Positions 1-64,000 of a stretch of 64,000 bases of DNA are shown here, in pieces. The stretch comes from an uncultured Gemmatimonadota bacterium. GTDB taxonomy: Bacteria; Gemmatimonadota; Gemmatimonadetes; Gemmatimonadales; Gemmatimonadaceae. Below the pieces are notes generated by a model. The model was given only the letters and a program-made list of their open reading frames with translations, made no database searches and was not told the DNA's origin. The stretch lies in the NCBI GenBank assembly GCA_903910555.1, contig CAIVZZ010000003.1, forward strand, positions 62,001 to 126,000. The letters run 5' to 3'. The position numbers and the translations under genes were made by a program. Positions within the stretch are counted from its first letter, which is position 1. Each line of letters opens with the position of its first letter.

Positions 1-231
1 GCATTCAAGGTGGTCATGCACGATCCGAAGTCGACCGAGGCGCAGAAGCTCGCGGCGCAGGCCGGACTTCAGAAACTGCCGCGCAACTCGGCCAAAGAGC
101 GCGTTCGTAATCGTTGCTCGATGACCGGCCGCGCACGTGGCTACGTCGCGACGTTTGGACTTTCGCGTATCGCATTCAGGGAAATGGCTCTTATGGGACT
201 TATCCCCGGCGTACGAAAAGCATCTTGGTAG
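1..231 (+). CDS. rpsN: 30S ribosomal protein uS14, 3' part (5' end outside window)
   Basis: Small-subunit ribosomal protein S14, which binds 16S rRNA in the head of the 30S subunit. The reading frame is open from base 1, so the start lies upstream of the window. The visible C-terminal part has the family signature around NRCSMTGR and ends [10 protein letters not shown]...IPGVRKASW, the standard S14 terminus. It lacks the paired CxxC of the short zinc-binding form, so it is the long, zinc-independent type (about 100 residues in other bacteria). It heads this part of the spc operon and is separated from rpsH by an unusually long, A+T-rich spacer. Confidence 0.96.
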
Positions 232-254
232 TGAAGGGAAGGGCGTAGGAAATG

Positions 255-322
255 TTTCTTGTTGGCTGGTTAAGAAAGGTTAGTGGTTAAAACCAGTAAC
301 GAATTAACCAACCAACAAAAAA
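255..322 (+). promoter_or_regulatory. Nested stem-loop in the rpsN-rpsH spacer
   Basis: Bases 260-273 pair with 304-317 (13 of 14 positions), and the stem can extend through 255-259/318-322 with one mismatch. Inside it, 279-288 and 291-300 form a second hairpin with one internal mismatch. The spacer is clearly richer in A+T than the flanking genes. A run of A, not T, follows the outer stem, so it does not look like a plus-strand terminator. A second short hairpin (tccgc/gcgga) lies at 362-378. By analogy with ribosomal-protein autoregulation, an RNA control element for rpsH and the downstream genes is possible; that role is inferred. Confidence 0.5.
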
Positions 323-382
323 ACAGAAACTCGCAGGTACAGCACTCTCACTTTCCAGAAGTCCGCCGCTAGAGCGGAAACC

Positions 383-409
383 ATGGGAAAAACCGGAAGC
401 AATCCATGA
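383..409 (+). other. Eight-codon mini-ORF overlapping the rpsH start
   Basis: ATG at 383 opens an eight-codon frame (MGKTGSNP) whose TGA at 407-409 overlaps the rpsH ATG at 406 in an ATGA junction. A weak purine stretch (gcggaaa) precedes it. The arrangement would allow ribosomes to terminate and restart on rpsH. No homology can be claimed for so short a peptide, and it may be chance. Confidence 0.25.
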
Positions 410-807
410 GTATGACCGACCCGATTGCCGACATGTTGACGCGGATCCGCAATGCGTGCGGATCGAAGCATCGCCGCGTTGATATGCCGTCATCGAAAAT
501 GAAAATTGAAATCGCGCGCGTGCTGAAGTCCAACAACTTCATCACGGATTACAAGACTGTCGCGGCGGCCGATGGCCGTCCGCTGCTCCGCGTCGTACTC
601 AAGTACGCGCAGGGTGGACAGCCGGTGATCCGCGAGTTGAAGCGCGTGTCGAGCCCCGGCCTCCGGAAGTACGTCGCGGTGACGGAAATCCCGCGCGTGC
701 GCAACGGCCTCGGCGTCGCAATCCTCAGCACCTCAAAGGGGCTGATGACCGATCGCGAGGCACGCGCACAGCGTACCGGCGGCGAACTTCTCGCTCTCGT
801 CTGGTAA
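406..807 (+). CDS. rpsH: 30S ribosomal protein uS8
   Basis: Binds the central domain of 16S rRNA and is needed early in 30S assembly; in E. coli S8 also represses spc operon translation. The 133-residue product starts MSMTDPIADMLTRIRN, typical of S8, and ends with the conserved STSKGLMTDREAR...GGELLALVW. Two ATG codons lie in frame (406 and 412). ggaag about seven bases before 406 favours the first, though 412 would give the commoner MTDPIADML start. A 13-base gap with aaggag separates it from rplF. Confidence 0.97.
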   Translation: MSMTDPIADMLTRIRNACGSKHRRVDMPSSKMKIEIARVLKSNNFITDYKTVAAADGRPLLRVVLKYAQGGQPVIRELKRVSSPGLRKYVAVTEIPRVRNGLGVAILSTSKGLMTDREARAQRTGGELLALVW

Positions 808-820
808 GGAGACCGAGACT

Positions 821-1360
821 ATGTCACGTATTGGAAAGATTCCGATCCAGATCCCCGCGGGCGTCACAGTCACTGTGAGCGGCAGTTCCGTCACGGTGAA
901 GGGACCCAAAGGTGAGCTCCATCGGAACATGCATGTCGATATCGGCGTTGCGGTCGACGGCGCGGTCGTCACCGTTTCGCGTCCGTCCGACGAACCGGTT
1001 CACAAGTCGCTTCACGGTCTCTCGCGTACGCTCGTCGCCAACATGGTCGAGGGCGTCACGAAGGGTTACTCGAAGCAGCTCGAGATCACGGGCGTCGGTT
1101 ACAAGGCGGAAGTGAAGCCTTACGGTCTGCAGCTCGCACTCGGTTTTTCGCATCAGATCGAGTACAAGGCACCGAAGGGGATCAAGCTGCTCGCACCGCA
1201 GCCGACACAGGTTGTGATCGAAGGCGCTGACAAGCAGGTCGTTGGACAGGTGGCCGCCGAGATTCGCTCGTTGCGTCCGCCCGAGCCGTACAAGGGCAAG
1301 GGAATTAAATACGCCGGCGAAGTGATTCGCAGAAAGGCCGGAAAGGCGGGAGGTAAGTAA
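821..1360 (+). CDS. rplF: 50S ribosomal protein uL6
   Basis: Large-subunit protein near the factor-binding region and the sarcin-ricin loop. The 179-residue product opens [15 protein letters not shown] and ends with the L6 signature [20 protein letters not shown] followed by a Lys/Gly tail. A strong ribosome-binding site, aaggag at 806-811, overlaps the end of rpsH. The stop and the rplR start share one base (TAATG at 1358-1362), which implies translational coupling. Confidence 0.97.
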
Positions 1361-1716
1361 TGCCGGGACAACGTGTACCCAAGACGCGCGATGGGCTGCG
1401 CACACGCCGTCACATTCGCGTTCGCGCGAAGGTGAAGGGAACGCTCGAGCGTCCGCGCCTCGTCGTCTTCCGTTCAGACAAGCACATCTACGCCCAGCTC
1501 GTGAACGACACCACACAGCGCACGATCGTGACGGTGACGGACAAGGGCTTTACGGGCAAGAAGAGCGAGAAGTCAGTCGAAGTTGGGAAGAAGATTGCCG
1601 AGAAGGCCAAGGCCGCCGGCATCAGCAAGGTCGTGTTCGACCGCGCTGGTTACCAGTATCACGGCCGCGTGAAAGCGGTGGCCGACGGAGCCCGCGAAGG
1701 CGGGCTGGAGTTCTAA
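1360..1716 (+). CDS. rplR: 50S ribosomal protein uL18
   Basis: Binds 5S rRNA and helps anchor it in the central protuberance. The product is 118 residues with [16 protein letters not shown] and the C-terminal [20 protein letters not shown]...GGLEF typical of L18. It starts on the ATG that overlaps the rplF stop, and its TAA is directly followed by the rpsE ATG, so L6, L18 and S5 are made as one coupled block. Confidence 0.97.
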
Positions 1717-2568
1717 ATGGCAGAGAACGAGGGAACAACAGGCGAGCCGGCGGCAGCAGCGCCGTCCGAATCTGGTGAAGCGCCGCGTCAGGCGCCGCGC
1801 ACGGGCGGCAGCGCTCGCAGCGGTGGCGGCAGCGCGCGCAGCGGCGGCGGCCCGGGTGGCCGTGGTCGTGGCGGGCCGGGTGGTGGTCGCGGTGGTCCGG
1901 GCGGTGGACGTGGTGGCCCGGGCGGTGGTGGCGGACCAGGCGGCGGTGGTGGCGGTCGCGGACGCGGCGGCCCGGGCGGCGGTGCGCCTGGTGGTCGCGG
2001 TCCGGGTGGAGAGCGCGGTGGTCGCGGCGGTCCGGGACAGGATCGCGGTGAAGGCAGCGATCTCGTCGAAAATGTGATTGCAATCAACCGAGTGGCGAAG
2101 GTCGTGAAGGGTGGCCGTCGTTTCTCGTTCAACGCACTCGTCGCAGTCGGCGACGGACAGGGCAAAGTTGGTATCGCGACCGGAAAGGCGAACGAAGTGT
2201 CGGAAGCGGTCCGTAAGGCCGTCGACGGCGCGCGCCGCCACATGGTTTCGATTCCGATGACGGGATCGACGATCCCGCACGAAATCGTTGGTAAGCACGG
2301 CGCAGGAAAGGTTCTCATGAAGCCGGCAGCACCGGGAGCCGGTGTTATCGCCGGTGGCGCGGTTCGCGCAATCATGGAATGCGCCGGCATCACGGACATT
2401 CTCACGAAGTCGCTCGGATCCACGAATCCGCACAACATGGTTCTCGCCGCGATGGAAGGTCTCGCTGCGCTGACGACGGTTGAGCAGATCGCACGTGAGC
2501 GCGGCGTCGAGCCGAACTCGCTCGGATACCGTTCGCGCGCAAAGTCGAAGGAGGCAGCGCATGCCTAG
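1717..2568 (+). CDS. rpsE: 30S ribosomal protein uS5 with a long Gly/Arg-rich N-terminal extension
   Basis: S5 lies on the back of the 30S subunit near the mRNA entry site and affects decoding accuracy. The canonical protein begins around residue 115 ([24 protein letters not shown]) and is complete to the usual C terminus. In front are about 112 extra residues: an acidic/Ala/Pro start (1-30), then about 80 residues of Gly, Arg and Pro in GGRGGPGG-like repeats. Total length is 283, against 166 in E. coli. The frame stays open and is directly coupled to rplR, so the extension appears to be translated. RGG-like tracts often bind RNA; a role here is inferred. Confidence 0.96.
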
Positions 2569-2812
2569 GACATTTGTATGGCATAGGTCACGCGGTCCTA
2601 AGACGACTGCACCGAACACACTCACGAAGGGAAAAGTGCTGATCCGTCAGGTGAAGAGCGGAATCGGCCAGACAGCGCGGATGCGCGCGAATCTCGAGGC
2701 CATCGGCCTCAAGCATCACCAGAGTGAGGTGACGCACACGGATTCGCCGTCGTTGCGCGGCATGATCAAGCGAGTCCGTCACCTGGTGACGGTGACCAAG
2801 GTCAAGGAATAG
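2561..2812 (+). CDS. rpmD: 50S ribosomal protein uL30 (N-terminally extended)
   Basis: Small large-subunit protein. The core, [12 protein letters not shown]...[14 protein letters not shown], is L30. The ATG at 2561 overlaps the end of rpsE by eight bases and has an excellent site, aaggagg at 2548-2554, seven bases upstream, so this start is preferred. It gives 83 residues, about 25 more than a usual bacterial L30. A GTG near 2636 would give a canonical length but lacks a comparable ribosome-binding site. Confidence 0.94.
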
Positions 2813-2816
2813 TCAT

Positions 2817-3281
2817 ATGTCAGAAGAAAAGATCGGCCTGCACAACCTGGCGCCCGCTCGCGGTTCGCATCGCAATCGCAAGCGGCTTGGCCGTGGCCCG
2901 GGATCGGGCACCGGTAAGACGTCGGGCAAGGGCCATAAGGGTATCAAGGCGCGTTCGGGCCATCACGGCCACGGCGGAAACAAGCCGCACTTCGAAGGCG
3001 GCCAGATGCCGCTGACGCGGCGCGTGCCGAAGCGCGGATTTACCAATCCGTTCCGCATCGAGTCGCAGGTCGTGCATCTCCTGGATCTTGCTCTGCTGCC
3101 GAAGGGCGCAGAAGTGAACCGTGAGACGCTTGCCGCAGCAGGACTCATTCGCTCGGCAAAGGGCCACGCCAAGCTGCTCGCCAACGGTGAGATCACGCAC
3201 GCGGTAACGGTGCGTGGAATCAAGATGAGCGCCGCGGCCCGCGAGAAGATCGTGGCGGCCGGCGGTCGCGTCGAGGAGTAA
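2817..3281 (+). CDS. rplO: 50S ribosomal protein uL15
   Basis: Late-assembly protein of the 50S subunit. The 154-residue product has the classical Gly/His/Lys-rich N-terminal arm (GSHRNRKRLGRGPGSGTGKT, then a GHKGIKARSG stretch) and the C-terminal L15 fold ending AAREKIVAAGGRVEE. It lies four bases after rpmD and nine before secY, in the standard spc order. Confidence 0.97.
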   Translation: MSEEKIGLHNLAPARGSHRNRKRLGRGPGSGTGKTSGKGHKGIKARSGHHGHGGNKPHFEGGQMPLTRRVPKRGFTNPFRIESQVVHLLDLALLPKGAEVNRETLAAAGLIRSAKGHAKLLANGEITHAVTVRGIKMSAAAREKIVAAGGRVEE

Positions 3282-3290
3282 CAGAAGCAC

Positions 3291-4619
3291 ATGGCTCAGG
3301 CCAACACGACTCAGGCGCTTCAGAACATCTATAAGACGCCGGAGCTCTGGCAGAAGATCACGTTCACGTTCATCTGCCTGCTGATCTATCGGGTCGGCTC
3401 GCATGTCGCGGCACCGGGCGTCGACGTTCAGTCGATGGTCGACTACTTCTCGTCGCAGAACAAGGGCGGCGGCGGATTGCTCGGGCTGTACGACCTGTTC
3501 GTGGGCGGCAACCTGTCACGCGCGACGATTTTCGCGCTCGGCATCATGCCGTACATCTCGGCGTCCATCTTCTCGCAGATCGGCGCGGCGGTGATTCCGT
3601 CGCTCGACAAAATGCAGAAGGACGAAGAGGGCCGGAAAAAGATCACGCAGTGGACGCGCTACGCGACGATCGTGCTCGCCGCGGTGCAGGGCTACGGCTT
3701 CGCGCTGTTCGTCGAGAGCGTGCAGGGCGCGGTGGCTACACCGGGCCTCGGCTTCAAGCTGCAGATGACCTTTGTGCTCACCACGGGCGCAATGTTCGTG
3801 ATGTGGCTCGGCGAGCAGATCACGGAACGCGGTCTGGGCAACGGCGCGTCGCTGATGATTTTCTTCTCGATCGTCGAGCGCTTCTGGCCGGCGATCGGTG
3901 ATACATACCGCTTCTATACGACCGGTGCGACGAACCTGCTCGGGCTGATCGCGCTTGGATTCCTGATGGTCGCGGTCGTCGCGGGTGTTGTGACGATCAC
4001 GATCGCCGCTCGCCGTATCGCGATCCAGATCCCGCAGCGCTCGATGGCGCGTGGTCGGATGCGTGAGGCCGCGAAGAACTTCATTCCGCTCCGCATCAAC
4101 TCTGCGGGCGTTATGCCGATTATTTTTGCATCGTCGCTGATCGTCGTTCCCGGCGCGCTCGCGCAGTTCATGGGAAATGACACGATGAAGAGCATCGCCG
4201 ATTTCCTGATGCCGGGAACGTGGGCGTACGCGATTCTCACGGCGGTTCTGATTTTGTTCTTCACCTATTTCTATACGTCGATCATTTTCAACCCGATCGA
4301 TCTCGCGGAAAATCTGAAGAAGCAGGGCGGCTTCATTCCGGGCATCAAGCCGGGCGCGAAGACGGCCGATTACATCGATCACGTCGTCATGCGCATCACG
4401 CTTCCGGGCGCGATTTTCCTGACGCTGATCGCGCTGCTGCCGGTGTGGATCGGCGGATTCATCAACGTCAACTTCCGTTTCGGCGGCACGTCGCTGCTGA
4501 TCGTGGTCGGCGTCGCGCTCGACACGCTCGCGCAGATGCAGCAGCACTTGCTGCTGCGTAAGTACGACGGGTTCATGAAGAAGGGGCGCGTGCGGTTCCG
4601 CGGGCGCTCGGGCTTCTAG
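3291..4619 (+). CDS. secY: Protein translocase subunit SecY
   Basis: Channel-forming subunit of the SecYEG translocon, an inner-membrane protein with ten membrane-spanning helices. The 442-residue product contains the plug and second helix region (GIMPYISASIFSQI), the cytosolic loop before helix 7 with the conserved INSAGVMPIIFA, and a basic cytoplasmic tail RKYDGFMKKGRVRFRGR. Length is normal. The gene follows rplO by nine bases and precedes adk by nine, as in many bacteria. Confidence 0.98.
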   Translation: MAQANTTQALQNIYKTPELWQKITFTFICLLIYRVGSHVAAPGVDVQSMVDYFSSQNKGGGGLLGLYDLFVGGNLSRATIFALGIMPYISASIFSQIGAAVIPSLDKMQKDEEGRKKITQWTRYATIVLAAVQGYGFALFVESVQGAVATPGLGFKLQMTFVLTTGAMFVMWLGEQITERGLGNGASLMIFFSIVERFWPAIGDTYRFYTTGATNLLGLIALGFLMVAVVAGVVTITIAARRIAIQIPQRSMARGRMREAAKNFIPLRINSAGVMPIIFASSLIVVPGALAQFMGNDTMKSIADFLMPGTWAYAILTAVLILFFTYFYTSIIFNPIDLAENLKKQGGFIPGIKPGAKTADYIDHVVMRITLPGAIFLTLIALLPVWIGGFINVNFRFGGTSLLIVVGVALDTLAQMQQHLLLRKYDGFMKKGRVRFRGRSGF

Positions 4620-4628
4620 CCCCCGCAT

Positions 4629-5279
4629 ATGATCGTCGTGCTGCTCGGACCACCGGGCGCCGGCAAGGGGACGCAGGGGGAGCGGATCGCCGCTGACCTC
4701 GGCGTCCCCAAGATTTCTACCGGCGATGTGATTCGCGCTGCAATTGCGGCGAAGACTCCGCTCGGGCTGAAAGCGAAAGCCGCCTACGATCGCGGCGATC
4801 TCGTCCCTGACGATGTCATCATGGGGATCATTAGAGAGACGCTCGCGGCGCCGGCTCAGGAACGGGGCGTTATTCTCGACGGCGTCGTGCGCACGGTGCC
4901 TCAGGCCGAGGGGCTCGCCGAGGTTTTGCAGACACTGGGGCGGAAGCTCGACGTGGTGATGTTGTTCGAGATTCCGGACGAGCTGCTCGTGTCGCGTTTG
5001 AGTGCGCGCACGGTGTGTGATGCGTGCTCGATGCCGTTCACCGGGCGCGAGCCCGGCGAGCTGCACGCGGAATGCGCCAAGTCGCCGAAAGGTCATTTGA
5101 TGCGCCGCAAAGACGATGAGCCGGATGCCGTTCGCAATCGCTTGCGCGTGTATCAGGCGCAAACGGCGCCGGTGGTCGAGTGGTATGCCTCGCACGGTGG
5201 AAACATTGCGCGCGTTGATGCGGTTGGAACGATGGACGAAGTAGCGGGCCGCGCTCGAATGGCCGTCGGACTGAGCTGA
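4629..5279 (+). CDS. adk: Adenylate kinase
   Basis: Interconverts ATP + AMP and 2 ADP. The 216 residues show the P-loop GPPGAGKGT (7-15), the AMP-binding TGDVIR segment, and a long LID with Cys130, Cys133 and Cys149, suggesting the zinc-type LID, although the usual four-ligand set is not obvious. The normally strong GFPRT motif reads GVVRT here (residues 85-89), an unusual substitution beside the AMP-binding Arg, which is kept. The TGA overlaps the map ATG (TGATG at 5277-5281), so the two are coupled. Confidence 0.95.
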   Translation: MIVVLLGPPGAGKGTQGERIAADLGVPKISTGDVIRAAIAAKTPLGLKAKAAYDRGDLVPDDVIMGIIRETLAAPAQERGVILDGVVRTVPQAEGLAEVLQTLGRKLDVVMLFEIPDELLVSRLSARTVCDACSMPFTGREPGELHAECAKSPKGHLMRRKDDEPDAVRNRLRVYQAQTAPVVEWYASHGGNIARVDAVGTMDEVAGRARMAVGLS

Positions 5280-6028
5280 TGGTACAGCTCAAGTCACCGA
5301 GGGAGATCGAGACGATGGCCGCGGGTGGGAAGATCCTCGCGGCGACTCATCAGCGGGTGCGTGAGGCGGTGAAGCCCGGCGTGTCGACGATGGATCTCGA
5401 CCAGATCGCCGAAGATTTCATTCGCTCGCACGAGGGCGCGACTCCGAGTTTCAAGGGTCTCTACGGATTTCCGGCGACGATTTGCTCGTCGATCAACGAA
5501 GAGATCGTGCACGGGATTCCGTCGCCGAAGCGGGTGCTGAAGGAAGGCGATGTCGTGTCGGTGGATATCGGTGTGTTCTACGGCGGGCTGCACACGGACT
5601 CGGCGAATACGTGGGCGGTCGGCGTGGTGGATGAGAAGACTGCGAAGCTGCTGACGGTGACGAAGGACGCGCTGGAAGCCGGGCTCGCGGCGGCCGTTGT
5701 TGGGAACCATGTGGGTGACATTGGCAACGCGATCGAGACTGTTGTGCTCAAGGGCGGATTCGCTGTGGTGCGCGAGCTGGTTGGGCATGGCGTCGGTCAT
5801 TTGATGCACGAGGAGCCGCAGGTTCCGAACCACGGCAAGCCGAAGCGTGGGATGAAGCTGGTGCACGGGCTCACCATTGCGATTGAGCCGATGGTGAATG
5901 CGGGGAGTGCGAACACGCGGACGCTTGGTGATAAGTGGACGGTGATCACGATCGATGGGAAGCGATCGGCGCACTTTGAGCATACGGTGGCGGTGCTGAA
6001 CGAGGGGCCGCGAGTTCTGACTCGTTAG
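5279..6028 (+). CDS. map: Methionine aminopeptidase, type I
   Basis: Removes the initiator methionine from nascent proteins. All five metal ligands are in place by position and context: Asp96, Asp107 (HTD), His170 (GHGVGH), Glu203 (IEPM) and Glu234 (FEHT). The substrate-contact His78 is in VHGIP. At 249 residues it is a standard type Ia enzyme without an N-terminal zinc domain. It is the last gene of the spc block here; infA, rpmJ and the alpha operon, which often follow, are absent and minus-strand genes come next. Confidence 0.97.
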   Translation: MVQLKSPREIETMAAGGKILAATHQRVREAVKPGVSTMDLDQIAEDFIRSHEGATPSFKGLYGFPATICSSINEEIVHGIPSPKRVLKEGDVVSVDIGVFYGGLHTDSANTWAVGVVDEKTAKLLTVTKDALEAGLAAAVVGNHVGDIGNAIETVVLKGGFAVVRELVGHGVGHLMHEEPQVPNHGKPKRGMKLVHGLTIAIEPMVNAGSANTRTLGDKWTVITIDGKRSAHFEHTVAVLNEGPRVLTR

Positions 6029-6060
6029 GAGTTGTGTAGGCGAATTTGAGATTGGTGCGA

Positions 6061-6148
6061 GCGGGCATCGCCGAGGCATTCGCCTTCGCGAGCTAGTCCT
6101 CGCTTCGCTGCGGGCGCTCGCTGCGGCGAACGTCTCGCCGCTGCCCGC
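6061..6148. repeat. Large imperfect palindrome after map
   Basis: Bases 6061-6084 and 6125-6148 are inverted copies matching at about 20 of 24 positions, with a G+C-rich middle made of short cgct/gcgg repeats. The structure resembles REP/BIME-type intergenic palindromes that accumulate at gene ends. It lies just downstream of map, so it could also protect or terminate the spc transcript. Confidence 0.5.
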
Positions 6149-6214
6149 ACACGTTTCAATGTTTGACTCGGCGGATTGATCGCCGTAGTGTTCTATCACT
6201 TGCGAGGTGTGTGC

Positions 6215-6230
6215 GCCGACTTCGGTCGGC
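6215..6230. other. Perfect TTCG-loop hairpin
   Basis: gccgac and gtcggc pair perfectly around a TTCG tetraloop, two bases before the terminator-like palindrome at 6232. It probably forms part of the transcription end zone between map and the convergent minus-strand genes. Confidence 0.4.
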
Positions 6231-6231
6231 A

Positions 6232-6268
6232 ACAAAACCTGTGGAGCCAACCGGCCCGCAGGTTTTGT
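6232..6268. terminator. Bidirectional terminator-like hairpin
   Basis: acaaaacctg at 6232-6241 is perfectly inverted at 6259-6268 (caggttttgt), giving a 10-bp stem whose arms carry A4 and T4 tracts readable from either side. It sits between the convergent map transcript and the minus-strand gene ending at 6272, where a shared rho-independent terminator is expected. Confidence 0.6.
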
Positions 6269-6271
6269 CGT

Positions 6272-6481
6272 TTATGGTCGCCGTGCGCGCCAGCGCCTTA
6301 GCGCAACAACGGCCCAGATCGCCTCCACGCCGGCGAACGGAAGCGAATGAATCATGGCTGCGTAGGCCGCCGCACACGCGCAGCCGATCGCAAATAGCAG
6401 CACGTACACACGTGCGCGATGCTCGAGCGAGTAGGCGATCAGCATCACGGTCACGGAGATAAAGCCGAAGACTTCGGTCAT
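6272..6481 (-). CDS. Small two-helix membrane protein (CBU_0592-like)
   Basis: 69 residues starting MTEVFGFISVTVMLIAYSLE, with hydrophobic stretches at about 4-18, 26-44 and 48-61 and a basic tail RRWRARRP. The pattern (GF...LIAY, short polar turn, AAAYAAMIHSLPFAGVEAIW) matches the small CBU_0592-type inner-membrane proteins, whose function is unknown. The ATG at 6481 is 20 bases after the stop of the next gene upstream, so the pair probably form one minus-strand operon ending at the hairpin at 6232-6268. Confidence 0.7.
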   Translation of the reverse strand: MTEVFGFISVTVMLIAYSLEHRARVYVLLFAIGCACAAAYAAMIHSLPFAGVEAIWAVVALRRWRARRP

Positions 6482-6501
6482 CTCGCGAGTGGTGGGCACG
6501 T

Positions 6502-6750
6502 CTAACGGCTCCGCAGCTCGAGCAAGCACGCCTCGTGCCAGACACCCGGAACACCGGCGAGTTCGTAAAGCGCGTCGCCGCCATGGTAGTAGGTAACTCC
6601 ACCGACGGTGGAGTCCGCTCCCGCGAAACGCATCTGGTCCGCTTGGAGCGGATTGTGAAACGCCCAGTCCGTGCGGAACTGTGCCAGTATTTCCGCTGAC
6701 GCGACGCGAACGCGAGTGCCGATCGGAAATGACGCCGCGTATGGAGGCAT
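6502..6750 (-). CDS. Conserved hypothetical protein, probably SH3-like
   Basis: 82 residues, no signal peptide or membrane segment. The pattern FPIGTRVRVAS, then HNPLQADQMRFAGADSTVGG, YYHGGDALYELAGVPGVWHE resembles short conserved hypothetical proteins with a small beta-barrel. The GTRVRV start and GVPGVWHE end suggest an SH3-like fold, which is an inference. First gene of the two-gene minus-strand unit. Function unknown. Confidence 0.6.
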   Translation of the reverse strand: MPPYAASFPIGTRVRVASAEILAQFRTDWAFHNPLQADQMRFAGADSTVGGVTYYHGGDALYELAGVPGVWHEACLLELRSR

Positions 6751-6907
6751 GAACGAACTCGGTGTTTGGTTGAAAATTGCTTCGAGCCATCACGATCCAC
6801 GCGTCGCAACACAATGATTCGGACCGCGGCACCGCGATGATGCTTTGCGCGGCAATCGATGTCAACTTCAGGTCGACTCGTCGTGCGCGCATCGCAGTGC
6901 GTGTATG

Positions 6908-6927
6908 GCAGCACGTTCGCGTGCTGC
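6908..6927 (+). other. UUCG hairpin abutting the tRNA 5' end
   Basis: gcagcacg and cgtgctgc form a perfect 8-bp stem closed by a TTCG tetraloop, ending three bases before the first tRNA base at 6931. Bacterial tRNA leaders are usually short and unstructured near the RNase P site, so a stable hairpin here is unusual. It probably belongs to the same transcript as the tRNA. Confidence 0.55.
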
Positions 6928-6930
6928 CCG

Positions 6931-7014
6931 GCCCGGTTGGCGGAATTGGTAGACGCGGGAGCCTGCGAAGCTCCTGGCCGAGAGGCCGTGCGGGTTCGAG
7001 TCCCGCACCGGGTA
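6931..7014 (+). tRNA. tRNA with leucine-type body and GCG anticodon
   Basis: A complete cloverleaf folds. The acceptor stem is 6931-6937 with 7007-7013 (first pair G-U) and position 73 is A at 7014. The D arm is ggcggaattggtagacgc, as in bacterial tRNA-Leu. The anticodon stem ggagc/gctcc is perfect, and the loop ctgcgaa puts the anticodon at 6965-6967. A long class II variable arm (ggcc/ggcc) and a perfect T arm with ttcgagt follow. Class II structure, D arm and A73 are leucine features, yet GCG would read the arginine codons CGC/CGU, and the loop resembles tRNA-Arg. CCA is not fully encoded (the bases after A73 are ccgg). Automated callers may label it Arg or undetermined. Confidence 0.85.
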
Positions 7015-7053
7015 CCGGACGTGTCATCGAGAGCGTGAACGATTGACCGATCG

Positions 7054-7077
7054 AACAGAAATGGCTATGGTTCTGTT
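7054..7077 (+). other. Hairpin between the tRNA and its antisense segment
   Basis: aacagaa at 7054-7060 pairs perfectly with ttctgtt at 7071-7077, leaving a ten-base loop. It sits directly before the antisense segment at 7078, so the transcript after the tRNA appears to be an ordered series: spacer, hairpin, antisense, terminator. Confidence 0.4.
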
Positions 7078-7095
7078 GCTTCGCAGGCTCCCGCG
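7078..7095 (+). repeat. 18-nt perfect antisense copy of the tRNA anticodon arm
   Basis: gcttcgcaggctcccgcg is the exact reverse complement of 6954-6971, which covers the end of the D stem, the 5' anticodon strand, the whole anticodon loop and two bases of the 3' strand. An 18-base perfect match within 130 bases is far beyond chance. In a joint transcript it could pair with and hide the anticodon; as DNA it could be an inverted recombination site. Confidence 0.7.
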
Positions 7096-7096
7096 A

Positions 7097-7129
7097 CGGA
7101 GGGTTCGGCCATCTTGGGCCGGCCCTCCG
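7097..7129 (+). terminator. Terminator-like hairpin after the tRNA locus
   Basis: cggaggg (7097-7103) pairs with ccctccg (7123-7129), and cggcc (7106-7110) pairs with ggccg (7117-7121), around a six-base loop with a small internal bulge. A weak T-containing tail follows (ttccgcgttt). It separates the tRNA transcript from the topoisomerase gene. Confidence 0.6.
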
Positions 7130-7151
7130 TTCCGCGTTTGTGCGACGAACA

Positions 7152-8345
7152 ATGGATTCCTCTCGGGATGATGCCGAGCGCGTCGACCGTCCAGCGCCGG
7201 CTAGTCCTTACGGGCGAGTGTGGAATCGAAGCGAGTGGGGTACACTCGACCTAGATGAACTACACGCACTGCTCATGAGCGGAGGCGCCTCAAGCCGCCT
7301 CGCGCTCGAACCGGCGAAGGCCGCCAAGGCCGCGTCGCTTCGATACGTCACCGACGCGCAGCCGGGGATCACGCGCTTGGGACCTGCGCGAGGCTTTCGT
7401 TACGCGAATGCGAAGGGCAAGCGCATCGCGGATGCCGCGACGCTGGCGCGGATCAAGGCGCTCGCCATTCCGCCCGCTTGGACACACGTGTGGATCTGCG
7501 CGAACGCACTTGGCCACATCCAGGCCACGGGCCGCGATGCACGCGGGCGCAAGCAATACCGCTATCACGCGAAGTGGCGCAAGACCCGCGATCAAACAAA
7601 GTATGAGTTGCTTCCCGCATTCGGCGCGGCGCTCCCGCGGATTCGCGCGCGCGTCAAGAAAGACATCGGCGCGACTGGACTCCCGCGCGAGAAGGTGCTC
7701 GGCATCATCGTCAGGCTCCTCGAGACGACGCACATCCGGGTCGGCAACGAAGAGTACGCGCGCGACAACAAGTCGTACGGCCTCACGACGCTGCTGACGA
7801 ATCACGTCAATGTGAAGGGGCCCACGATCCACTTTCATTTCCGCGGAAAGAGCGGCAAATCGCACGCGATCGATGTGAATGATCCGCGCGTCGCGCGCAT
7901 CGTGAAGCGATGCCGTGAATTGCCGGGGCACGAGCTGTTTCAATACATCGACGAAACCGGCAAACCGCAGCCGATCGATTCGAGCGATGTGAACGAGTAC
8001 CTGCGCTCGATTTCGAACGAGGATTTTACGGCGAAAGAGTTTCGAACGTGGGCCGGTACGCTGCTGGCCGCGCGCGGACTTACAGCGCTCAAAATTCCCA
8101 AATCACAAGCGAAGGCCCACACGGCTGTGGTCGAGATGGTGAAGGAAGTGGCAGATGAACTTGGCAACACACCTGCGGTCTGCCGGAAATGCTACATCCA
8201 CCCCGCCGTGCTCACGGCGTACATGGACCAGACGCGCTTGGATCGTTGGTCGAAGGTCCGCGCCGCTGCGAAAGCCAAACGTGGGCTCGGAGCGGAGGAG
8301 AGCGCTCTCCTCGGCTTTCTAAAAGGCCAATCCGGAGCCATGTAG
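7152..8345 (+). CDS. DNA topoisomerase IB (bacterial, poxvirus-like)
   Basis: Relaxes supercoils through a 3'-phosphotyrosyl intermediate. Counting from the GTG at 7140, the motifs are the N-terminal wedge (about 65-145) and the catalytic core with Arg200 in IRVGNEEYA, a lysine in FRGKSGK (237 or 240), Arg302 in FRTW and nucleophile Tyr352 in RKCYIHP, all in bacterial TopIB context. Subtract four for the ATG at 7152, which I prefer because it leaves more room after the terminator; neither start has a clear ribosome-binding site. It is a stand-alone gene, convergent with the next one two bases away. Confidence 0.93.
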   Translation: MDSSRDDAERVDRPAPASPYGRVWNRSEWGTLDLDELHALLMSGGASSRLALEPAKAAKAASLRYVTDAQPGITRLGPARGFRYANAKGKRIADAATLARIKALAIPPAWTHVWICANALGHIQATGRDARGRKQYRYHAKWRKTRDQTKYELLPAFGAALPRIRARVKKDIGATGLPREKVLGIIVRLLETTHIRVGNEEYARDNKSYGLTTLLTNHVNVKGPTIHFHFRGKSGKSHAIDVNDPRVARIVKRCRELPGHELFQYIDETGKPQPIDSSDVNEYLRSISNEDFTAKEFRTWAGTLLAARGLTALKIPKSQAKAHTAVVEMVKEVADELGNTPAVCRKCYIHPAVLTAYMDQTRLDRWSKVRAAAKAKRGLGAEESALLGFLKGQSGAM

Positions 8346-8347
8346 GG

Positions 8348-9016
8348 CTACACGATCCCGAACGCCCGTACGGGGAAGGTGCCGAATCCCTTCACCTTCA
8401 CCGGCACGGCAAAGAATTTTGCGCCGCGCTCAGGCAATGCATCGAGCCCGCACATGTGCTCGCAGATTGGAATCTCGCGGCCTAATAGCTCGGTGTGAGC
8501 CGGGCGCTCGCCCGTATCAGTGCAGTCGATGTTGTGCGAGTCGCTGCCCACGAGCACCGCGCCAGAATCGGCGAGCCAGCGCGCGAGATCACCGGTGATG
8601 TACGGGTGATTCTCAAAGTATTGATCCGTGCGCCAGTGGCGGTCCCATCTCGTTTGCACGAGCACGGCTTTGCCCCGCACGTCCGCAGCAGTAAACGGAA
8701 GCGAGTCGATCGCACGCTCTGCTGTCGGCGCGACGCGAGCGACGAGGCAATCAAGATTCGCCAGCGATTCCAGCGGGAGCCCGGCGAGATCGGCTCCGTC
8801 GGGAAATCTGTGGAACGGGCTGTCGACGTACGTGCCCGTGTTCGCGACCATCTCGATTTTTCCAATCTGGAATTCAGTGCCCGGCGAATAGCGCTTCTTC
8901 GATTCTTCGCGGCTCAGATAATCGCAAATCAGCGGGGCGGGGAGGCCTTTGTACGTCACCATCCCGTGCTCAACCGTGTGGCTGACGTCGATCAGGCGTT
9001 TCCGTTCAGAGTTCAC
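8348..9016 (-). CDS. Cyclase-family (KynB-like) hydrolase with altered metal motif
   Basis: Member of the cyclase/arylformamidase-like metal hydrolases. The start RLIDVSHTVEHGMVTYKG and the later HPYITGDLARWL, GSDSHNID, HTELLG and CEHM segments fit the family. The usual HxGTHxDxPxHF signature reads NTGTYVDSPFHRF, so two of three first-shell ligands (His to Asn, His to Tyr) are replaced while Asp and the later His are kept. I chose GTG at 9016, seven bases after the ftcD stop, because longer versions run into that gene. Substrate unknown; probably co-transcribed with ftcD. Confidence 0.8.
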   Translation of the reverse strand: MNSERKRLIDVSHTVEHGMVTYKGLPAPLICDYLSREESKKRYSPGTEFQIGKIEMVANTGTYVDSPFHRFPDGADLAGLPLESLANLDCLVARVAPTAERAIDSLPFTAADVRGKAVLVQTRWDRHWRTDQYFENHPYITGDLARWLADSGAVLVGSDSHNIDCTDTGERPAHTELLGREIPICEHMCGLDALPERGAKFFAVPVKVKGFGTFPVRAFGIV

Positions 9017-9023
9017 GAGCGCG

Positions 9024-10547
9024 TCACGACCCGATAGCACGCTCGACCGCGGAGATCGCATCGATCGCGGCCGATGCACACTCGTGTACGAGCGCGGCGG
9101 CTTCATCCGCGAGTTTCCTGCCGGTGTGCGGATCGCTCATCGACGACACATTGATCCGGACGTTGTACGACGCGCCTTTGCACGCCGCTTCGGCGAGCAG
9201 CGCGGCGACGCCGGCGTCGCTCACCGCGTTTGAGTTTCCCTTCTGCGCACAGATCGCGGCGAGCTTTGCAACCGCGACGCATGCGCGCGCGGTCTCGAGC
9301 GGAACTTCCGCGGCTTTCATCAGCGCGGCCTGAATTGAAGCGTCACGTGTCGCGATCTGCGCCGGGTTTTCTTTCGGCAGCTTGTACGCGGCGCTCACGA
9401 GCGCGTACGAATCAGAATCTTCTTGGACGAGTGCCGCGAGGCGCGCGCCGAGTGTGATCGCTTTCGCGGCGAGCTCTTTCATATCGCCCTCGACCGCGAC
9501 GTATTTCTTGCGGCCGATCGTGAGGCCGGCGACCATCTCCGCGAGCGCCGCGCCGAGCGCGCCGACGTGCGCGACCACGGAACCGCCGCCGGGCACCGGT
9601 GCATTTGATGCAACCGAAGCGACGAAGCCCGCGACCGTTTCGCCGCTGCGCGCTCCTTCGGCAATTTTTGTCTCGAGCACGCGGTCGGCGGAGAAACCTT
9701 TCAGCTGGATGTGGTCAGCTGCGATCTGAAAGAGCGCGCGCGCGGGGACGAGACCAACGATCTCACTCCAGGTCGGACTCACGCCACGCTTTTCGGCTTC
9801 GAGCTTGACCGTGTCGTACGCGAGGAGGATCGATGTCGTGTCGGTGTCGACGAGGTTCATTGAGACCTGCGCCTGACCGTCGACGTCGAGGCCAAGTCCC
9901 TTCACTGCGGGGAGTCCGCCGCCGGATGTGCGCACGGCCTTCGCGACTTCTTTGGCGACGGCGAGGTTCGAAGCGGGGCCCAGGTAAACATTGAACGCGA
10001 CGAGAAATGGCCGCGCGCCGATCACCGTGGCGCCCGCGGTCGGATGAATTTTGTTTGGGCCGAAGTCCGGCGTGCGATCCGGATTCGTGCCGATTTCATC
10101 GCGGGCCTTTTCAAACTCGCCGCGACGGACGTCGGCAAGATTGGTGCGATCGGGCCGCGTCGCCGCGCGTTCATAGAGAAAGACGGGGATCCCGAGCTCG
10201 GTCCCGACTTTGGCGCCGAGTTCGCGCGCGAGCGCGACGCAGTCGTCCATCGTCGCGCCCTCGAGCGGGATGAACGGGCACACGTCGGTCGCGCCGATGC
10301 GCGGGTGTTCGCCGGTATGCGTCGTGAGGTCGATCAGTTCGCGCGCCTTGGCGATGCCGCTGAACGCCGCGCGCACGGCGACTTCCGCCGGAGCGGCGAA
10401 GGTGACCACCGTTCTGTTGTGCGAGGGGTCCGACGAGACGTCGAGCATGGCGACGCCCGGAACGGCGGCAATCGCATCACGGATCGCGGCGATAACTTCA
10501 GGGCGGCGACCTTCGGAGAAGTTCGGAACGCACTCGATCATTTTCAT
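9024..10547 (-). CDS. ftcD: Glutamate formimidoyltransferase / formimidoyl-THF cyclodeaminase
   Basis: Bifunctional folate enzyme: transfers the formimino group from formiminoglutamate to tetrahydrofolate, then releases ammonia. This is the final step of one histidine-degradation route. Residues 1-300 are the transferase (start MIECVPNFSEGRRPEVI, DPSHNRTVVTF, HTGEHPRIGATDVCPF) and about 315-505 the all-helical cyclodeaminase (VPGGGSVVAHVGALGAAL). Start at 10547; a second ATG follows at 10541. At 507 residues it is a fused, two-domain form like the mammalian enzyme. No other hut gene is in the window. Confidence 0.94.
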   Translation of the reverse strand: MKMIECVPNFSEGRRPEVIAAIRDAIAAVPGVAMLDVSSDPSHNRTVVTFAAPAEVAVRAAFSGIAKARELIDLTTHTGEHPRIGATDVCPFIPLEGATMDDCVALARELGAKVGTELGIPVFLYERAATRPDRTNLADVRRGEFEKARDEIGTNPDRTPDFGPNKIHPTAGATVIGARPFLVAFNVYLGPASNLAVAKEVAKAVRTSGGGLPAVKGLGLDVDGQAQVSMNLVDTDTTSILLAYDTVKLEAEKRGVSPTWSEIVGLVPARALFQIAADHIQLKGFSADRVLETKIAEGARSGETVAGFVASVASNAPVPGGGSVVAHVGALGAALAEMVAGLTIGRKKYVAVEGDMKELAAKAITLGARLAALVQEDSDSYALVSAAYKLPKENPAQIATRDASIQAALMKAAEVPLETARACVAVAKLAAICAQKGNSNAVSDAGVAALLAEAACKGASYNVRINVSSMSDPHTGRKLADEAAALVHECASAAIDAISAVERAIGS

Positions 10548-10550
10548 GCG

Positions 10551-11714
10551 ATGAAATCTAGGCACGGTCAGGCGGAGGCGGGAGCAAGCGGGCGCGCCGC
10601 GCCGGCGCACGCCGGGGTCGCCACATTGCCGAAGCTGACGTCGCTCCGGTTCTTCGCCGCGTTTTGGGTGCTTGGTTTTCACGCGCTGCCACGCACTGCG
10701 CCACCAAACGCTTGGGCCGCGTTCTGGAATCTCGGCTGGCTGGGCGTGACGTTTTTCTTTGTGCTCTCGGGATTTATCCTGACGTACACGTATGGGCGCG
10801 ACGGCGGTAAGGTCGATCGCCGCCGGTTCTGGTTCGCTCGGTTCGCGCGCGTGTATCCGCTCTATCTGTTCGCGCTCGCGTTCGCGGTGCCGCGACTTGT
10901 GCACGACGTGCGGGACGCCGGCTCGGCCACCGGCGCGATCGGTGGCGCACGCCTCGCCGGCGCAATCTTCTCGAGCCTCACGATGATGCAGTCGTGGTTC
11001 TCGAGCTATGTATGCGTCTGGAATTGTCCGAGCTGGTCGCTCTCGGACGAGGCGTTGTTCTATGCGCTCTTTCCATTCGCGGTTCTGCTCGCCGCGACGC
11101 GCAACAGGCGGGCTGTGCTGCTCGCGCTCACACTCGGCGGTATGGCGCTCGTTGCGTGGGGTTCGAGCAGCGCGGCGCCCCCGGAAGTCTCGAAAGTGCT
11201 CGCGGACGCGTCCCTCAATCCGCTGCTGCGGCTGCCTGAGTTTCTTGTCGGCGTCTGGCTAGGCGGTGTGTTCCTCGCCCGCAGACCGGTGCTGAGCATC
11301 GCTTCGATCGTGGTGACGCTGACGACGCTCGTACTTATTGCGTATGCGTGCTGGGCAGGGCTGCACCCGCTTCCCGTACCGCCGCAGCTGATGGCGGCGC
11401 CACTGTTCGCGATTCTCATTTATGCGGTCGCCGGATCAAGAGATCCGAATGGCGGCCTGCTCACGGCGGCGCCGCTCGTCCTGCTCGGCGAAGCGAGCTA
11501 CGCGCTGTACATGCTCCACGGTCCGCTGCACGGGTACGTCCTCGCGATGTTCAATCGAGTGGCTCCGTCGACGCCGGACGGTGTGCGATTCAGCGTCTAC
11601 GTGATCGCCGCGCTTATTCTCGCGATCGCGAGTTACACGTGGCTGGAGCGCCCGGCGCGCGCCTGGTTACGCGCGCGCTTCGACCGATCGCTAGCGACCG
11701 CTAACGGTCCGTAG
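10551..11714 (+). CDS. Acyltransferase 3 family membrane protein (OafA-like)
   Basis: Inner-membrane acyltransferase with about ten predicted helices, of the family that O-acylates surface glycans and other envelope molecules. Typical marks are the first helix with LTSLRFFAAFWVLGFHA (catalytic His), the second with FFFVLSGFIL, the RRFWFARFARVYPLY cytosolic loop, and C-terminal SYALYMLHGPLH. ATG 10551 lies only three bases from the divergent ftcD start, so a downstream TTG at 10626 may be the real start and would leave room for a promoter. The 3' end overlaps the convergent gene by 24 bases. Substrate unknown. Confidence 0.88.
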   Translation: MKSRHGQAEAGASGRAAPAHAGVATLPKLTSLRFFAAFWVLGFHALPRTAPPNAWAAFWNLGWLGVTFFFVLSGFILTYTYGRDGGKVDRRRFWFARFARVYPLYLFALAFAVPRLVHDVRDAGSATGAIGGARLAGAIFSSLTMMQSWFSSYVCVWNCPSWSLSDEALFYALFPFAVLLAATRNRRAVLLALTLGGMALVAWGSSSAAPPEVSKVLADASLNPLLRLPEFLVGVWLGGVFLARRPVLSIASIVVTLTTLVLIAYACWAGLHPLPVPPQLMAAPLFAILIYAVAGSRDPNGGLLTAAPLVLLGEASYALYMLHGPLHGYVLAMFNRVAPSTPDGVRFSVYVIAALILAIASYTWLERPARAWLRARFDRSLATANGP

Positions 11715-12524
11715 CAGCCATGGGTGCATCGCCGCACTGCCGGCGACAATACCCGTTCGCGCCACAAGGCACTCGTCGCCGCCAAGCGTCGTGACGATCC
11801 CGCCGGCTTCGCGCACCAGGAGCATCCCCGCTGCGATGTCCCACGGCGAGAGTCGTATTTCCCAGAATCCTTCGAACCGGCCGCACGCGACGCTCGCGAG
11901 ATCGAGCGCGGCCGCACCGGCGCGGCGGACCCCGCTGGCACCGGCCATCACGCGCGCGAGCTGCTGCGTGTACGGCGCGATTTCCTCTTGCCGCACGAAC
12001 GGAAATCCGGTGCCGAACAGCGAGCGCTGCGGATTGCTGATCGTCGAAACGTGAATCGGCTCGCCGTTCAACTGCGCGCCACCGCCGGCCGTTGCCGTAA
12101 AGCACTCGTTCGATGGCACGTCGATGACGACGCCTGCGGCGAGCGTTCCATTCACGAGCACGCCGATAGACACCGCGTATTCCGGATAGCCGTGCAAAAA
12201 ATTCGTCGTGCCGTCGAGCGGATCGATCACGAACACGATGCCGGCGTCGCGCTGCTCCGGAGAGATCGTCGATGCGGTCTCCTCCGCAAGGAACGCTGCG
12301 TTCGGGATATGGCGCCGAACGATCTCGAGGATCCGCTTCTCGGCGCCGAGATCGACCTCGCTCACGAAATCGGTCGCGCCTTTCTCCTGCCAGACGATGT
12401 CGCGGACGCGCGGTGCGGCATCGCGGATCAGCGTGGCGGCGGCCTGCGCCGCCGCGAGCGCGACGGACAGCAATTTCGTCGGCGGGAACTCGGTATCGGG
12501 CGAAACTCGTGGTTGTTCAGGCAC
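11691..12524 (-). CDS. Inositol monophosphatase family protein
   Basis: Mg2+-dependent, Li+-sensitive phosphatase family (IMPase/SuhB). Metal-site motifs are EKGATDFVSEVD, EET (LAEETAS), the DPLDGTTNFLHGYPEYAVSIG signature and WDIAAGMLLVREAGG. Substrate could be inositol phosphate, histidinol phosphate or another sugar phosphate. The longest frame starts at a GTG (12554) that overlaps the divergent trpS start, so I chose GTG 12524, giving 277 residues. Either way its promoter must lie inside or next to the trpS 5' end. Confidence 0.88.
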   Translation of the reverse strand: MPEQPRVSPDTEFPPTKLLSVALAAAQAAATLIRDAAPRVRDIVWQEKGATDFVSEVDLGAEKRILEIVRRHIPNAAFLAEETASTISPEQRDAGIVFVIDPLDGTTNFLHGYPEYAVSIGVLVNGTLAAGVVIDVPSNECFTATAGGGAQLNGEPIHVSTISNPQRSLFGTGFPFVRQEEIAPYTQQLARVMAGASGVRRAGAAALDLASVACGRFEGFWEIRLSPWDIAAGMLLVREAGGIVTTLGGDECLVARTGIVAGSAAMHPWLLRTVSGR

Positions 12525-12547
12525 TCGGCACTCCGTACTTTTCGATG

Positions 12548-13567
12548 ATGGCACGAATCTTCAGCGGCATCCAGCCCTCGGGCGACCTGCACATAGGAAA
12601 CTATCTCGGTGCGGTGAAGAACTGGGTGCAATTGCAGCACCAGTTCGAAACGTTCATTTGCATCGTTGATTACCACGCGATCACAGCGCCGTATGAGCCT
12701 GCCGACCTGGTGCGCCGTACGCACGATATGGCGGTCGGCCTCCTTGCCGCCGGAGTCGATCCGGAGAAGGCCACGCTGTTTGTACAGTCGCAGGTGCCCG
12801 AGCACACCGAGCTGGCCTGGATCTTCAACACGATCACCCCGCTCGGCGAACTCGAGCGGCAAGTTGCATTTAAAGAGAAATCAGCGAGGCAGGAGCAGGT
12901 GATGGCCGGCACGCTCAACTATCCGGTGCTGCAGGCTGCGGACATCCTGCTCTATCTCGCAGATCTCGTTCCGGTCGGCGAGGATCAGGTACAGCATCTT
13001 GAACTCTCACGAGTGGTTTCCAGAAACTGGAATTCACGTTTTTCGCCGGCGAAGCCGTTTTTCCCCGAGCCCCAGCCGAGGCTCACGCCGACGCGCCGCA
13101 TCATGGGCCTCGACGGTCAGGCAAAAATGTCGAAGTCGCTCGGCAACACGATCGGCCTGCTCGAAGAGCCCGACGCAATCTGGGAAAAGCTGCGACCGGC
13201 GCCGACCGACCCTGCGCGTCAGCGAAAGACCGATGCCGGCGAACCCGACAAGTGCCCGATCATCTACCAGCTGCACAAAGCGTTCTCACCGGAAGAGACC
13301 GTTCGCGAGGTGGAAGAGAACTGCCGCGGTGCGAAGTGGGGGTGCGTTGATTGCAAGAAGTCGCTGCTGCCGAACATGCTCGCCGAGCTTACGCCGATTC
13401 GCGAGAAGGCGCGCGAACTGCAGGCGGACCGTGCGCAGGTTTCTGCGGCGCTCGATCTCGGAGCGACGAAGGCGCGGACCGTCGCACGTGAGACGATCAA
13501 GCAGGTGAAGGATATGATGGGACTCGCGCGCGAAGGCCTGATCGCCAACGCGATGAGCGCGAGATGA
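12548..13567 (+). CDS. trpS: Tryptophanyl-tRNA synthetase with an iron-sulphur motif
   Basis: Class I synthetase charging tRNA-Trp. HIGN (15-18) and KMSKS (193-197) are intact. Cys236, Cys259, Cys266 and Cys269 have the exact spacing C-x22-C-x6-C-x2-C, which was described for the [4Fe-4S] cluster of the Thermotoga maritima enzyme near the anticodon-binding region. 339 residues, normal length. ATG 12548 gives MARIFSG; a second ATG lies at 12545. It heads a long plus-strand run and its stop overlaps the next gene by four bases (ATGA). Confidence 0.96.
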   Translation: MARIFSGIQPSGDLHIGNYLGAVKNWVQLQHQFETFICIVDYHAITAPYEPADLVRRTHDMAVGLLAAGVDPEKATLFVQSQVPEHTELAWIFNTITPLGELERQVAFKEKSARQEQVMAGTLNYPVLQAADILLYLADLVPVGEDQVQHLELSRVVSRNWNSRFSPAKPFFPEPQPRLTPTRRIMGLDGQAKMSKSLGNTIGLLEEPDAIWEKLRPAPTDPARQRKTDAGEPDKCPIIYQLHKAFSPEETVREVEENCRGAKWGCVDCKKSLLPNMLAELTPIREKARELQADRAQVSAALDLGATKARTVARETIKQVKDMMGLAREGLIANAMSAR

Positions 13568-14259
13568 TCGTCCCGCCGCCGCAGGCCACGATGTCCGAGA
13601 TGATCAGTGTGTTTCGCCTCGACCTGATCACGAAACTCGCACTGGCCATTCTCATGGGCGGCGCGATTGGACTCGAGCGGCAGTTGGCCGGCAAAGCGTC
13701 GGGGTTGCGCACGAACATCCTGATCTGCCTCGGCTCTGCACTCATCATGGATCTGTCCATGAATCTTGGCGCGAGTTTCGGCGATGTGCGCGTTGGAGAT
13801 CCCGGGCGAATCGCGGCACAAATCGTGACCGGTATTGGTTTTATCGGAGCAGGGACGATCATGCAATCGCGCGGCGCGATCACAGGCCTCACATCGGCCG
13901 CGACGATCTGGGTTGTTGCGGCGATCGGCATGACGGTCGGCGCGGGATTTTATGTGGAAGCGCTCGGCGCCACGGCGATGGTCATGCTCGTGCTCGCGGG
14001 ACTCGGACGCGTGGAGTATCGGTTGCTTCGCATGCAGCGCTCACACCCTGTCACGGTGCGTACGAAGCCCGGCGTCACGCTCGAATGGCTGAAGACTGCG
14101 CTGTTCGCCGACGGCTTATCGATCGTCAAGGCGCAGATATTTGATCACGACGACGACCGCGTGTTCGAGCTCGAACTCAAAGGACCCGCGCGGCAATTCG
14201 AAATCGCGAAAGCCGAGATGCTCGACCGCGAAGAAGTCCTCAACGTGATGTTTGGCTGA
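13564..14259 (+). CDS. MgtC/SapB family membrane protein
   Basis: 231 residues. Four or five N-terminal helices carry the MgtC signature GGAIGLERQLAGKASGLRTN and the GIGFIGAGTIMQSRG motif, followed by a soluble ACT-like C-terminal domain (about 158-231). In pathogens MgtC acts on F-ATPase and Mg2+ stress; in most free-living bacteria the role is unknown. It overlaps trpS by four bases and is itself overlapped by the next gene, so expression is coupled. Confidence 0.9.
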   Translation: MIVPPPQATMSEMISVFRLDLITKLALAILMGGAIGLERQLAGKASGLRTNILICLGSALIMDLSMNLGASFGDVRVGDPGRIAAQIVTGIGFIGAGTIMQSRGAITGLTSAATIWVVAAIGMTVGAGFYVEALGATAMVMLVLAGLGRVEYRLLRMQRSHPVTVRTKPGVTLEWLKTALFADGLSIVKAQIFDHDDDRVFELELKGPARQFEIAKAEMLDREEVLNVMFG

Positions 14260-15304
14260 GCGGCGATTGAGCACGGGCAAGCTCGTCGTCGACCTGCGTT
14301 CGCGCACGCCGGCATTCCGTCTCCCGGATATCCTCGCGGCCCGAATCGTGCGCGAAACTCCCGCCGGTTGGACGACGCAGATCGTGCAGGCCGATACGGA
14401 TTCGTCGGGCGACGGGTCGCAGCAGCCGAGCGCCGAGTCGATCGCGGCGATCGCCGACGCCGATATTTACATCGGCTTCGGAATGCCGCGCCCTCTCTGG
14501 AACGCCGCGACCAAACTGCGCTGGGTGCATTCGGCATCAGCCGGTGTGGCGTCGCTGCTCTTCCCGGAGATGGTGGCGAGTGATGTCGCGCTGACGAACT
14601 CAGCGGGGATATACGGCGTGCCGATCGCCGAACACATCGTCGCCGGCGTGTTGTTCTTCCTTCGCTCGTTCGATGTGGCCGGCGCGCTGCAGCGGCGTGT
14701 CGAATGGGATTCTGCGATTTTTGGAACGGCGGCCGCACCGATCCGCGAAGTGAGCGAGTGCCGTGTGCTCGTGGTCGGCGCGGGCGGAATCGGCGCGGAA
14801 ACCGCACGGAGATTTTCCGCGCTCGGCGCGCATGTGACCGGAATCCGTCGAAATCCGGCGAAGGGCGTTCCCGCAGGGTTCGACCGGGTTGTTGGACCTG
14901 CGGCGCTCGACGCAGAGCTGCCGTCGGCAGACGTTCTCGTTTTGGCAGCGCCGCTCACTCCGGAGACACGCACACTGCTGACCGCCCAGCGCCTCGCACT
15001 GCTCCCACCCGGGGCGATTGTGAGCAACGTCGGGCGGGGCGCGCTGATTGACGAAACGGCGCTCGTCGAAGCCCTCAAGAGCGGCCGGCTTCGTGGCGCA
15101 GCTTTGGACGTTTTTCAGCGCGAACCGCTGGCGTCTGATAGTCCGTTGTGGCACCTTCCACAGGTGCTGCACACACCCCATATGGCCGGGGTTTCGCCGC
15201 GTCTTTTTTGGGACCGGCTGAGCGCGCTTTTCATGGACAACTGGTCGCGGTACCGCGCCGGAGACTCATTGCGCAATCTCGTAGACAAGCACGCTGGATA
15301 TTAA
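14252..15304 (+). CDS. D-2-hydroxyacid dehydrogenase
   Basis: NAD(P)-dependent reductase of 2-oxo acids. The Rossmann motif VVGAGGIGAETARR and the catalytic trio are visible: Arg in VGRGALID, Glu in FQREPL and His in HTPHMAG. 350 residues. No ATG is near; the frame begins at TTG 14252, eight bases inside the preceding gene, and another TTG follows at 14267. The N terminus is divergent, so the substrate (glyoxylate, hydroxypyruvate, other) cannot be told. Confidence 0.86.
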   Translation: MAERRLSTGKLVVDLRSRTPAFRLPDILAARIVRETPAGWTTQIVQADTDSSGDGSQQPSAESIAAIADADIYIGFGMPRPLWNAATKLRWVHSASAGVASLLFPEMVASDVALTNSAGIYGVPIAEHIVAGVLFFLRSFDVAGALQRRVEWDSAIFGTAAAPIREVSECRVLVVGAGGIGAETARRFSALGAHVTGIRRNPAKGVPAGFDRVVGPAALDAELPSADVLVLAAPLTPETRTLLTAQRLALLPPGAIVSNVGRGALIDETALVEALKSGRLRGAALDVFQREPLASDSPLWHLPQVLHTPHMAGVSPRLFWDRLSALFMDNWSRYRAGDSLRNLVDKHAGY

Positions 15305-15334
15305 TCCAACAAGCTCACGGCTGAATTATAGAAT

Positions 15335-16582
15335 ATGGAAAAGATCATCAAAGCAGCGGTAGACCGTGGCGCGAGCGACCTGCACATCAAGGCAGGCGAC
15401 GTTTTTCGTGCGCGCATTGACGGCAAACTCGTTCCGCTCACGAAGCAGGCGCTGACGCCCGAGCAGACTCGTTCGATCGCGATGAAGTTCATCCCGAACG
15501 ACGAGGACCGCGCGAAGATCGACAAGATCCAGGACTACGACTGCTCCTGGGGTGCGCAGGGGATCGGCCGCTTCCGCGTGAACATTCTGCGGCAGCGCTC
15601 GAGTTTCATGATCGTGATGCGCGTGATTCCGTTCGAGGTGCCGAGCTTCGAGAAGCTCACGCTGCCGCCGGTTCTCAAGACGATTGCGGACGCCGAGCGT
15701 GGAATGATCCTCGTGACCGGTGTGACGGGCTCGGGTAAATCGAGCACGATGGCGGCGATGATCAACCACATCAATTCGTCGAAGCACAAACATGTGGTGA
15801 CGCTCGAAAATCCGCTGGAGTTCCTGCACCGCGACATTCAGTGCTCGATCACACAGCGAGAGATCGGCGTCGATACCGAAAGTTTCCGCATGGGACTGCG
15901 CGCGGCTCTTCGTCAGGATCCGGATGTGATTCTGATCGGCGAAATGCGCGATTCCGAGACGATCGACACGGCGATGAAAGCGGCGGAGACGGGCCACCTC
16001 CTCATCTCCACGGTGCACACGCCGGACGCGCAGAGCACGGTCATGCGCATTCTGGCGATGTTCCCGCCGGAAGAGCAGGACGTCGTGCGCGTGCGACTCG
16101 CGGAATCGCTCTATGCCGTGGTGTCGCAGCGCCTCCTTCCGAGAAAGGACGGGCGCGGCCGCGCGGTCGCGTGCGAGGTCATGATCGTCACGCCGACGAT
16201 CAAAGAGCTGATGCTCGACCGTGACCGTGTCTCGGAGATTCGCGATTACATTGCGGAGGGACGCGAGCAGTACGGCATGCAGACGTTCGACCAGCATCTC
16301 AGCGATCTCGTGCAGAGCGGCGAAGTCGAATTTGAAGTCGCGCTCGCGGCGGCGACGAAGCCGAGCGATTTCGAGCTGAAGATGCGCACATTCCGTCGCC
16401 GCTCGACCACGGGACGCAGGGCGATCGTCGATCCGATTGCGGAGCCGATGACCGGCGCGATTTCAATCGGAGTTTCAGGTTCCGCGGTGACGGGCGCACA
16501 GCCGATCGTCGCGCCGCCCGGCGAGAAAGCGCCGGATCCGGAGCCGCGGGTCAAAGGATTGTCCACGGGTTTTGATTTCTAA
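15335..16582 (+). CDS. PilT-like type IV pilus retraction ATPase
   Basis: Hexameric secretion-superfamily ATPase that drives pilus retraction. Walker A GVTGSGKS (129-136), Asp box, Walker B DVILIGEMRD (197-206) and His box HLLISTVHT (221-229) are intact. The PilT AIRNLIRE motif is only loosely kept (TIKELMLD). The C terminus is 40-60 residues longer than usual, rich in Arg, Pro and Gly, and probably disordered. At 415 residues it could be PilT or PilU. No other pilus gene is in the window. Start ATG 15335. Confidence 0.9.
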   Translation: MEKIIKAAVDRGASDLHIKAGDVFRARIDGKLVPLTKQALTPEQTRSIAMKFIPNDEDRAKIDKIQDYDCSWGAQGIGRFRVNILRQRSSFMIVMRVIPFEVPSFEKLTLPPVLKTIADAERGMILVTGVTGSGKSSTMAAMINHINSSKHKHVVTLENPLEFLHRDIQCSITQREIGVDTESFRMGLRAALRQDPDVILIGEMRDSETIDTAMKAAETGHLLISTVHTPDAQSTVMRILAMFPPEEQDVVRVRLAESLYAVVSQRLLPRKDGRGRAVACEVMIVTPTIKELMLDRDRVSEIRDYIAEGREQYGMQTFDQHLSDLVQSGEVEFEVALAAATKPSDFELKMRTFRRRSTTGRRAIVDPIAEPMTGAISIGVSGSAVTGAQPIVAPPGEKAPDPEPRVKGLSTGFDF

Positions 16583-16597
16583 CGGAAAGAGAAGAAG

Positions 16598-17497
16598 ATG
16601 AGTTTGCGATTGGATGGCGTGTTTGGTCCGGTAGTCTCCACTTTCAAGCGCGATTCAGGGGACATCGATACGGCGGCGTTCACGGCGAACGTGAATGCGC
16701 ACATCGCGGCAGGCGAGCTCGGCGTGGTCGTGTGCGGATCGACCGGCGAGGCAGCGCTGCTGAGCGAGATGGAGCGGTTCGAGCTGCTCGAGGCCGCGCG
16801 CCGCGCGGTGCCGTCGGACCGCGTGGTGCTGATGGGCACCGGCGCCGAATCCACGAGGCTCACCGTGCGCCGCTGCCACGAGGCGCAGACGGTTGGTGCG
16901 GACGCAGTGCTCGTCGTCGCGCCGCATTACTACGGCAGTGCGATGAACAGCGATGCGCTGCGCGCGCACTACACACAGGTTGCGGACGCGAGTCCGATTC
17001 CGGTTCTGCTCTACAATATTCCCAAATACATGCACTTTAAGATTCCGCCTGAGCTGATTGCGGAACTCGCGAAACACCAGAACATCGTCGGCATCAAGGA
17101 CAGTTCGGGCGATCTGGATCTGCTGAAATCGTACATCGCGGCGCAGAGCGATTCGTTCACGGTGCTCACCGGAAACGGCGGGCAGCTGCATCCCGCGCTG
17201 ATGGCGGGCGCGCGCGGCGGCATTCTCGCAGTGGCGCTGTTTCTCGCCGAACGTTCCGTCGCGATTTTCAATGCGCACACGCGGGGCGATCACGCGACGG
17301 CCGAACGCATGCAAGCGGAGATCAAGCCGCATGCTGCGACGATCGTCGGCGAACTCGGCGTGCCGGGCGTCAAGGCCGCGATGGACATCGCCGGGCTGCA
17401 CGGAGGTCCGGTGCGCGCACCGCTGATGGATCTCGACGCCGCAGCGCGCGCGCGCGTCGCCGCGTTGATGAGCGGACTCAACGCTGCTGCGGCGTAG
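16598..17497 (+). CDS. DapA-family aldolase, HOGA-like
   Basis: Class I (beta/alpha)8 aldolase of the dihydrodipicolinate synthase family. The Schiff-base Lys is in GIKDSSGD, the catalytic Tyr in LLYNIPKYM, and the pyruvate loop reads GSTGE instead of GTTGE. The C-terminal LGVPGVKAAMDIAGLHGG and PVRAPL resembles 4-hydroxy-2-oxoglutarate aldolase more than housekeeping DapA, so a catabolic 2-oxo-acid aldolase is as likely as lysine synthesis. 299 residues; agaagaag precedes the ATG. purA follows after four bases. Confidence 0.85.
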   Translation: MSLRLDGVFGPVVSTFKRDSGDIDTAAFTANVNAHIAAGELGVVVCGSTGEAALLSEMERFELLEAARRAVPSDRVVLMGTGAESTRLTVRRCHEAQTVGADAVLVVAPHYYGSAMNSDALRAHYTQVADASPIPVLLYNIPKYMHFKIPPELIAELAKHQNIVGIKDSSGDLDLLKSYIAAQSDSFTVLTGNGGQLHPALMAGARGGILAVALFLAERSVAIFNAHTRGDHATAERMQAEIKPHAATIVGELGVPGVKAAMDIAGLHGGPVRAPLMDLDAAARARVAALMSGLNAAAA

Positions 17498-17501
17498 CCG
17501 G

Positions 17502-18782
17502 ATGTTTGATTCCAAGACGCATACAATCGTCATCGTCGGTGCTCAGTGGGGCGATGAAGGGAAGGGGAAGCTCGTAGACGTTCTCGCCGAGCGCGCCGAC
17601 TGGGTCGTGCGCTATCAGGGCGGTGCGAACGCCGGGCATACGGTGCACATCGGCGATCGTTCGACGGTGCTGCATCAGATTCCGAGCGGCATTCTGCATC
17701 CGGGCGTGCGCTGCGCGATTGGCAATGGCGTCGTGCTCGATCCGGAGACGCTGTTCACGGAAGTTGACGAGCTCGTGCGCGACGGTGTGGACGTCGAAGG
17801 CCGGCTCTATCTGAGCGATCGCGCGCATTTGGTGCTCGCGTATCACAAGCTCGTCGACAAAGAGAGCGCGGCGAGCAAAGCGATCGGCACGACCGGTCGC
17901 GGCATCGGCCCGGCGTACGAAGACAAAGTCGCGCGGCGCGGCGTGCGCGTGCTCGACCTGCGCCACCCGAAACGGCTGCGCTCGCTCGTCGAGCGCGGCA
18001 CAGAACACGCGAATCAGCTGCTGGCGAGCTTTGGCTCGACGAAGCGCGCTGAAGTCGAGTACACCATGGGTGTGCTCGAAGCGCTCACGCCGCGATTGCT
18101 GGCCATTGCCGATGACGTCGGGCTCGCGGTCCACCGCGCGATCAAGAGCGGTGCTTCGGTGCTGCTCGAGGGCGCGCAGGGATCGCTGCTCGATGTGGAT
18201 CACGGGACCTATCCGTTTGTGACGTCGAGTTCGACGACTGCCGGCGGCGCGTCGATTGGCGTTGGCATCGGGCCGCGTGTAATCGACGAAGCGATCGGTG
18301 TGGTGAAGGCGTACACGACGCGCGTCGGCGCCGGGCCGCTGCCCACCGAGTTCGATGACGTCATGGGTGAACACGTGCGCAAACTCGGCAACGAGTACGG
18401 CGCAACCACCGGCCGTCCGCGCCGCTGCGGCTGGTTCGATGCCGTGGTCGTGCGCTACGCCGTGCGCATCAACGGCCTGACGTCGCTCGCGGTCACCAAG
18501 CTCGACGTGCTCGACACGCTCGATAAAATCGCGATCTGCACGGGATACGAATTCGACGGAAATTTTGTCGAAGAGTTCCCGGGGGATATCGCCGAACTCG
18601 AGGGGATCAAGCCGCGGCTCGAATGGTTCGACGGATGGAAACAGTCGACGTCCGGTGCGCGAAAGCTCGAGGAACTTCCGGCCAAGGCGCGCGCGTATCT
18701 CGACCGGATTCAGGCGCTGGTTGAGTGCCCGATTGAATTCGTCTCCGTGGGTACGCGGCGGGATCAGATCATTGGACTTTGA
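17502..18782 (+). CDS. purA: Adenylosuccinate synthetase
   Basis: Joins IMP and aspartate with GTP to form adenylosuccinate, the first committed AMP step. WGDEGKGK near residue 16 (catalytic Asp), NAGHTV, the GTTGRGIGPAYEDK segment, EGAQGSLLDVDHGTYPFVTS and the C-terminal GTRRDQII motif are all present. 426 residues, full length. The ATG is four bases after the aldolase stop, with no independent promoter space. Confidence 0.97.
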   Translation: MFDSKTHTIVIVGAQWGDEGKGKLVDVLAERADWVVRYQGGANAGHTVHIGDRSTVLHQIPSGILHPGVRCAIGNGVVLDPETLFTEVDELVRDGVDVEGRLYLSDRAHLVLAYHKLVDKESAASKAIGTTGRGIGPAYEDKVARRGVRVLDLRHPKRLRSLVERGTEHANQLLASFGSTKRAEVEYTMGVLEALTPRLLAIADDVGLAVHRAIKSGASVLLEGAQGSLLDVDHGTYPFVTSSSTTAGGASIGVGIGPRVIDEAIGVVKAYTTRVGAGPLPTEFDDVMGEHVRKLGNEYGATTGRPRRCGWFDAVVVRYAVRINGLTSLAVTKLDVLDTLDKIAICTGYEFDGNFVEEFPGDIAELEGIKPRLEWFDGWKQSTSGARKLEELPAKARAYLDRIQALVECPIEFVSVGTRRDQIIGL

Positions 18783-18797
18783 GGCGGCAGACGGCAC

Positions 18798-19775
18798 ATG
18801 AGTGAATCGCCGGTCTGCATCGTTGGGGCGGGGCCGTGCGGACTGGCTGCGGCTGTCGCCCTCGAAGAAGTCGGGATTCCTTCGATCGTCTTCGATCGCT
18901 CATCGGTCGTGAGTTCGATCGCGCGATACCCGACGTATCTGACATTTTTTTCGTCGCCGGAGCGCCTTGAGATCGGCGATGTGCCGTTCACGCCATCCGG
19001 TGCAAAGCCGACGCGGCGCGAAGGGCTCGCGTATTACCGCTCGGTAGTCGAGTGGTGGAAGCTCAATGTGCGGCAGTACGAAGACGTGAGCGCCGTGCGC
19101 GCGACGGGCGGTGGCTTCGAAGTGGTTTCGCATCCCTCGGCCGGAATCGAGATGACGACGCAGGCACGTGCGGTCGTCGTTGCAACGGGCTACTTCGCGT
19201 CACCGAACATGCTCGGCGTTCCCGGCGAAGAGTTGCCGCATGTGTCGCACGAGTTCCGCGAGGGACACGAGGCATTTCAGCGGCACGCGGTTGTCGTTGG
19301 CGGCGGAAATTCGGCAGTCGAGTGCGCGCTCGAACTCGCCCGCTGCGGTGCGCTCGTCACGCTCGTGCATTTCGAGTCCGCGTTTTCCCACGTGATCAAA
19401 CCGTGGATTCTTCCGGAGTTCGAAGAGCGCGTGCGCACGGGCTCGATCGCATTGCGGTGGAATGCGCGCGTCGCATCGATCGAATCGGACTGGCTGCATC
19501 TCACGACTGAAACCGGACCGGCGACGATTGCCGCGCAGAATGTGTATCTGCTCACCGGCTACACACCGTCACCGGGACTTCTTGGCGGCATGGGCGTCGA
19601 GTTCGACGAGACAACTGGGATCCCCGCACACGATCCCGCGACGATGGAAACGCCGATCAAGAATTTATTTGTCGCCGGCGTGCTCACTTCCGGAAAGAAA
19701 GCGAACGGCGTGTTTATCGAGAACGGCCGCGGCCACGGCGCGTTGATCGCCGCGGCGCTAAAACGACGAGGGTGA
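18798..19775 (+). CDS. ypdA: YpdA-type FAD/NADPH disulfide reductase (putative bacillithiol disulfide reductase)
   Basis: Two-dinucleotide-binding flavoprotein: FAD motif VGAGPCGLAAAVALEE at the N terminus, NADPH motif VVGGGNSAVECALEL, and C-terminal FIENGRGHGALIAAALKRRG. The stretch RYPTYLTFFSSPERLEIG and the absence of a CxxC redox pair match YpdA rather than thioredoxin reductase. YpdA reduces bacillithiol disulfide in Firmicutes, so the organism may use bacillithiol; that is inferred. Last gene of the trpS-purA run. Confidence 0.88.
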   Translation: MSESPVCIVGAGPCGLAAAVALEEVGIPSIVFDRSSVVSSIARYPTYLTFFSSPERLEIGDVPFTPSGAKPTRREGLAYYRSVVEWWKLNVRQYEDVSAVRATGGGFEVVSHPSAGIEMTTQARAVVVATGYFASPNMLGVPGEELPHVSHEFREGHEAFQRHAVVVGGGNSAVECALELARCGALVTLVHFESAFSHVIKPWILPEFEERVRTGSIALRWNARVASIESDWLHLTTETGPATIAAQNVYLLTGYTPSPGLLGGMGVEFDETTGIPAHDPATMETPIKNLFVAGVLTSGKKANGVFIENGRGHGALIAAALKRRG

Positions 19776-19791
19776 ACCACGCATCGTCGAA

Positions 19792-19818
19792 TCGCCCCTC
19801 ATGCTTCGCTCGTCCCTG
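19792..19818. repeat. 27-nt dispersed repeat, copy 1
   Basis: This 27-base stretch is the exact reverse complement of 23359-23385. It lies in the gap between convergent ypdA and the M13 peptidase gene. It is not itself a strong hairpin. A repeat or REP-like role at gene ends is inferred. Confidence 0.65.
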
Positions 19819-19821
19819 CCG

Positions 19822-21867
19822 TTACCAGATCCGTGCCCGTAACGCAGCCGGCCTCACCATCGGATCACCGTCTTTGCATCCCCACGCGGCCTTGAACTCG
19901 GGCATGTTGCTGAACGGGCCGTTCACGCGCCAAATCGACGGGGCGTGTTCGTTGGAGTTCACCTGCGTGCGGAGCGCCTCGGGCCGGTACGTCTCGCGCC
20001 ATACCTGCGCCCAGCCGAGGAAGAAGCGCTGCTCCGGCGTGAAGCCGTCGATCGTTTTGCGCGGCGTGTTGCCCAGCGCGCGTTCCATAGCCGCGAACGC
20101 AACGGTCAAGCCGCCGAAGTCGGCAATGTTCTCACCGAGTGTAAGCTCGCCGTTCACATGCGTCGCACTGTCGAGCACGGTGTACGAGTTGAACTGGGCG
20201 ACGACTTTTTTCGCCTGCACTGTGTATTTCGCGGCGTCTGCCTTCGTCCACCAGTCCTTGAGATTGCCGTCCTTGTCGAACTGGCGGCCCTGGTCGTCGA
20301 AGCCGTGCGTCATCTCATGTCCGATCACGGCGCCCATCGCGCCGTAGTTCACCGCGTCGTCAGCGTCGGGGCTGTAGAAAGGCGGCTGAAGAATTCCAGC
20401 GGGAAAAACGATCTCGTTCAGCTGCGGGTTGTAGTACGCGTTCACGGTGGGCGGCGTCATCGTCCACTCCGTGCGATCCACCGGCTTGCCGATCTTTGCC
20501 CAGTCGCGTGAGGCGGCCCACTGATCGGTGGCGCGAACATTCTGCAGGTACTGACCCGCCGAGACTTTGAGCGTGGAATAGTCTTTCCATTTATCGGGGA
20601 ATCCGATCTTCTTCGCGAACGCCGCGAGTTTCGCGACGGCCTGCGCCTTGGTGGGCGCGCTCATCCAGTCGAGTTTCTCGATCCGATCATGAAGCTCGTT
20701 CACGAGGTTGTTCACGATCTTCACGGCGCGAGCTTTCGCCTCAGGGGTGAAGTTCTGCTTCACGTAGTCCTGTCCGAGGAGTTCGCCCAGGCGATCGTCG
20801 GTGGAGTGGAGACAGCGCTGCCAGCGCGGAAGCATTTCTGTCGCGCCGCTGAAAACTTTATTGAACGTGAAATTCTCCTTCACGATCGGCGTGCCGAGCG
20901 CCGGCGCCGATGCGTGCACGAGACGCCAGCGCAGAAACACTTTCCAATCGTCGATCGGAATTGTGGTGAACATTTTGTTCACTGCGCTGAAGAACTCCGG
21001 CTGACCCACGTCGACAGACGAAATGCCAGGCGCACTCTGTGCGGCGAAGAACGCCGGCCAGTTGAATCCCGGGGTGAGCTTTGCGAGCTCGGCGAGTGAC
21101 ATCTTGTGGTAGTTCGTCTGCGGATCGCGGAGCTCGACGCGGTTTTTTGAGGCAAGTGCGAATTTCGTTTCGACGGCGAGCACGGTTTTCGCTTCGGCGG
21201 CAGCGACGTCTTTTGAATCGCCGAGCAGTTCGAACATCCGCGCCATGTGAGCGACGAAGCTGTCGCGGATTTTCCTCGAGGTGGAGTCGGTCTTGGTGTA
21301 GTACTCTTTGTCCGGAAGGGTGAGGCCGCCCTGATAGAGTCCGCCGATCACCGATGCGGCGTTCTTGGCGTCCTGCGTGGAGCCGTCGGACCACGGTGCG
21401 AGACCTGCGCGGCGCTCGAGTACGCCGAGCTGCTGCTTGAGGTCATCCGGCGATTTGATTCCGGCGATGATGTCCATCTCGGGCTTCAACGGACCGGCGC
21501 CGAGCCTGTCGATCGAGGCGGTATCGAGGCAGCTCGAATAGAAGGCGCCAACTTTCCATGTGGCGTCGGCGGGCGTGTCTTTGGTGGCGTTCGCTTTGGC
21601 AGCGTCTGCGTCGAGCAGCTTATGCAGCTGCGCCTCGTTGCGGTCCGCGAGTTCGCGAAAGGAACCGAACGACGAATACGCGGCCGGGATCGGCGTTTTC
21701 TTCAGCCAGCCGCCGTTGGCGAACTGGTAGAAATCTTTGCACGCTGCGCAGGTCGTATCGAGGTTGGCGCGGTCGAGCGCGCGGTTGGCTTGTGCCGCGA
21801 GCGGAGCGGATACGGCTGCAGCGAGCACAACGGTGGAGACAGCGCGAAAGATTGAGCGCATGGTCAT
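19822..21867 (-). CDS. M13-family exported zinc metallopeptidase (PepO/neprilysin-like)
   Basis: 681 residues. The first 27 form a signal peptide ending SAPLAAQ. Family features run in order: TCAACKDFYQFANGGWL start, NAYYNPQLNEIVFPAGI, zinc motif GHEMTHGFDDQG (HExxH), the third ligand in GENIADFGG, and the C-terminal NEHAPSIWRVNGP. These enzymes cleave peptides up to about 40 residues and act outside the inner membrane. Starts at 21867 and 21861 (two ATGs) are equally possible. Divergent from glyS with about 115 bases between starts. Confidence 0.94.
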   Translation of the reverse strand: MTMRSIFRAVSTVVLAAAVSAPLAAQANRALDRANLDTTCAACKDFYQFANGGWLKKTPIPAAYSSFGSFRELADRNEAQLHKLLDADAAKANATKDTPADATWKVGAFYSSCLDTASIDRLGAGPLKPEMDIIAGIKSPDDLKQQLGVLERRAGLAPWSDGSTQDAKNAASVIGGLYQGGLTLPDKEYYTKTDSTSRKIRDSFVAHMARMFELLGDSKDVAAAEAKTVLAVETKFALASKNRVELRDPQTNYHKMSLAELAKLTPGFNWPAFFAAQSAPGISSVDVGQPEFFSAVNKMFTTIPIDDWKVFLRWRLVHASAPALGTPIVKENFTFNKVFSGATEMLPRWQRCLHSTDDRLGELLGQDYVKQNFTPEAKARAVKIVNNLVNELHDRIEKLDWMSAPTKAQAVAKLAAFAKKIGFPDKWKDYSTLKVSAGQYLQNVRATDQWAASRDWAKIGKPVDRTEWTMTPPTVNAYYNPQLNEIVFPAGILQPPFYSPDADDAVNYGAMGAVIGHEMTHGFDDQGRQFDKDGNLKDWWTKADAAKYTVQAKKVVAQFNSYTVLDSATHVNGELTLGENIADFGGLTVAFAAMERALGNTPRKTIDGFTPEQRFFLGWAQVWRETYRPEALRTQVNSNEHAPSIWRVNGPFSNMPEFKAAWGCKDGDPMVRPAALRARIW

Positions 21868-21983
21868 TGGTGTGAGGATACACCGAAAGGAATGTCGTTC
21901 TGATCCGTTCGCAAGCGGACAGGTGGACGTTTCGCCTGCATACAGCGAAATTGCCTGTTCACCATACCCCTCTCCAGCCGCCA

Positions 21984-23354
21984 ATGTCATTTCCCGATGT
22001 CATGGAAAAACTCGTCTCGCTCTCCAAGCGGCGCGGGTTCGTCTTTCAGTCCTCCGAGATTTACGGCGGCCTCGGTTCGGTATGGGATTACGGTCCGCTC
22101 GGCATCGAGCTCAAGCGCAATCTGCAGGAGCGCTGGTGGCACGCGATGGTGCGCTCGCGCGATGACATCGAAGGGCTCGATTCTGCGATCCTCATGCATC
22201 CCCGCGTATGGGAGGCGAGCGGGCATGTCGGCGGCTTCGTCGATCCTCTCGTCGACTGCAAAACCTGCCAGGGCCGATTTCGCGCGGACAAGCTTCAGGA
22301 CGCGCAGTGTCTGAAAAAGCCGAGCAAGAAGCCGGGTGAGTTCAGCGAATGCGTGCTGACCGAGCCGCGGCAGTTCAATCTGATGTTCAAGACGCACATG
22401 GGTCCCGCCGAGGATACGTCGACGGCGATTTATCTGCGTCCGGAAACGGCGCAGGGCTCGTATGTGAATTTCTTGAACGTGCAGCAGGCTTCGCGCCAGA
22501 AAGTTCCGTTTGGAATTGCGCAGATCGGCAAGGCGTTTCGCAATGAGATCACGCCGGGGAATTTCATTTTCCGCACGCGCGAGTTCGAGCAGATGGAGAT
22601 GCAGTTCTTCGTCGAGCCGGGCACGGATATGGAGTGGTTCGAGAAGTGGAAGGCTTCACGGATGGCCTGGCACCGCGGCCTCGGACTCGATGAAGCGCGG
22701 CTGCAGTATCATCCGCACGGTGAAGGCGAGCTCGCGCACTACGCGCGCGCGGCGTTCGACATCGAGTTCGATTTCGGCGGCACGCTTGGTCCGCAGGAGA
22801 TCGAAGGCATCCACAATCGCGGCGACTTCGACCTTGGCAAGCATCAGGAGTTTTCGGGCAAGCGTCTGGAATACGTCGATCAAGCCGCGAACAAGCGCTA
22901 TCTGCCGTTTGTGATCGAGACCGCATGCGGTCCGAATCGCACGCTGCTCGCGATCATGGTGAATGCGTACCGCGAGGAGACGGTTGCAGGTGAAGAAGAA
23001 GGGCGGGTGGTAATGGGTTTCCACCCGGCGCTCGCGCCCGTGAAAGCGGGAGTCTTTCCGCTTACGAAAAAAGACGGGCAGCCCGAAATGGCGCACGCCG
23101 TCGCCGATGACCTTCGAAAACGCTTTCCGGTGTTCTACGACGAGGCCGGCGCGATCGGCCGCCGCTATCGCCGTCAGGACGAGGCAGGGACGCCGTTCTG
23201 CATTACGATCGACAGTGACTCGACCAAGAACCATGATGTCACGATTCGATTCCGTGATGACATGGGACAGATTCGCGTTGAGGCGTCGCGGGCGGCGGAA
23301 GTTATTGCTGCCTATCTGGCGTCGGACAAGGCAACCGCGACGAGCGACGCGTAA
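21984..23354 (+). CDS. glyS: Glycyl-tRNA synthetase, single-chain (alpha2) type
   Basis: Class II synthetase of the dimeric kind shared by many bacteria, archaea and eukaryotes, not the alpha2beta2 GlyQ/GlyS form. Recognisable parts are [25 protein letters not shown], the insertion with CKTC and further Cys, motif 2 [20 protein letters not shown], motif 3 near [13 protein letters not shown], and the anticodon-binding C terminus. ATG 21984 gives [10 protein letters not shown] (456 residues); a TTG at 21951 would add eleven residues of no family resemblance. Confidence 0.96.
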
Positions 23355-23358
23355 CCAA

Positions 23359-23385
23359 CAGGGACGAGCGAAGCATGAGGGGCGA
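23359..23385. repeat. 27-nt dispersed repeat, copy 2 (inverted)
   Basis: Exact inverted copy of 19792-19818, placed five bases after the glyS stop and before the convergent permease gene end. Both copies thus occupy gaps between converging genes and bracket the M13/glyS pair. Confidence 0.65.
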
Positions 23386-23416
23386 CTTGGCGACGTGCGA
23401 CGAGCGAGGAGTTTTT

Positions 23417-25849
23417 TTAGTCTGCGCGGATCGCGGTAAGCGGGTCGGCGCGGGCCGCTCTTAGCGCCGGAACGAGACTCGACGCAATCGCAATCGCGGG
23501 CAGCACAATGCTGCTCGCGAGCAGCGTGATCGGATCGCGCGCGCCGATTCCAAACAGCAGCGACTGCATCAGGCTCGACAGCGCGAGCGCCGCGACCAAT
23601 CCAATCGCAACACCGGCCGCTGCGAGTTTCATCGCATCGGACAGCACCATCGTGGTTACGCCGCGTGCGTTCGCACCGAGAGCCATGCGAATGCCCAGCT
23701 CACGCGTCCGCTGCGAAACGAGATACGACATCACGCCAAACACTCCAGCTCCCGCCAGCAGCACGGCAAGCACCGCGAGCACGGCGAGGAGTGCGAGCGT
23801 GAGTTCCCGGCTGCGCAACGACGACGAAACCACACTCTCCATCGTCTCAATGCCGTAGAGCGGCTGACCCGGCGACACCGCGGCGACCGCGTCGCGCACC
23901 GCCGACACGAGCCGCGACGGATCCGACGCTGTCGATACTACGAATGTCATGTTCGTGAGCCGCTGTGGATTGAATGCGGCGTTCACGTACACTTCCGAGT
24001 GCGGGTCCTGGTCGAGCCCCGCCTGGCGTACGTCGCCCGCGATTCCGACGATCGTATATGGCGTTGGACTCCACGCATTGATCTGCTTGCCCAGCGGGTC
24101 CTCTCCCGGGAAGTAGCGGCGCGCGAACTCCTGATTGATGATGATCGGAGGAAGCGCACCCGGCACATCGTGATCGTTGAATTCCCGTCCGGCGCGCATC
24201 GGTATTCCGAGCGCGGCGAAGTATCCGCTGCTCACCGTCCGGAACTCGGCGAACGGCCGTTTGCTCTGCTCGGTTTCCTGTGGACGGCCGACGATGCTCA
24301 TGCCGCCGTTGGTTCCCCAGCTCTGCACCGGAAGCAGACTGGTGGTTCCCGCGGCGCGCACGCCCGGCAACGCACGCAGTTTTTCCAGCACCGGGCCCGC
24401 GAATCGAACGTACAATGAGCTGTCGAGTCCGGGGTTTGTCGCCAGGCGGGTCTTGAAGGTGAGCACGTTGTGAGCCTGAAACCCCGGATCGGTCTTGATC
24501 AGCGCACCGAAGCTTCGGACGAGCAGTCCGGCGCCGGTGAGCAATACCATCGAGAGTGCTATCTCGGCGACGACCAGCGTCTTCAGCGCGCGATGTCGCA
24601 CGCCGCTGATGCTAGTCTTGCCGGACGAATCACTCAGATCCTGACGGAGATCGGCACGCGAAGCTTGCAGGGCCGGAGCGAGACCGAACGCGACACCGGT
24701 GATGATCGAAATCGCGGCGGTGAACGCCAGCACCAGCGGGTCGAGTCCGATCGATTCAGCCCGCGGCAGCGCCGCCGCCGCGAACGAGAGGATGATACGC
24801 AGCGAGCTGAACGCAACTGCCAATCCGAGCACTCCGCCCGCCGCCGACAACAGCACGCTCTCGGTAAGAAACTGACGCACGATGCGGCGCGGGTCGGCGC
24901 CGAGCGCCGTGCGGATCGCGACTTCGCGTCGCCGCCCGCTGGCACGCGCGAGGAGCAGGTTTGCGACGTTTGCGCATGCAATGAGCAGCACGAGGCCGAC
25001 CGCGCCGAGCAGGAGCACGAGTGCGGGCCGAACCGGCCCGACGAGCACTTCTTCCATCGATTTCGTCGTCGCGCTCCGTCCCTCCATTTCGCCGGGGTCG
25101 ACAATGCGTATCCTCGCGACGGCCGTCTTGAGGTCCGCGTCGGCGGCAGCAGCGTCCACTCCGGTGCGGAGCCGTCCGAATACCTGAAGAAAGTGCGCGC
25201 CGCGATTCTTGGCGTCGCCGTTCCGCTCCGGGCGAAATGCTGTCCAGAGATCGGTGTGGACGGCCGACACCGGAAGGTCGAACGAGGCAGGCATCACGCC
25301 GACGACCGTAAACGTGGTGCTATCGAGACGTAATGTTGAGTTGAGTATTTCCGGGCGCGATCCGAATCGGCGCCGCCACAGTCCCTCGCTGATTACGACG
25401 ACGTCAGGCGAGCCGGGCCCATCTTCCTCGGGACGAAAAACACGCCCTGCGAGCGGCGGCGTGCCAAGGAGGGCAAACGCATTCGCAGTGACCTCGACGA
25501 CTCGCAGACGTTCAGGCTGCTCACGGTCGACGAGGTTCATGTTCATGCCGTTGTATGCCGCCATCCCCTCGAAAGACGTGAGCTGCGCCCTGAAGTCGGC
25601 GAGATTGGGCACCGAGACCGACCCGAGCAGGCCGGATTTTCCCTGCGCGGTGAACGTCTCGTAGATGCGAACCAAGCGCGCCGGCTCGCGGTATGGCAGG
25701 GAGCCCAGCAATACGGTCCGCACCACCGAGAAAATCGCCGTATTCGCGCCGATGCCGAGCGCCAGACAGAGGATCGCGATCGTGGTGAACGCGGGCTGAT
25801 TTCGCAGCGAGCGAAGTGCATACCGGACATCTTGAAAAAAGCTGCCCAC
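23417..25849 (-). CDS. Orphan MacB-type ABC permease (ADOP-like)
   Basis: 811 residues with two copies of the MacB periplasmic core plus FtsX permease unit, eight predicted helices. It begins SFFQDVRYALRSLRNQPAF then LCLALGIGANTAIFSVV, the hallmark of the duplicated permeases common in Acidobacteria and Gemmatimonadota. No ATPase gene is nearby. GTG 25849 is chosen because ggagg lies about six bases upstream and because family members start just before this motif. Substrate unknown; envelope stress or peptide/lipid export is typical of MacB relatives. Confidence 0.9.
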   Translation of the reverse strand: MGSFFQDVRYALRSLRNQPAFTTIAILCLALGIGANTAIFSVVRTVLLGSLPYREPARLVRIYETFTAQGKSGLLGSVSVPNLADFRAQLTSFEGMAAYNGMNMNLVDREQPERLRVVEVTANAFALLGTPPLAGRVFRPEEDGPGSPDVVVISEGLWRRRFGSRPEILNSTLRLDSTTFTVVGVMPASFDLPVSAVHTDLWTAFRPERNGDAKNRGAHFLQVFGRLRTGVDAAAADADLKTAVARIRIVDPGEMEGRSATTKSMEEVLVGPVRPALVLLLGAVGLVLLIACANVANLLLARASGRRREVAIRTALGADPRRIVRQFLTESVLLSAAGGVLGLAVAFSSLRIILSFAAAALPRAESIGLDPLVLAFTAAISIITGVAFGLAPALQASRADLRQDLSDSSGKTSISGVRHRALKTLVVAEIALSMVLLTGAGLLVRSFGALIKTDPGFQAHNVLTFKTRLATNPGLDSSLYVRFAGPVLEKLRALPGVRAAGTTSLLPVQSWGTNGGMSIVGRPQETEQSKRPFAEFRTVSSGYFAALGIPMRAGREFNDHDVPGALPPIIINQEFARRYFPGEDPLGKQINAWSPTPYTIVGIAGDVRQAGLDQDPHSEVYVNAAFNPQRLTNMTFVVSTASDPSRLVSAVRDAVAAVSPGQPLYGIETMESVVSSSLRSRELTLALLAVLAVLAVLLAGAGVFGVMSYLVSQRTRELGIRMALGANARGVTTMVLSDAMKLAAAGVAIGLVAALALSSLMQSLLFGIGARDPITLLASSIVLPAIAIASSLVPALRAARADPLTAIRAD

Positions 25850-25880
25850 AGATCGCCTCCCAGCGGGATTTTCCCATTTC

Positions 25881-25920
25881 GCGCCACATTGCGCCACATT
25901 TTGCCACGTTTTGCCACTTG
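25881..25920. repeat. Four 10-bp tandem repeats in a divergent promoter
   Basis: Units at 25881, 25891, 25901 and 25911 read gcgccacatt, gcgccacatt, ttgccacgtt and ttgccacttg, each holding GCCAC at the same position. The 10-base period places every GCCAC on one face of the helix. They lie between the permease start (25849, minus) and the peptidase start (25976, plus), so they may be operator sites for a shared regulator. Confidence 0.55.
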
Positions 25921-25975
25921 CCGGACGTTCGACAACGTCAGGCGCGAGACAGTTGGCAGGAGCTATATTTCCCCT

Positions 25976-27502
25976 ATGGCCGCACCCGAATCCGCTGCGC
26001 TGGACACAGTGCGCACCCGTGGCGAAGCGTTTCTCCGAGACGTGTCGCGAGAGTATTACTCGTCGCATGCCGGGCTGAAGCCGGCCGCGGAGTTGCAACC
26101 CATTTACGAGAAGCACCGCGAAGCATACGGCGATGAATCGCTCGAGCTCGCGATGAATCTTCTGAAGAGTTCGACGCCCGGCTCCGAGGAGCACCGCTCC
26201 GGACGGATGCTCGTCGAGTGGCTGCTCGAATCGCGCGCCGGCCGCGAACTCGCGCCGCTCGAGGAGCGCGAGATCGCTTGGGAAGGCGCGGCGATGATAC
26301 CGCTCGCCGACGGCGGACTCGAGCCGTATCGCAGAGCGTCGATCACGATCGCAAACACGCGCGACGCGCGTGAGCGGCGCGCACTCGATGACGCACGTGC
26401 GCGCCTCGTCGCGGCCGAACTCGCGCCGATGCGCCAGGAACGGCTTTCGCGCGAGAAAGAAATCATCGAGAGAGCGGGAATTGCACCGAGCTATCTCGAC
26501 ACGTTCGACGCGCTCGCGGGGATTTCGATCCGCGGGCTACGCGACGACTGCAAACAGTTTCTGCGGGACACGCAGTCGATGTGGGACGACGTGCTCCCCG
26601 AGTTCCTGAAGCACGGGCTCGGCATCACGCCCGCCGAAGCGACACGCGCGGACGCCGTCGCTCTGATGCGCGTGCCGGAGTTCGACTCCGGATTTCCGTC
26701 CGAAGCGATGGAGCGCGAAGTTCGCCGCCAGGTTACCGAGATGGGCGCGAGTCCGGACGCCAACGGCCGCGTGCGCTACGACACCGGCGAGCGCGAAGGC
26801 AAACGTGCGCGCGCGTTCTGCGCGCCCGTCACGATTCCAGACGAGGTCTATCTGGTTATCCGCCCGCACGGCGGGCAGAACGACTGGCAGACGCTGCTGC
26901 ACGAACTCGGGCACGCGCTCCACTTCGCGAACATCGATACCCAGCTTCCGTTCGAGCACCGCTGGCTTGGTGACAACTCGATCACCGAAGGGTACGCGAT
27001 GCTGTTCGACCACCGGATGAAGGATCGGGGATGGCTGTCCCGCTATACTGAGCTCAGCAAAACCGACCTTCCGCGCTATTTGCGCTCGGCCGGATTTGAA
27101 GAGCTCCAGTTTCTGCGCCGGTATTGCGCGAAGCTGATTTATGAAGTCGAGCTCTACGGCGGCAACGTCTCATGGTCGGCGCTGCCCGATCTGTACGTGG
27201 AAACGCTGACCGGAGCGACCGGCTTCAAGTACCAGCGCTCGGATGCGTTCGTCGATGTCGACCCGCGTTTTTATTCGGCGCGCTACCTTCGCGCGTGGCA
27301 GCTGCAGTCGCTGCTGGCCGAGACGCTCGTCGATCGCTTCAACGACGATTGGTGGCGCAATCCGCACGCGGGGCCGTGGATCGTCCAGGAATTATTCGCG
27401 CGCGGACAGCGCGAGCTCGCAGAGGAACAGGCACAACGGGTGGCAAAGAAATCGCTGTCGTTCGCGCCGCTCGTCAAGGCGATCGAAGGACTGCTGACCT
27501 GA
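25976..27502 (+). CDS. HExxH oligopeptidase-like metallopeptidase (M3-like)
   Basis: 508 residues, no signal peptide, so probably cytoplasmic. The zinc motif is LLHELGHALHF, with the third ligand expected in SITEGYAMLFDH about 28 residues later, as in thimet/oligopeptidase-F relatives. The rest is alpha-helical. The ATG at 25976 gives MAAPESAALD, with aggag at 25958-25962. Peptide degradation is the likely role; the precise substrate is unknown. The D-amino-acid aminotransferase follows after 11 bases. Confidence 0.82.
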   Translation: MAAPESAALDTVRTRGEAFLRDVSREYYSSHAGLKPAAELQPIYEKHREAYGDESLELAMNLLKSSTPGSEEHRSGRMLVEWLLESRAGRELAPLEEREIAWEGAAMIPLADGGLEPYRRASITIANTRDARERRALDDARARLVAAELAPMRQERLSREKEIIERAGIAPSYLDTFDALAGISIRGLRDDCKQFLRDTQSMWDDVLPEFLKHGLGITPAEATRADAVALMRVPEFDSGFPSEAMEREVRRQVTEMGASPDANGRVRYDTGEREGKRARAFCAPVTIPDEVYLVIRPHGGQNDWQTLLHELGHALHFANIDTQLPFEHRWLGDNSITEGYAMLFDHRMKDRGWLSRYTELSKTDLPRYLRSAGFEELQFLRRYCAKLIYEVELYGGNVSWSALPDLYVETLTGATGFKYQRSDAFVDVDPRFYSARYLRAWQLQSLLAETLVDRFNDDWWRNPHAGPWIVQELFARGQRELAEEQAQRVAKKSLSFAPLVKAIEGLLT

Positions 27503-27513
27503 GAGGAGTGCAG

Positions 27514-28380
27514 ATGACAACAGTCTATTTGAACGGCGAGTTCATTCCGAAAGAGCGCGCGATGATTTCGGTAGAGGATCGCGGCTTCATTTTCGGCGAC
27601 GGCATCTACGAAGTGGTGCGCGTGATCGACGGGCGCATTTTCGAATGGGGCCTTCACGCGGCGCGGCTCAAGTACGGCATCGCCGGCATTCGCATCGCGC
27701 TCGACGCGTCCGCGATCGACGGATTGAAAGCGGTCTGTGAGCGACTCGTGAATGACAACGGCCTCGCCGACGGTGAGGCGACGGTGTACATGCAGGTTTC
27801 GCGTGGTGCCGCGCCGCGTACGCATTACTTCCCGCCTGCCGGCACCGCGCCGACCGTGTACGCCGCCGCTTCGCGCTTCGTCGTGCCGCGCGACCAGCGC
27901 GACTCCGGCGTGAAGGCGATCACCGCTCCCGATATTCGCTGGCTGCGCTGCGATCTGAAAACGGTGAACCTGCTCGGCGCGGTGCTCGGGCGGCAGGCTG
28001 CCGCAGAAGCCGGCGCGTACGAAGCGATCCTGCTGCGCGATGGTGTCGTCACTGAAGGTGCGGCCACAAACGTGTTCGGCGTGGTGGACGGCGTCGTGCG
28101 CACGCATCCGCTCGGAAATCTGATTTTGCCGGGGATTACGCGTGCGGTGGTGGTCGCTCTCATGCGAGAAAACAACATCGCTCTCGTCGAGACACCGATC
28201 ACGCACGACGAACTGCGGCGCGCGTCCGAGCTCATGCTGGTTGGTACGACGACCGATGTCACCGGCGTCGTTTTGCTCGACGGCAAGCCGGTGGGCGCCG
28301 GCGCACCCGGCCCGATGACGCTGCGGCTGCAGGCGCTGCTCGATGCGCGATTGTACGCCGCGGTGGGAGCGGGTCGCTAG
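27514..28380 (+). CDS. dat: D-amino-acid aminotransferase (class IV PLP enzyme)
   Basis: Fold-type IV PLP transaminase. The catalytic Lys is in LKTVNLLG, and the strand MQVSRGAAPRTHYFP closely matches D-alanine aminotransferase rather than the branched-chain enzyme. The product makes D-glutamate or D-alanine for peptidoglycan, or recycles D-amino acids. 288 residues. A good site, gagaggagtg at 27501-27510, precedes the ATG; the gene is coupled to the peptidase before it, which may supply amino acids. Confidence 0.88.
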   Translation: MTTVYLNGEFIPKERAMISVEDRGFIFGDGIYEVVRVIDGRIFEWGLHAARLKYGIAGIRIALDASAIDGLKAVCERLVNDNGLADGEATVYMQVSRGAAPRTHYFPPAGTAPTVYAAASRFVVPRDQRDSGVKAITAPDIRWLRCDLKTVNLLGAVLGRQAAAEAGAYEAILLRDGVVTEGAATNVFGVVDGVVRTHPLGNLILPGITRAVVVALMRENNIALVETPITHDELRRASELMLVGTTTDVTGVVLLDGKPVGAGAPGPMTLRLQALLDARLYAAVGAGR

Positions 28381-28383
28381 CCG

Positions 28384-29730
28384 ATGCCGTGGCGCCGCTA
28401 CGCCACGCGCACTCCGTTTGCGCCGCCCGTAGCGGAGCCGCCGGCACATCGTGAGTTGATCGCGGTCCGCGAAATCGTCCACGCTTTTTTACGCGCGGAC
28501 CGCCCTGAAGATGTTTTTCAGTTTGCGCTCGACCGCGTGAGCCCCGTGGTTGGCGCAAGCTTCGCGTCTGTATATCTGGTTGACGGCGCGTCGGAGTTGA
28601 TGCGGCTCGTTGCCGCGTACAACTGGCCCGAGCAGCACCGCCCATGGCTCGGCGACATGCGCGTACGAGTCGGATTCGGGCCGAGCGGCGAGGCAGCAAG
28701 CGAACGCCGCGCGATCGAGATCCCCGATGTGTTCGCAGATCCCGACCTCGAAGACTGGCACGATGTGGCGCGCGAGCTCGACTTCCGGGCGATCGTCGCG
28801 CTGCCGCTGCAGACGGCGAGCCATGTGCTCGGCACGGTGACGTTCTACTTCAGCGATCCCGGCGGCTTCACGCCTGAGAAGCGCGGACTGCTGCGCATCG
28901 TTGCCGATCAAATGGCCGCGACGGCGGAAAAGGCCGGTTTGCTCGACGAAATGCGGCGCACGAACGCTGCGCTGGTCGAGGCGAACGCGGAACTCGAACG
29001 ACAGTACGTAGCGGTGGTCGAGGCGCGCCGGGTGAAGGATGAGTTCCTCGCGAACGTTTCGTACGAACTGCGCACACCGCTCACTGCGGTGATGGGTTAC
29101 ATCTCGATTCTCAGCGAGCAGATCTCGGGGCCGCTCACTCCTGAACAGGCCGAAGAACTCGGTCAGGCGCACACGGCGAGCGAACGGCTGCTCGAGCTGA
29201 TCGATGCGCTGCTGGAGTTCACCGCATTGCGCCGTGGCACGCTGGAAGTGATGCTCGAAGAGTTCGATCCACGCGTTCCGTTGCGTGAGGCGATGCGCGC
29301 GGCACGCGGGCTTCCGCCGGGAGTGCAGCTGATTGCCGAGGAGCCGGTTCTTGCGCTCCCGCCGATGCGCTCGGACCGGCGGAAAATCACGCGCATCCTC
29401 GTTAGTTTACTCTCGAATGCGTTCAAGTTCACTGCGAAAGGTGAAGAGCGCGCATCCGTAAACCTTGTCAACGGCCGAGTTGTGTACAGCGTACAGGATT
29501 CGGGGATCGGGATCGAGCCGGCCGCACAGCTTTTAGTGTTCGACGAGTTCCGTCAGGTCGACGGAACGGCAACGCGGCGCTATGGAGGATCCGGACTCGG
29601 ACTGGCGCTTTCACGCGGTGTCGCGCGTTTGTTGGGCGGCGACATCGAGCTGGTTTCCGCCCCCGGACAAGGATCGACGTTCGCTCTCAATCTCCCGCTC
29701 GAGTACGCACCTACCGAGGGTCGCTCGTGA
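28384..29730 (+). CDS. GAF-domain histidine-kinase-like protein lacking the phospho-acceptor His
   Basis: 448 residues, soluble. GAF domain about 35-180, linker helix, HisKA-like region 210-280, HATPase about 325-440 with N box NAFKFT, DSGIGIE, and a G2 box YGGSGLGLALS. The H box, normally SHELRTP, reads SYELRTP: residue 227 is Tyr (TAC at 29062-29064), one base from His. The ATP site looks intact. Without the His it cannot act as an ordinary two-component kinase; it may sense and signal by contact or be a pseudo-kinase. No response regulator is nearby. Starts four bases after dat and overlaps the next gene. Confidence 0.86.
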   Translation: MPWRRYATRTPFAPPVAEPPAHRELIAVREIVHAFLRADRPEDVFQFALDRVSPVVGASFASVYLVDGASELMRLVAAYNWPEQHRPWLGDMRVRVGFGPSGEAASERRAIEIPDVFADPDLEDWHDVARELDFRAIVALPLQTASHVLGTVTFYFSDPGGFTPEKRGLLRIVADQMAATAEKAGLLDEMRRTNAALVEANAELERQYVAVVEARRVKDEFLANVSYELRTPLTAVMGYISILSEQISGPLTPEQAEELGQAHTASERLLELIDALLEFTALRRGTLEVMLEEFDPRVPLREAMRAARGLPPGVQLIAEEPVLALPPMRSDRRKITRILVSLLSNAFKFTAKGEERASVNLVNGRVVYSVQDSGIGIEPAAQLLVFDEFRQVDGTATRRYGGSGLGLALSRGVARLLGGDIELVSAPGQGSTFALNLPLEYAPTEGRS

Positions 29731-30023
29731 GAAACCAGCAGCGCAGCCGAACACTTCAGCAGGTCCGCACGACGCTCGCGCCGGCGGCGGTCCTCGCCGC
29801 CGCGAAAGAATTTTTCGCGCAGCGGTCGGGGATCTACTCCGCGTTCCCCGAGCAGGTCGGCCCGACGTATCTGACACTTCGCGGACTCGGCGGCGAGGAA
29901 ATCGCCATCGGCGTCGCAGCAGCTGACGGCGGTACGAACGTGTCCGCGTCGTCATACATGTTCGATCAGCAGGTTGCGCGTTTTCTTTCGTCGCTGCCGC
30001 CGACATCGGAGGCGGTCGCGTGA
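29727..30023 (+). CDS. Conserved small protein of unknown function
   Basis: 98 residues from GTG 29727, overlapping the kinase-like stop by four bases (GTGA). No signal peptide or helix spanning the membrane. It has a helical N-terminal half (TLQQVRTTLAPAAVLAAAKE) and a strand-rich centre (PTYLTLRGLGGEEIAIGVA). Its codon use matches its neighbours and it is coupled on both sides, so it is probably a real part of the operon. Not recognised. Confidence 0.65.
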   Translation: MRNQQRSRTLQQVRTTLAPAAVLAAAKEFFAQRSGIYSAFPEQVGPTYLTLRGLGGEEIAIGVAAADGGTNVSASSYMFDQQVARFLSSLPPTSEAVA

Positions 30024-30271
30024 ATATCCGCGTACAGTTGCTCGAGCGCTGGGATCGCCTGCCGTTCGACGTCCGTCCGGACATGTCGGTCGCGACCCTC
30101 AAGAACGAAGCGCTCGCGGCATTCGGCCTCAGCAATGCCGTCGCTGCAGACTATGTCGTGAAGCTGCGCGGTTGGGACGTACTCGGCGAGCAGGGCTCGC
30201 TCGCGGAGAGTGGTGCGCGCGAGGGCTCGACGTACCTGATGACCTATCGGCGCCGCCGGCCAATCCGCTGA
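30020..30271 (+). CDS. Small ubiquitin-like (beta-grasp) protein
   Basis: 83 residues from GTG 30020, overlapping the previous stop. The order of elements copies ubiquitin: strand MNIRVQLLERW, strand RLPFDVRPDMSVATLK running into a helix, a central strand VVKLRGWDVLGE, then SLAESGAREGSTYLMTYR. It ends in a basic tail RRRRPIR and lacks a Gly-Gly terminus, so it is not an obvious conjugated modifier. It may act as a non-covalent adaptor for the MoxR ATPase encoded next. Fold call is by pattern only. Confidence 0.65.
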   Translation: MNIRVQLLERWDRLPFDVRPDMSVATLKNEALAAFGLSNAVAADYVVKLRGWDVLGEQGSLAESGAREGSTYLMTYRRRRPIR

Positions 30272-31290
30272 GCGCCGTCGTCAATCCCCGGGCTGGAACC
30301 GACCGCGAGGCACTGCTCGCGGCCGCTGTTCGCCTGCGCGCTGAAGTCGCAAAGCGCATCGTCGGGCAGAGCGCGGTGCTCGACGAGATTCTCATGGCGA
30401 TGGTCGCCGGCGGTCATGCGCTGCTCGTCGGCGTGCCGGGTCTCGCGAAGACACTGATGATCCGCTCGGTGGCCGAGGCGATGCATCTCGAGTTCCGCCG
30501 CATTCAGTTCACGCCCGATCTCGTGCCAAGTGATATCACGGGCACGGAAATTCTCGAAGAGGATACCTCCACGGGACAGCGCACCTTCAAATTCGTGCGC
30601 GGTCCCGTGTTTGCGAACATCGTTCTCGCTGACGAAATAAATCGAGCGCCACCGCGCACGCAGGCGGCACTGCTCGAGGCCATGCAGGAACATCGCGTGA
30701 CGGTTGCGGGCGATTCGATGGCGCTTCCGGAGCCGTTTTTCGTTCTTGCCACGCAGAATCCAATCGAGCAGGAAGGAACGTACCCGCTTCCAGAAGCGCA
30801 GCTCGACCGCTTTCTCTTTGATATTCGTATCGGCTATCCGAACGAAGAGGAAGAGATCGGTATTCTGCGCGCGACCACCGGCGTGCACATGGCGCCGCTC
30901 ACGCCGGTGATCGACGCCGAGGAAGCGCGCGCACTCCAGCGGCTCGCGCGTGAAGTGCCGGCCGCAGATCCCGCGCTTCGCTACGCCACAGCGCTCGCGC
31001 GCGCGACGCGCCCGGATTCACCAACGGCAACCGACCTCGTGCGGAAGTACGTGCGCTGGGGCGCGGGTCCGCGTGCCGGTCAGGCGTTGATTCTCGGTGC
31101 GAAAGCTGCGGCGCTGCTCGCGGGCCGGCTCACTGTTGCGCCCGAAGATATCCGGCGCGTTGCGCGTCCGGTGCTGCGTCATCGTGTGCTCCCGAACTTC
31201 GCGGCCGAGGCCGAGGGCGTGAACTCCGAGCGCATCGTGGAGGATCTGCTCGCGAGCGTCGCCGCGCCGCGCAGCGACCTCAGGCTTTAG
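30268..31290 (+). CDS. MoxR-family AAA+ ATPase, probable CTG start
   Basis: Chaperone-like AAA+ ATPase of the MoxR branch. Walker A GVPGLAKT, Walker B VLADEINRAPP, sensor 1 region FFVLATQNPIEQEGTYPLPEAQLDRF and the C-terminal lid are typical. No ATG, GTG or TTG lies in frame between 30172 and the conserved domain. TTG 30172 would add an Arg-rich stretch that is plainly a shadow of the ubiquitin-like gene. CTG at 30268 overlaps the upstream TGA (CTGA), gives 340 residues and fits the family N terminus, so I prefer it. MoxR proteins usually act with DUF58 and BatA-type partners, which follow here. Confidence 0.92.
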   Translation: MSAVVNPRAGTDREALLAAAVRLRAEVAKRIVGQSAVLDEILMAMVAGGHALLVGVPGLAKTLMIRSVAEAMHLEFRRIQFTPDLVPSDITGTEILEEDTSTGQRTFKFVRGPVFANIVLADEINRAPPRTQAALLEAMQEHRVTVAGDSMALPEPFFVLATQNPIEQEGTYPLPEAQLDRFLFDIRIGYPNEEEEIGILRATTGVHMAPLTPVIDAEEARALQRLAREVPAADPALRYATALARATRPDSPTATDLVRKYVRWGAGPRAGQALILGAKAAALLAGRLTVAPEDIRRVARPVLRHRVLPNFAAEAEGVNSERIVEDLLASVAAPRSDLRL

Positions 31291-31292
31291 CG

Positions 31293-32189
31293 ATGGCGGT
31301 CGGCCCGTACGGCGCGCTGCTCGAGTCGGTGCGCGGCGTAAGGTGGCCCGCACGGCGGCCGGTGCAGGGTGGCGCACCGGGTGCGCATCTCGCGCGGAGC
31401 CGTGGTGTGGCGACAGAGTTCGTCGAGTATCGCCCGTATCGCCAGGGTGACGATCCGCGGCGGCTCGATTGGAAACTGCTCGCGCGCAGCGATCGGGCGT
31501 TCATCAGGCTCGCGCCGGACCGTGCGGTGCTCGGGACGCTGATCGCGGTCGACGCGTCGGCATCGATGGCATTTCCGGTCGAGAGTTCCGGCGCCGCCGA
31601 TCCCGCGATCCGGACGAAGTGGCGCGCGGCCAGGGAGATTGCTGTCGCGTGCGCGGCGGTGGCGCATGCGGGGAGCGACCCGGTTGGTCTCACGATTGCG
31701 GCGCATGACGGGCTCGTGCGGCTGGCGCCGCGGACGCGCCGCAGCGTTGTGGCCGAGATCGCGCGCACGCTCGATTCCGCGCGCCCGTCGGGATCGGCCT
31801 CGCTCGCGACGGTGTTTGTCGGCGCACCGGCACGAGTGCTGATCATCACCGATTGTCTGGGCGATCTCGACGGATTGCACAGGGTTGCGCGCGCGCACGT
31901 TGTGGGCGGCGGCGAGGTGCTCGTCGTGCATGTGGTATCACGCGCGGAGCTGGACCCGCCGCGAGCGGCGATGCTGGCGACCGATCCTGAAGATCCGTCC
32001 GTGTCGCGACCGCTCACGGCTGCCACGCGCGACGCGTATCGGACTGCGTTCGATAACTGGCGCGGCGACGTGGCGCGCGCATGGCGCGACGACGGCGTGG
32101 CGTATCACGAAGTTGTCGATGATGAGCCGGTGGACGTGCTCGTGCGCAGACTTGTCGCGCCTGCCGGCGGCGCTGGAGTGCGCACGTGA
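31293..32189 (+). CDS. DUF58 domain protein (vWA-like MoxR partner)
   Basis: 298 residues. The DUF58 signature EYRPYRQGDDPRRLDWKLLARSDRAF is clear, followed by a von Willebrand A-like segment whose metal site reads VDASASMAF in place of canonical DxSxS. No membrane helix, so cytosolic. It starts two bases after MoxR and ends overlapping the next gene by four bases. MoxR/DUF58 pairs are found in aerotolerance-type and metal-enzyme maturation clusters; the specific target is unknown. Confidence 0.9.
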   Translation: MAVGPYGALLESVRGVRWPARRPVQGGAPGAHLARSRGVATEFVEYRPYRQGDDPRRLDWKLLARSDRAFIRLAPDRAVLGTLIAVDASASMAFPVESSGAADPAIRTKWRAAREIAVACAAVAHAGSDPVGLTIAAHDGLVRLAPRTRRSVVAEIARTLDSARPSGSASLATVFVGAPARVLIITDCLGDLDGLHRVARAHVVGGGEVLVVHVVSRAELDPPRAAMLATDPEDPSVSRPLTAATRDAYRTAFDNWRGDVARAWRDDGVAYHEVVDDEPVDVLVRRLVAPAGGAGVRT

Positions 32190-33457
32190 GTTTCCTCGCG
32201 CCACTTTGGCTGGCCGCCGCCGCGCTCGCCGCGCTTGGTGTTGTCGCGCTGCATTTGATCACAACGCAGCGGCCGCCCGCGTCGCCATTGCCCACAGCGC
32301 GGTTCGTGCCGCAGGGTGATGCACGCGCCTCGTCGCGCGCGGCGCGCCCGACGGATTTGTTGTTGCTGCTCTTGAGATGTATGGCGCTGCTGCTGCTCGG
32401 CACTGCATTCGCCGGACCGGTGACGCGCTCACGCGGCGCTTCGCTCGCGCGGGTGATCGTCGCGGATCGTTCGCGTGCGGCGCAGCGTGATGTGCGCGAC
32501 TCGGCCGTCGCACTCGCGCGTGCGGGTGATGCGGCGGTGCTCTTTGATTCTGCTGCAACGCTTGTCTCCGTCAGTCTTACGGACTCGCTCCGTGCGATCA
32601 CCAACGGCCGGAACCGGGGCTCGATTTCCGCGGCGCTGGTGGCTGCGCGTCGTGCGGCCCGCGATCTCGCGCGCAGCGCTGATTCGGTGGAGCTCGTTGT
32701 CGTGTCGCCGCTGACCGCGGATGAAGTCGACGCGGCGAGCGCGGGAATGTTTACGCAGTGGCCGGGGCGGGTGCGCCTGGTGCGTACGGCCGCGGTGCGA
32801 CCTGTGGCCGCTGCAGTGACACTCGTGAGCAACGACGCGGACGATGCGCTCCGCCCGGTGATTGCCGCTCTGAATGTGCCCACCGCTCAGGGTCAGGCGC
32901 CGACGCCGGCGCCGGTGCGCGTGCTGCGTGTCGAGTTGAATGGCGCAGATTCTGCAGCGGCGCGCGCCGGCACGGCGGTCGTGAGCTGGCCGCATATCGC
33001 CGCCGCGGGACGCGTCGCGGCTGAGGGACTGTGGGCCGGCAACGCAACGCTCGTCGCGCCGCTCGAACGCATCGATTATCCGGGGACGCTCGCAGGGAGC
33101 CGCATCGTCGCGCGGTGGGCCGACGGCAAACCCGCCGCCATCGAGTGGCCGCTCGGGGCCGGATGCATCCGTCGCATTGGCGTTGGTGTTCCCGAGGCGG
33201 GTGATGTCACGCTGCAGCCTGCATTCGGCGCAGTTGCGCGGGTTTTGCTCGCACCGTGTGAGGGCGCGAACACCGGGGCGGCGCTGTCGGATTCGATGGC
33301 GAAGTCTTTCGCGCGCGGCGGTCCTGCCGCGACGGCTGCGGCGCTGCGTTCGGCGGATGAGAGTGCGCCGCTGGCTCCATGGTTGTTTGGTGCGGCGCTG
33401 CTGTTGCTGCTCGGCGAGCTCGTGATGCGGCGCGACGCCGCTCCGGTGCACGCATGA
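32186..33457 (+). CDS. BatA-like membrane protein with N- and C-terminal helices
   Basis: 423 residues from GTG 32186. The N terminus FLAPLWLAAAALAALGVVALHLI plus a second helix near 54-72 is the usual double-helix BatA start. A vWA-like domain follows, with VIVADRSRAAQRD where a metal site would be; it is degraded. A last helix near 400-415 precedes a short basic end. The protein probably displays its central domain on one side of the inner membrane next to MoxR/DUF58. Confidence 0.78.
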   Translation: MSFLAPLWLAAAALAALGVVALHLITTQRPPASPLPTARFVPQGDARASSRAARPTDLLLLLLRCMALLLLGTAFAGPVTRSRGASLARVIVADRSRAAQRDVRDSAVALARAGDAAVLFDSAATLVSVSLTDSLRAITNGRNRGSISAALVAARRAARDLARSADSVELVVVSPLTADEVDAASAGMFTQWPGRVRLVRTAAVRPVAAAVTLVSNDADDALRPVIAALNVPTAQGQAPTPAPVRVLRVELNGADSAAARAGTAVVSWPHIAAAGRVAAEGLWAGNATLVAPLERIDYPGTLAGSRIVARWADGKPAAIEWPLGAGCIRRIGVGVPEAGDVTLQPAFGAVARVLLAPCEGANTGAALSDSMAKSFARGGPAATAAALRSADESAPLAPWLFGAALLLLLGELVMRRDAAPVHA

Positions 33458-35526
33458 CGACACTCGAACGCGTCGAGCGCGCGAGGCGCACGCTGCGCGC
33501 GGCGGCGATCGGTGCGGCCGTGCTGCGAGGTGCGGCAGTTGCGCTCGCGGTGCTGCTGCTCGCTGCGACGGTCGACGCGTTCGTTTCGCTTCCAACGGGT
33601 GCGCGGCAGGCGGTGCCGGTGCTGGCGCTGATTGCGGCGATCGTGGTATTTGCGCGGCGGTGGCGGCGCGCAGCGGTTCGCGCCGATGCAGGGAGCGCGG
33701 CGCTCTGGATCGAGGCGAGGTTTCCGTCGCTGCGCTACGCGCTGGTGACCGCTGTCGACCCGCGGTACGCAGGCCGAGTGCCGGAGATCGAGCGCGTTGC
33801 GGCGGAGGTTGAGTTCGAGCCCGCAGTCATCAAGGCGGCGCGGCGCGCGCTGACCGGTCCGACGATTGCGGTCGCGGTGTTTGCAGTTCTGTTGCTGCTG
33901 CTTCCGAGCGGCGCGATTGCCCGCGTCGTTCGGCCTGCGGCGGGCGACGCGCTGAGCCGCGCCCGCGGGGGCTCGCATGTGAATCCGCTCGCCACGGTTG
34001 TTGTGCGCGTGTCGCCGCCGGCGTATGCGGGGCTGCGTGACGAATCGCTGGACAATCCCGCGTCAGTCCGCGCGCTGGTCGGCAGTTCGATCACGATCGA
34101 AGGAGTAGTCGGCGATGGCGCAGTCGTTGCAACGCTTGGGACGACTGCACCAGCATCAGGCGAAGCACACACCAACGCCGTGTCGACAGCCGATCGCTGG
34201 CATCTCGCGCTGACCATGCCAGCCACGCCGACCGCAGTGCGGCTGCGCGCCGCATCGCACGAGCGATTGCTCCTGCTGGAGCCCGCGCCGGATTCGGCGC
34301 CCGTGGTGCTGCTCACGTTGCCCGGCCGCGATTCCATTCTGCGCAAACCAACAGGAACGATCCGTCTCGCAGCGACAGCGAGCGATGATTATGGTCTCGC
34401 GTCTGGAGCATTCGAATTGATTGTCAGCTCCGGCAGCGGCGAGAACTTCACATTTAAATCGCGCACGCTCGGCGCCGTGACATTTACTTCGCGCACCGGC
34501 GAGCTGGCCGCGACGCTCTCACTCGACTCGATCGGACTGCAGCCCGGCGACATGCTGCATCTTCGCGCTGTGGTGCGCGACCGGAACAATGTCAGCGGGC
34601 CGGGCGTCGGGACGTCCGACACGCGCACGCTTCGCATCGCGCGCTCCGATGAATACGACTCTGTCGCCGTTGATCCTGCGCCGCCGCCTGAAGCTGAGAA
34701 AAATGCGCTGAGCCAGCGCATGATCCTGATGATGGCGCAGGCGCTCGAGAAGAAGCGGTCGAAAATTTCGCATGCGCAGTTCGTCAGCGAGTCGCGCGCG
34801 ATTGCCGTCGATCAAACGCGCCTCAGAAAACGCGTGGGTGAAATAGTTTTCACGCGACTCGGCGAAGACACCGGCGAAGAGGGCGATGCCGCGGACAAGC
34901 GGCTCGATCGGCCGGTCAATGCCGACTCCGTGCTCGCCGCGGCAGATCGTCTCGCAAGCGCCCCGGTCGGAACCGCGCTTGAGGGAAATGAAGACGAAAC
35001 GCCGCTCGTCGCGACCAACCGTCCGTTGCTCGAGGCGTACAACGCGATGTGGAGCGCGTCCGGCGAACTCGAGATAGGCGAGCCGGGGAAGGCGATTCCA
35101 TTTATGAAAAAGGCGCTCGATGCGCTGCAAGCGGCGCGATCGGCTGAACGCATTTATTTGCGGGGCAAGACGCGTGCGGTGGTGGTGGATATCGACCGCG
35201 TGCGGCTGCAGGGGAAAGACAAAGGCTCCGCGTCGGCGCGCACTCCGCGCCAGCCGGCGGACCCGGCGCGCGATCAACGTGTCGCCCGCTTTGATGCGGC
35301 GTTGCTTTTGACGCGCACCGCACCGTCGGCCGCGGTCGATTCGTTGTTGTTGCTCCGGCTCGACCTGCTCGACCGTGATGCGGGCGCGGCGCGCGCGATC
35401 GAGACCGCTGCCAACGCATTGCGCGGTGGGAAAGACGCCACCGACGCATTGATCCGCGCGAGGCGCGCGCTCGCCGCGGTTCCGTCGACACCGATTGCGC
35501 TCACAGCATGGGGTTCGCCGCCATGA
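33454..35526 (+). CDS. Large DUF4175-like membrane protein
   Basis: 690 residues from ATG 33454 (ATGA overlap). Two hydrophobic segments near 20-40 and 46-65, a third at about 133-150 (IAVAVFAVLLLLLPSG), then a long exported part with an Ig-like beta region (LATVVVRVSPPAYAGL and onward) and a C-terminal helical, Arg/Asp-rich half. This layout resembles DUF4175 proteins found beside DUF58 and DUF4159 genes. Function unknown. Its stop lies in a run of 11-bp tandem repeats. Confidence 0.72.
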   Translation: MTTLERVERARRTLRAAAIGAAVLRGAAVALAVLLLAATVDAFVSLPTGARQAVPVLALIAAIVVFARRWRRAAVRADAGSAALWIEARFPSLRYALVTAVDPRYAGRVPEIERVAAEVEFEPAVIKAARRALTGPTIAVAVFAVLLLLLPSGAIARVVRPAAGDALSRARGGSHVNPLATVVVRVSPPAYAGLRDESLDNPASVRALVGSSITIEGVVGDGAVVATLGTTAPASGEAHTNAVSTADRWHLALTMPATPTAVRLRAASHERLLLLEPAPDSAPVVLLTLPGRDSILRKPTGTIRLAATASDDYGLASGAFELIVSSGSGENFTFKSRTLGAVTFTSRTGELAATLSLDSIGLQPGDMLHLRAVVRDRNNVSGPGVGTSDTRTLRIARSDEYDSVAVDPAPPPEAEKNALSQRMILMMAQALEKKRSKISHAQFVSESRAIAVDQTRLRKRVGEIVFTRLGEDTGEEGDAADKRLDRPVNADSVLAAADRLASAPVGTALEGNEDETPLVATNRPLLEAYNAMWSASGELEIGEPGKAIPFMKKALDALQAARSAERIYLRGKTRAVVVDIDRVRLQGKDKGSASARTPRQPADPARDQRVARFDAALLLTRTAPSAAVDSLLLLRLDLLDRDAGAARAIETAANALRGGKDATDALIRARRALAAVPSTPIALTAWGSPP

Positions 35527-35553
35527 GACAGCCATGAGACAGCCATGAGGCAG
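35521..35553. repeat. Three 11-bp tandem repeats at a gene junction
   Basis: Units ccatgagacag, ccatgagacag and ccatgaggcag run back to back from 35521, and a partial fourth (tcatgag) contains the next start codon. Each unit has an ATGA, the first of which holds the TGA of the upstream gene. Because 11 is not a multiple of three, each ATG is in a different frame; changes in copy number would alter spacing but not the two coding frames. Confidence 0.6.
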
Positions 35554-35555
35554 TC

Positions 35556-36167
35556 ATGAGCGATTTCATTTTCTGCACGGCACAGTACGATTCCGGCGAC
35601 TGGGATTCGGCGCCGCTCGTGCCGGCGAATCTCATCGATTCGATCGCGCGCTATACATCGATCAGTGTTGCGCCGACGGGAGTCACGGTGCCGCTCGGGT
35701 CGACGGAGCTGTTCAAATATCCGCTCGCGTACCTTACCGGCCATTTGCCGGTGCGCTTTTCGGAACTCGAGCGGCGCAACCTGCGCGAGTATTGCGATCG
35801 CGGCGGGATGCTGTTCGTCGATGATCACAATCACGATATCGACGGCGTGTTTCACAAGAGCGCGGTCGAAGAACTCACGCGCGCCGTGGGGCCGCTGAAA
35901 GAGCTGCCGAACACGCACGCGATCTATTCATCGTTCTTCAAATTCGAAGACGGGCCGCCGGCGACGACGCACGAACTGAACGGGTGGGGCGACAACCTCG
36001 TTCACAAACATTTGCTCGCCGCGATGCGCGGCGATCGCATCGCCGTGCTCTACAGCAGCAAGGACTACAGCTCCGAGTGGGGCTATCATCCCGACAACAA
36101 GCGATTTCTGTCGGTCGACAATACAAAGTTCGGCGTCAACATCGTGGTGTATGCGCTCACCGGCTGA
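35556..36167 (+). CDS. DUF4159 domain protein
   Basis: 203 residues from ATG 35556. It fits DUF4159: FIFCTAQYDSGDWDS start, VPLGSTELFKYPLAYLTGH, YCDRGGMLFVDDHNHD and the closing KFGVNIVVYALTG. The fold resembles class I glutamine amidotransferases, but no catalytic Cys is visible, so it is probably a binding module. It has no signal peptide, unlike many DUF4159 proteins. It overlaps the next frame by up to 17 bases. Confidence 0.85.
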   Translation: MSDFIFCTAQYDSGDWDSAPLVPANLIDSIARYTSISVAPTGVTVPLGSTELFKYPLAYLTGHLPVRFSELERRNLREYCDRGGMLFVDDHNHDIDGVFHKSAVEELTRAVGPLKELPNTHAIYSSFFKFEDGPPATTHELNGWGDNLVHKHLLAAMRGDRIAVLYSSKDYSSEWGYHPDNKRFLSVDNTKFGVNIVVYALTG

Positions 36168-37473
36168 TGCGGTGATCACGAGGAGCGTTGTGATCGGGCG
36201 CGCTTCGCGCGCCGGTTTCATAGAGCGGGCGCTGCGCGCGGCATCGCTCGCGCTCGTCGCGTTTGCGATCTGGCGCGTGGTCGGCGCCGGTGCCGCGGGC
36301 GGAACGCTGCGCGTGCGATCGTCCTCCCTCGCACACGACGTGCGTTCGCTCGAGTCTGCGCGCGACGCCGCGCTCCATGTGGATGTCGACGCGATGCCGT
36401 CGCCTGAGGATCGCGATGCGCTGGCCGCCGTGGCCCACGCGGGCACGCGTGTCACCTGGAGTGCCGCGACGATTCCGCCGCTCGCGGCGGTCGCAGTTCG
36501 CTCGCGCGAACCCGGTGGCCCGGTGCGCATTTCAGTCGCCTCGACCGAAAAGGTCGCGGTCTCGGACGGGCTCGCCGCGCTGGATTCCGTGACCGCCGCG
36601 GGCGCCGCGCAGGGCGCGTCGCTCAGCGTCGGAGCGCCTTCGGGAGCGGTTGCTGCAGGGTCGGGTGCCGCGCGCACGCCAATCGGAATTCCAGCCGGCG
36701 TCGCCCTTCATCCCGTGCTCTTGATCGGCCACGCAGGGTGGGAGGCAAAATTTGCCGCCGCGGCGCTCGAAGAGCAGGGATGGAACGTAGACGAGCGCGT
36801 GTTCGTCGCCCCGACCGCTGACGTCACGCAGGGCGCGATCGGCGTGATCGATACGGCGCACTTCTCAGCGATCGTCGCGCTGGATACCACGCTCGGCGCT
36901 GTCGGTCCATCGATCGTGCGCTTTGTTCGCGAGGGCGGCGGCCTGCTGCTGCTTGCCGACGCTGCCAACGCGCCGTCTATTCGCGCGATCGCGCCCGCTC
37001 GCGCGGGTACAAAGAAAACCGCCGCCCTCCACGCGTTCGATTCCGCCGATCCGGTGAATGCAATGCCGGTCTATCCGCTCGAGTCACCGCGCGGTGACAT
37101 TGTGCGGCTTACAACGCGGGGCGCGACGCTGACGTCCGCCGCCCGTCGCGAGGGCGCGGGTCGCGTATTGCAAATCGGATTCGACGAAACGTGGCGGTGG
37201 CGCATGCAGGGCGGCACGGATGCTGCTGCGGCGCATCGCGCATGGTGGTCGCGCATGGTCGGGAGCATTGCTGCCACGCCGATTCCGGCCGTCGACGAGG
37301 CGCAATCGGCAGAAGGTGCACCGCTCGCCAGGTTGATCGGCGCACTCGGCCCCGCCACGACGGTTGAACCCTCAGCCTCGGAGCCGCGACGTCTGCCGGC
37401 GTGGCTCTTCCCGCTGCTGATAATTTGTTTGCTCGCAGAATGGGGTTCACGCCGCTGGCGGGGAGCACAATGA
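36151..37473 (+). CDS. Amidotransferase-fold membrane protein, unknown function
   Basis: Up to 440 residues. One helix near 27-46 (AASLALVAFAIWRVVG), a central region resembling an amidotransferase-like fold (VLLIGHAGWEAKFAAAALEE ... FVREGGGLLLLADAAN), and a C-terminal helix LPAWLFPLLIICLLAEWG followed by RRWRG. The ATG at 36151 overlaps the upstream gene by 17 bases; a GTG at 36190 with aggag four bases before is an alternative and keeps the first helix. The architecture mirrors BatA-type proteins. The stop overlaps the next start (ATGA). Confidence 0.7.
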   Translation: MRSPADAVITRSVVIGRASRAGFIERALRAASLALVAFAIWRVVGAGAAGGTLRVRSSSLAHDVRSLESARDAALHVDVDAMPSPEDRDALAAVAHAGTRVTWSAATIPPLAAVAVRSREPGGPVRISVASTEKVAVSDGLAALDSVTAAGAAQGASLSVGAPSGAVAAGSGAARTPIGIPAGVALHPVLLIGHAGWEAKFAAAALEEQGWNVDERVFVAPTADVTQGAIGVIDTAHFSAIVALDTTLGAVGPSIVRFVREGGGLLLLADAANAPSIRAIAPARAGTKKTAALHAFDSADPVNAMPVYPLESPRGDIVRLTTRGATLTSAARREGAGRVLQIGFDETWRWRMQGGTDAAAAHRAWWSRMVGSIAATPIPAVDEAQSAEGAPLARLIGALGPATTVEPSASEPRRLPAWLFPLLIICLLAEWGSRRWRGAQ

Positions 37474-38405
37474 AGAAAAAGGCGGTTGCGTTCATTTCAC
37501 ACGCCGATTGCGGGCGCCATGACACGGGGTGGCAGCATCCGGAGCATGTCGGCCGCCTGCGCGCGATTCCGCGTGCGCTGCGAAACGACTTCGAACTGTA
37601 CGAGGCGCTCGATCATCTCGAAGGGCGGCATGCAAACGCCGATGAGATCGCGCTTGCCCATGGCGCGAAATACATCGAGAGCGTGCGCGCGATGGCGGAG
37701 CAGGGCGGCGGAAAGTTTGATGCTGATACCGTCGCGAGCCCGGGATCGTGGGACGCGGCCACCGCGGGCGCTGGATGTGTTTTGGACGCGGTCGATCTTG
37801 CGCTCGCCGGCGACACGAAGCGCAGTTTTTGCGCGGTGCGGCCGCCGGGCCATCACGCGCTGCGCGATTCGGCGATGGGATTTTGCCTCTTTGGCAATGT
37901 CGCGATCGCCGCGCATTACGCGCGCCGCACGAAAAATCTCGATCGGATTTTGATCGTCGACTGGGATGTTCATCACGGCAACGGAACGCAGGCGCTCGTG
38001 GAGAACGATCCGAATATTCGATTCGTCTCGATGCACCAGTGGCCGTGGTATCCCGGCACCGGCGCGGCGGATGATCACGGGCCGAAGAAGAGTGTGTGGA
38101 ACGTGCCGTTGCCGCCGGCGCTGCCGCGCGAGAAGTACGTCGGCGATCTGCTCGCTGCGGTGGATGCGGCGGCGGATGGATTTACGCCGGATCTGGTGAT
38201 CATCTCGGCGGGATTTGATTCGCTTGCGGGCGATCCGCTCGGTGGGTTTACGATGGAAATGGATGATGTGACGCGGCTCACACGCGAAATGGTCTCGCGC
38301 GCTGAGCAGTGGTGCGGCGGGCGCCTGGTGAGCTCGCTGGAGGGGGGGTATGCGCCGGATCGTCTTGGCGAGGCGGCGGTGGTGCATATGCGGGCGCTGA
38401 TCTGA
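37470..38405 (+). CDS. Histone-deacetylase-family (acetoin-utilisation-like) amidohydrolase
   Basis: 311 residues. Catalytic features are complete: RPPGHHA (His pair), the zinc ligands in DWDVHHGNGT and AGFDSLAGDP, and the terminal Tyr in LEGGYAPD. Bacterial members deacetylate acetyl-lysine, acetylpolyamines or acetyl-CoA synthetase. The ATG overlaps the stop of the preceding gene, so it belongs to the MoxR operon or rides at its end. No target can be told from sequence. Confidence 0.92.
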   Translation: MKKKAVAFISHADCGRHDTGWQHPEHVGRLRAIPRALRNDFELYEALDHLEGRHANADEIALAHGAKYIESVRAMAEQGGGKFDADTVASPGSWDAATAGAGCVLDAVDLALAGDTKRSFCAVRPPGHHALRDSAMGFCLFGNVAIAAHYARRTKNLDRILIVDWDVHHGNGTQALVENDPNIRFVSMHQWPWYPGTGAADDHGPKKSVWNVPLPPALPREKYVGDLLAAVDAAADGFTPDLVIISAGFDSLAGDPLGGFTMEMDDVTRLTREMVSRAEQWCGGRLVSSLEGGYAPDRLGEAAVVHMRALI

Positions 38406-38470
38406 CCGAGTTGCTCGCAGCCCGTCATTACAGCTACTAACTTTCGGCTCCCTCCCGCTGGAGCAGTCTT

Positions 38471-39502
38471 CTGTTCTGTCCCGATTGCGGAACATGGAAT
38501 CGCAACGCGGCTCGCGACTGCACAAAGTGCGCCGCGCCGCTTCCGAAAATCCGCGTCGCAACGGAAGCTCCTGACGCGCTCATCACCGCGCTCCGGCAAG
38601 CAACGGGTAATCGCTACCGGATCCTCAGGCGCGTTGGGTCTGGCGGCATGGCGGATGTTTACGCGGCCGAACATGAACGGCTTGGCCGCCCGCTCGCCGT
38701 AAAGGTCGTCCATTCTCACCTCGCGCGGGACGAGGAAATGCGCACGCGTTTTCGCCGCGAGGCGGAGGCATCGAGCCGGCTCGTTCATCCGCTGATCTGC
38801 ACCCCGATTGACTACGGCGAGGTTGGCGAGGTTGTCTATCTCGTGATGCCCTTTCTCGGCGGCGGCTGTCTCGCTGACGATCTCATGCGCGATCGTACGA
38901 TCAGCGCGGAGCGCGCGGCGTTCATCGCGAGCCAGGTCAGCGGCGCGCTCGACTATGCGCACCGGCACGGCGTGATTCACCGCGATGTGAAACCGGACAA
39001 CGTGTTGTTCGACGATGACGGCAACGCGATGCTCACAGATTTTGGCATCGCGACCGCGCATTTTCACGGCCGCCTCACCGCGGGCGGCCGCGCGATGGGA
39101 ACGCCGCACTACATGGCGCCCGAGCAGGCGATGGGGAAAATGCTCGACGGCCGGGCCGATCTGTATGCAGTCGGCGTGATGCTCTACGAATGTCTCGTGG
39201 GCTTTCCGCCGTTCGACGGGGCCGACGGATATTCGATCGGCTACAAACACGTGCATGAGGCGCCGGTCTCGCTGCACGATGTAGACTCGCGCATTCCGAA
39301 AATGCTCGCGGATATTGCCATGCGCTGTCTCTCGAAGGATCCGGCCGCCCGCTATCAAACGGGGCGTGAGCTTGCCGACGCGCTCCTCGTGTTTCTGCAC
39401 GACGCAAATGCGCGTTCGCCGGAACGCGTCCGCCTGACGAGTGCAGTGCCAGAGGAGTCTGCGTCGCCGGAGAACCAGGGAAACAAACCGACGGTCGCAT
39501 GA
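38471..39502 (+). CDS. Zinc-ribbon Ser/Thr protein kinase, probable CTG start
   Basis: Cytosolic Hanks-type kinase. An ATG at 38648 would cut off the glycine loop, but the frame continues upstream without a stop. It encodes a zinc ribbon (Cys3, Cys6, Cys17, Cys20; start FCPDCGTWN) and then VGSGGMADVY. The only plausible initiator is CTG 38471, with ggag at 38460-38463 seven bases upstream; no ATG, GTG or TTG lies in frame after the stop at 38438. AVKVV (Lys78), HRDVKPDN, DFGIA and MAPEQ are intact. 343 residues, no membrane helix. priA overlaps its end by four bases. Confidence 0.88.
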   Translation: MFCPDCGTWNRNAARDCTKCAAPLPKIRVATEAPDALITALRQATGNRYRILRRVGSGGMADVYAAEHERLGRPLAVKVVHSHLARDEEMRTRFRREAEASSRLVHPLICTPIDYGEVGEVVYLVMPFLGGGCLADDLMRDRTISAERAAFIASQVSGALDYAHRHGVIHRDVKPDNVLFDDDGNAMLTDFGIATAHFHGRLTAGGRAMGTPHYMAPEQAMGKMLDGRADLYAVGVMLYECLVGFPPFDGADGYSIGYKHVHEAPVSLHDVDSRIPKMLADIAMRCLSKDPAARYQTGRELADALLVFLHDANARSPERVRLTSAVPEESASPENQGNKPTVA

Positions 39503-41784
39503 CGTCGCGCCCCGCCGGGGAGCGCCGCCTCGTCGACGTCGCGCTGCCGCTCCCGCTCTTTCGAAATTTCACATATGCAGTGGAAAGCACGACGCGGCAT
39601 CCGCTCGTGCCCGGGTCGCGCGTCGTCGTGCCGGTGCGCGGCGGACGCGCGGTCGGTTACTGTCTTGGCGAGAGCGATGGCGTAGCGCTTGGCGATACGA
39701 AACCGAAAGTCGTAATCGATGTGCCCGATGCCGAACCGGCGTTCAGGCCCGACCTCCTCGCCGTGTGCCGCTGGATGTCGGACTACTACGTCGCGCCGCC
39801 GGGTCTCGTCCTGCGCGCCGCGCTGCCGGCGGCACTTGGGGCGTCGAAGCGCCCGGAGCCGCGTGTGAAGGCACGGCGGATGCTCGTGCTCGCGCGAGAG
39901 CTGCCGTCGCTGCTCGAGCGAGAGAAAACTTTTGCGAGATCTCCGCAGCAGCGCGCGGTGTATGAGCTCGTGGAATCGATGGGCGCGCGCGCATCGGTCG
40001 AGCAGATCGTCGCGACGCTCGCGTGCTCGCCCGCTGTGGTGAGCGGGCTCGTGAAGCGCGGACTCGCGGCGATCGAGATGGAGACTGTCGAGCGCGACCC
40101 ATTTATGGCGCGCGCGGCGCCGCCGGCGCAGCCGCACAATCCATCTGATGCTCAGCGAGATGCCATCGCGTCGCTGATTGCCGCGGAACCGGGTGAAGTC
40201 GCGCTGCTGCATGGCATCACCGGCAGCGGAAAGACGCTCGTGTATATCGAGCTTCTGAAGCACATCGTGCAGGTGCAGCGCCGCACCGCGATCGTGCTCG
40301 TGCCAGAAATCGCGCTGACACCGCAAGCGGTCGACCGGTTTCGTGCGGTGTTCGGACGGCAGGTGGCCGTGTTGCATTCCGGCCTCACCGACGGCGAGCG
40401 CTACGATGCGTGGCTCGCGCTGCGCAGCGGTGAGCGTCGCATTGCCGTTGGTGCGCGCTCTGCCGTATTTGCGCCGCTCCCGGATCTCGGTGCGATTGTT
40501 GTCGACGAAGAACACGAAGCGAGCTACAAGCAAGGCGAATCACCACGCTATCACGCGCGTGAAGTCGCAATCGTTCGCGCGCGCGAGGCCGGTGCCGTGT
40601 GCGTGCTCGGGAGCGCGACGCCGAGTCTTGAGAGCTGGGAAAATGCGCGCACCGGAAAGTACCGGCTGCTCTCACTGCCGGCGCGCGTTGGCGGAGGTGC
40701 GCTGCCGAAGGTCGATGTGGTCGACCTGCGCATAAACGCACGGGCGCCGCAGATGACCGCAGCCGAACGTCAGGTGCGCGGCGTGCTGAGTGAGCCGCTC
40801 GAGCGCGCGTTGGTCGATCGCCTCGCAAAGGGAGAACAGAGCATTCTGCTGCTGAATCGCCGCGGCTTTGCGTCGTTCGTGCAGTGCAGCGCATGTGAGT
40901 GGGTCGCGGCTTGCCCCGATTGCTCGATCTCGCTGACGCTGCATCGATCACCTGAACGTCTCGTCTGCCATTACTGCCGCCGCCAGGAAGCTCCCTCTGA
41001 CACGTGTCCGCAGTGCGGCGCGCTCACGCTGCGCCAGCGCGGACTCGGCACGCAGCAGGTGGAGAAGCTTCTGTCGGAGCAGCTTCCGTCAGCACGCATT
41101 GCGCGCATGGACGTCGACACGACGAGCGGGAAGTGGGCGCACGCCGACATTCTCGATCGCGTTGGCCGCGGTGAAGTAGACGTGCTGCTCGGCACGCAGA
41201 TGATTGCGAAAGGGCTCGATTTCCCCAACGTCACGCTGGTTGGCGTGATCGATGCCGACGTCGGAATCAACCTGCCGGATTTTCGCGCGTCGGAGCGTAC
41301 GTTCCAGCTCTTGAGTCAGGTCGCGGGCCGGGCCGGGCGTGGGCCGAAAGGCGGACTCGTGATCATCCAGACGCGCGTGCCCACACATCACGCGGTGCGC
41401 TGCGCGCTGACGCACGATTACGCGGGCTTTGTGGCCGAGGAAATGCCGGGCCGCGTGGATCCGCCGTACCCGCCGACCGTCCGTCTCGCCAACGTGGTCC
41501 TGAGCGGACAGGATCAAGCCGAGACCGTCGCTTTTGCGCTCGCGGCAGGGGAGTGGTTTGAGGCGGCTTTGACGCAGCCGGGCTACGAATCGGTCCAAAT
41601 GATCGGCCCGGCGCCGTGCCCCGTGGAGCGCATCAAACAACGGTGGCGCTGGCACTTACTGCTTCGCACAACCAAGCCAGGCCCGCTCACCCGGCTTGCC
41701 CGGCGGTTCCTCACCACGTTCGATGTTCCCTCTCGTGGTGACCTTCGTGTGACATTCGACAGGGATCCTGTAGTAATGCTGTGA
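39499..41784 (+). CDS. priA: Primosomal protein N' (replication restart helicase)
   Basis: Superfamily 2 helicase that reloads the replisome at stalled forks. The N-terminal DNA-binding region (1-190) starts RLVDVALPLPLFRNFTY. Walker A is GITGSGKT and Walker B DEEH. The zinc domain has the paired Cys in CSACEWVAACPDC and CHYCRRQEAPSDTCPQCG. The C-terminal motifs GTQMIAKGLDFPNVTLVGV and QVAGRAGRG complete it. 761 residues, full length. The ATG overlaps the kinase stop. Confidence 0.96.
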   Translation: MTSRPAGERRLVDVALPLPLFRNFTYAVESTTRHPLVPGSRVVVPVRGGRAVGYCLGESDGVALGDTKPKVVIDVPDAEPAFRPDLLAVCRWMSDYYVAPPGLVLRAALPAALGASKRPEPRVKARRMLVLARELPSLLEREKTFARSPQQRAVYELVESMGARASVEQIVATLACSPAVVSGLVKRGLAAIEMETVERDPFMARAAPPAQPHNPSDAQRDAIASLIAAEPGEVALLHGITGSGKTLVYIELLKHIVQVQRRTAIVLVPEIALTPQAVDRFRAVFGRQVAVLHSGLTDGERYDAWLALRSGERRIAVGARSAVFAPLPDLGAIVVDEEHEASYKQGESPRYHAREVAIVRAREAGAVCVLGSATPSLESWENARTGKYRLLSLPARVGGGALPKVDVVDLRINARAPQMTAAERQVRGVLSEPLERALVDRLAKGEQSILLLNRRGFASFVQCSACEWVAACPDCSISLTLHRSPERLVCHYCRRQEAPSDTCPQCGALTLRQRGLGTQQVEKLLSEQLPSARIARMDVDTTSGKWAHADILDRVGRGEVDVLLGTQMIAKGLDFPNVTLVGVIDADVGINLPDFRASERTFQLLSQVAGRAGRGPKGGLVIIQTRVPTHHAVRCALTHDYAGFVAEEMPGRVDPPYPPTVRLANVVLSGQDQAETVAFALAAGEWFEAALTQPGYESVQMIGPAPCPVERIKQRWRWHLLLRTTKPGPLTRLARRFLTTFDVPSRGDLRVTFDRDPVVML

Positions 41785-41941
41785 GGGCGGTTGCGCGGGG
41801 TCACGGAAATGCGTGGCCCGGCGCGCCGCGTTGGTTGTTGTTTGGGCACTTTCCCGACCGATCACGTTGTCGCTTTTGCGGATAGTGAACAGGTGAAGTA
41901 TTGAGGGGTAGAGTGCCCATACCCTGATGGAGATGTGAGCC

Positions 41942-42322
41942 ATGAATACCTCGATTCGCACGGCGCTCGCTGGCCTGATCCTTTCTGCGGCCGCATGTGG
42001 TGGAAGCAGTTCGTACAACGCGACAGCACCAACGAACAACAATCCCGGCACGGTGACGCCGGTGGCGACGAACGCGGTCACAGCAACAACGTCGGACAGC
42101 TTTTCGCCGGGCAGCATTGTGGTGGCAGTAGGCACAACGGTCAGCTTCACGTTTCAAGCCGTCGCGCACAACGTGACGTTCAATGCCGTCGCGGGTGCGC
42201 CGGCGAGTATCGGCGGTTCAAACGCGAACACAACACTCTCGGTCACGTTCAACACAGCCGGAACCTTCCCGTATCAGTGCACGATTCACCCCGGAATGAC
42301 GGGGACGGTCACAGTTCAGTAG
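41942..42322 (+). CDS. Cupredoxin-like copper lipoprotein
   Basis: 126 residues. Signal peptide with lipobox SAAACG, then a Ser/Thr/Asn/Pro-rich linker and a plastocyanin-type domain whose copper ligands appear as His in AHNV, then Cys, His and Met in YQCTIHPGM. A soluble electron carrier or copper buffer anchored in the envelope is likely. ggag lies about ten bases before the ATG. The flanking gaps (157 and 107 bases) suggest its own promoter. Confidence 0.88.
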   Translation: MNTSIRTALAGLILSAAACGGSSSYNATAPTNNNPGTVTPVATNAVTATTSDSFSPGSIVVAVGTTVSFTFQAVAHNVTFNAVAGAPASIGGSNANTTLSVTFNTAGTFPYQCTIHPGMTGTVTVQ

Positions 42323-42429
42323 CAACCGGGTAGTGGCGGGCGAATGTAAAAAAGTAGGTCGGCGGGCGGCAGGCGGCGTCACAAGGGGTGGGGGGCGTCG
42401 TCCGTCGCACTTTCTCGTACATTCCCTCC

Positions 42430-44001
42430 ATGCGAGATCTGATCCAATCAACGCTTCATAAGCGCTACCATCTGGAACGCGAGCTCGGGAAAGGCGGCAT
42501 GGGTGCCGTGTATCTCGCGCAAGATCTCCAGTTGCAGCGGCTTGTCGCGATCAAGGTGCTGCCGCCTGAACTCGCGGTGCGCCCGGAACTGCGGGAGCGC
42601 TTTCTCCGCGAGACGCGGCTCGCCGCGGGATTCTCGCATCCGAACATCGTCGCTGTGCACGCGGTAGAGGAGCATCCTTCGCTCCTCTGCTTCGTCATGG
42701 GATTCATCGAGGGCGAAACGCTCGGCCAGCGTGTGCGCCGTGCCGGGCCGCTCGGCGGAGCCGAAGCGGTGCGGATGCTGCAGGAAGTGGCGTGGGCGCT
42801 TTCCTACGCGCACGGACGCGGTGTGGTGCACCGCGACATCAAGCCCGACAACATTCTGGTCGAGCGGGCGACAGGCCGTTCGCTCGTCACGGATTTTGGC
42901 ATCGCGCGCTCGAGTACGTCCGGCGCGTCGAATCTCACGCAAGTCGGCGAGGTCGTCGGAACGCCGCAGTTCATGAGTCCCGAGCAGGCCGCGGGCGAGC
43001 CGCTCGACGGACGCAGCGACCTCTATTCGCTCGGCGTCGTCGCATTTTTTGCGGTTACGGGGCGGCTGCCATTCGAAGCGACGAGTGCGGGCGCTGTGAT
43101 GGCGATGCACCTCACGCAGGCTCCGCCGCGCGTGGCGTCGCTGCGCCCCGATCTGCCGCAGGCGCTCTGCGCGGCAATCGACCGCTGCCTCGAGAAAGAG
43201 CCGGCGAAACGATTCGAGAGCGGTGAGGCGCTCGCGGCGGCGCTCGATGTGATGCGTGCTTCGCGGCGTGAAGTGTCGCCGGCCGTTCGCATGTTTCAGC
43301 AGCAGGCCACTCAGGCCGTGCGGGCGGTGTTCATCGTCGTCCTGATGACATCGGTCTACCTCGACAACCTGGTGTGGGCGAAAGCCGACGCCCAATTCAT
43401 ACTCATCCTCGTCGTCGCCGTCACGGTGCTTTGGGGAATATTCGCGCAAATGGTCGGACGCGCGCGCTACCTGATGACGCTCGGCCACTCGTTCGATGAA
43501 GTGCGCGATGGCCTCGGCGTTATTCTCGCCGAGCGCGCCGAGGCGCGCGCGCAGGAATTCGCAAACCTCAGAGCGCGTCAGCGCGCCAAGCGCGCGACGC
43601 GCATCATGCTGGCGGCGTTCGCGCTCAGTATCGCCGGCTTCGTGTTCGTGATCCGCGTCATGCGCGTGAGCACCGGCGTGGGCACGTATCGGATCGGCAT
43701 GGGCGGGTTTGGCATTTTGGCGGTGTGCGCCGCGCTCTTTGGCATCGGGATCGCGCTGGCGATGATGAATCCGGGGCGCTCGAACGGCATCGATCGCCAG
43801 ATCGCACGCCTCTGGTGCAGCGGTGCGGGGCGCGCGGTGTTCCGGCTCGCCGGCTGGACGATCGAGCGAGAAGCCACGCAGCTGCAGCGCGAGTTGCGCA
43901 CGCTTGAGCACAAACGCCGCGCGCTCGAGGGCGAGCTCGCTGTCGTCTCCGGCGAAGTGCGCGCCACAGAATCAGGTCGCCCGCCTGTGACGCCGCAATG
44001 A
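42430..44001 (+). CDS. Membrane Ser/Thr protein kinase
   Basis: 523 residues from ATG 42430; a GTG at 42388 is also in frame. Kinase domain about 10-275 with LGKGGMGAVY, AIKVL, HRDIKPDN, DFGIAR and MSPEQ. The C-terminal part has four hydrophobic segments in two pairs and ends in a coiled-coil-like tail (ATQLQRELRTLEHKRRALEG). It has no recognisable exported sensor domain. It overlaps the sigma-factor gene by four bases, so phosphorylation may feed into the sigma/anti-sigma pair; that link is inferred. Confidence 0.9.
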   Translation: MRDLIQSTLHKRYHLERELGKGGMGAVYLAQDLQLQRLVAIKVLPPELAVRPELRERFLRETRLAAGFSHPNIVAVHAVEEHPSLLCFVMGFIEGETLGQRVRRAGPLGGAEAVRMLQEVAWALSYAHGRGVVHRDIKPDNILVERATGRSLVTDFGIARSSTSGASNLTQVGEVVGTPQFMSPEQAAGEPLDGRSDLYSLGVVAFFAVTGRLPFEATSAGAVMAMHLTQAPPRVASLRPDLPQALCAAIDRCLEKEPAKRFESGEALAAALDVMRASRREVSPAVRMFQQQATQAVRAVFIVVLMTSVYLDNLVWAKADAQFILILVVAVTVLWGIFAQMVGRARYLMTLGHSFDEVRDGLGVILAERAEARAQEFANLRARQRAKRATRIMLAAFALSIAGFVFVIRVMRVSTGVGTYRIGMGGFGILAVCAALFGIGIALAMMNPGRSNGIDRQIARLWCSGAGRAVFRLAGWTIEREATQLQRELRTLEHKRRALEGELAVVSGEVRATESGRPPVTPQ

Positions 44002-44624
44002 ATCCGCGCGCGGCTTCCGCACCGTATTCAAAGCACGGGGAACAGAGCGGTGCGGCCGACGATGCCGCGCTGCTCGCGCGAATGAGCCGCGGCGATGAAC
44101 GCGCGCTCGGGACTTTTTACGATCGATGGGAAGGCGCGGTGCGCGCGATGGTGATGCGCGTCGTGCACGATCCCTCGGAGGCCGACGACGTCGTGGAAGA
44201 AGTGTTCTGGCAGGCATGGCGGCAGGCGGGCCGGTTCGAGGCCGGGCGCGCGAGCGGGGGCACATGGCTGCTCACGATCGCGCGTTCGCGTGCGCTCGAC
44301 AGGCTGCGTTCGCTGCGGAGGTCGCGTGAAGACGCGGGCCTCGATGCTTTGTTGGAATCCGGCTCTCACGCCGAGATACAAGAAACTCCGGATCCGCTCG
44401 AGGCGACTATGCTTGCCGAGCGCGCACGCGTCGTGCGCGAATCGCTCGCGACGCTGCCCGCGGAACAGCGCTCGACACTCGAGATGGCGTACCTCGAAGG
44501 ATTGAGTCAGTCGGAAATCGCGGAGCGCACGCGAGAACCGCTTGGCACGGTGAAGACGCGCATGCGGCTGGCAATGATCAAGCTTCACGAGAAGCTTGGC
44601 GTGCTGCGCGAGGAGCCGGCATGA
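43998..44624 (+). CDS. ECF-family RNA polymerase sigma factor
   Basis: 208 residues. Region 2 includes DPSEADDVVEEVFWQAWRQ and GTWLLTIARSRALDRLR; region 4 has the helix-turn-helix YLEGLSQSEIAERTREPLGT. The sequence is closest in style to SigK-type (ECF19) factors. Starts in an ATGA overlap with the kinase and ends in one with the anti-sigma gene. An autoregulated envelope-stress response would be usual. Confidence 0.92.
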   Translation: MNPRAASAPYSKHGEQSGAADDAALLARMSRGDERALGTFYDRWEGAVRAMVMRVVHDPSEADDVVEEVFWQAWRQAGRFEAGRASGGTWLLTIARSRALDRLRSLRRSREDAGLDALLESGSHAEIQETPDPLEATMLAERARVVRESLATLPAEQRSTLEMAYLEGLSQSEIAERTREPLGTVKTRMRLAMIKLHEKLGVLREEPA

Positions 44625-45292
44625 CCGACAGCAGCGAACCGATGCACGACGCTCCGGATCCGGAAATGGACGCGCTGGTCCGCGCCGCGCTCACGCCTCA
44701 GCGTGCGCGTGACGACGTCCGCGCCAGACTGCTCGCGCGTGCACGTCCCGCGGCGGCGAAGCGCTCGTTCGCGCCGGTGAGCATCGGTCTCGGCCTCGCG
44801 CTCGCGGCGTCGCTGGTCCTTCTTGTGCGCGCGAATCAGACGAACACGGACGAACGAACAGCGTTCGCCGCAGCCGATGCCGCGAAATCCACGCGCATCG
44901 ACTCGCTGCGCGGTGTGCTGGCCACTCGCGATCAGTTCGTTGCCTCTCTCACCGGGCCGAAGGTCACCGTGGTCGGCCTGACCGCGGGCGCGACGAAATC
45001 GCCCCGTGCGCTGATGTTCTGGGACAAAGCGACGAACAGGTGGACGTTTATCGCGCACAACATGCCGGCGCTGAAAGCCGGACGAACCTACCAGCTCTGG
45101 CTTGTCACGGCCGGTCAGAAAATCTCCGCCGGTACGTTTAGCGTGACGGCGAGCGGCGACGCGCTGGTCCAGGCCACCTACGCCCTCGACGCAAACGCGC
45201 TCAAAGCCGTCGCGGTCACCGAGGAGCCGGCTGGCGGTGTCCCCGTGGCGACCGGAGCACTGGTCGTCGTCGGAACGGCGGGCGCGCAGTAA
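44621..45292 (+). CDS. Anti-sigma factor, RskA-like
   Basis: 223 residues. A short cytosolic N terminus (1-50, with AALTPQRARDDVRARLLARA), one membrane helix at about 53-69 and an exported domain of the anti-sigma-K type (FWDKATNRWTFIAHNMPALK ... YQLWLVTAGQ). No zinc-binding HxxxCxxC motif is seen. It probably holds the upstream sigma factor at the membrane until released by proteolysis. Confidence 0.85.
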   Translation: MTDSSEPMHDAPDPEMDALVRAALTPQRARDDVRARLLARARPAAAKRSFAPVSIGLGLALAASLVLLVRANQTNTDERTAFAAADAAKSTRIDSLRGVLATRDQFVASLTGPKVTVVGLTAGATKSPRALMFWDKATNRWTFIAHNMPALKAGRTYQLWLVTAGQKISAGTFSVTASGDALVQATYALDANALKAVAVTEEPAGGVPVATGALVVVGTAGAQ

Positions 45293-45347
45293 GTTTAGGG
45301 GTGACCAACACTCTGCTTATTGTCGCATCCCGCCGAGTCCCCGCGGC

Positions 45348-45767
45348 ATGCTGAACGAAAACGGCGAACGATTCATCAAGGCGATCATCGAGCGCGTTCC
45401 GGTCGAACGCATCGTCGAGATGCACCTCTTTCCGGCGATACGACTCGGCCAGCTCGAGACGGGTGTCGCGGTCGTTGCCGCCGAAGCACCGCCGGGCCCG
45501 GAGCTGCCGCTCGAACCGGCGCTTAATCCAACGCGGCTCGAAGTGCACACGGCCTGGTATCGCCTCACGCGCAAAGGGCCTGAGCGCGGAAAGTGGGAGT
45601 TTGAGGTGAAGACGCAGGCCGACGCTCCGCTGGAGACCGTCGAGACGGTCGTGCGCGGCGCGCAGGAGCGCGCGGGCGAGGCGATCGAGCCCGTGCGTCT
45701 CACCGGTCGGGAGCTCCTCGCGATGATCAGCGAGCCTTCTTCGCTTCCGTGGCAGACCAGCCCGTAA
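45348..45767 (+). CDS. Conserved hypothetical protein
   Basis: 139 residues from ATG 45348 (MLNENGERFIKAIIERVP). Single compact domain, strand-rich (VEMHLFPAIRLGQLETGVAVVAAE ... WEFEVKTQADAPL), no signal or membrane segment. It ends inside the Fur-family gene by 19 bases, suggesting coupling. Longer frames upstream run into the anti-sigma gene. Not recognised. Confidence 0.7.
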   Translation: MLNENGERFIKAIIERVPVERIVEMHLFPAIRLGQLETGVAVVAAEAPPGPELPLEPALNPTRLEVHTAWYRLTRKGPERGKWEFEVKTQADAPLETVETVVRGAQERAGEAIEPVRLTGRELLAMISEPSSLPWQTSP

Positions 45768-46216
45768 TCGACCGCTTTCGGGCGTGGATGACCGAGCGGC
45801 AGCTTCCGCTCACGCCGCAACGTCTCGCGATTGCTGATCTGCTGCTTGGCTCGGAGAGCCACCTGTCCGCGGAAGAGCTCATCGAAACGCTCGCAGGGAA
45901 AGGGCTGAAAGTGGGAACTGCCACTGTATACCGGACGATCGACGTGATGCTCGAGAGCGGATTTATCGTCGAGCGCGATCGCGGCGAAGGCTTTCGACGC
46001 TTCGAGCCGAACCGCGAGCTGCCGCATCACGAGCAGCTCCTTTGCACGGTGTGCGGCCGCGTCGAAGAGTTTCGCGATGGGGCGCTCGAGCGCATGACGC
46101 AGCGGGTTGCCGATGCGCACGGCTACGTGCGCGAACGGCATCGCCTCGTGATTTACGGCACATGCGGCGGTTGCGCGCGCGCGGCCGGTCTCACTGGCGT
46201 GGCGACACGAGCATGA
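45749..46216 (+). CDS. Fur-family metalloregulator
   Basis: 155 residues from GTG 45749. The winged helix is LTPQRLAIADLL and TATVYRTIDVMLESG, followed by the metal site HHEQLLCTVCG (His93, His94, Cys99, Cys102) and CGGC (Cys139, Cys142), so the structural zinc site is present. Fur, PerR or Zur cannot be separated from sequence alone. Next to CcdA, which suggests a thiol or iron link. Confidence 0.92.
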   Translation: MADQPVIDRFRAWMTERQLPLTPQRLAIADLLLGSESHLSAEELIETLAGKGLKVGTATVYRTIDVMLESGFIVERDRGEGFRRFEPNRELPHHEQLLCTVCGRVEEFRDGALERMTQRVADAHGYVRERHRLVIYGTCGGCARAAGLTGVATRA

Positions 46217-46220
46217 CAAG

Positions 46221-46952
46221 ATGAACGACGCGTCCGCAGGACTCGGCATCGCCGTCGCATTCACCGCGGGACTGCTGAGCTTTCTCTCCCCGTGCGTACT
46301 GCCGCTCATACCGAGCTACGTCACGTTTATCACGGGGCTTTCGCTCGAAGACGTGACAAAGGCGCGGCGCACCGCGCTCGTGCACGCGCTGCTCTTTATT
46401 TTCGGCTTCACTCTGATCTTCGTCGCGCTCGGCGCAACAGCCACGGCGCTCGGCCGTGTGCTGCTGCATTACCGGTATCTGGTTTCGAGCGTCGGCGGCG
46501 CGCTGGTGACGGTGTTCGGCCTCTATCTGCTCGGCGTGCTGAATATCTCGGCGTTCATGCGCGAGCGGCGCGTGCACCTCGCGGAGAAACCGCTCGGATA
46601 TCTCGGCACAGTGGTCGTCGGCATCGCGTTCGGTGCGGGGTGGAGTCCGTGCCTCGGCCCTATCCTCGGTGCAATTCTTGCACTCGCCGCAAATTCCGGC
46701 GATCTCTCACGCGGCTTGCTGCTGCTCTTGTGCTATTCGCTCGGACTCGCGGTGCCGTTCTTGATTGCGGCGGTCGCTGTCGAGCGATTTCTGGATTTTT
46801 TTGCGCGGCACAAAGGCAAAATGATCTGGGTGAACCGCGCGGCCGGCGTTCTGCTGATCGGCGTCGGCATCCTCATGATGACGAACCGATTCTCGCTGCT
46901 CGCGACGAAACTTCAGCAGTGGACGCCGGACGCGTTGCTTCGTCACCTGTGA
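46221..46952 (+). CDS. CcdA-type thiol-disulfide transporter
   Basis: 243 residues, six helices. The redox pair is Cys25 in FLSPCVLPLIP and Cys144 in GWSPCLGP, the classic CcdA/DsbD-beta arrangement. It carries reducing power across the inner membrane for cytochrome c maturation or periplasmic thiol repair. Four bases after the Fur gene, so co-transcribed. No cytochrome c assembly genes lie nearby. Confidence 0.92.
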   Translation: MNDASAGLGIAVAFTAGLLSFLSPCVLPLIPSYVTFITGLSLEDVTKARRTALVHALLFIFGFTLIFVALGATATALGRVLLHYRYLVSSVGGALVTVFGLYLLGVLNISAFMRERRVHLAEKPLGYLGTVVVGIAFGAGWSPCLGPILGAILALAANSGDLSRGLLLLLCYSLGLAVPFLIAAVAVERFLDFFARHKGKMIWVNRAAGVLLIGVGILMMTNRFSLLATKLQQWTPDALLRHL

Positions 46953-47471
46953 TCAGAGGCGGATTCCGAACCGCACGGGGACGTACACGAGGTTGAAGCC
47001 GGGCTCATAGAGCTTCACCGCGCTCACCTCGAGAAACCCATTCCAGCGAAACACCGGGATGTACACGCCGAGCGCGGCCTGCGTGCCGAAGTACTGGAGT
47101 TGATCGGTAACTTGGTGCCCGAGGATTGTGCCCTTCGCAGTGGTCTGGTAGTAACCGGGGCCCGCCGCCCAGTAAAAAATGGACCCGAAGTCACCGGTGA
47201 CACTGACGGCCTGCGATGACAGCGCAGTGCTGCTCACCGCGCCCTTGCCCGGGAATTGGTCGTAGCCGATTTCGATGCGCAGTGGGAACGGTCCGATTAT
47301 CGGATCGGTGCGCACGTGAAATGCGATATCGAATCCGGAGCTGGCGCCATTCGAGAAGTCCGAAATCGGGCTCGCCACGCCAACCGCGAGGCTCGCGCGT
47401 TGCGCGTGTGCCGTGCCGGCTAACAGGAGCAGTGCGGTCGTCGCGAGCGCGAGCGTGCCACGTCGGGTCAT
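46953..47471 (-). CDS. Predicted outer-membrane beta-barrel protein
   Basis: 172 residues: signal peptide ending GTAHAQ, then alternating hydrophobic strands (ASLAVGVASPISDF, FPLRIEIGYDQF, YYQTTAKG, LEVSAVKLYEP) and a C-terminal strand VYVPVRFGIRL, as in small eight-stranded barrels. Role unknown. Its stop touches the ccdA stop; start about 90 bases from the divergent lipoprotein gene. Confidence 0.75.
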   Translation of the reverse strand: MTRRGTLALATTALLLLAGTAHAQRASLAVGVASPISDFSNGASSGFDIAFHVRTDPIIGPFPLRIEIGYDQFPGKGAVSSTALSSQAVSVTGDFGSIFYWAAGPGYYQTTAKGTILGHQVTDQLQYFGTQAALGVYIPVFRWNGFLEVSAVKLYEPGFNLVYVPVRFGIRL

Positions 47472-47563
47472 CGGGGCTCCATAGTTTAAGACGGGAGTTG
47501 CGCAACTTGCCGGTGATCCGGCGGTACTACATTTCTGACGGTGATCTCAACCACGGCCAAACC

Positions 47564-48454
47564 ATGCCATCAAAATACCCCTCCGGTGCCGCGACGTTTC
47601 TCGCCATCGCCATTCTGACGGTCGGCGCGGCGTGCGGTGACAAAAACTCCCAGCAGGCGGGCGCGACGCCCGCGCGGGAAATCCAGCTCGCGCCGAGCGC
47701 GCCGGCGAACCCACAGCTGAACGACGCGCCAGCGGCGGCGGAGGCACCGGCGCCGAAGCCGGTCCAGGTCGCGAAAGCTCCGCGGCCGCGACAGCAGGAA
47801 GTTGTCGTTCGCCGACTCGATCCGACGGATGTCCCCGCAGCGAGCGCTCCAGCTCCCGTGGCGGTCGCTGCGGCACCGTCGGAGGCGCCAATCGTGAATG
47901 CGCCGGCCGCACCCACGATGGGCACCATCAGCGCCGGCAGGTCGTTCGCCGTGCACCCGATCGCGCGAGTGTGCACGAACACATTCAAGGCGGGCGATCG
48001 GTTCACGACGATCCTCAATGAGTCTGTGTCGGGATTGGACGGCGCGATCATTCCGGCTGGAAGCAGCGTCGTGCTCAAGGTGGATGAATCCACACGCAGC
48101 GAGAATTCAAAGGACAGCTTGAAGCTCACATTCAGCGCGGTGTCCGTGCGTATTGGCCAGCAGTCGTACGACCTCACGGGTCACGTCGCGCAGACAGCGC
48201 CGCTCGAGAAGGTTCGCGTGCAGTCGACCGGAGATCAGGCGAAGAAAGTCGGAGCGGGCGCGGTGCTTGGCGCGCTCGCCGGCCAGCTGCTCGGCAAGAA
48301 TACGCGGTCGACGGTGATTGGCGGCGCTGTTGGAGCGGCCGCTGGCGCTGCGGTTGCGGCGGGGACGGCGGATTATGACGGGTGTGTGCCGACGACGATG
48401 AATTTGACGGTGAGTTTGGATTCGCCGTTGTTCATCAAGCTTTTGCCAAACTAG
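47564..48454 (+). CDS. Lipoprotein with glycine-zipper C terminus
   Basis: 296 residues. Lipobox TVGAACG, then a long Ala/Pro linker (about 30-125), a beta-rich domain (SFAVHPIARVCTNTFKAGDRF onward) and a glycine-zipper hairpin GAGAVLGALAGQLLGK plus IGGAVGAAAGAAVAAGTA, before a last strand TMNLTVSLDSPLFI. Proteins of this build sit in the envelope and may self-associate. Longer upstream frame is a shadow of the divergent gene. Overlaps the convergent ggt by four bases. Confidence 0.8.
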   Translation: MPSKYPSGAATFLAIAILTVGAACGDKNSQQAGATPAREIQLAPSAPANPQLNDAPAAAEAPAPKPVQVAKAPRPRQQEVVVRRLDPTDVPAASAPAPVAVAAAPSEAPIVNAPAAPTMGTISAGRSFAVHPIARVCTNTFKAGDRFTTILNESVSGLDGAIIPAGSSVVLKVDESTRSENSKDSLKLTFSAVSVRIGQQSYDLTGHVAQTAPLEKVRVQSTGDQAKKVGAGAVLGALAGQLLGKNTRSTVIGGAVGAAAGAAVAAGTADYDGCVPTTMNLTVSLDSPLFIKLLPN

Positions 48455-50241
48455 TAGCCCACCGCGCCACCAACCGATCGCGGTTCGTACACGCCGTGCC
48501 ACCCGCCCGGCACGCGTAAAATCGAGTTCACATTCGCCAGCCCGTTCTGCGACGTGACCGTGTGTCCCATCGCCTTCAGCGAATCGACAACCGCGGCACT
48601 CATTCCATTCGGCTCAAACCGCAGCGCATCCGGCAGCGCCTGATGATGGAGCCGCGGCGCTCGCATCGCGTCGGCGAGCGTCATGTGATGCTCGATCACG
48701 TTGAGAATCACTTCCATCGTCGCGGTGATAATCGTCGGACCGCCCGCCGCGCCGGTGACCATCAGCAGTTTGCCCTGCGGGTCGAGCACGATGGTGGGAT
48801 CCATCGCCGACAGCATGCGTTTGCCGGGACGAATCGCGTTTGCTTCACCCTGCACGAGCCCGAACATGTTCGGCGTGCCCGGCTGCGCGGCGAAGTCATC
48901 CATCTCGTTGTTCATGAAGAATCCGCCGCCGCGAACCCATACTCCTGATCCGAATCCGCCATTCAGCGTCGTGGTCGTCGCAACGGCGTTTCCGAAATTG
49001 TCGACCACCGAATAGTGCGTGGTCTGCGTTCCCTCGGCGCGTGTGTCGAACGCCGGGGTCTTCGATGCATGATGCAGGTCAATCTGCGCGGCGAGCGTTT
49101 TCGCGTACGCTTTGCTGGTGAGCTCGTTGAGCGGATTCTTCACGAATGCCGGATCGCCGAGTTTTGAATTGCGATCCATGAACGCGCGGCGGTAGCTCTC
49201 GGCCAATAGATGCGCGTACCCTACGCTCCCCGCCGGCGGCAGCGGCGCAAAGTTCTCGAGAATGTTCATCGCTTCGGTCATCGTGATTCCGCCGGACGAC
49301 GAGGGCGGCATCGCGAGCAGCGTGTAGCCGCGATACGTCGATTTGATCGGCGTGCGCCACTCAGGTTTGTACCGGCGCAAATCGTCTTTCGTGATGATTC
49401 CGCCGCCGCGCTGTTCTTCTGCGACGAGTGAATCGGCGATCGCTCCTTCGTAAAACGCCTTCGGTCCGTTTGCGGCAATGAGCTTCAGCGTGCGCGCGAG
49501 ATCCGGCTGTACAAGCAACGAGCCGGTCTTCACCGCTTCACCGCCAGGGAAAAACACCGCTTTGCCCTCGAACGGCGTGATCGCACGGCGCGCGCCTTCG
49601 ATCCCTCTCGAAAAAACGCTGTCGACCATAAAACCCTTCTCGGCGTAGCGAATCGCTGGCGCCATCACCTGCGCGAGCGTCATCGAGCCGTATTTCTTGA
49701 GCGCTTCGTTCATTCCCGCAACGGAGCCGGGGACGCCGCTCGCGAGATATCCCACCGTGCTCTTGTTCGTGAGCTTGCCACTGGCGTCGACGTACATATC
49801 GCGCGATGAGGCACCCGGAGCCATCTCTCGGTAGTCGAGCGTCATCGAGCGTCCGTCGGCCATTCGAATATTCATGAATCCGCCGCCGCCAATGTTGCCG
49901 GCACTCGGATATGTCACCGCGAGCGCGAAGCCGGTCGCGACGGCGGCGTCGACTGCGTTGCCGCCGGCTTTGAGAATCTCGATGCCAGCATCGCTGGCGA
50001 GCTTTGAATTGCTGACCACCATTGCATGCTCCGATTCCGTCGGCTTCACACCAACCGGAAAGCGCCACCCGCCTGGAAACGCCGCGAGAGCGGCCGCCTC
50101 GGCGACGCGCGTCGCGTCCCGCGGTTCGAGGGCGGGTGCGGGAGGGTGCGCCGGTGCGGGTGAGGCCGCCGGATGACACGCCGCAACGAACAACAGCGTG
50201 GAGAGCAGAGCGGCACGCGAGCGATGCAGTGATTCACGCAT
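48451..50241 (-). CDS. ggt: Gamma-glutamyltransferase (lipoprotein form)
   Basis: 596 residues from ATG 50241. N-terminal lipobox LLFVAACHP, large-subunit region with GGNAVDAAVATGFALAVTYP and GGGGFMNIR, and the auto-cleavage Thr at the start of TTHYSVVD; small-subunit GGFGSGVW and PGKRMLSAMDPTIV. It hydrolyses or transpeptidates gamma-glutamyl peptides such as glutathione in the periplasm. The lipobox suggests anchoring rather than a free soluble enzyme. Confidence 0.94.
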   Translation of the reverse strand: MRESLHRSRAALLSTLLFVAACHPAASPAPAHPPAPALEPRDATRVAEAAALAAFPGGWRFPVGVKPTESEHAMVVSNSKLASDAGIEILKAGGNAVDAAVATGFALAVTYPSAGNIGGGGFMNIRMADGRSMTLDYREMAPGASSRDMYVDASGKLTNKSTVGYLASGVPGSVAGMNEALKKYGSMTLAQVMAPAIRYAEKGFMVDSVFSRGIEGARRAITPFEGKAVFFPGGEAVKTGSLLVQPDLARTLKLIAANGPKAFYEGAIADSLVAEEQRGGGIITKDDLRRYKPEWRTPIKSTYRGYTLLAMPPSSSGGITMTEAMNILENFAPLPPAGSVGYAHLLAESYRRAFMDRNSKLGDPAFVKNPLNELTSKAYAKTLAAQIDLHHASKTPAFDTRAEGTQTTHYSVVDNFGNAVATTTTLNGGFGSGVWVRGGGFFMNNEMDDFAAQPGTPNMFGLVQGEANAIRPGKRMLSAMDPTIVLDPQGKLLMVTGAAGGPTIITATMEVILNVIEHHMTLADAMRAPRLHHQALPDALRFEPNGMSAAVVDSLKAMGHTVTSQNGLANVNSILRVPGGWHGVYEPRSVGGAVGY

Positions 50242-50413
50242 ATCGATTCCCCGGTGTGACCAACGGATAACAGTCGGGCGAAGAAGGCTATCGCACACTG
50301 ATGCTGCCAAAGCGCTTGGCCCTCAGGCGCACGATCCATAACTTAGCCTTGGCGGGTGATGCCGGACAGCAACCGGCGTTCCACCCACAATCCACGGACT
50401 TCAAAACCGGATC

Positions 50414-51331
50414 GTGAACTTGGGTGCGTTGACGGAACGACGGAATCCGAAGACCGCTGAAATAGATCTTGCCGGCGCGCTGGAGATCGTCGATCTCATC
50501 AATGCCGAAGACAAGACTGTTGCTGACGCGGTACATGCGCAGCGCGAGTCGATCGCCGCGGCGCTGTCCACCGCTGAAACTGTGCTGCGCGGCGGTGGGC
50601 GCCTGTTCTACGCCGGCGCGGGCACCTCAGGCCGGCTCGGCGTTCTCGACGCGAGTGAGATTCCGCCGACGTTCGGCGCGCCGCCTGATCTGGTGCAGGG
50701 GATTATCGCCGGCGGGATGGCGGCGCTGACGCGATCGCAGGAAGGCGCTGAGGATCGCCCGGATGGCGCGCGCGATGATCTCGATCTGGCCGGTGTGCGC
50801 TCCGGTGATTTCGTAATCGGAATCGCGGCGAGCGGCACGACTCCGTATGTGAGAGCTGCGCTGCAGCATGCGAAAAAACTTGGTGCTCACACGGCGATCG
50901 TTGCATGCTCACCGCCGCCGGCCGAGACACTCGCCGCGGCGGAGATCGCGATCGTCGTGCTGACGGGCCCCGAGGTTGTGACAGGATCCACGCGTATGAA
51001 AGCCGGCACCGCGACGAAACTCGTGCTCAACACGATCACGACCGGCGCGATGATCCGCCTTGGGAAAACGTATGGCAACCTGATGGTCGATTTGCAGGCG
51101 TCGAACGCGAAACTGCGTGACCGCGCCGAGCGAATCGTCTGCGAAGTGTGCGGCGTGACCGCTGCCGAGGCCGCCGATCTGCTGCGTGCGGCGGATGGGA
51201 GCGTGAAGCTCGCGATCGTGATGAAGAAACTGCATGTGAACGCCGCCGATGCGCGCGCTGCGCTCGAAAAAGAGGGCGGCGTGATTCGTCGCGTTGTGAA
51301 AGGCGCGCCGCCGCCGGTGGAGCCGGAGTGA
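50414..51331 (+). CDS. murQ: N-acetylmuramic acid 6-phosphate etherase
   Basis: Cleaves the lactyl ether of MurNAc-6P, giving GlcNAc-6P and D-lactate. SIS-domain enzyme, with LFYAGAGTSGRLGVLDASEIPPTF, GIAASGTTPYV, and GSTRMKAGTATKLVLN. 305 residues from GTG 50414. First gene of a three-gene peptidoglycan-recycling operon; overlaps anmK by four bases (GTGA). The 172-base gap to divergent ggt likely holds promoters for both. Confidence 0.95.
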   Translation: MNLGALTERRNPKTAEIDLAGALEIVDLINAEDKTVADAVHAQRESIAAALSTAETVLRGGGRLFYAGAGTSGRLGVLDASEIPPTFGAPPDLVQGIIAGGMAALTRSQEGAEDRPDGARDDLDLAGVRSGDFVIGIAASGTTPYVRAALQHAKKLGAHTAIVACSPPPAETLAAAEIAIVVLTGPEVVTGSTRMKAGTATKLVLNTITTGAMIRLGKTYGNLMVDLQASNAKLRDRAERIVCEVCGVTAAEAADLLRAADGSVKLAIVMKKLHVNAADARAALEKEGGVIRRVVKGAPPPVEPE

Positions 51332-52479
51332 CCGTTCTCGTCGGGTTAATGTCGGGGACGAGCCTCGACGGCATTTCTGCGGCCGTCGTGCGGTTCGATG
51401 AGGACAAGAGTGCGATTGGGTTGGAGCTGCTCGCGTTTGTCACGAAACCGTATTCGGCCGAGCAGCGCGCGCGGATCGAAGGTGCCTTCGCCGGAGGGAG
51501 TGCGCAGCAATATGCGGCGCTCGACTTCGAAGTCGGCGCGTGGCTTGCAGATGCGGCAGTCGCGGTGATGGCCGAGGCCGGTATCTCGCGCGCACATATC
51601 GTGGCGATCGCCTCGCATGGCCACACGATTTGGCACGATCCGCCGAACGCGACATGGCAGATGGGCAACGCAGCAGTGATCGCCGAGCGCACCGGTGTCG
51701 CGGTGATCTCAGATTTTCGCTCGCGTGACATGGCGGCCGGCGGGCAGGGCGCACCGCTCGTCACGATTGCAGACGCGATGCTCTTCGGCTCGCCCGACAA
51801 ATGGCGCGCGACGCTGAACCTCGGAGGGATCGCGAACGTGCAGCTGCTTCCGCCGGGCGGAACGCTGCCGAGCGTGCGCGCGTTCGACACGGGGCCCGGA
51901 ATTGGCGTGCTCGACGCAGTCGTTCGCACGCTCATACCAGGCGCGCTGTATGATGTTGACGGCGTGTTGGCGCGGCGAGGGACCGCACTCACGGCAGTGG
52001 TCGATGATTTGTTGACCGCGGCGTATTTCTCCGCGCCGCCGCCGAAGTCGACCGGCCGCGAATTATTCTCAGCTCAGTTCGTGAGCGATTTCATCAGGCA
52101 GTGCCGCGTAAGCAATCCGACCTGCACGGCCGAAGACATCATTGCCACCGCCACGCTGCTCACCGCGCGCAGCATCGCGCTCGCGTTTGAGAATTTCATT
52201 CCGGAACCGGTAGAACAGGTGCTCGTCTCCGGTGGCGGCGCAAAGAATCCCGCACTGTTCGACGCGATCCGCAACGAGATGACGAGCGCTGCGCGAAAAA
52301 CAAAGTCGCGAGTGCCGGCCGTCGTACCGTTCGAAGATTTCTACTTCGACGGCGAAGCGAAAGAGGCGGTCGCGTTCGCATTCCTCGGCTGGCTCCATTT
52401 GCAGCGCCGTGCCGGCAACGTCCCCAACGCGACCGGCGCGCGCGGCCCGCGCATCCTCGGCTCGTACACACCGGCGTGA
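51328..52479 (+). CDS. anmK: Anhydro-N-acetylmuramic acid kinase
   Basis: Phosphorylates and opens 1,6-anhydroMurNAc to MurNAc-6P, the substrate of MurQ. Sugar-kinase fold with GLMSGTSLDGISA near the start, HGHTIWHDP, DFRSRDMAAGGQGAPL, TLNLGGIANV, FDTGPG and VSGGGAKNP. 383 residues from GTG 51328, which overlaps the murQ stop. Its own stop overlaps the next gene's GTG. Confidence 0.95.
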   Translation: MTVLVGLMSGTSLDGISAAVVRFDEDKSAIGLELLAFVTKPYSAEQRARIEGAFAGGSAQQYAALDFEVGAWLADAAVAVMAEAGISRAHIVAIASHGHTIWHDPPNATWQMGNAAVIAERTGVAVISDFRSRDMAAGGQGAPLVTIADAMLFGSPDKWRATLNLGGIANVQLLPPGGTLPSVRAFDTGPGIGVLDAVVRTLIPGALYDVDGVLARRGTALTAVVDDLLTAAYFSAPPPKSTGRELFSAQFVSDFIRQCRVSNPTCTAEDIIATATLLTARSIALAFENFIPEPVEQVLVSGGGAKNPALFDAIRNEMTSAARKTKSRVPAVVPFEDFYFDGEAKEAVAFAFLGWLHLQRRAGNVPNATGARGPRILGSYTPA

Positions 52480-53945
52480 CGCTCGCATCGCTCCTGGTTC
52501 CGGCGCTGCGCTGGGACCCCGGGCAGGGATTCTCGCATCTCCGGCGCACGATCGATGACGCGCTTGGCGCGGGCGTGGGCGGCTTCCTGATTTTTGGCGG
52601 ACCGCGCACAGCCGTTACGGAACTCGTGGCAGAACTGCATTCGCGGTCGTCGATCCCACTGCTCACTGCCGCCGATGCAGAGCGCGGAGCAGGGCAGCAG
52701 TTCGACGGATGCATCGAGCTGCCGCCGCTGGGCGCGCTCGGACTTCTCGAAAACCCGGCGGTGATGCGCCGCGCCGGGCAGATCACGGCGCGCGATCTCA
52801 AGCGAACCGGAATCAACTGGGCGCTCGCACCGGTGTGCGATCTCGATTTCGCGCCGGGAAACACGATCATCGGCACGCGCGCCGCGGGAGATAACCCGGA
52901 GCGTGTTGGCGAACTGATTGCCGAGTGGATCGACGGCTGTCAGTCGGAAGGCGTCATGGCGTGCGCGAAGCATTTTCCAGGGCACGGCCGCGCAGACGCT
53001 GATTCGCACGCGACGCTTCCCACGGTGACAATCAGTGCGACTTGGCTCGAGAAGGATGAACTCGCGCCGTTCCGCGCGGCGCTCGATGCCGGTGTGGCGT
53101 CGGTCATGACCGCGCACGTCGCGTATCCGGGGCTCGATCCATCCGGTTCGCCGGCGACGCTTTCCGCGCCGATTCTCACCACACTGCTGAGGCGCTCGAT
53201 GGAGTTTGACGGCCTGATCGTGAGCGACGCGCTCGAGATGCGCGGAGTGCTCACGACTGGCACCGAGGGCGAGGCCGCTGTCCGCGCGATTTCCGCCGGC
53301 TGCGACATGCTGCTCGCGCCCGCCGATGTCACCGGCCTCGCACGCCTGCTCGATCGCGCGGCGCAGCGCGGCGAACTGGATGAAGTCCGCGTGCGCGATG
53401 CAATCGACCGGCGCGACCGCTGGGCGCTCTGGGCGCGGCCCGCCGCCGGGCGCGAGCCCTCACTGGAAGATGAAATGTGGTCGCGTCAGGTGGCCGACGC
53501 CTCCGTGCATCTCGTACGCGGTGTGATCCCGCGCGTCGGCGGCGCAGTAGAGATCGTGCAAGTCGACGACGACACAAGCGGCCCATGGCCCGTTCCAAGT
53601 CGCGCACACTTTACGGACGCGCTCGGCGCGCTTGAAATCGAGGCCAATGTGATCGACATGAGCTCGACCGGAACACGGGTGCCGGTGTTGATCGCCGCGT
53701 TTGCCGACGTCGTTGCAGGCAAAACCGAATCCGGTTTTTCGCGTGCGAATCGCGACCGGATCGAGCGAGCCGCCGCAATCGCGCATGAACAGAAACGTGA
53801 GTCGCTGGTTGTGCTTTTCTCACATCCGCGCCATGCGGAGCAGCTGCCTGCGGTGGCTAATGTCTTGTGTGCGTGGGGCGGCGAGAAACCGATGCAACGC
53901 GCTGCTGCGCGGGTGATCGCGCGCGCGTCGCAGTCTAGCGGATGA
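52476..53945 (+). CDS. nagZ: GH3 beta-N-acetylhexosaminidase (NagZ-like)
   Basis: Removes GlcNAc from anhydromuropeptides. Family 3 motifs: KHFPGHGRADADSH (catalytic His/Asp loop) and nucleophile Asp in IVSDALEM. 489 residues, longer than Gram-negative NagZ (about 340); the extra C-terminal domain (about 330-489) resembles two-domain enzymes of the Bacillus type but lacks an obvious signal peptide. Supplies AnmK and MurQ within one operon. Ends overlapping the convergent gene by 11 bases. Confidence 0.9.
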   Translation: MTLASLLVPALRWDPGQGFSHLRRTIDDALGAGVGGFLIFGGPRTAVTELVAELHSRSSIPLLTAADAERGAGQQFDGCIELPPLGALGLLENPAVMRRAGQITARDLKRTGINWALAPVCDLDFAPGNTIIGTRAAGDNPERVGELIAEWIDGCQSEGVMACAKHFPGHGRADADSHATLPTVTISATWLEKDELAPFRAALDAGVASVMTAHVAYPGLDPSGSPATLSAPILTTLLRRSMEFDGLIVSDALEMRGVLTTGTEGEAAVRAISAGCDMLLAPADVTGLARLLDRAAQRGELDEVRVRDAIDRRDRWALWARPAAGREPSLEDEMWSRQVADASVHLVRGVIPRVGGAVEIVQVDDDTSGPWPVPSRAHFTDALGALEIEANVIDMSSTGTRVPVLIAAFADVVAGKTESGFSRANRDRIERAAAIAHEQKRESLVVLFSHPRHAEQLPAVANVLCAWGGEKPMQRAAARVIARASQSSG

Positions 53946-55365
53946 TTCCTGCGCCCTCGGGCGGCATCTGCGCGGCGAGCTTGGTGCCGGGCACCGCGTA
54001 GATGATCCGGCCGTTGCTCTCGGTCTGACCGCCGAACAGCACACCGATCACGAACCCTCTCGCGTCGAACACTGCGCTGCCGCTCGATCCGGAGGCAGCG
54101 TACGCATCGAACTGCAGCGTGTCCGCGAGCACTTTACTCACCGTGCCCAGCCCGAGCGTGCTCTTGGGGTTCAACTTGTTGATGTCGCCGCCCATCCCCG
54201 CGGTGCTGGTGCCGAGCGGGTAGCCCATGATTGCGACCGGAGTACCGACGCGCACTGACGATTGCTTCGCGACACCCAAGACGACCGGGTACGTGCCGGC
54301 GTCGTCGATCTTGATGAACGCGAGTTCGTCGGTCGCGCTCACCTTGATCACGTGCGCAGCTTTCCACGCGCCATGTGTGTCGTTGAAGATCACCTTCACG
54401 CGCTTTGCCGGACGGCCCTGCGCGTCCTGCACGACGTGACGGTTCGTGACGACCAGCCCCGACGGCGACACGTTGAACCCCGAGCCGCTCATCGTTTCGT
54501 CGCCCGCTTCCTGCACGGCAATAAAGACTATTGCCGGACCGTTTTTCGCAGCGATCGATTCGTAGTCGACGTTTCCGGCCGAAACGATTGAACGCTGACG
54601 CTGCTCGGCGAGGTCGAGGCGCGCGGAAAGCTCCTCGACATCTGCGTCGCCGCCTTTCTGCATCTCACCTTTGATGCGCGAACGGATCTGATCGGTTTCG
54701 CGTTTCGACGATGCGAGCGCCGAGTCGAGTCCTGCGACGCGGCCCTTCATCGAGCCGACGGTTTTCTCGAACGTCGCGCTGAGTGAGTCGTTGCGCTTGA
54801 GCAGTTCATCGACCCGCGCCTGCGCCTGCGCGGTGCTGCGATGCACGATCGCGTACGCGGCGCCCGCGCCGAGCACGACGATCACGCCAAGCGCGATCAC
54901 CAGTTTGCGAAGCGTGCCGGTCTGCTCCTGAACGGCATCGGCAATTCGCGCGGTAGTATCGCGGCGAGGTGCTGACGGGCGCGCGGAGGCGACAGGCGCG
55001 GCGGGTGCAGGTGCGTCGCTGCCGCCAACGCGCGTCTTGTCGGGCGCGGGCACGGCGGCGACTGCATGAAACTCCACGGCCGGCCCTTCGCGGCCAAACG
55101 CCATGAGATCGCCGTCGAACAGCGCGCGCTCGCCGGCGACGCGCTGACCGTTCACAAACGTGCCGTTGGTGCTGTCGAGGTCGTGCAGCGTCGCTTTGTC
55201 ACCGAGGATTCTGATTTCGGCGTGCCGCGACGACGCATCGGGATCGCGCTCCGGGTCGAAACGCAGATCGTTGAGCGGATGACGGCCGATGCTGATGACT
55301 GATTTATCGAATAGCTCGCGCTGGCCAGCGCGGGACCCGCTGGTAATGCGCAGCTCGACGCGCAT
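53935..55365 (-). CDS. FHA-domain membrane protein with trypsin-like protease domain
   Basis: 476 residues. Cytosolic FHA domain (1-100; SIGRHPLNDLRF, SSRHAEI, DSTNGTFVNG), Ala/Pro linker, membrane helix about 155-174, coiled-coil (180-262), then an HtrA-like protease domain with His310 (TNRH), Asp346 (TDELAF) and Ser428 (SGSSGSAVF), all present. No PDZ domain. The FHA part could bind a phosphothreonine made by the nearby kinase and control an exported protease. Its ATG overlaps the PP2C stop (TAATG). Confidence 0.88.
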   Translation of the reverse strand: MRVELRITSGSRAGQRELFDKSVISIGRHPLNDLRFDPERDPDASSRHAEIRILGDKATLHDLDSTNGTFVNGQRVAGERALFDGDLMAFGREGPAVEFHAVAAVPAPDKTRVGGSDAPAPAAPVASARPSAPRRDTTARIADAVQEQTGTLRKLVIALGVIVVLGAGAAYAIVHRSTAQAQARVDELLKRNDSLSATFEKTVGSMKGRVAGLDSALASSKRETDQIRSRIKGEMQKGGDADVEELSARLDLAEQRQRSIVSAGNVDYESIAAKNGPAIVFIAVQEAGDETMSGSGFNVSPSGLVVTNRHVVQDAQGRPAKRVKVIFNDTHGAWKAAHVIKVSATDELAFIKIDDAGTYPVVLGVAKQSSVRVGTPVAIMGYPLGTSTAGMGGDINKLNPKSTLGLGTVSKVLADTLQFDAYAASGSSGSAVFDARGFVIGVLFGGQTESNGRIIYAVPGTKLAAQMPPEGAGIIR

Positions 55366-56522
55366 TAGCTGCGATACTTGTAGACGGCGTAAGCGATGAC
55401 GCCGAGCGCGATCACACCGAAGATCAACTGGAGCACGCTCTTTGGCACGCGTCCCTCGGGAACCGACGCGCGCGAGACGGGCGCCATGGGCGTGGTCGGC
55501 GAGTTGCGTGCGACCGGTGTCTGTGGCTGGCGCGGAAGCGTGACGGTGTGGTCGGTCTTTGGCATCGCGTGCGCGGCGGCGTCGGCGGCCTGAATCGCGC
55601 CTAAATCGACCGGGATCGTTGCGCGCGACTCCGACTGGCTCGTGTAAACCTGATGTCCGACGCCGTCGCCAGCGGATGCGGCGCTGAGCCCCGTGCCGTC
55701 GAAGCGCACCGCGATCACAGTGATGTTATCAGGGCCGCCATTTTCGTTCGCGAGATCGATCAAGTGCTTGCAGACATCTACGAGATCGGGATCTTCGGCA
55801 ACGACTCGGGAAATATCGTTCGTCCGAATCTGTCCTGAGAGTCCGTCGCTGCAGAGAATGAGGACGTCGCCGAGATGGACCTGCTGGTACGTGAGATCGA
55901 CTTTCACGACCGGCTCCGGGCCGAGCGCCTGGAGAATGATGTTGCGGCGCTCGCTGACTTCGGCTTCTTCTGCGGTGAGTTCGCCGGCCTCGACGAGCTT
56001 CTGCATCAGCGACTGGTCTTTCGTGATTTGCAATGCGACGCCGTTGCGCACGAGGTAGGCGCGGCTGTCGCCGACCTGCGCGAGATAGAGCGTGTCGCCG
56101 AGGAATCCCGCGATCGTGGCGGTCGTGCCCATGCCACGATTCTCGGGATGTTCGGCGGCGTAACGATGAATGCGTGCGTTCGCAGTTTCAGTCGCGGCCT
56201 TGATGGCGCGCGCGAACGTCTCCGTGTCGTGCGTCGACGCCGAACGCCAGCGTGTGTCGAGTTCTTGCAGGACGACTTCGGTAGCCATCGCGCTGGCGAC
56301 TTCGCCTGCTGCGGCGCCGCCCATGCCGTCGGCGACCATGAAGAGCGACCCGAGCTTTGCGGGGTGGTGAGTGCGCACCTCGGGCTGGAGGGTCGCGTTC
56401 ATGGTGTTGAGGTCGGCGACGACGAAGGAATCTTCGTTATGCTCGCGCGTCCGCCCCACGTCGGTTTTTCCGAAGACGTGGACGATAATCTCGCCGGAAT
56501 TGGGGAAGCTGTTGGCGGTCAC
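55365..56522 (-). CDS. PP2C-family Ser/Thr protein phosphatase, membrane-anchored
   Basis: 385 residues from GTG 56522. Metal-site motifs are TREHNEDSF, VADGMGG, GDSRAYLVRNG, CSDGLSG and GGPDNITVIAV, all intact. A Pro/Thr-rich linker leads to a C-terminal helix (LIFGVIALGVIAYAVYKY), so the catalytic domain is held at the cytosolic face. It is the natural antagonist of the kinases encoded here. Confidence 0.93.
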   Translation of the reverse strand: MTANSFPNSGEIIVHVFGKTDVGRTREHNEDSFVVADLNTMNATLQPEVRTHHPAKLGSLFMVADGMGGAAAGEVASAMATEVVLQELDTRWRSASTHDTETFARAIKAATETANARIHRYAAEHPENRGMGTTATIAGFLGDTLYLAQVGDSRAYLVRNGVALQITKDQSLMQKLVEAGELTAEEAEVSERRNIILQALGPEPVVKVDLTYQQVHLGDVLILCSDGLSGQIRTNDISRVVAEDPDLVDVCKHLIDLANENGGPDNITVIAVRFDGTGLSAASAGDGVGHQVYTSQSESRATIPVDLGAIQAADAAAHAMPKTDHTVTLPRQPQTPVARNSPTTPMAPVSRASVPEGRVPKSVLQLIFGVIALGVIAYAVYKYRS

Positions 56523-56636
56523 GAAGGCGAGGTTACGTGGCGGGCTGAATATTGGACAGTGGAACCTAACGCGGCAGTCGGAGGGAGCGCGAGGAGCGGG
56601 TGTACTATTTGGTGGTGACTTAGATCACAAGCGCGT

Positions 56637-58304
56637 TTACTTGCACTTCCTGGCACTAGCCGCGGCCTGCGCGGTGGAGATGTGATTCTTATTCGAGTCG
56701 TTGTTCACGACATCTCGAACGGCCTTGCATAGGTCTGTGTCGTTCTCGGTAATGCCGTACGCCATCATTCGCACGTAAATGGCATTACTGCGATCCTGGC
56801 CAGAGAGTTTCTGAATGATTGGGGTCAGCGCGGCGATTGCGCTCTCGGCATCGGACTGTGTCGGCGTTCCCTGATTGATCACAGTGTCCCAGTGGTCGAC
56901 GGTGGCGACGAGGTTTTCCGCCGGTGCCGCCGGCGGATTCGCCGCCGGCATCGTCGTCGCCGACTTACCCATCGGCTGAACCGCGGGCGCCTTCGTCCCA
57001 GGCTGCTTCGTATCCGCGGGCTGTCCCGCTGGAGGATTTACCGGCGCCGGCGTAGACGTGTTTGGCGCGGGCACCGCGGCATCAATCTTGGCGGTCGTCG
57101 TCGCAGGCGTTGCCGCACTTCCACCACCCTTCATAAACAGCGCCGCCGCCCCGCCGCCAACTATCACCACCACCGCGGCAACAATCATCATCATCGGGCT
57201 CTTCTTCGCCGGTGCCACAGCGACGGGCGCAGAAACCGGAGCCTCGATCTTCGCCGTCGCCCCGCCCTTCGCCGCCATCCGCGTCTTCGGCAGCTCCGCG
57301 GCCGCAGCGCCCATCACCATCGTCCCCGCCGCCGCAGCAACCGCCGCCGGCATATTCTCAACGGCCTTTGAAATATCGCGGCCGAACTCATCCGATTTCT
57401 GGTAACGCTCGTCGGCATCGCGCGCGAGCACTCTGTCCATCACCGTCTGAAGTTCCGCCGGCCACTCGACATCCGGCTTCATCTCCGCGAGCGTCTTCGG
57501 CTGATCCGTCAACCGCATGATCATCGCTTCCTGCGCAGTCTCGCTCGGGAACGGCAAAAGTCCCGTCAAACAATTGAACGCCACAAGTCCGAGCGAATAG
57601 ATGTCACTCCGACCGTCGAGCTTGTCGCCCGCGAGTTGCTCGGGACTCATGTACTCCGGCGTGCCAACCACCAGGCCGGTCTTCGTCACCTTCTGCGCAT
57701 CGCTCGAGCTCGCCTTCGCAATGCCAAAGTCGACGACCTTCACCACATCCGCACCGTCGCGATCCTTCGCGATCATGATGTTGTCGGGCTTCAAATCGCG
57801 GTGGACGATTCCATAGTCGTGCGCAACGGCGAGCGCGTCCGCCGCCTGATGGATGATCGTCGCCGCGCGTGGCGCCGCGAGATATCCGTTCTTCTCAATC
57901 AAACTCGTGAGCGACTCGCCCTCGATGAATTCCATCGCCAGATAAATCAGCCCGTCCGACGTTTCGCCGAAATCGTAAATCGCGCAAACGTTCGGATGGT
58001 TCAACCGGCTCGCGTTCGCTGCCTCTCTATTGAAGCGCGCGATCGCATCGGCATCAGTGTTCATGCCGGGGTTCATCACCTTCAGCGCGGCTTTGCGCCC
58101 CATCTTCACATGCTCGGCGAGGTACACGGTGCCCATGCCACCTTCGCCAAGTTTCTTCAGAATGTGGTAGCGCTCTGCGACAATTGCGCCAAGCAGGTCG
58201 GCGGTGGTGCTGGCACTCCGCAGCGCGGTGCCGTCTCGCGGACAGAACCGCTCTGAGAGCGGATACTCCGTGCCGCACGTCGGGCAAACTTTCTGGTCGC
58301 TCAC
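56637..58304 (-). CDS. Zinc-ribbon Ser/Thr protein kinase with exported C-terminal region
   Basis: 555 residues. Zinc ribbon CPTCG ... FCPRDG (7-25), kinase about 45-310 (LGEGGMGTVY, ALKVM, HRDLKPDN, DFGIAK, MSPEQ), Ala-rich linker, membrane helix near 372-392 (MMMIVAAVVVIVGGGAAALF), Pro/Ala/Thr-rich spacer and a small helical exported domain with two Cys (DLCKAV, RKCK). Overlaps the FHA gene before it by four bases. Confidence 0.93.
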   Translation of the reverse strand: MSDQKVCPTCGTEYPLSERFCPRDGTALRSASTTADLLGAIVAERYHILKKLGEGGMGTVYLAEHVKMGRKAALKVMNPGMNTDADAIARFNREAANASRLNHPNVCAIYDFGETSDGLIYLAMEFIEGESLTSLIEKNGYLAAPRAATIIHQAADALAVAHDYGIVHRDLKPDNIMIAKDRDGADVVKVVDFGIAKASSSDAQKVTKTGLVVGTPEYMSPEQLAGDKLDGRSDIYSLGLVAFNCLTGLLPFPSETAQEAMIMRLTDQPKTLAEMKPDVEWPAELQTVMDRVLARDADERYQKSDEFGRDISKAVENMPAAVAAAAGTMVMGAAAAELPKTRMAAKGGATAKIEAPVSAPVAVAPAKKSPMMMIVAAVVVIVGGGAAALFMKGGGSAATPATTTAKIDAAVPAPNTSTPAPVNPPAGQPADTKQPGTKAPAVQPMGKSATTMPAANPPAAPAENLVATVDHWDTVINQGTPTQSDAESAIAALTPIIQKLSGQDRSNAIYVRMMAYGITENDTDLCKAVRDVVNNDSNKNHISTAQAAASARKCK

Positions 58305-59299
58305 ACGCTCTCCACGCGCAGGGTCTGATCGCCTATCAAGAAACGCTGGCCCGCCTTCAATGGTTTTTCGCCGCGCACCGCGACGGCGATGCCGTTGCGG
58401 CTGCCGTCGTCGAGCACGATGAACTCGAGATCTTCACTGCGCACTTCCGCGTGCTTGCCGCTCATCGTTTGATCGTACGGAAATACCCAGTCGCCCTGAT
58501 CGCGGCCGATCTTCACGCTGCGCGCAGGTGAGAGATGCATCGTGTCGCGCGCGCTGCCATCCGCGCGCAGCTGCGCAAGCACCGCGATATCGGCGCTCGG
58601 CGTGAACGATCCCAATCGGCGCGTCTGATCGGCTTCCGGTGGATGCGGACCCGGATAGCCGAGGCGGCGGAAGCGAATTAGCTGCGATCCAATCAGAATC
58701 GTGTCCCCGTCCTGCAGGCGGTACGGGCCGTCGGTGAAAACCCACGTGCCGTTTCGCGAACCGAGGTCGCGGACGAGCAGCATGCCGTCGCGCATCGCGA
58801 TCTGCGCGTGGACCGGGCTCAGGAACACGTCTTCAGGAAATCGTATGTCGCCTTCGCTGCGGCCGAAGTTGGCCTCGCCGCGATCAAGCGTGAACGACTT
58901 CTTCACTTCGCCGGCTTCATCGAGCAATGACAGCTTTGGGCCCGTGCCCGTGCCGCGCGCGGTGAATGTCGCGGTGCTGCTGCGCTTGGGCGCGCCGCCG
59001 TCGAGGCGCGCGCCGCAATGCGGACAGAATGGCAGCGCGGAGTCAGCCGATTTTCCGCAGCTTGGGCAGACTTTCACCTGGCCTCCCTTAGAAGCGTCGG
59101 GGAGCTTTGACGAAACGCGAGTGTCCGGCATTCCCTTCGAAGCGCGAACCGGCTCGGCGCTCGACGGGCGATCCGACTGCTTGCCCATCGCGGGTACCGA
59201 GATGACACGAGCCCCGCCTTTGACGACGGGTTTGCCGCAGTCAATGCAGAACTTGGACTGCTCATCGTTATCACGGCCACAGAAGCCGCAGCGATTCAC
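58301..59299 (-). CDS. Double zinc-ribbon, double FHA-domain protein
   Basis: 332 residues from GTG 59299 with ggag eight bases upstream. Two zinc ribbons (Cys4/7/18/21 and CPSC...CPHC near 76-93) and two FHA domains (about 120-210: FGRSEGDIRF, SPVHAQI, GSRNGTW; about 235-332: IGRDQGDWVF, SGKHAEV, GSRNGI). No membrane segment. It probably binds phosphorylated kinase or targets and recruits zinc-ribbon partners. First gene of the minus-strand signalling set. Confidence 0.9.
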   Translation of the reverse strand: MNRCGFCGRDNDEQSKFCIDCGKPVVKGGARVISVPAMGKQSDRPSSAEPVRASKGMPDTRVSSKLPDASKGGQVKVCPSCGKSADSALPFCPHCGARLDGGAPKRSSTATFTARGTGTGPKLSLLDEAGEVKKSFTLDRGEANFGRSEGDIRFPEDVFLSPVHAQIAMRDGMLLVRDLGSRNGTWVFTDGPYRLQDGDTILIGSQLIRFRRLGYPGPHPPEADQTRRLGSFTPSADIAVLAQLRADGSARDTMHLSPARSVKIGRDQGDWVFPYDQTMSGKHAEVRSEDLEFIVLDDGSRNGIAVAVRGEKPLKAGQRFLIGDQTLRVESV

Positions 59300-59320
59300 T
59301 CGATCATCTCCGATAGCAAC

Positions 59321-59340
59321 GCGCGAATTGGCGCGAATTG
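59321..59340. repeat. Two 10-bp direct repeats in a divergent promoter
   Basis: gcgcgaattg is repeated without a gap, one helix turn apart, in the 148-base region between the divergent FHA and amidase genes. It could be a pair of operator half-sites. Nothing else in the region explains it. Confidence 0.4.
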
Positions 59341-59430
59341 GTCACTTTTCCCTGAGCGGGGCGAATATAGACCGGGGTTCGGGCAGCGGCCAGTCAACGG
59401 GCGCCACTCGCGAATCGCGCGAGCGTTCGT

Positions 59431-59439
59431 TGCTATAGT
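59431..59439 (+). promoter_or_regulatory. Candidate extended -10 promoter, near-leaderless start
   Basis: tgctatagt fits an extended -10 (TGn plus TATAGT). The ATG of the amidase is only nine bases further, so the transcript would begin about two bases before it. No ribosome-binding site is visible, consistent with a leaderless message. No good -35 is seen, which an extended -10 can tolerate. Confidence 0.45.
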
Positions 59440-59447
59440 TTTCGCGT

Positions 59448-61334
59448 ATGCGTCTGGCACCACACTGCCGAGCCATCGCGCTCGTATTTCTGGCTGCCTG
59501 TTCCCGGTCTCCAGCTCCCGCGCCTGCTCCGGCCGCCGCGCCGGCTCCCGCCACCAGGCCGGCTGCGGCGTCGTCGCCGAGCGCTCCGACTGTTTCAGCC
59601 ACCGCGCCCGTCACAGCGTTAGCACTGCCGCCGATTCCAAGCGTTGATGGTCCACTGAATCTACGTGTCGCGTACCCGGCGCCCAACCAGTTGCTGACGG
59701 TTCGCGATTCGAATTACATCTTCGGCTCGACAGGGTCTGGCGCCGCGAAGCTTGCGATTAATGGCGTCGAAGTAGCTGTGCAGGCGAACGGCGCGTTTTT
59801 TGGATGGCTCGCGGTTCCGTCCGGCGACACGCCGCACTACGATCTGCACGCCACAAAGGGCGCAGAAGTTGCGAACGTAACGCTGAATGTGCGAGTGTCG
59901 GCCGTTTCCGCGCCGCTTCCTGACACGGGACGGTTGATAGTCGATCGTGGCAGCGTCGCGCCGTCGAGCGGGATCGGTTTGCGCGGCGACGAACGCGTGC
60001 GCGTGTCGATTCGGGCGCCTGCCAACGCGACGGCCACACTGCATCTCAGCGACGGCACTTTGGTTCCGCTTACTCGCGGCGGCGGCGTGACGTGGAGTGC
60101 GGATGTCTACGCACGTGATTTGACGCGAGCCGGATCGATCGTCGTGCGGCGCGGCGCAGATTCTGTCGTTGTCGCCACCGGCGCGGTGACGCAACTCGAC
60201 GCAGCACCGCGTCGCTACGTGACGCTGCTCAACACCGATGTGGACGCAACGAGCGACACCGATCAGGTGACCATTCTGCGGCCTGCGCCCGACGGCACGT
60301 ACAAATGGTTTCTCTTTCCGGGCACAGTGCTCGAGTTGACGGGAATGCGCGGCACGTCGTATCGCGTGCGGCTCGACGGTCAGCTCGAGGCGTGGGTCGA
60401 TCAGAAAGCGGCGCGCGTCCTCGATCAAAGCACGATGGGGCCGCGGCGCACCGCGTCGAACGTGCGCGTCTCGGCCAACGATCAATACACGGACATTCGA
60501 ATTCCGGTGACGGAAAAGCCGGCGTATGAGGTAGGCGAAAGTGGAGACGCACTGACGCTCACGCTCTACGGAACCATTTCGAATGTCGACATCGTGAATT
60601 TTGCGACGAACGACCCGACGGTTCGCGATGTCACGTGGGAGCAGGCCGCGTCGGACCGCGTGCGTTTCACGGTGCATCTCCGGCAACGCGCGTACGGCTG
60701 GCTCGCACTCTGGGATCGCAACGCAATCGTCTTGCGTGTGCGTCACGCGCCTGTGGTTGACGCGGCGCATCCGCTCGCGGGCCGGACTATTGCCGTTGAC
60801 CCGGGGCATCCGCCAATCGGCGCGACCGGACCGACCGGACTATATGAAGGCGATGCGACGCTCGCGATCGCTCAGCAGCTGCAAACGATGCTCGAAGCGA
60901 AAGGCGCAACGGTCGTGATGACACGCACGACGCGAGGGCCGGTGGCGCTCGGCAGCCGGCCGATCACATCGCGCCGTGCGAACGCCGAAGCGTTCGTGAG
61001 CGTGCACCTCAACGCGTATCCGGACGGCGTGAATCCGCTGCGCGCGCGCAACGGCACGAACACGTATTTCTTTTTCGATCAAGCCGAGCCGCTGGCGCGC
61101 GCGGTACAGCGCGGACTCGTGCGAGAGATGGGGCTCCCCGACATGGGGATCAACTACGACAACCTCGCAGTTGCGCGGCAGAGCTGGATGCCGGCGATTC
61201 TTTGCGAAGGTGCGTTCGTGATCGTTCCAGAGCTGGAAGCCGCACTTCGTGACGAAGGGTTTCAAAAGCGTTACGCGGCGGGGATCGCCGAAGGGCTCGA
61301 GGAATATTTCCGCTCGCTCGCAGTGAAGCCGTGA
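59448..61334 (+). CDS. N-acetylmuramoyl-L-alanine amidase (lipoprotein)
   Basis: 628 residues. Lipobox VFLAACS, an Ala/Pro/Thr-rich linker (20-60), several Ig-like or SH3-like beta regions (65-430) and a C-terminal Amidase_3 domain from about 443 with zinc ligands in VDPGHPP (His), YEGDA (Glu) and SVHLNA (His), and catalytic Glu in CEGAF. It cuts the bond between MurNAc and L-Ala in the periplasm. The long N-terminal beta part is unusual for AmiC-type enzymes, which carry AMIN domains. Overlaps the next gene by four bases (GTGA). Confidence 0.92.
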   Translation: MRLAPHCRAIALVFLAACSRSPAPAPAPAAAPAPATRPAAASSPSAPTVSATAPVTALALPPIPSVDGPLNLRVAYPAPNQLLTVRDSNYIFGSTGSGAAKLAINGVEVAVQANGAFFGWLAVPSGDTPHYDLHATKGAEVANVTLNVRVSAVSAPLPDTGRLIVDRGSVAPSSGIGLRGDERVRVSIRAPANATATLHLSDGTLVPLTRGGGVTWSADVYARDLTRAGSIVVRRGADSVVVATGAVTQLDAAPRRYVTLLNTDVDATSDTDQVTILRPAPDGTYKWFLFPGTVLELTGMRGTSYRVRLDGQLEAWVDQKAARVLDQSTMGPRRTASNVRVSANDQYTDIRIPVTEKPAYEVGESGDALTLTLYGTISNVDIVNFATNDPTVRDVTWEQAASDRVRFTVHLRQRAYGWLALWDRNAIVLRVRHAPVVDAAHPLAGRTIAVDPGHPPIGATGPTGLYEGDATLAIAQQLQTMLEAKGATVVMTRTTRGPVALGSRPITSRRANAEAFVSVHLNAYPDGVNPLRARNGTNTYFFFDQAEPLARAVQRGLVREMGLPDMGINYDNLAVARQSWMPAILCEGAFVIVPELEAALRDEGFQKRYAAGIAEGLEEYFRSLAVKP

Positions 61335-64000
61335 CGGCGCTGCGTTCCAAGTTGCGCACGTTCATTGCACGTGCGCGCGCTGCCATGTGCGCGGCGCTCT
61401 GCATGGCGACTGCAGCACACGCCCAGGTGTCGCCCGATCTGCATTGGCAGACGATCAAGACTGCGCACTTCAGAGTGAATTTCGCGCCCGGTCTCGAGAC
61501 TGTTGCGCGCCGCGCCGGTGGGAGCGCGGAGCGTGCGTACGGCCGCCTCGCGAAAGAACTGCACGAACCGCGCGGCCCGATTGAGCTGACGATCGCGGAC
61601 AACCTCGATGTCTCCAATGGCTACACGACGGTTTTTCCGACGAATCGGATCGTGATCTACGCGCGCCCGACGGTCGATGCGACGTCGCTGAGTTTTCTCG
61701 ACGATTGGATCGACCTGGTCGTGACGCATGAACTGACGCATGTGTTTCATCTCGATCGCACCGCGGGCTGGTGGCGCGTGGCGCAGGCGATCTTCGGGCG
61801 GAATCCATTTCTCTTTCCGAACCTGTACACACCGAGCTGGGTCGCCGAGGGGATCGCGGTTTACTATGAGTCCCGGCTCACCGGCTCGGGCAGAATTGTC
61901 GGCACGGATCACGCGATGATCGTTCGCGCACAGGCGCTCGACAGCCTGACGCCGGCGCTGAACGCACTGTCCGCGTCGACGATGAGCTATCCGCTCGGCC
62001 AGATCCCCTATGCGTACGGATCGCTGTTCATGGATTTCATCGCGCGCACGCAGGGCCCCGAGAAAATGCGCGAGTTTGTCGACGGCACTGCAGGGCGCAC
62101 GATTCCATTTCTGCTGAACTCGAACGCAAAGCGCGGGTTCGGTATTTCGTTCGACAGCGCGTGGAAAGTCTGGACCGACTCGATCCGCCGAAATGCGTTT
62201 TCGCTCGCAGCGAAGAACACTCCGGTTCACGACATCACGGGGCGCGGCTGGACTGCGGAGCGTCTTCGATGGATCGATCCTGCGCATATCGTTTACGCGA
62301 GCGATGACGGTCGCTCGATTCCCGGCTTGCGCGAAGCGTCGGTCGATGGCGGCCGCACAACACTGATTGCCGAGCGCAAGACGCTCGATATCACATCGCC
62401 GCTGCCGAACGGCGCGCGTGTTTTTGCGGAGGGTGACTTTGTCGACCCCTACACGATTCGCAACGATCTCTATATCGAGCGGAATGGCCGCACGCGCCGC
62501 CTGACGAACGACGCGCGTCTCATGCAGCCCGACGCGCGGTTGCGCGCAGGTGCGGGGAGTGGCGATTCGCAGACGATCGATATCGTCGCAGTGCAGGTGA
62601 CGCCGGGAGCCGACCGGCTCGTTCGTGTGAATCTCACTGGAGATTCTGTCGAGATTGTCCCGCTCACCGGAGCGAGCCTCGATACGATCTGGTCGGAGCC
62701 GCGCTGGTCGCACGATGGAACGCGGATCGCGACGACACGCTGGACGCATGGCGGCGAGAGCGAGATCGCGATTCTCGATCTTTCGGGTCGGGTGATCAAA
62801 ACGGTCGCGCATGCGCACGCGGTGAACAACGCGCCTGCGTGGAGTGCGGACGATCGTGAGATCTATTTCACGAGTGATCGCAGCGGCCGTTCCGCGCTCT
62901 ATCGCGCCACCGTTTCAAACGGCCAGCTCGTGCGCATCGCAGAATCCGCGACCGGACTGTTTGAAAACGAGCCGAGCGCCGATGGCACCCAGCTCGCAAC
63001 GCTGCATTACAAGGGCGACGGATTTCACGTCGCGCTCGTGCCCGCGCGCGGCGTGTTTCCGTCGGCGGATTCGTCGAGTGTGCTTGCGCGGTCGCGGCAC
63101 GACACGAGCGTAACGGTGACGACGCCGGCGAAAACATACTCGCCATTTCTTTCGCTGCTGCCGCACTACTGGCTTCCCGCGCTCCAGCAGAGCGACGATC
63201 ATCGGCCGATGTACGGCTTCGTCACGAGCGGCGTCGATGCGATCGGGCGGCATCAATACGAAGTGCAGATGACGTACGAGCCGAATCGGGCGGAGCCGAA
63301 CTGGAATACGTCGTATCAGTACGCCGGTTTGGGGAATCCGGTGCTCGGCGTGACGACGGTAGAAGAGTGGGAGCACGGAGCTATTGTCGCCACGAACTCC
63401 GGCGGTGCGCAGTCCGCTGCGGGAACAATCGCACGGCGCAGAAGGATCGTTGATGTCGCACTGACGGAGCTGCACCCGCGCATTATGTCGAGCGCGTATT
63501 TGTCGGTGGGTGTGGAGAACGAGTGGCAGGACTATCGCACCGACCCGCGGTCGCTTCTTGCGAAGCTCGACACGGGATTTCTGACCACGTATTCGTATCC
63601 GGCGTTTTTTGTGAATATCGGATGGGGGAATGCCCGTCAGCCGACGCTGGCGATTTCGCCGGAGAATGGAATCCAGGTTTCGGCGTCGGCCAAGCAGCGC
63701 TGGCTCGCAAGCGATCCGACATTCACGCGCAGTACGAGCGTGATCGGCATTGCATCGGGATTCAAGTCGCTCGATCTTCCCGGATTTTCGCATCACGTGC
63801 TCGCGCTGCGCGTTGCCGCGGGATGGGAGGACGAGAAGGCGACAAACGAACTCGACGCGGGTGGAATCAGTGGATCGTCGCTGAGCATCGCGCCCGGTGT
63901 GACACTTGGCGATCCCGAGCGGACTTTTTTCGCGCGTGGATTTCCGGCGGGGGTGCAGCAGGGAACGCGCGCGCTCGGCGCGAATCTCGAATATCGCGCG
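61331..64000 (+). CDS. Exported HExxH peptidase / beta-propeller / barrel protein (3' end outside window)
   Basis: Open frame from GTG 61331 to the window end, about 890 residues visible. Signal peptide ending ATAAHAQ (to about 32). Peptidase-MA-like domain with HELTH (His133, Glu134, His137) and a third ligand expected in SWVAEGIAVYYE (Glu173). From about 285 there are TolB-like propeller blades (SEPRWSHDGTRIATTRW, APAWSADDREIYFTSDRSG, ENEPSADGTQLATLHY). From about 620 there are alternating aromatic strands typical of an outer-membrane barrel. Probably a surface or periplasm-facing protease fused to a barrel. Co-transcribed with the amidase. Confidence 0.88.
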   Translation, partial: MTALRSKLRTFIARARAAMCAALCMATAAHAQVSPDLHWQTIKTAHFRVNFAPGLETVARRAGGSAERAYGRLAKELHEPRGPIELTIADNLDVSNGYTTVFPTNRIVIYARPTVDATSLSFLDDWIDLVVTHELTHVFHLDRTAGWWRVAQAIFGRNPFLFPNLYTPSWVAEGIAVYYESRLTGSGRIVGTDHAMIVRAQALDSLTPALNALSASTMSYPLGQIPYAYGSLFMDFIARTQGPEKMREFVDGTAGRTIPFLLNSNAKRGFGISFDSAWKVWTDSIRRNAFSLAAKNTPVHDITGRGWTAERLRWIDPAHIVYASDDGRSIPGLREASVDGGRTTLIAERKTLDITSPLPNGARVFAEGDFVDPYTIRNDLYIERNGRTRRLTNDARLMQPDARLRAGAGSGDSQTIDIVAVQVTPGADRLVRVNLTGDSVEIVPLTGASLDTIWSEPRWSHDGTRIATTRWTHGGESEIAILDLSGRVIKTVAHAHAVNNAPAWSADDREIYFTSDRSGRSALYRATVSNGQLVRIAESATGLFENEPSADGTQLATLHYKGDGFHVALVPARGVFPSADSSSVLARSRHDTSVTVTTPAKTYSPFLSLLPHYWLPALQQSDDHRPMYGFVTSGVDAIGRHQYEVQMTYEPNRAEPNWNTSYQYAGLGNPVLGVTTVEEWEHGAIVATNSGGAQSAAGTIARRRRIVDVALTELHPRIMSSAYLSVGVENEWQDYRTDPRSLLAKLDTGFLTTYSYPAFFVNIGWGNARQPTLAISPENGIQVSASAKQRWLASDPTFTRSTSVIGIASGFKSLDLPGFSHHVLALRVAAGWEDEKATNELDAGGISGSSLSIAPGVTLGDPERTFFARGFPAGVQQGTRALGANLEYRA

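Follow-up and report, generated by a model that had tools for sequence, protein, structure and literature searches.

In the type I toxin-antitoxin locus hok/sok, the antisense RNA is expressed from its own sigma-70 promoter and the toxin precursor is held inactive by its own folding. Type VIII toxin-antitoxin systems, represented by CreTA and SdsR-RyeA, combine an RNA toxin with an RNA antitoxin; the toxin of CreTA, CreT, acts on translation through tRNA sequestration (PMC10767807, PMC8501985). A natural bacterial tRNA with the body of one amino acid and the anticodons of others is also on record, namely tRNA-ProX of Streptomyces, which has a Pro body, A34 anticodons, and A33, and for which the accessible part of the review describing it mentions no antisense partner (PMC11415595).

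The locus described here, located in a 64,000-nt stretch of DNA from an uncultured member of the Gemmatimonadaceae (hereafter the window), is probably an RNA-RNA toxin-antitoxin pair, judging from sequence comparisons, in which a Leu-charged misreading tRNA would be held in check by an antisense small RNA (sRNA) that masks its anticodon. The nearest described class is type VIII, and the pair would work like a type VIII system if that inference holds: both partners would be RNAs, with toxin and antitoxin genes within 200 bp of each other (PMC10767807, PMC8501985). Consistent with this class, two non-coding RNAs are encoded close together here, each with a separate predicted promoter. However, the proposed toxin is a mis-decoding tRNA, whereas neither CreTA nor SdsR-RyeA has a tRNA as its toxin or an anticodon antisense as its antitoxin; the putative antitoxin is a free antisense sRNA, whereas CreA is a CRISPR guide and SdsR-RyeA relies on an overlapping opposite-strand RNA. 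Unlike CreTA, the pair would need no Cas proteins, and the element contains nothing like a spacer-repeat unit.

The likeness to type I systems is that an antisense RNA, with a sigma-70 promoter of its own, is proposed to neutralize a toxin RNA, the precursor of which may be inactive through its own folding, as in hok. In contrast to type I, no toxin protein is involved, the antisense is encoded downstream on the same strand rather than opposite the toxin gene, and the target is not a small-protein mRNA but a tRNA with a conserved cloverleaf. Compared with tRNA-ProX as characterized in the accessible part of the review, the tRNAs of the family described here have a Leu class II body rather than a Pro body, mostly G34 or C34 rather than A34, a normal U33 rather than A33, and an attached antisense sRNA gene (PMC11415595). 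No description of an antisense-controlled toxic tRNA was found in the searchable literature, in which few subscription journals or preprints were covered.

The tRNA gene and its upstream region

A class II tRNA gene with a tRNA-Leu body, the proposed toxin, is located on the plus strand at 6931-7014 and was identified both by ARAGORN, which placed it at 6931-7016 with anticodon GCG, and by Rfam (RF00005, 54.9 bits). The class II body, the Leu-type D arm (GGCGGAATTGGTAGACGC), the 4-bp variable arm, and the discriminator A73 (7014) are all those of a tRNA-Leu, but the anticodon is not: GCG, at 6965-6967, is a reader of the Arg codon CGC. CCA is absent from the gene. An ordinary tRNA-Arg with anticodon ACG is also encoded in the same genome, and thus the odd GCG tRNA would be dispensable for CGC reading. 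Three low-scoring tRNA-like matches (34-37 bits) were also recorded in this genome (G000:C15:192299-192390, C24:36624-36681, and C6:118512-118600).

The conserved unit begins near 6837, upstream of the start at 6908 assigned in an earlier sequence-only reading of this DNA, with a promoter-like signal for the tRNA on the plus strand (6837-6868) composed of an RTGAYR box (ATGATG, 6837-6842), a gap of 20 nt, and a YANNNT box (CAACTT, 6863-6868). Of 65 related loci, 20 share this signal with an identical gap (one off-register in position), compared with 0-2 at other spacings, and none was found at the 20-nt spacing upstream of ordinary Leu tRNAs; the 20-nt gap differs from normal sigma-70 promoter spacing. 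A minus-strand promoter reading of the upstream motif (TTGACA-17-CATCAT), present in the window alone, was rejected since the relatives conserve the plus-strand YANNNT instead.

From a predicted start at 6875, the tRNA transcript would carry a 5′ leader to 6930 (plus strand; fold of -30.3 kcal/mol, z -2.8) with two hairpins on the same strand, hairpin A (6883-6906), whose TCGCAG loop (6892-6897) is complementary to the anticodon loop, and hairpin B (6907-6928), which has a UUCG loop; in addition, leader positions 6875-6882 are able to pair with the trailer at 7018-7025. A leader hairpin loop that matches the anticodon loop is present in part of the family, for example TCGCAG for GCG and TCACAG for GTG, and a 5-nt complement of the locus's own anticodon loop was found in the leader at 19 of 55 loci versus 4.4 expected from foreign anticodons; because related loci are not independent, this statistic is suggestive of a role for the leader complement in that part of the family. 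The leader/trailer closing stem GACTCG/CGAGTC is clear in the Arg/His subgroup and is not significant family-wide, and pairing of the leader with the D arm is strong in five loci only.

The probable antisense RNA gene

The antisense segment, on the plus strand at 7078-7095 (GCTTCGCAGGCTCCCGCG), is the perfect 18-nt reverse complement of the anticodon arm at 6954-6971 (plus strand), including the whole anticodon loop, a match that had been noticed in the sequence-only reading and was confirmed by a sequence check and a repeat finder. When 86-nt segments were compared with the next 200 nt at 2000 random placements within the window, the longest exact inverted match arising by chance was 14 nt, never 18 nt. 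Immediately upstream is a sigma-70-type promoter on the plus strand (7043-7071), with a -35 box TTGACC (7043-7048), a 17-nt spacer, and a -10 box TATGGT (7066-7071); in a strict promoter scan, TTGACC-N17-TATGGT matched 9/12, with 0.0 such sites expected in shuffles of the stretch. A TTGAC-like box and a TA...T box are separated by exactly 17 nt at 52 of the 65 loci, and where the promoter is present the distance from the -10 box to the antisense start is usually 3-8 nt, as expected for a transcription start. With a promoter directly before the antisense and the predicted start on the antisense itself, a separate sRNA of ~55 nt, the proposed antitoxin, most likely begins with this segment at its 5′ end and would act in trans.

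Inverted repeats in front of the antisense were no longer than chance (4.18 versus 4.11 in shuffles), and the "second hairpin" previously placed there (about 7054-7077) is not conserved, its site being occupied by the promoter; the remainder of the proposed order, UUCG hairpin (6907-6928), tRNA, antisense, and terminal hairpin, was borne out. The terminal hairpin, on the plus strand at 7096-7130, is terminator-like and would end the sRNA, as well as a tRNA transcript that reads through. The hairpin itself is present as had been suggested, the region 7078-7135 having a predicted fold of -32.2 kcal/mol (z -3.3), but a strict terminator scan does not flag it as a terminator because the T-run that follows is weak in the window; among the relatives, 59 of 65 have a run of at least three T within 80 nt past the antisense. 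The antisense itself usually starts 40-70 nt (typically ~50 nt) past the tRNA end in related loci.

The predicted duplex between the window sRNA and its own tRNA has an energy of -43.0 kcal/mol, compared with -28.2 kcal/mol for the best other cellular tRNA examined. In a multi-copy genome, the best predicted partner of each sRNA was likewise its own tRNA (about -29 to -46 kcal/mol), with sibling tRNAs in one genome being weaker partners by roughly 8-27 kcal/mol; mutually specific pairs of this kind, predicted in genomes with several copies, were counted in favor of the toxin-antidote reading. Across the family, the own anticodon arm outscored every foreign arm for the antisense in 50 of 55 loci, and in most of the other five it is the anticodon loop together with the variable arm that pairs. 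For ordinary Leu tRNAs of these genomes, the internal control, the best antisense scores were at background.

Distribution, covariation, and decay in Gemmatimonadota

The same tRNA/antisense pair was recovered from about 65 related loci in several families of Gemmatimonadota, with the named relatives belonging to the Gemmatimonadaceae and other Gemmatimonadetes and represented mostly by metagenome-assembled genomes. In a nucleotide search, close relatives proved to carry copies of full length, and further genera to carry tRNAs that combine the Leu body with different odd anticodons. Altogether, 13 anticodons are present in the 65 members (GCG, CGC, GGC, GCC, GTC, GTG, GAC, CAC, GAT, GGT, TTC, CTC, and CGG), none of them a Leu anticodon, and the discriminator is A73 in all 64 members in which it was determined. 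Most of these anticodons read common codons, with 8 of 13 having cognate codons in the top 12 (1939 codons counted). With the anticodon arm removed, the odd tRNAs are 74-90% identical to the nearest ordinary Leu tRNA, and the nearest neighbor of every odd tRNA is another odd tRNA (65/65); the tRNA bodies are too short for a phylogeny to prove a single origin.

In the first 11 loci compared, 14 of the 18 base pairs of the helix had changed on both sides, a result that none of 500 shuffles equaled. A covariance model built from the first loci was then searched in 179 family genomes and 395 phylum genomes; at E values up to 1e-6, 41 of the 395 phylum genomes had matches, a few of which are ordinary Leu tRNAs. 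In the model-fitted alignment of 63 matches, three rows of which are reverse-strand echoes of the near-palindromic element, all 18 arm/antisense pairs had two-sided changes, and 94.9% of cells were pairing versus 32-46% with the partner slid. The sequence-only reading had proposed that the antisense masks a dangerous anticodon and had named covariation between 6954-6971 and 7078-7095 across Gemmatimonadota as a check; the covariation is strong and supports masking as the probable function.

Since the covariance model itself demands an antisense, an antisense-free search was also run, using the Leu D arm and an anticodon with a middle base other than A, which excludes every Leu anticodon. Of 36 real tRNAs obtained in this way, 33 are accompanied by an antisense and one (L091) by a degraded antisense; the remaining two, with anticodon TGG, have none and belong to something else, unrelated to the family. 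Relatives that keep the tRNA without a co-varying antisense, which had been named beforehand as evidence against the idea, are thus close to absent. A scan of 84,980 genomes for the GCG-type pattern returned Gemmatimonadota plus four isolated matches without antisense. A phage or plasmid origin was considered and rejected, the near matches there being ordinary tRNA-Leu only.

Five loci, including two others in this genome (G000), have a deleted or broken tRNA but retain the sRNA, promoter, and hairpin. The tRNA is gone from between the flanking leader and trailer segments in G010:C118, just its 3′ end is left in G002:C189, and its 5′ half is scrambled in G051:C4. Within this genome, the second copy (L343, G000:C29:81771-81898, minus strand) similarly has just the tRNA 3′ end left and retains an intact TTGACC-17-TATCGT promoter, antisense (TTGCTTCGCAGGCGGTCGC), and hairpin; it is a putative antidote orphaned by the loss of its GCG tRNA. 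In the third copy (L109, G000:C2:15456-15574, minus strand), the anticodon arm is destroyed, and a tRNA with a GGT (Thr) anticodon would be the match for its antisense. The opposite decay, in which the sRNA is lost and the tRNA kept, is nearly absent, and this one-sidedness fits a module that discards its toxin and keeps a presumably harmless antitoxin.

The same cyclase-family gene is located beside the element in this genome and in the congeners G002:C218 and G010:C152. In both congeners, map precedes the element, as in the window, where map is just upstream and a topoisomerase IB gene (7140-8345) is located between the element and the cyclase gene. The topoisomerase IB gene is reduced to a ~65-aa remnant in G002 and was not detected in the examined stretch of G010; in another congener, G012, which also has the cyclase gene, no trace of the element was found next to that gene. 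The shared neighborhood, together with the absence in G012, thus indicates a copy that is inherited within the genus and open to loss or gain.

Proposed toxin-antidote mechanism and alternatives

In the proposed mechanism, a dedicated promoter would give rise to a precursor and then to a mature Leu-type tRNA with a non-Leu anticodon. Charging with Leu would be expected because leucyl-tRNA synthetase largely ignores the anticodon; according to the accessible part of a review, this enzyme recognizes its tRNA chiefly through the acceptor stem, and tRNA-Leu with an altered anticodon can cause misincorporation (PMC11415595). Given this reliance and the retained Leu features, insertion of Leu at foreign codons would be expected, and a Leu-charged GCG tRNA would put Leu at CGC (Arg) codons and poison the proteome. 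From a separate, constitutive-looking promoter, the ~55-nt sRNA would be supplied, its 5′ end pairing over 18 bp with the anticodon arm, which would hide the anticodon and break the anticodon stem-loop; if this supply stopped, the stable tRNA would outlive the sRNA and become active. The 5′ leader, with its second anticodon-loop complement, may hold the precursor inactive until processing. The biological role might be addiction, phage defense, or stress arrest, and we lean toward the view that the loci constitute phylum-wide, retargetable toxins, namely Leu-charged tRNAs able to acquire an anticodon for nearly any common non-Leu codon, each with a co-evolving antisense antitoxin RNA, used for addiction or abortive defense. 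As a counterpoint, arginyl-tRNA synthetase might charge the GCG type with Arg, since C35 and G36 are present, making the tRNA harmless; such dual charging is less likely as a general way out, given the Ala, Val, Asp, Gly, and His types.

If the toxin-antidote reading is true, the tRNA is a poison and the genetic code its target, representing a new kind of toxin-antitoxin system, and a change of three anticodon letters together with the partner sRNA would create a new, non-cross-reacting toxin-antidote pair. Such loci would also show how genomes retain a code-breaking tRNA and would offer a natural, switchable route to mistranslation at chosen codons; furthermore, a class of Gemmatimonadota genes annotated as "tRNA-Arg", "tRNA-Ala", and similar would be mislabeled.

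The alternative that survives best, although we consider it unlikely, is regulated useful mistranslation, in which the odd tRNA is unmasked under stress and diversifies the proteome, with the sRNA as its off-switch. A regulated, beneficial device of this kind would share the same anatomy and the same parts, including promoters of different type for the tRNA and the sRNA, and mistranslation can be adaptive in some conditions, with tRNA-ProX of Streptomyces as a natural misreading tRNA in the accessible part of the review (PMC11415595). However, the tRNA has repeatedly been lost where the sRNA was kept, the element is patchily distributed and occurs more than once in a genome, and its anticodon changes freely, traits that suit a selfish or toxic module better than a conserved helper.

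A switch in cis, in which a single leader-tRNA-antisense-hairpin transcript alternates between cloverleaf and masked-anticodon forms, is improbable. No terminator was seen between the tRNA and the antisense in the window, so transcription may also run through from the tRNA, and a joint tRNA-antisense RNA contains the 18-bp masking helix in its minimum-energy fold; the leader likewise has an anticodon complement. Nevertheless, the correctly spaced promoter that immediately precedes the antisense at 52 of the 65 loci would be needless for a purely cis-acting device, and orphan antisense genes persist without a tRNA in cis. The single joint-transcript switch proposed in the sequence-only reading consequently yields its place as the main mode and stays as a minor rival, although a read-through transcript may also mask itself in cis.

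tRNA-derived spacers serve as sRNA sponges in E. coli, and by this token the antisense could be an ordinary mRNA-regulating sRNA with the tRNA-like gene as its sponge; we give this little credence, since the sRNA seed differs between loci in step with the neighboring tRNA and tracks its own tRNA only, which argues against mRNA targets and makes a conserved one unlikely, and the tRNA retains a full decoding-competent body. Less probable still is that the tRNA acts as a lure or sensor for phage- or toxin-encoded anticodon nucleases, with the sRNA shielding it until needed: anticodon nucleases exist and the anticodons of the family are diverse, but a Leu body would poorly imitate the substrate of a nuclease that recognizes an Arg, Ala, or Asp tRNA as a whole, and the sRNA covers the very site that a nuclease would cut. 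Finally, tRNA genes are common integration sites, but the earlier suggestion that the inverted copy is a recombination scar from an integrase using the anticodon loop can be dismissed, since a single scar would lose complementarity, whereas compensatory re-matching is seen over about 65 loci, with fixed spacing and a promoter that places the start on the antisense.

Leu-body tRNAs with odd anticodons are also borne by phage contigs, where, unlike in the toxin-antidote pairs proposed here, 14 of the 15 examined had no antisense and CCA is often encoded; such tRNAs are thus not always paired with an antidote. Similarly, an alphaproteobacterial metagenome-assembled genome carries a Leu-body GCG tRNA (L133, 5409-5439, minus strand) with CCA encoded and no obvious antisense. 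Leu-body TGG (Pro) tRNAs without antisense at L189 (G356:C102) and L212 (G178:C17) are each followed by a related small protein with the pattern GPxPxxLKxxGxWxxAVxxA, and these are possibly another tRNA-linked element. The viral contigs L221-L300 contain many 5′-half tRNA-Leu fragments (TGGCGGAATAGGTAGACGC...), which are not full tRNAs and are perhaps attachment sites, together with some tRNAs in which a Leu body is combined with an odd anticodon or a stop anticodon. On one viral contig (L260, 2939-3027), a Leu-type tRNA with a GCC (Gly) anticodon is followed shortly downstream by a good antisense that covers the anticodon and variable arm (score 18.6), in a layout unlike that of the Gemmatimonadota element; this viral pair may be an independent case.
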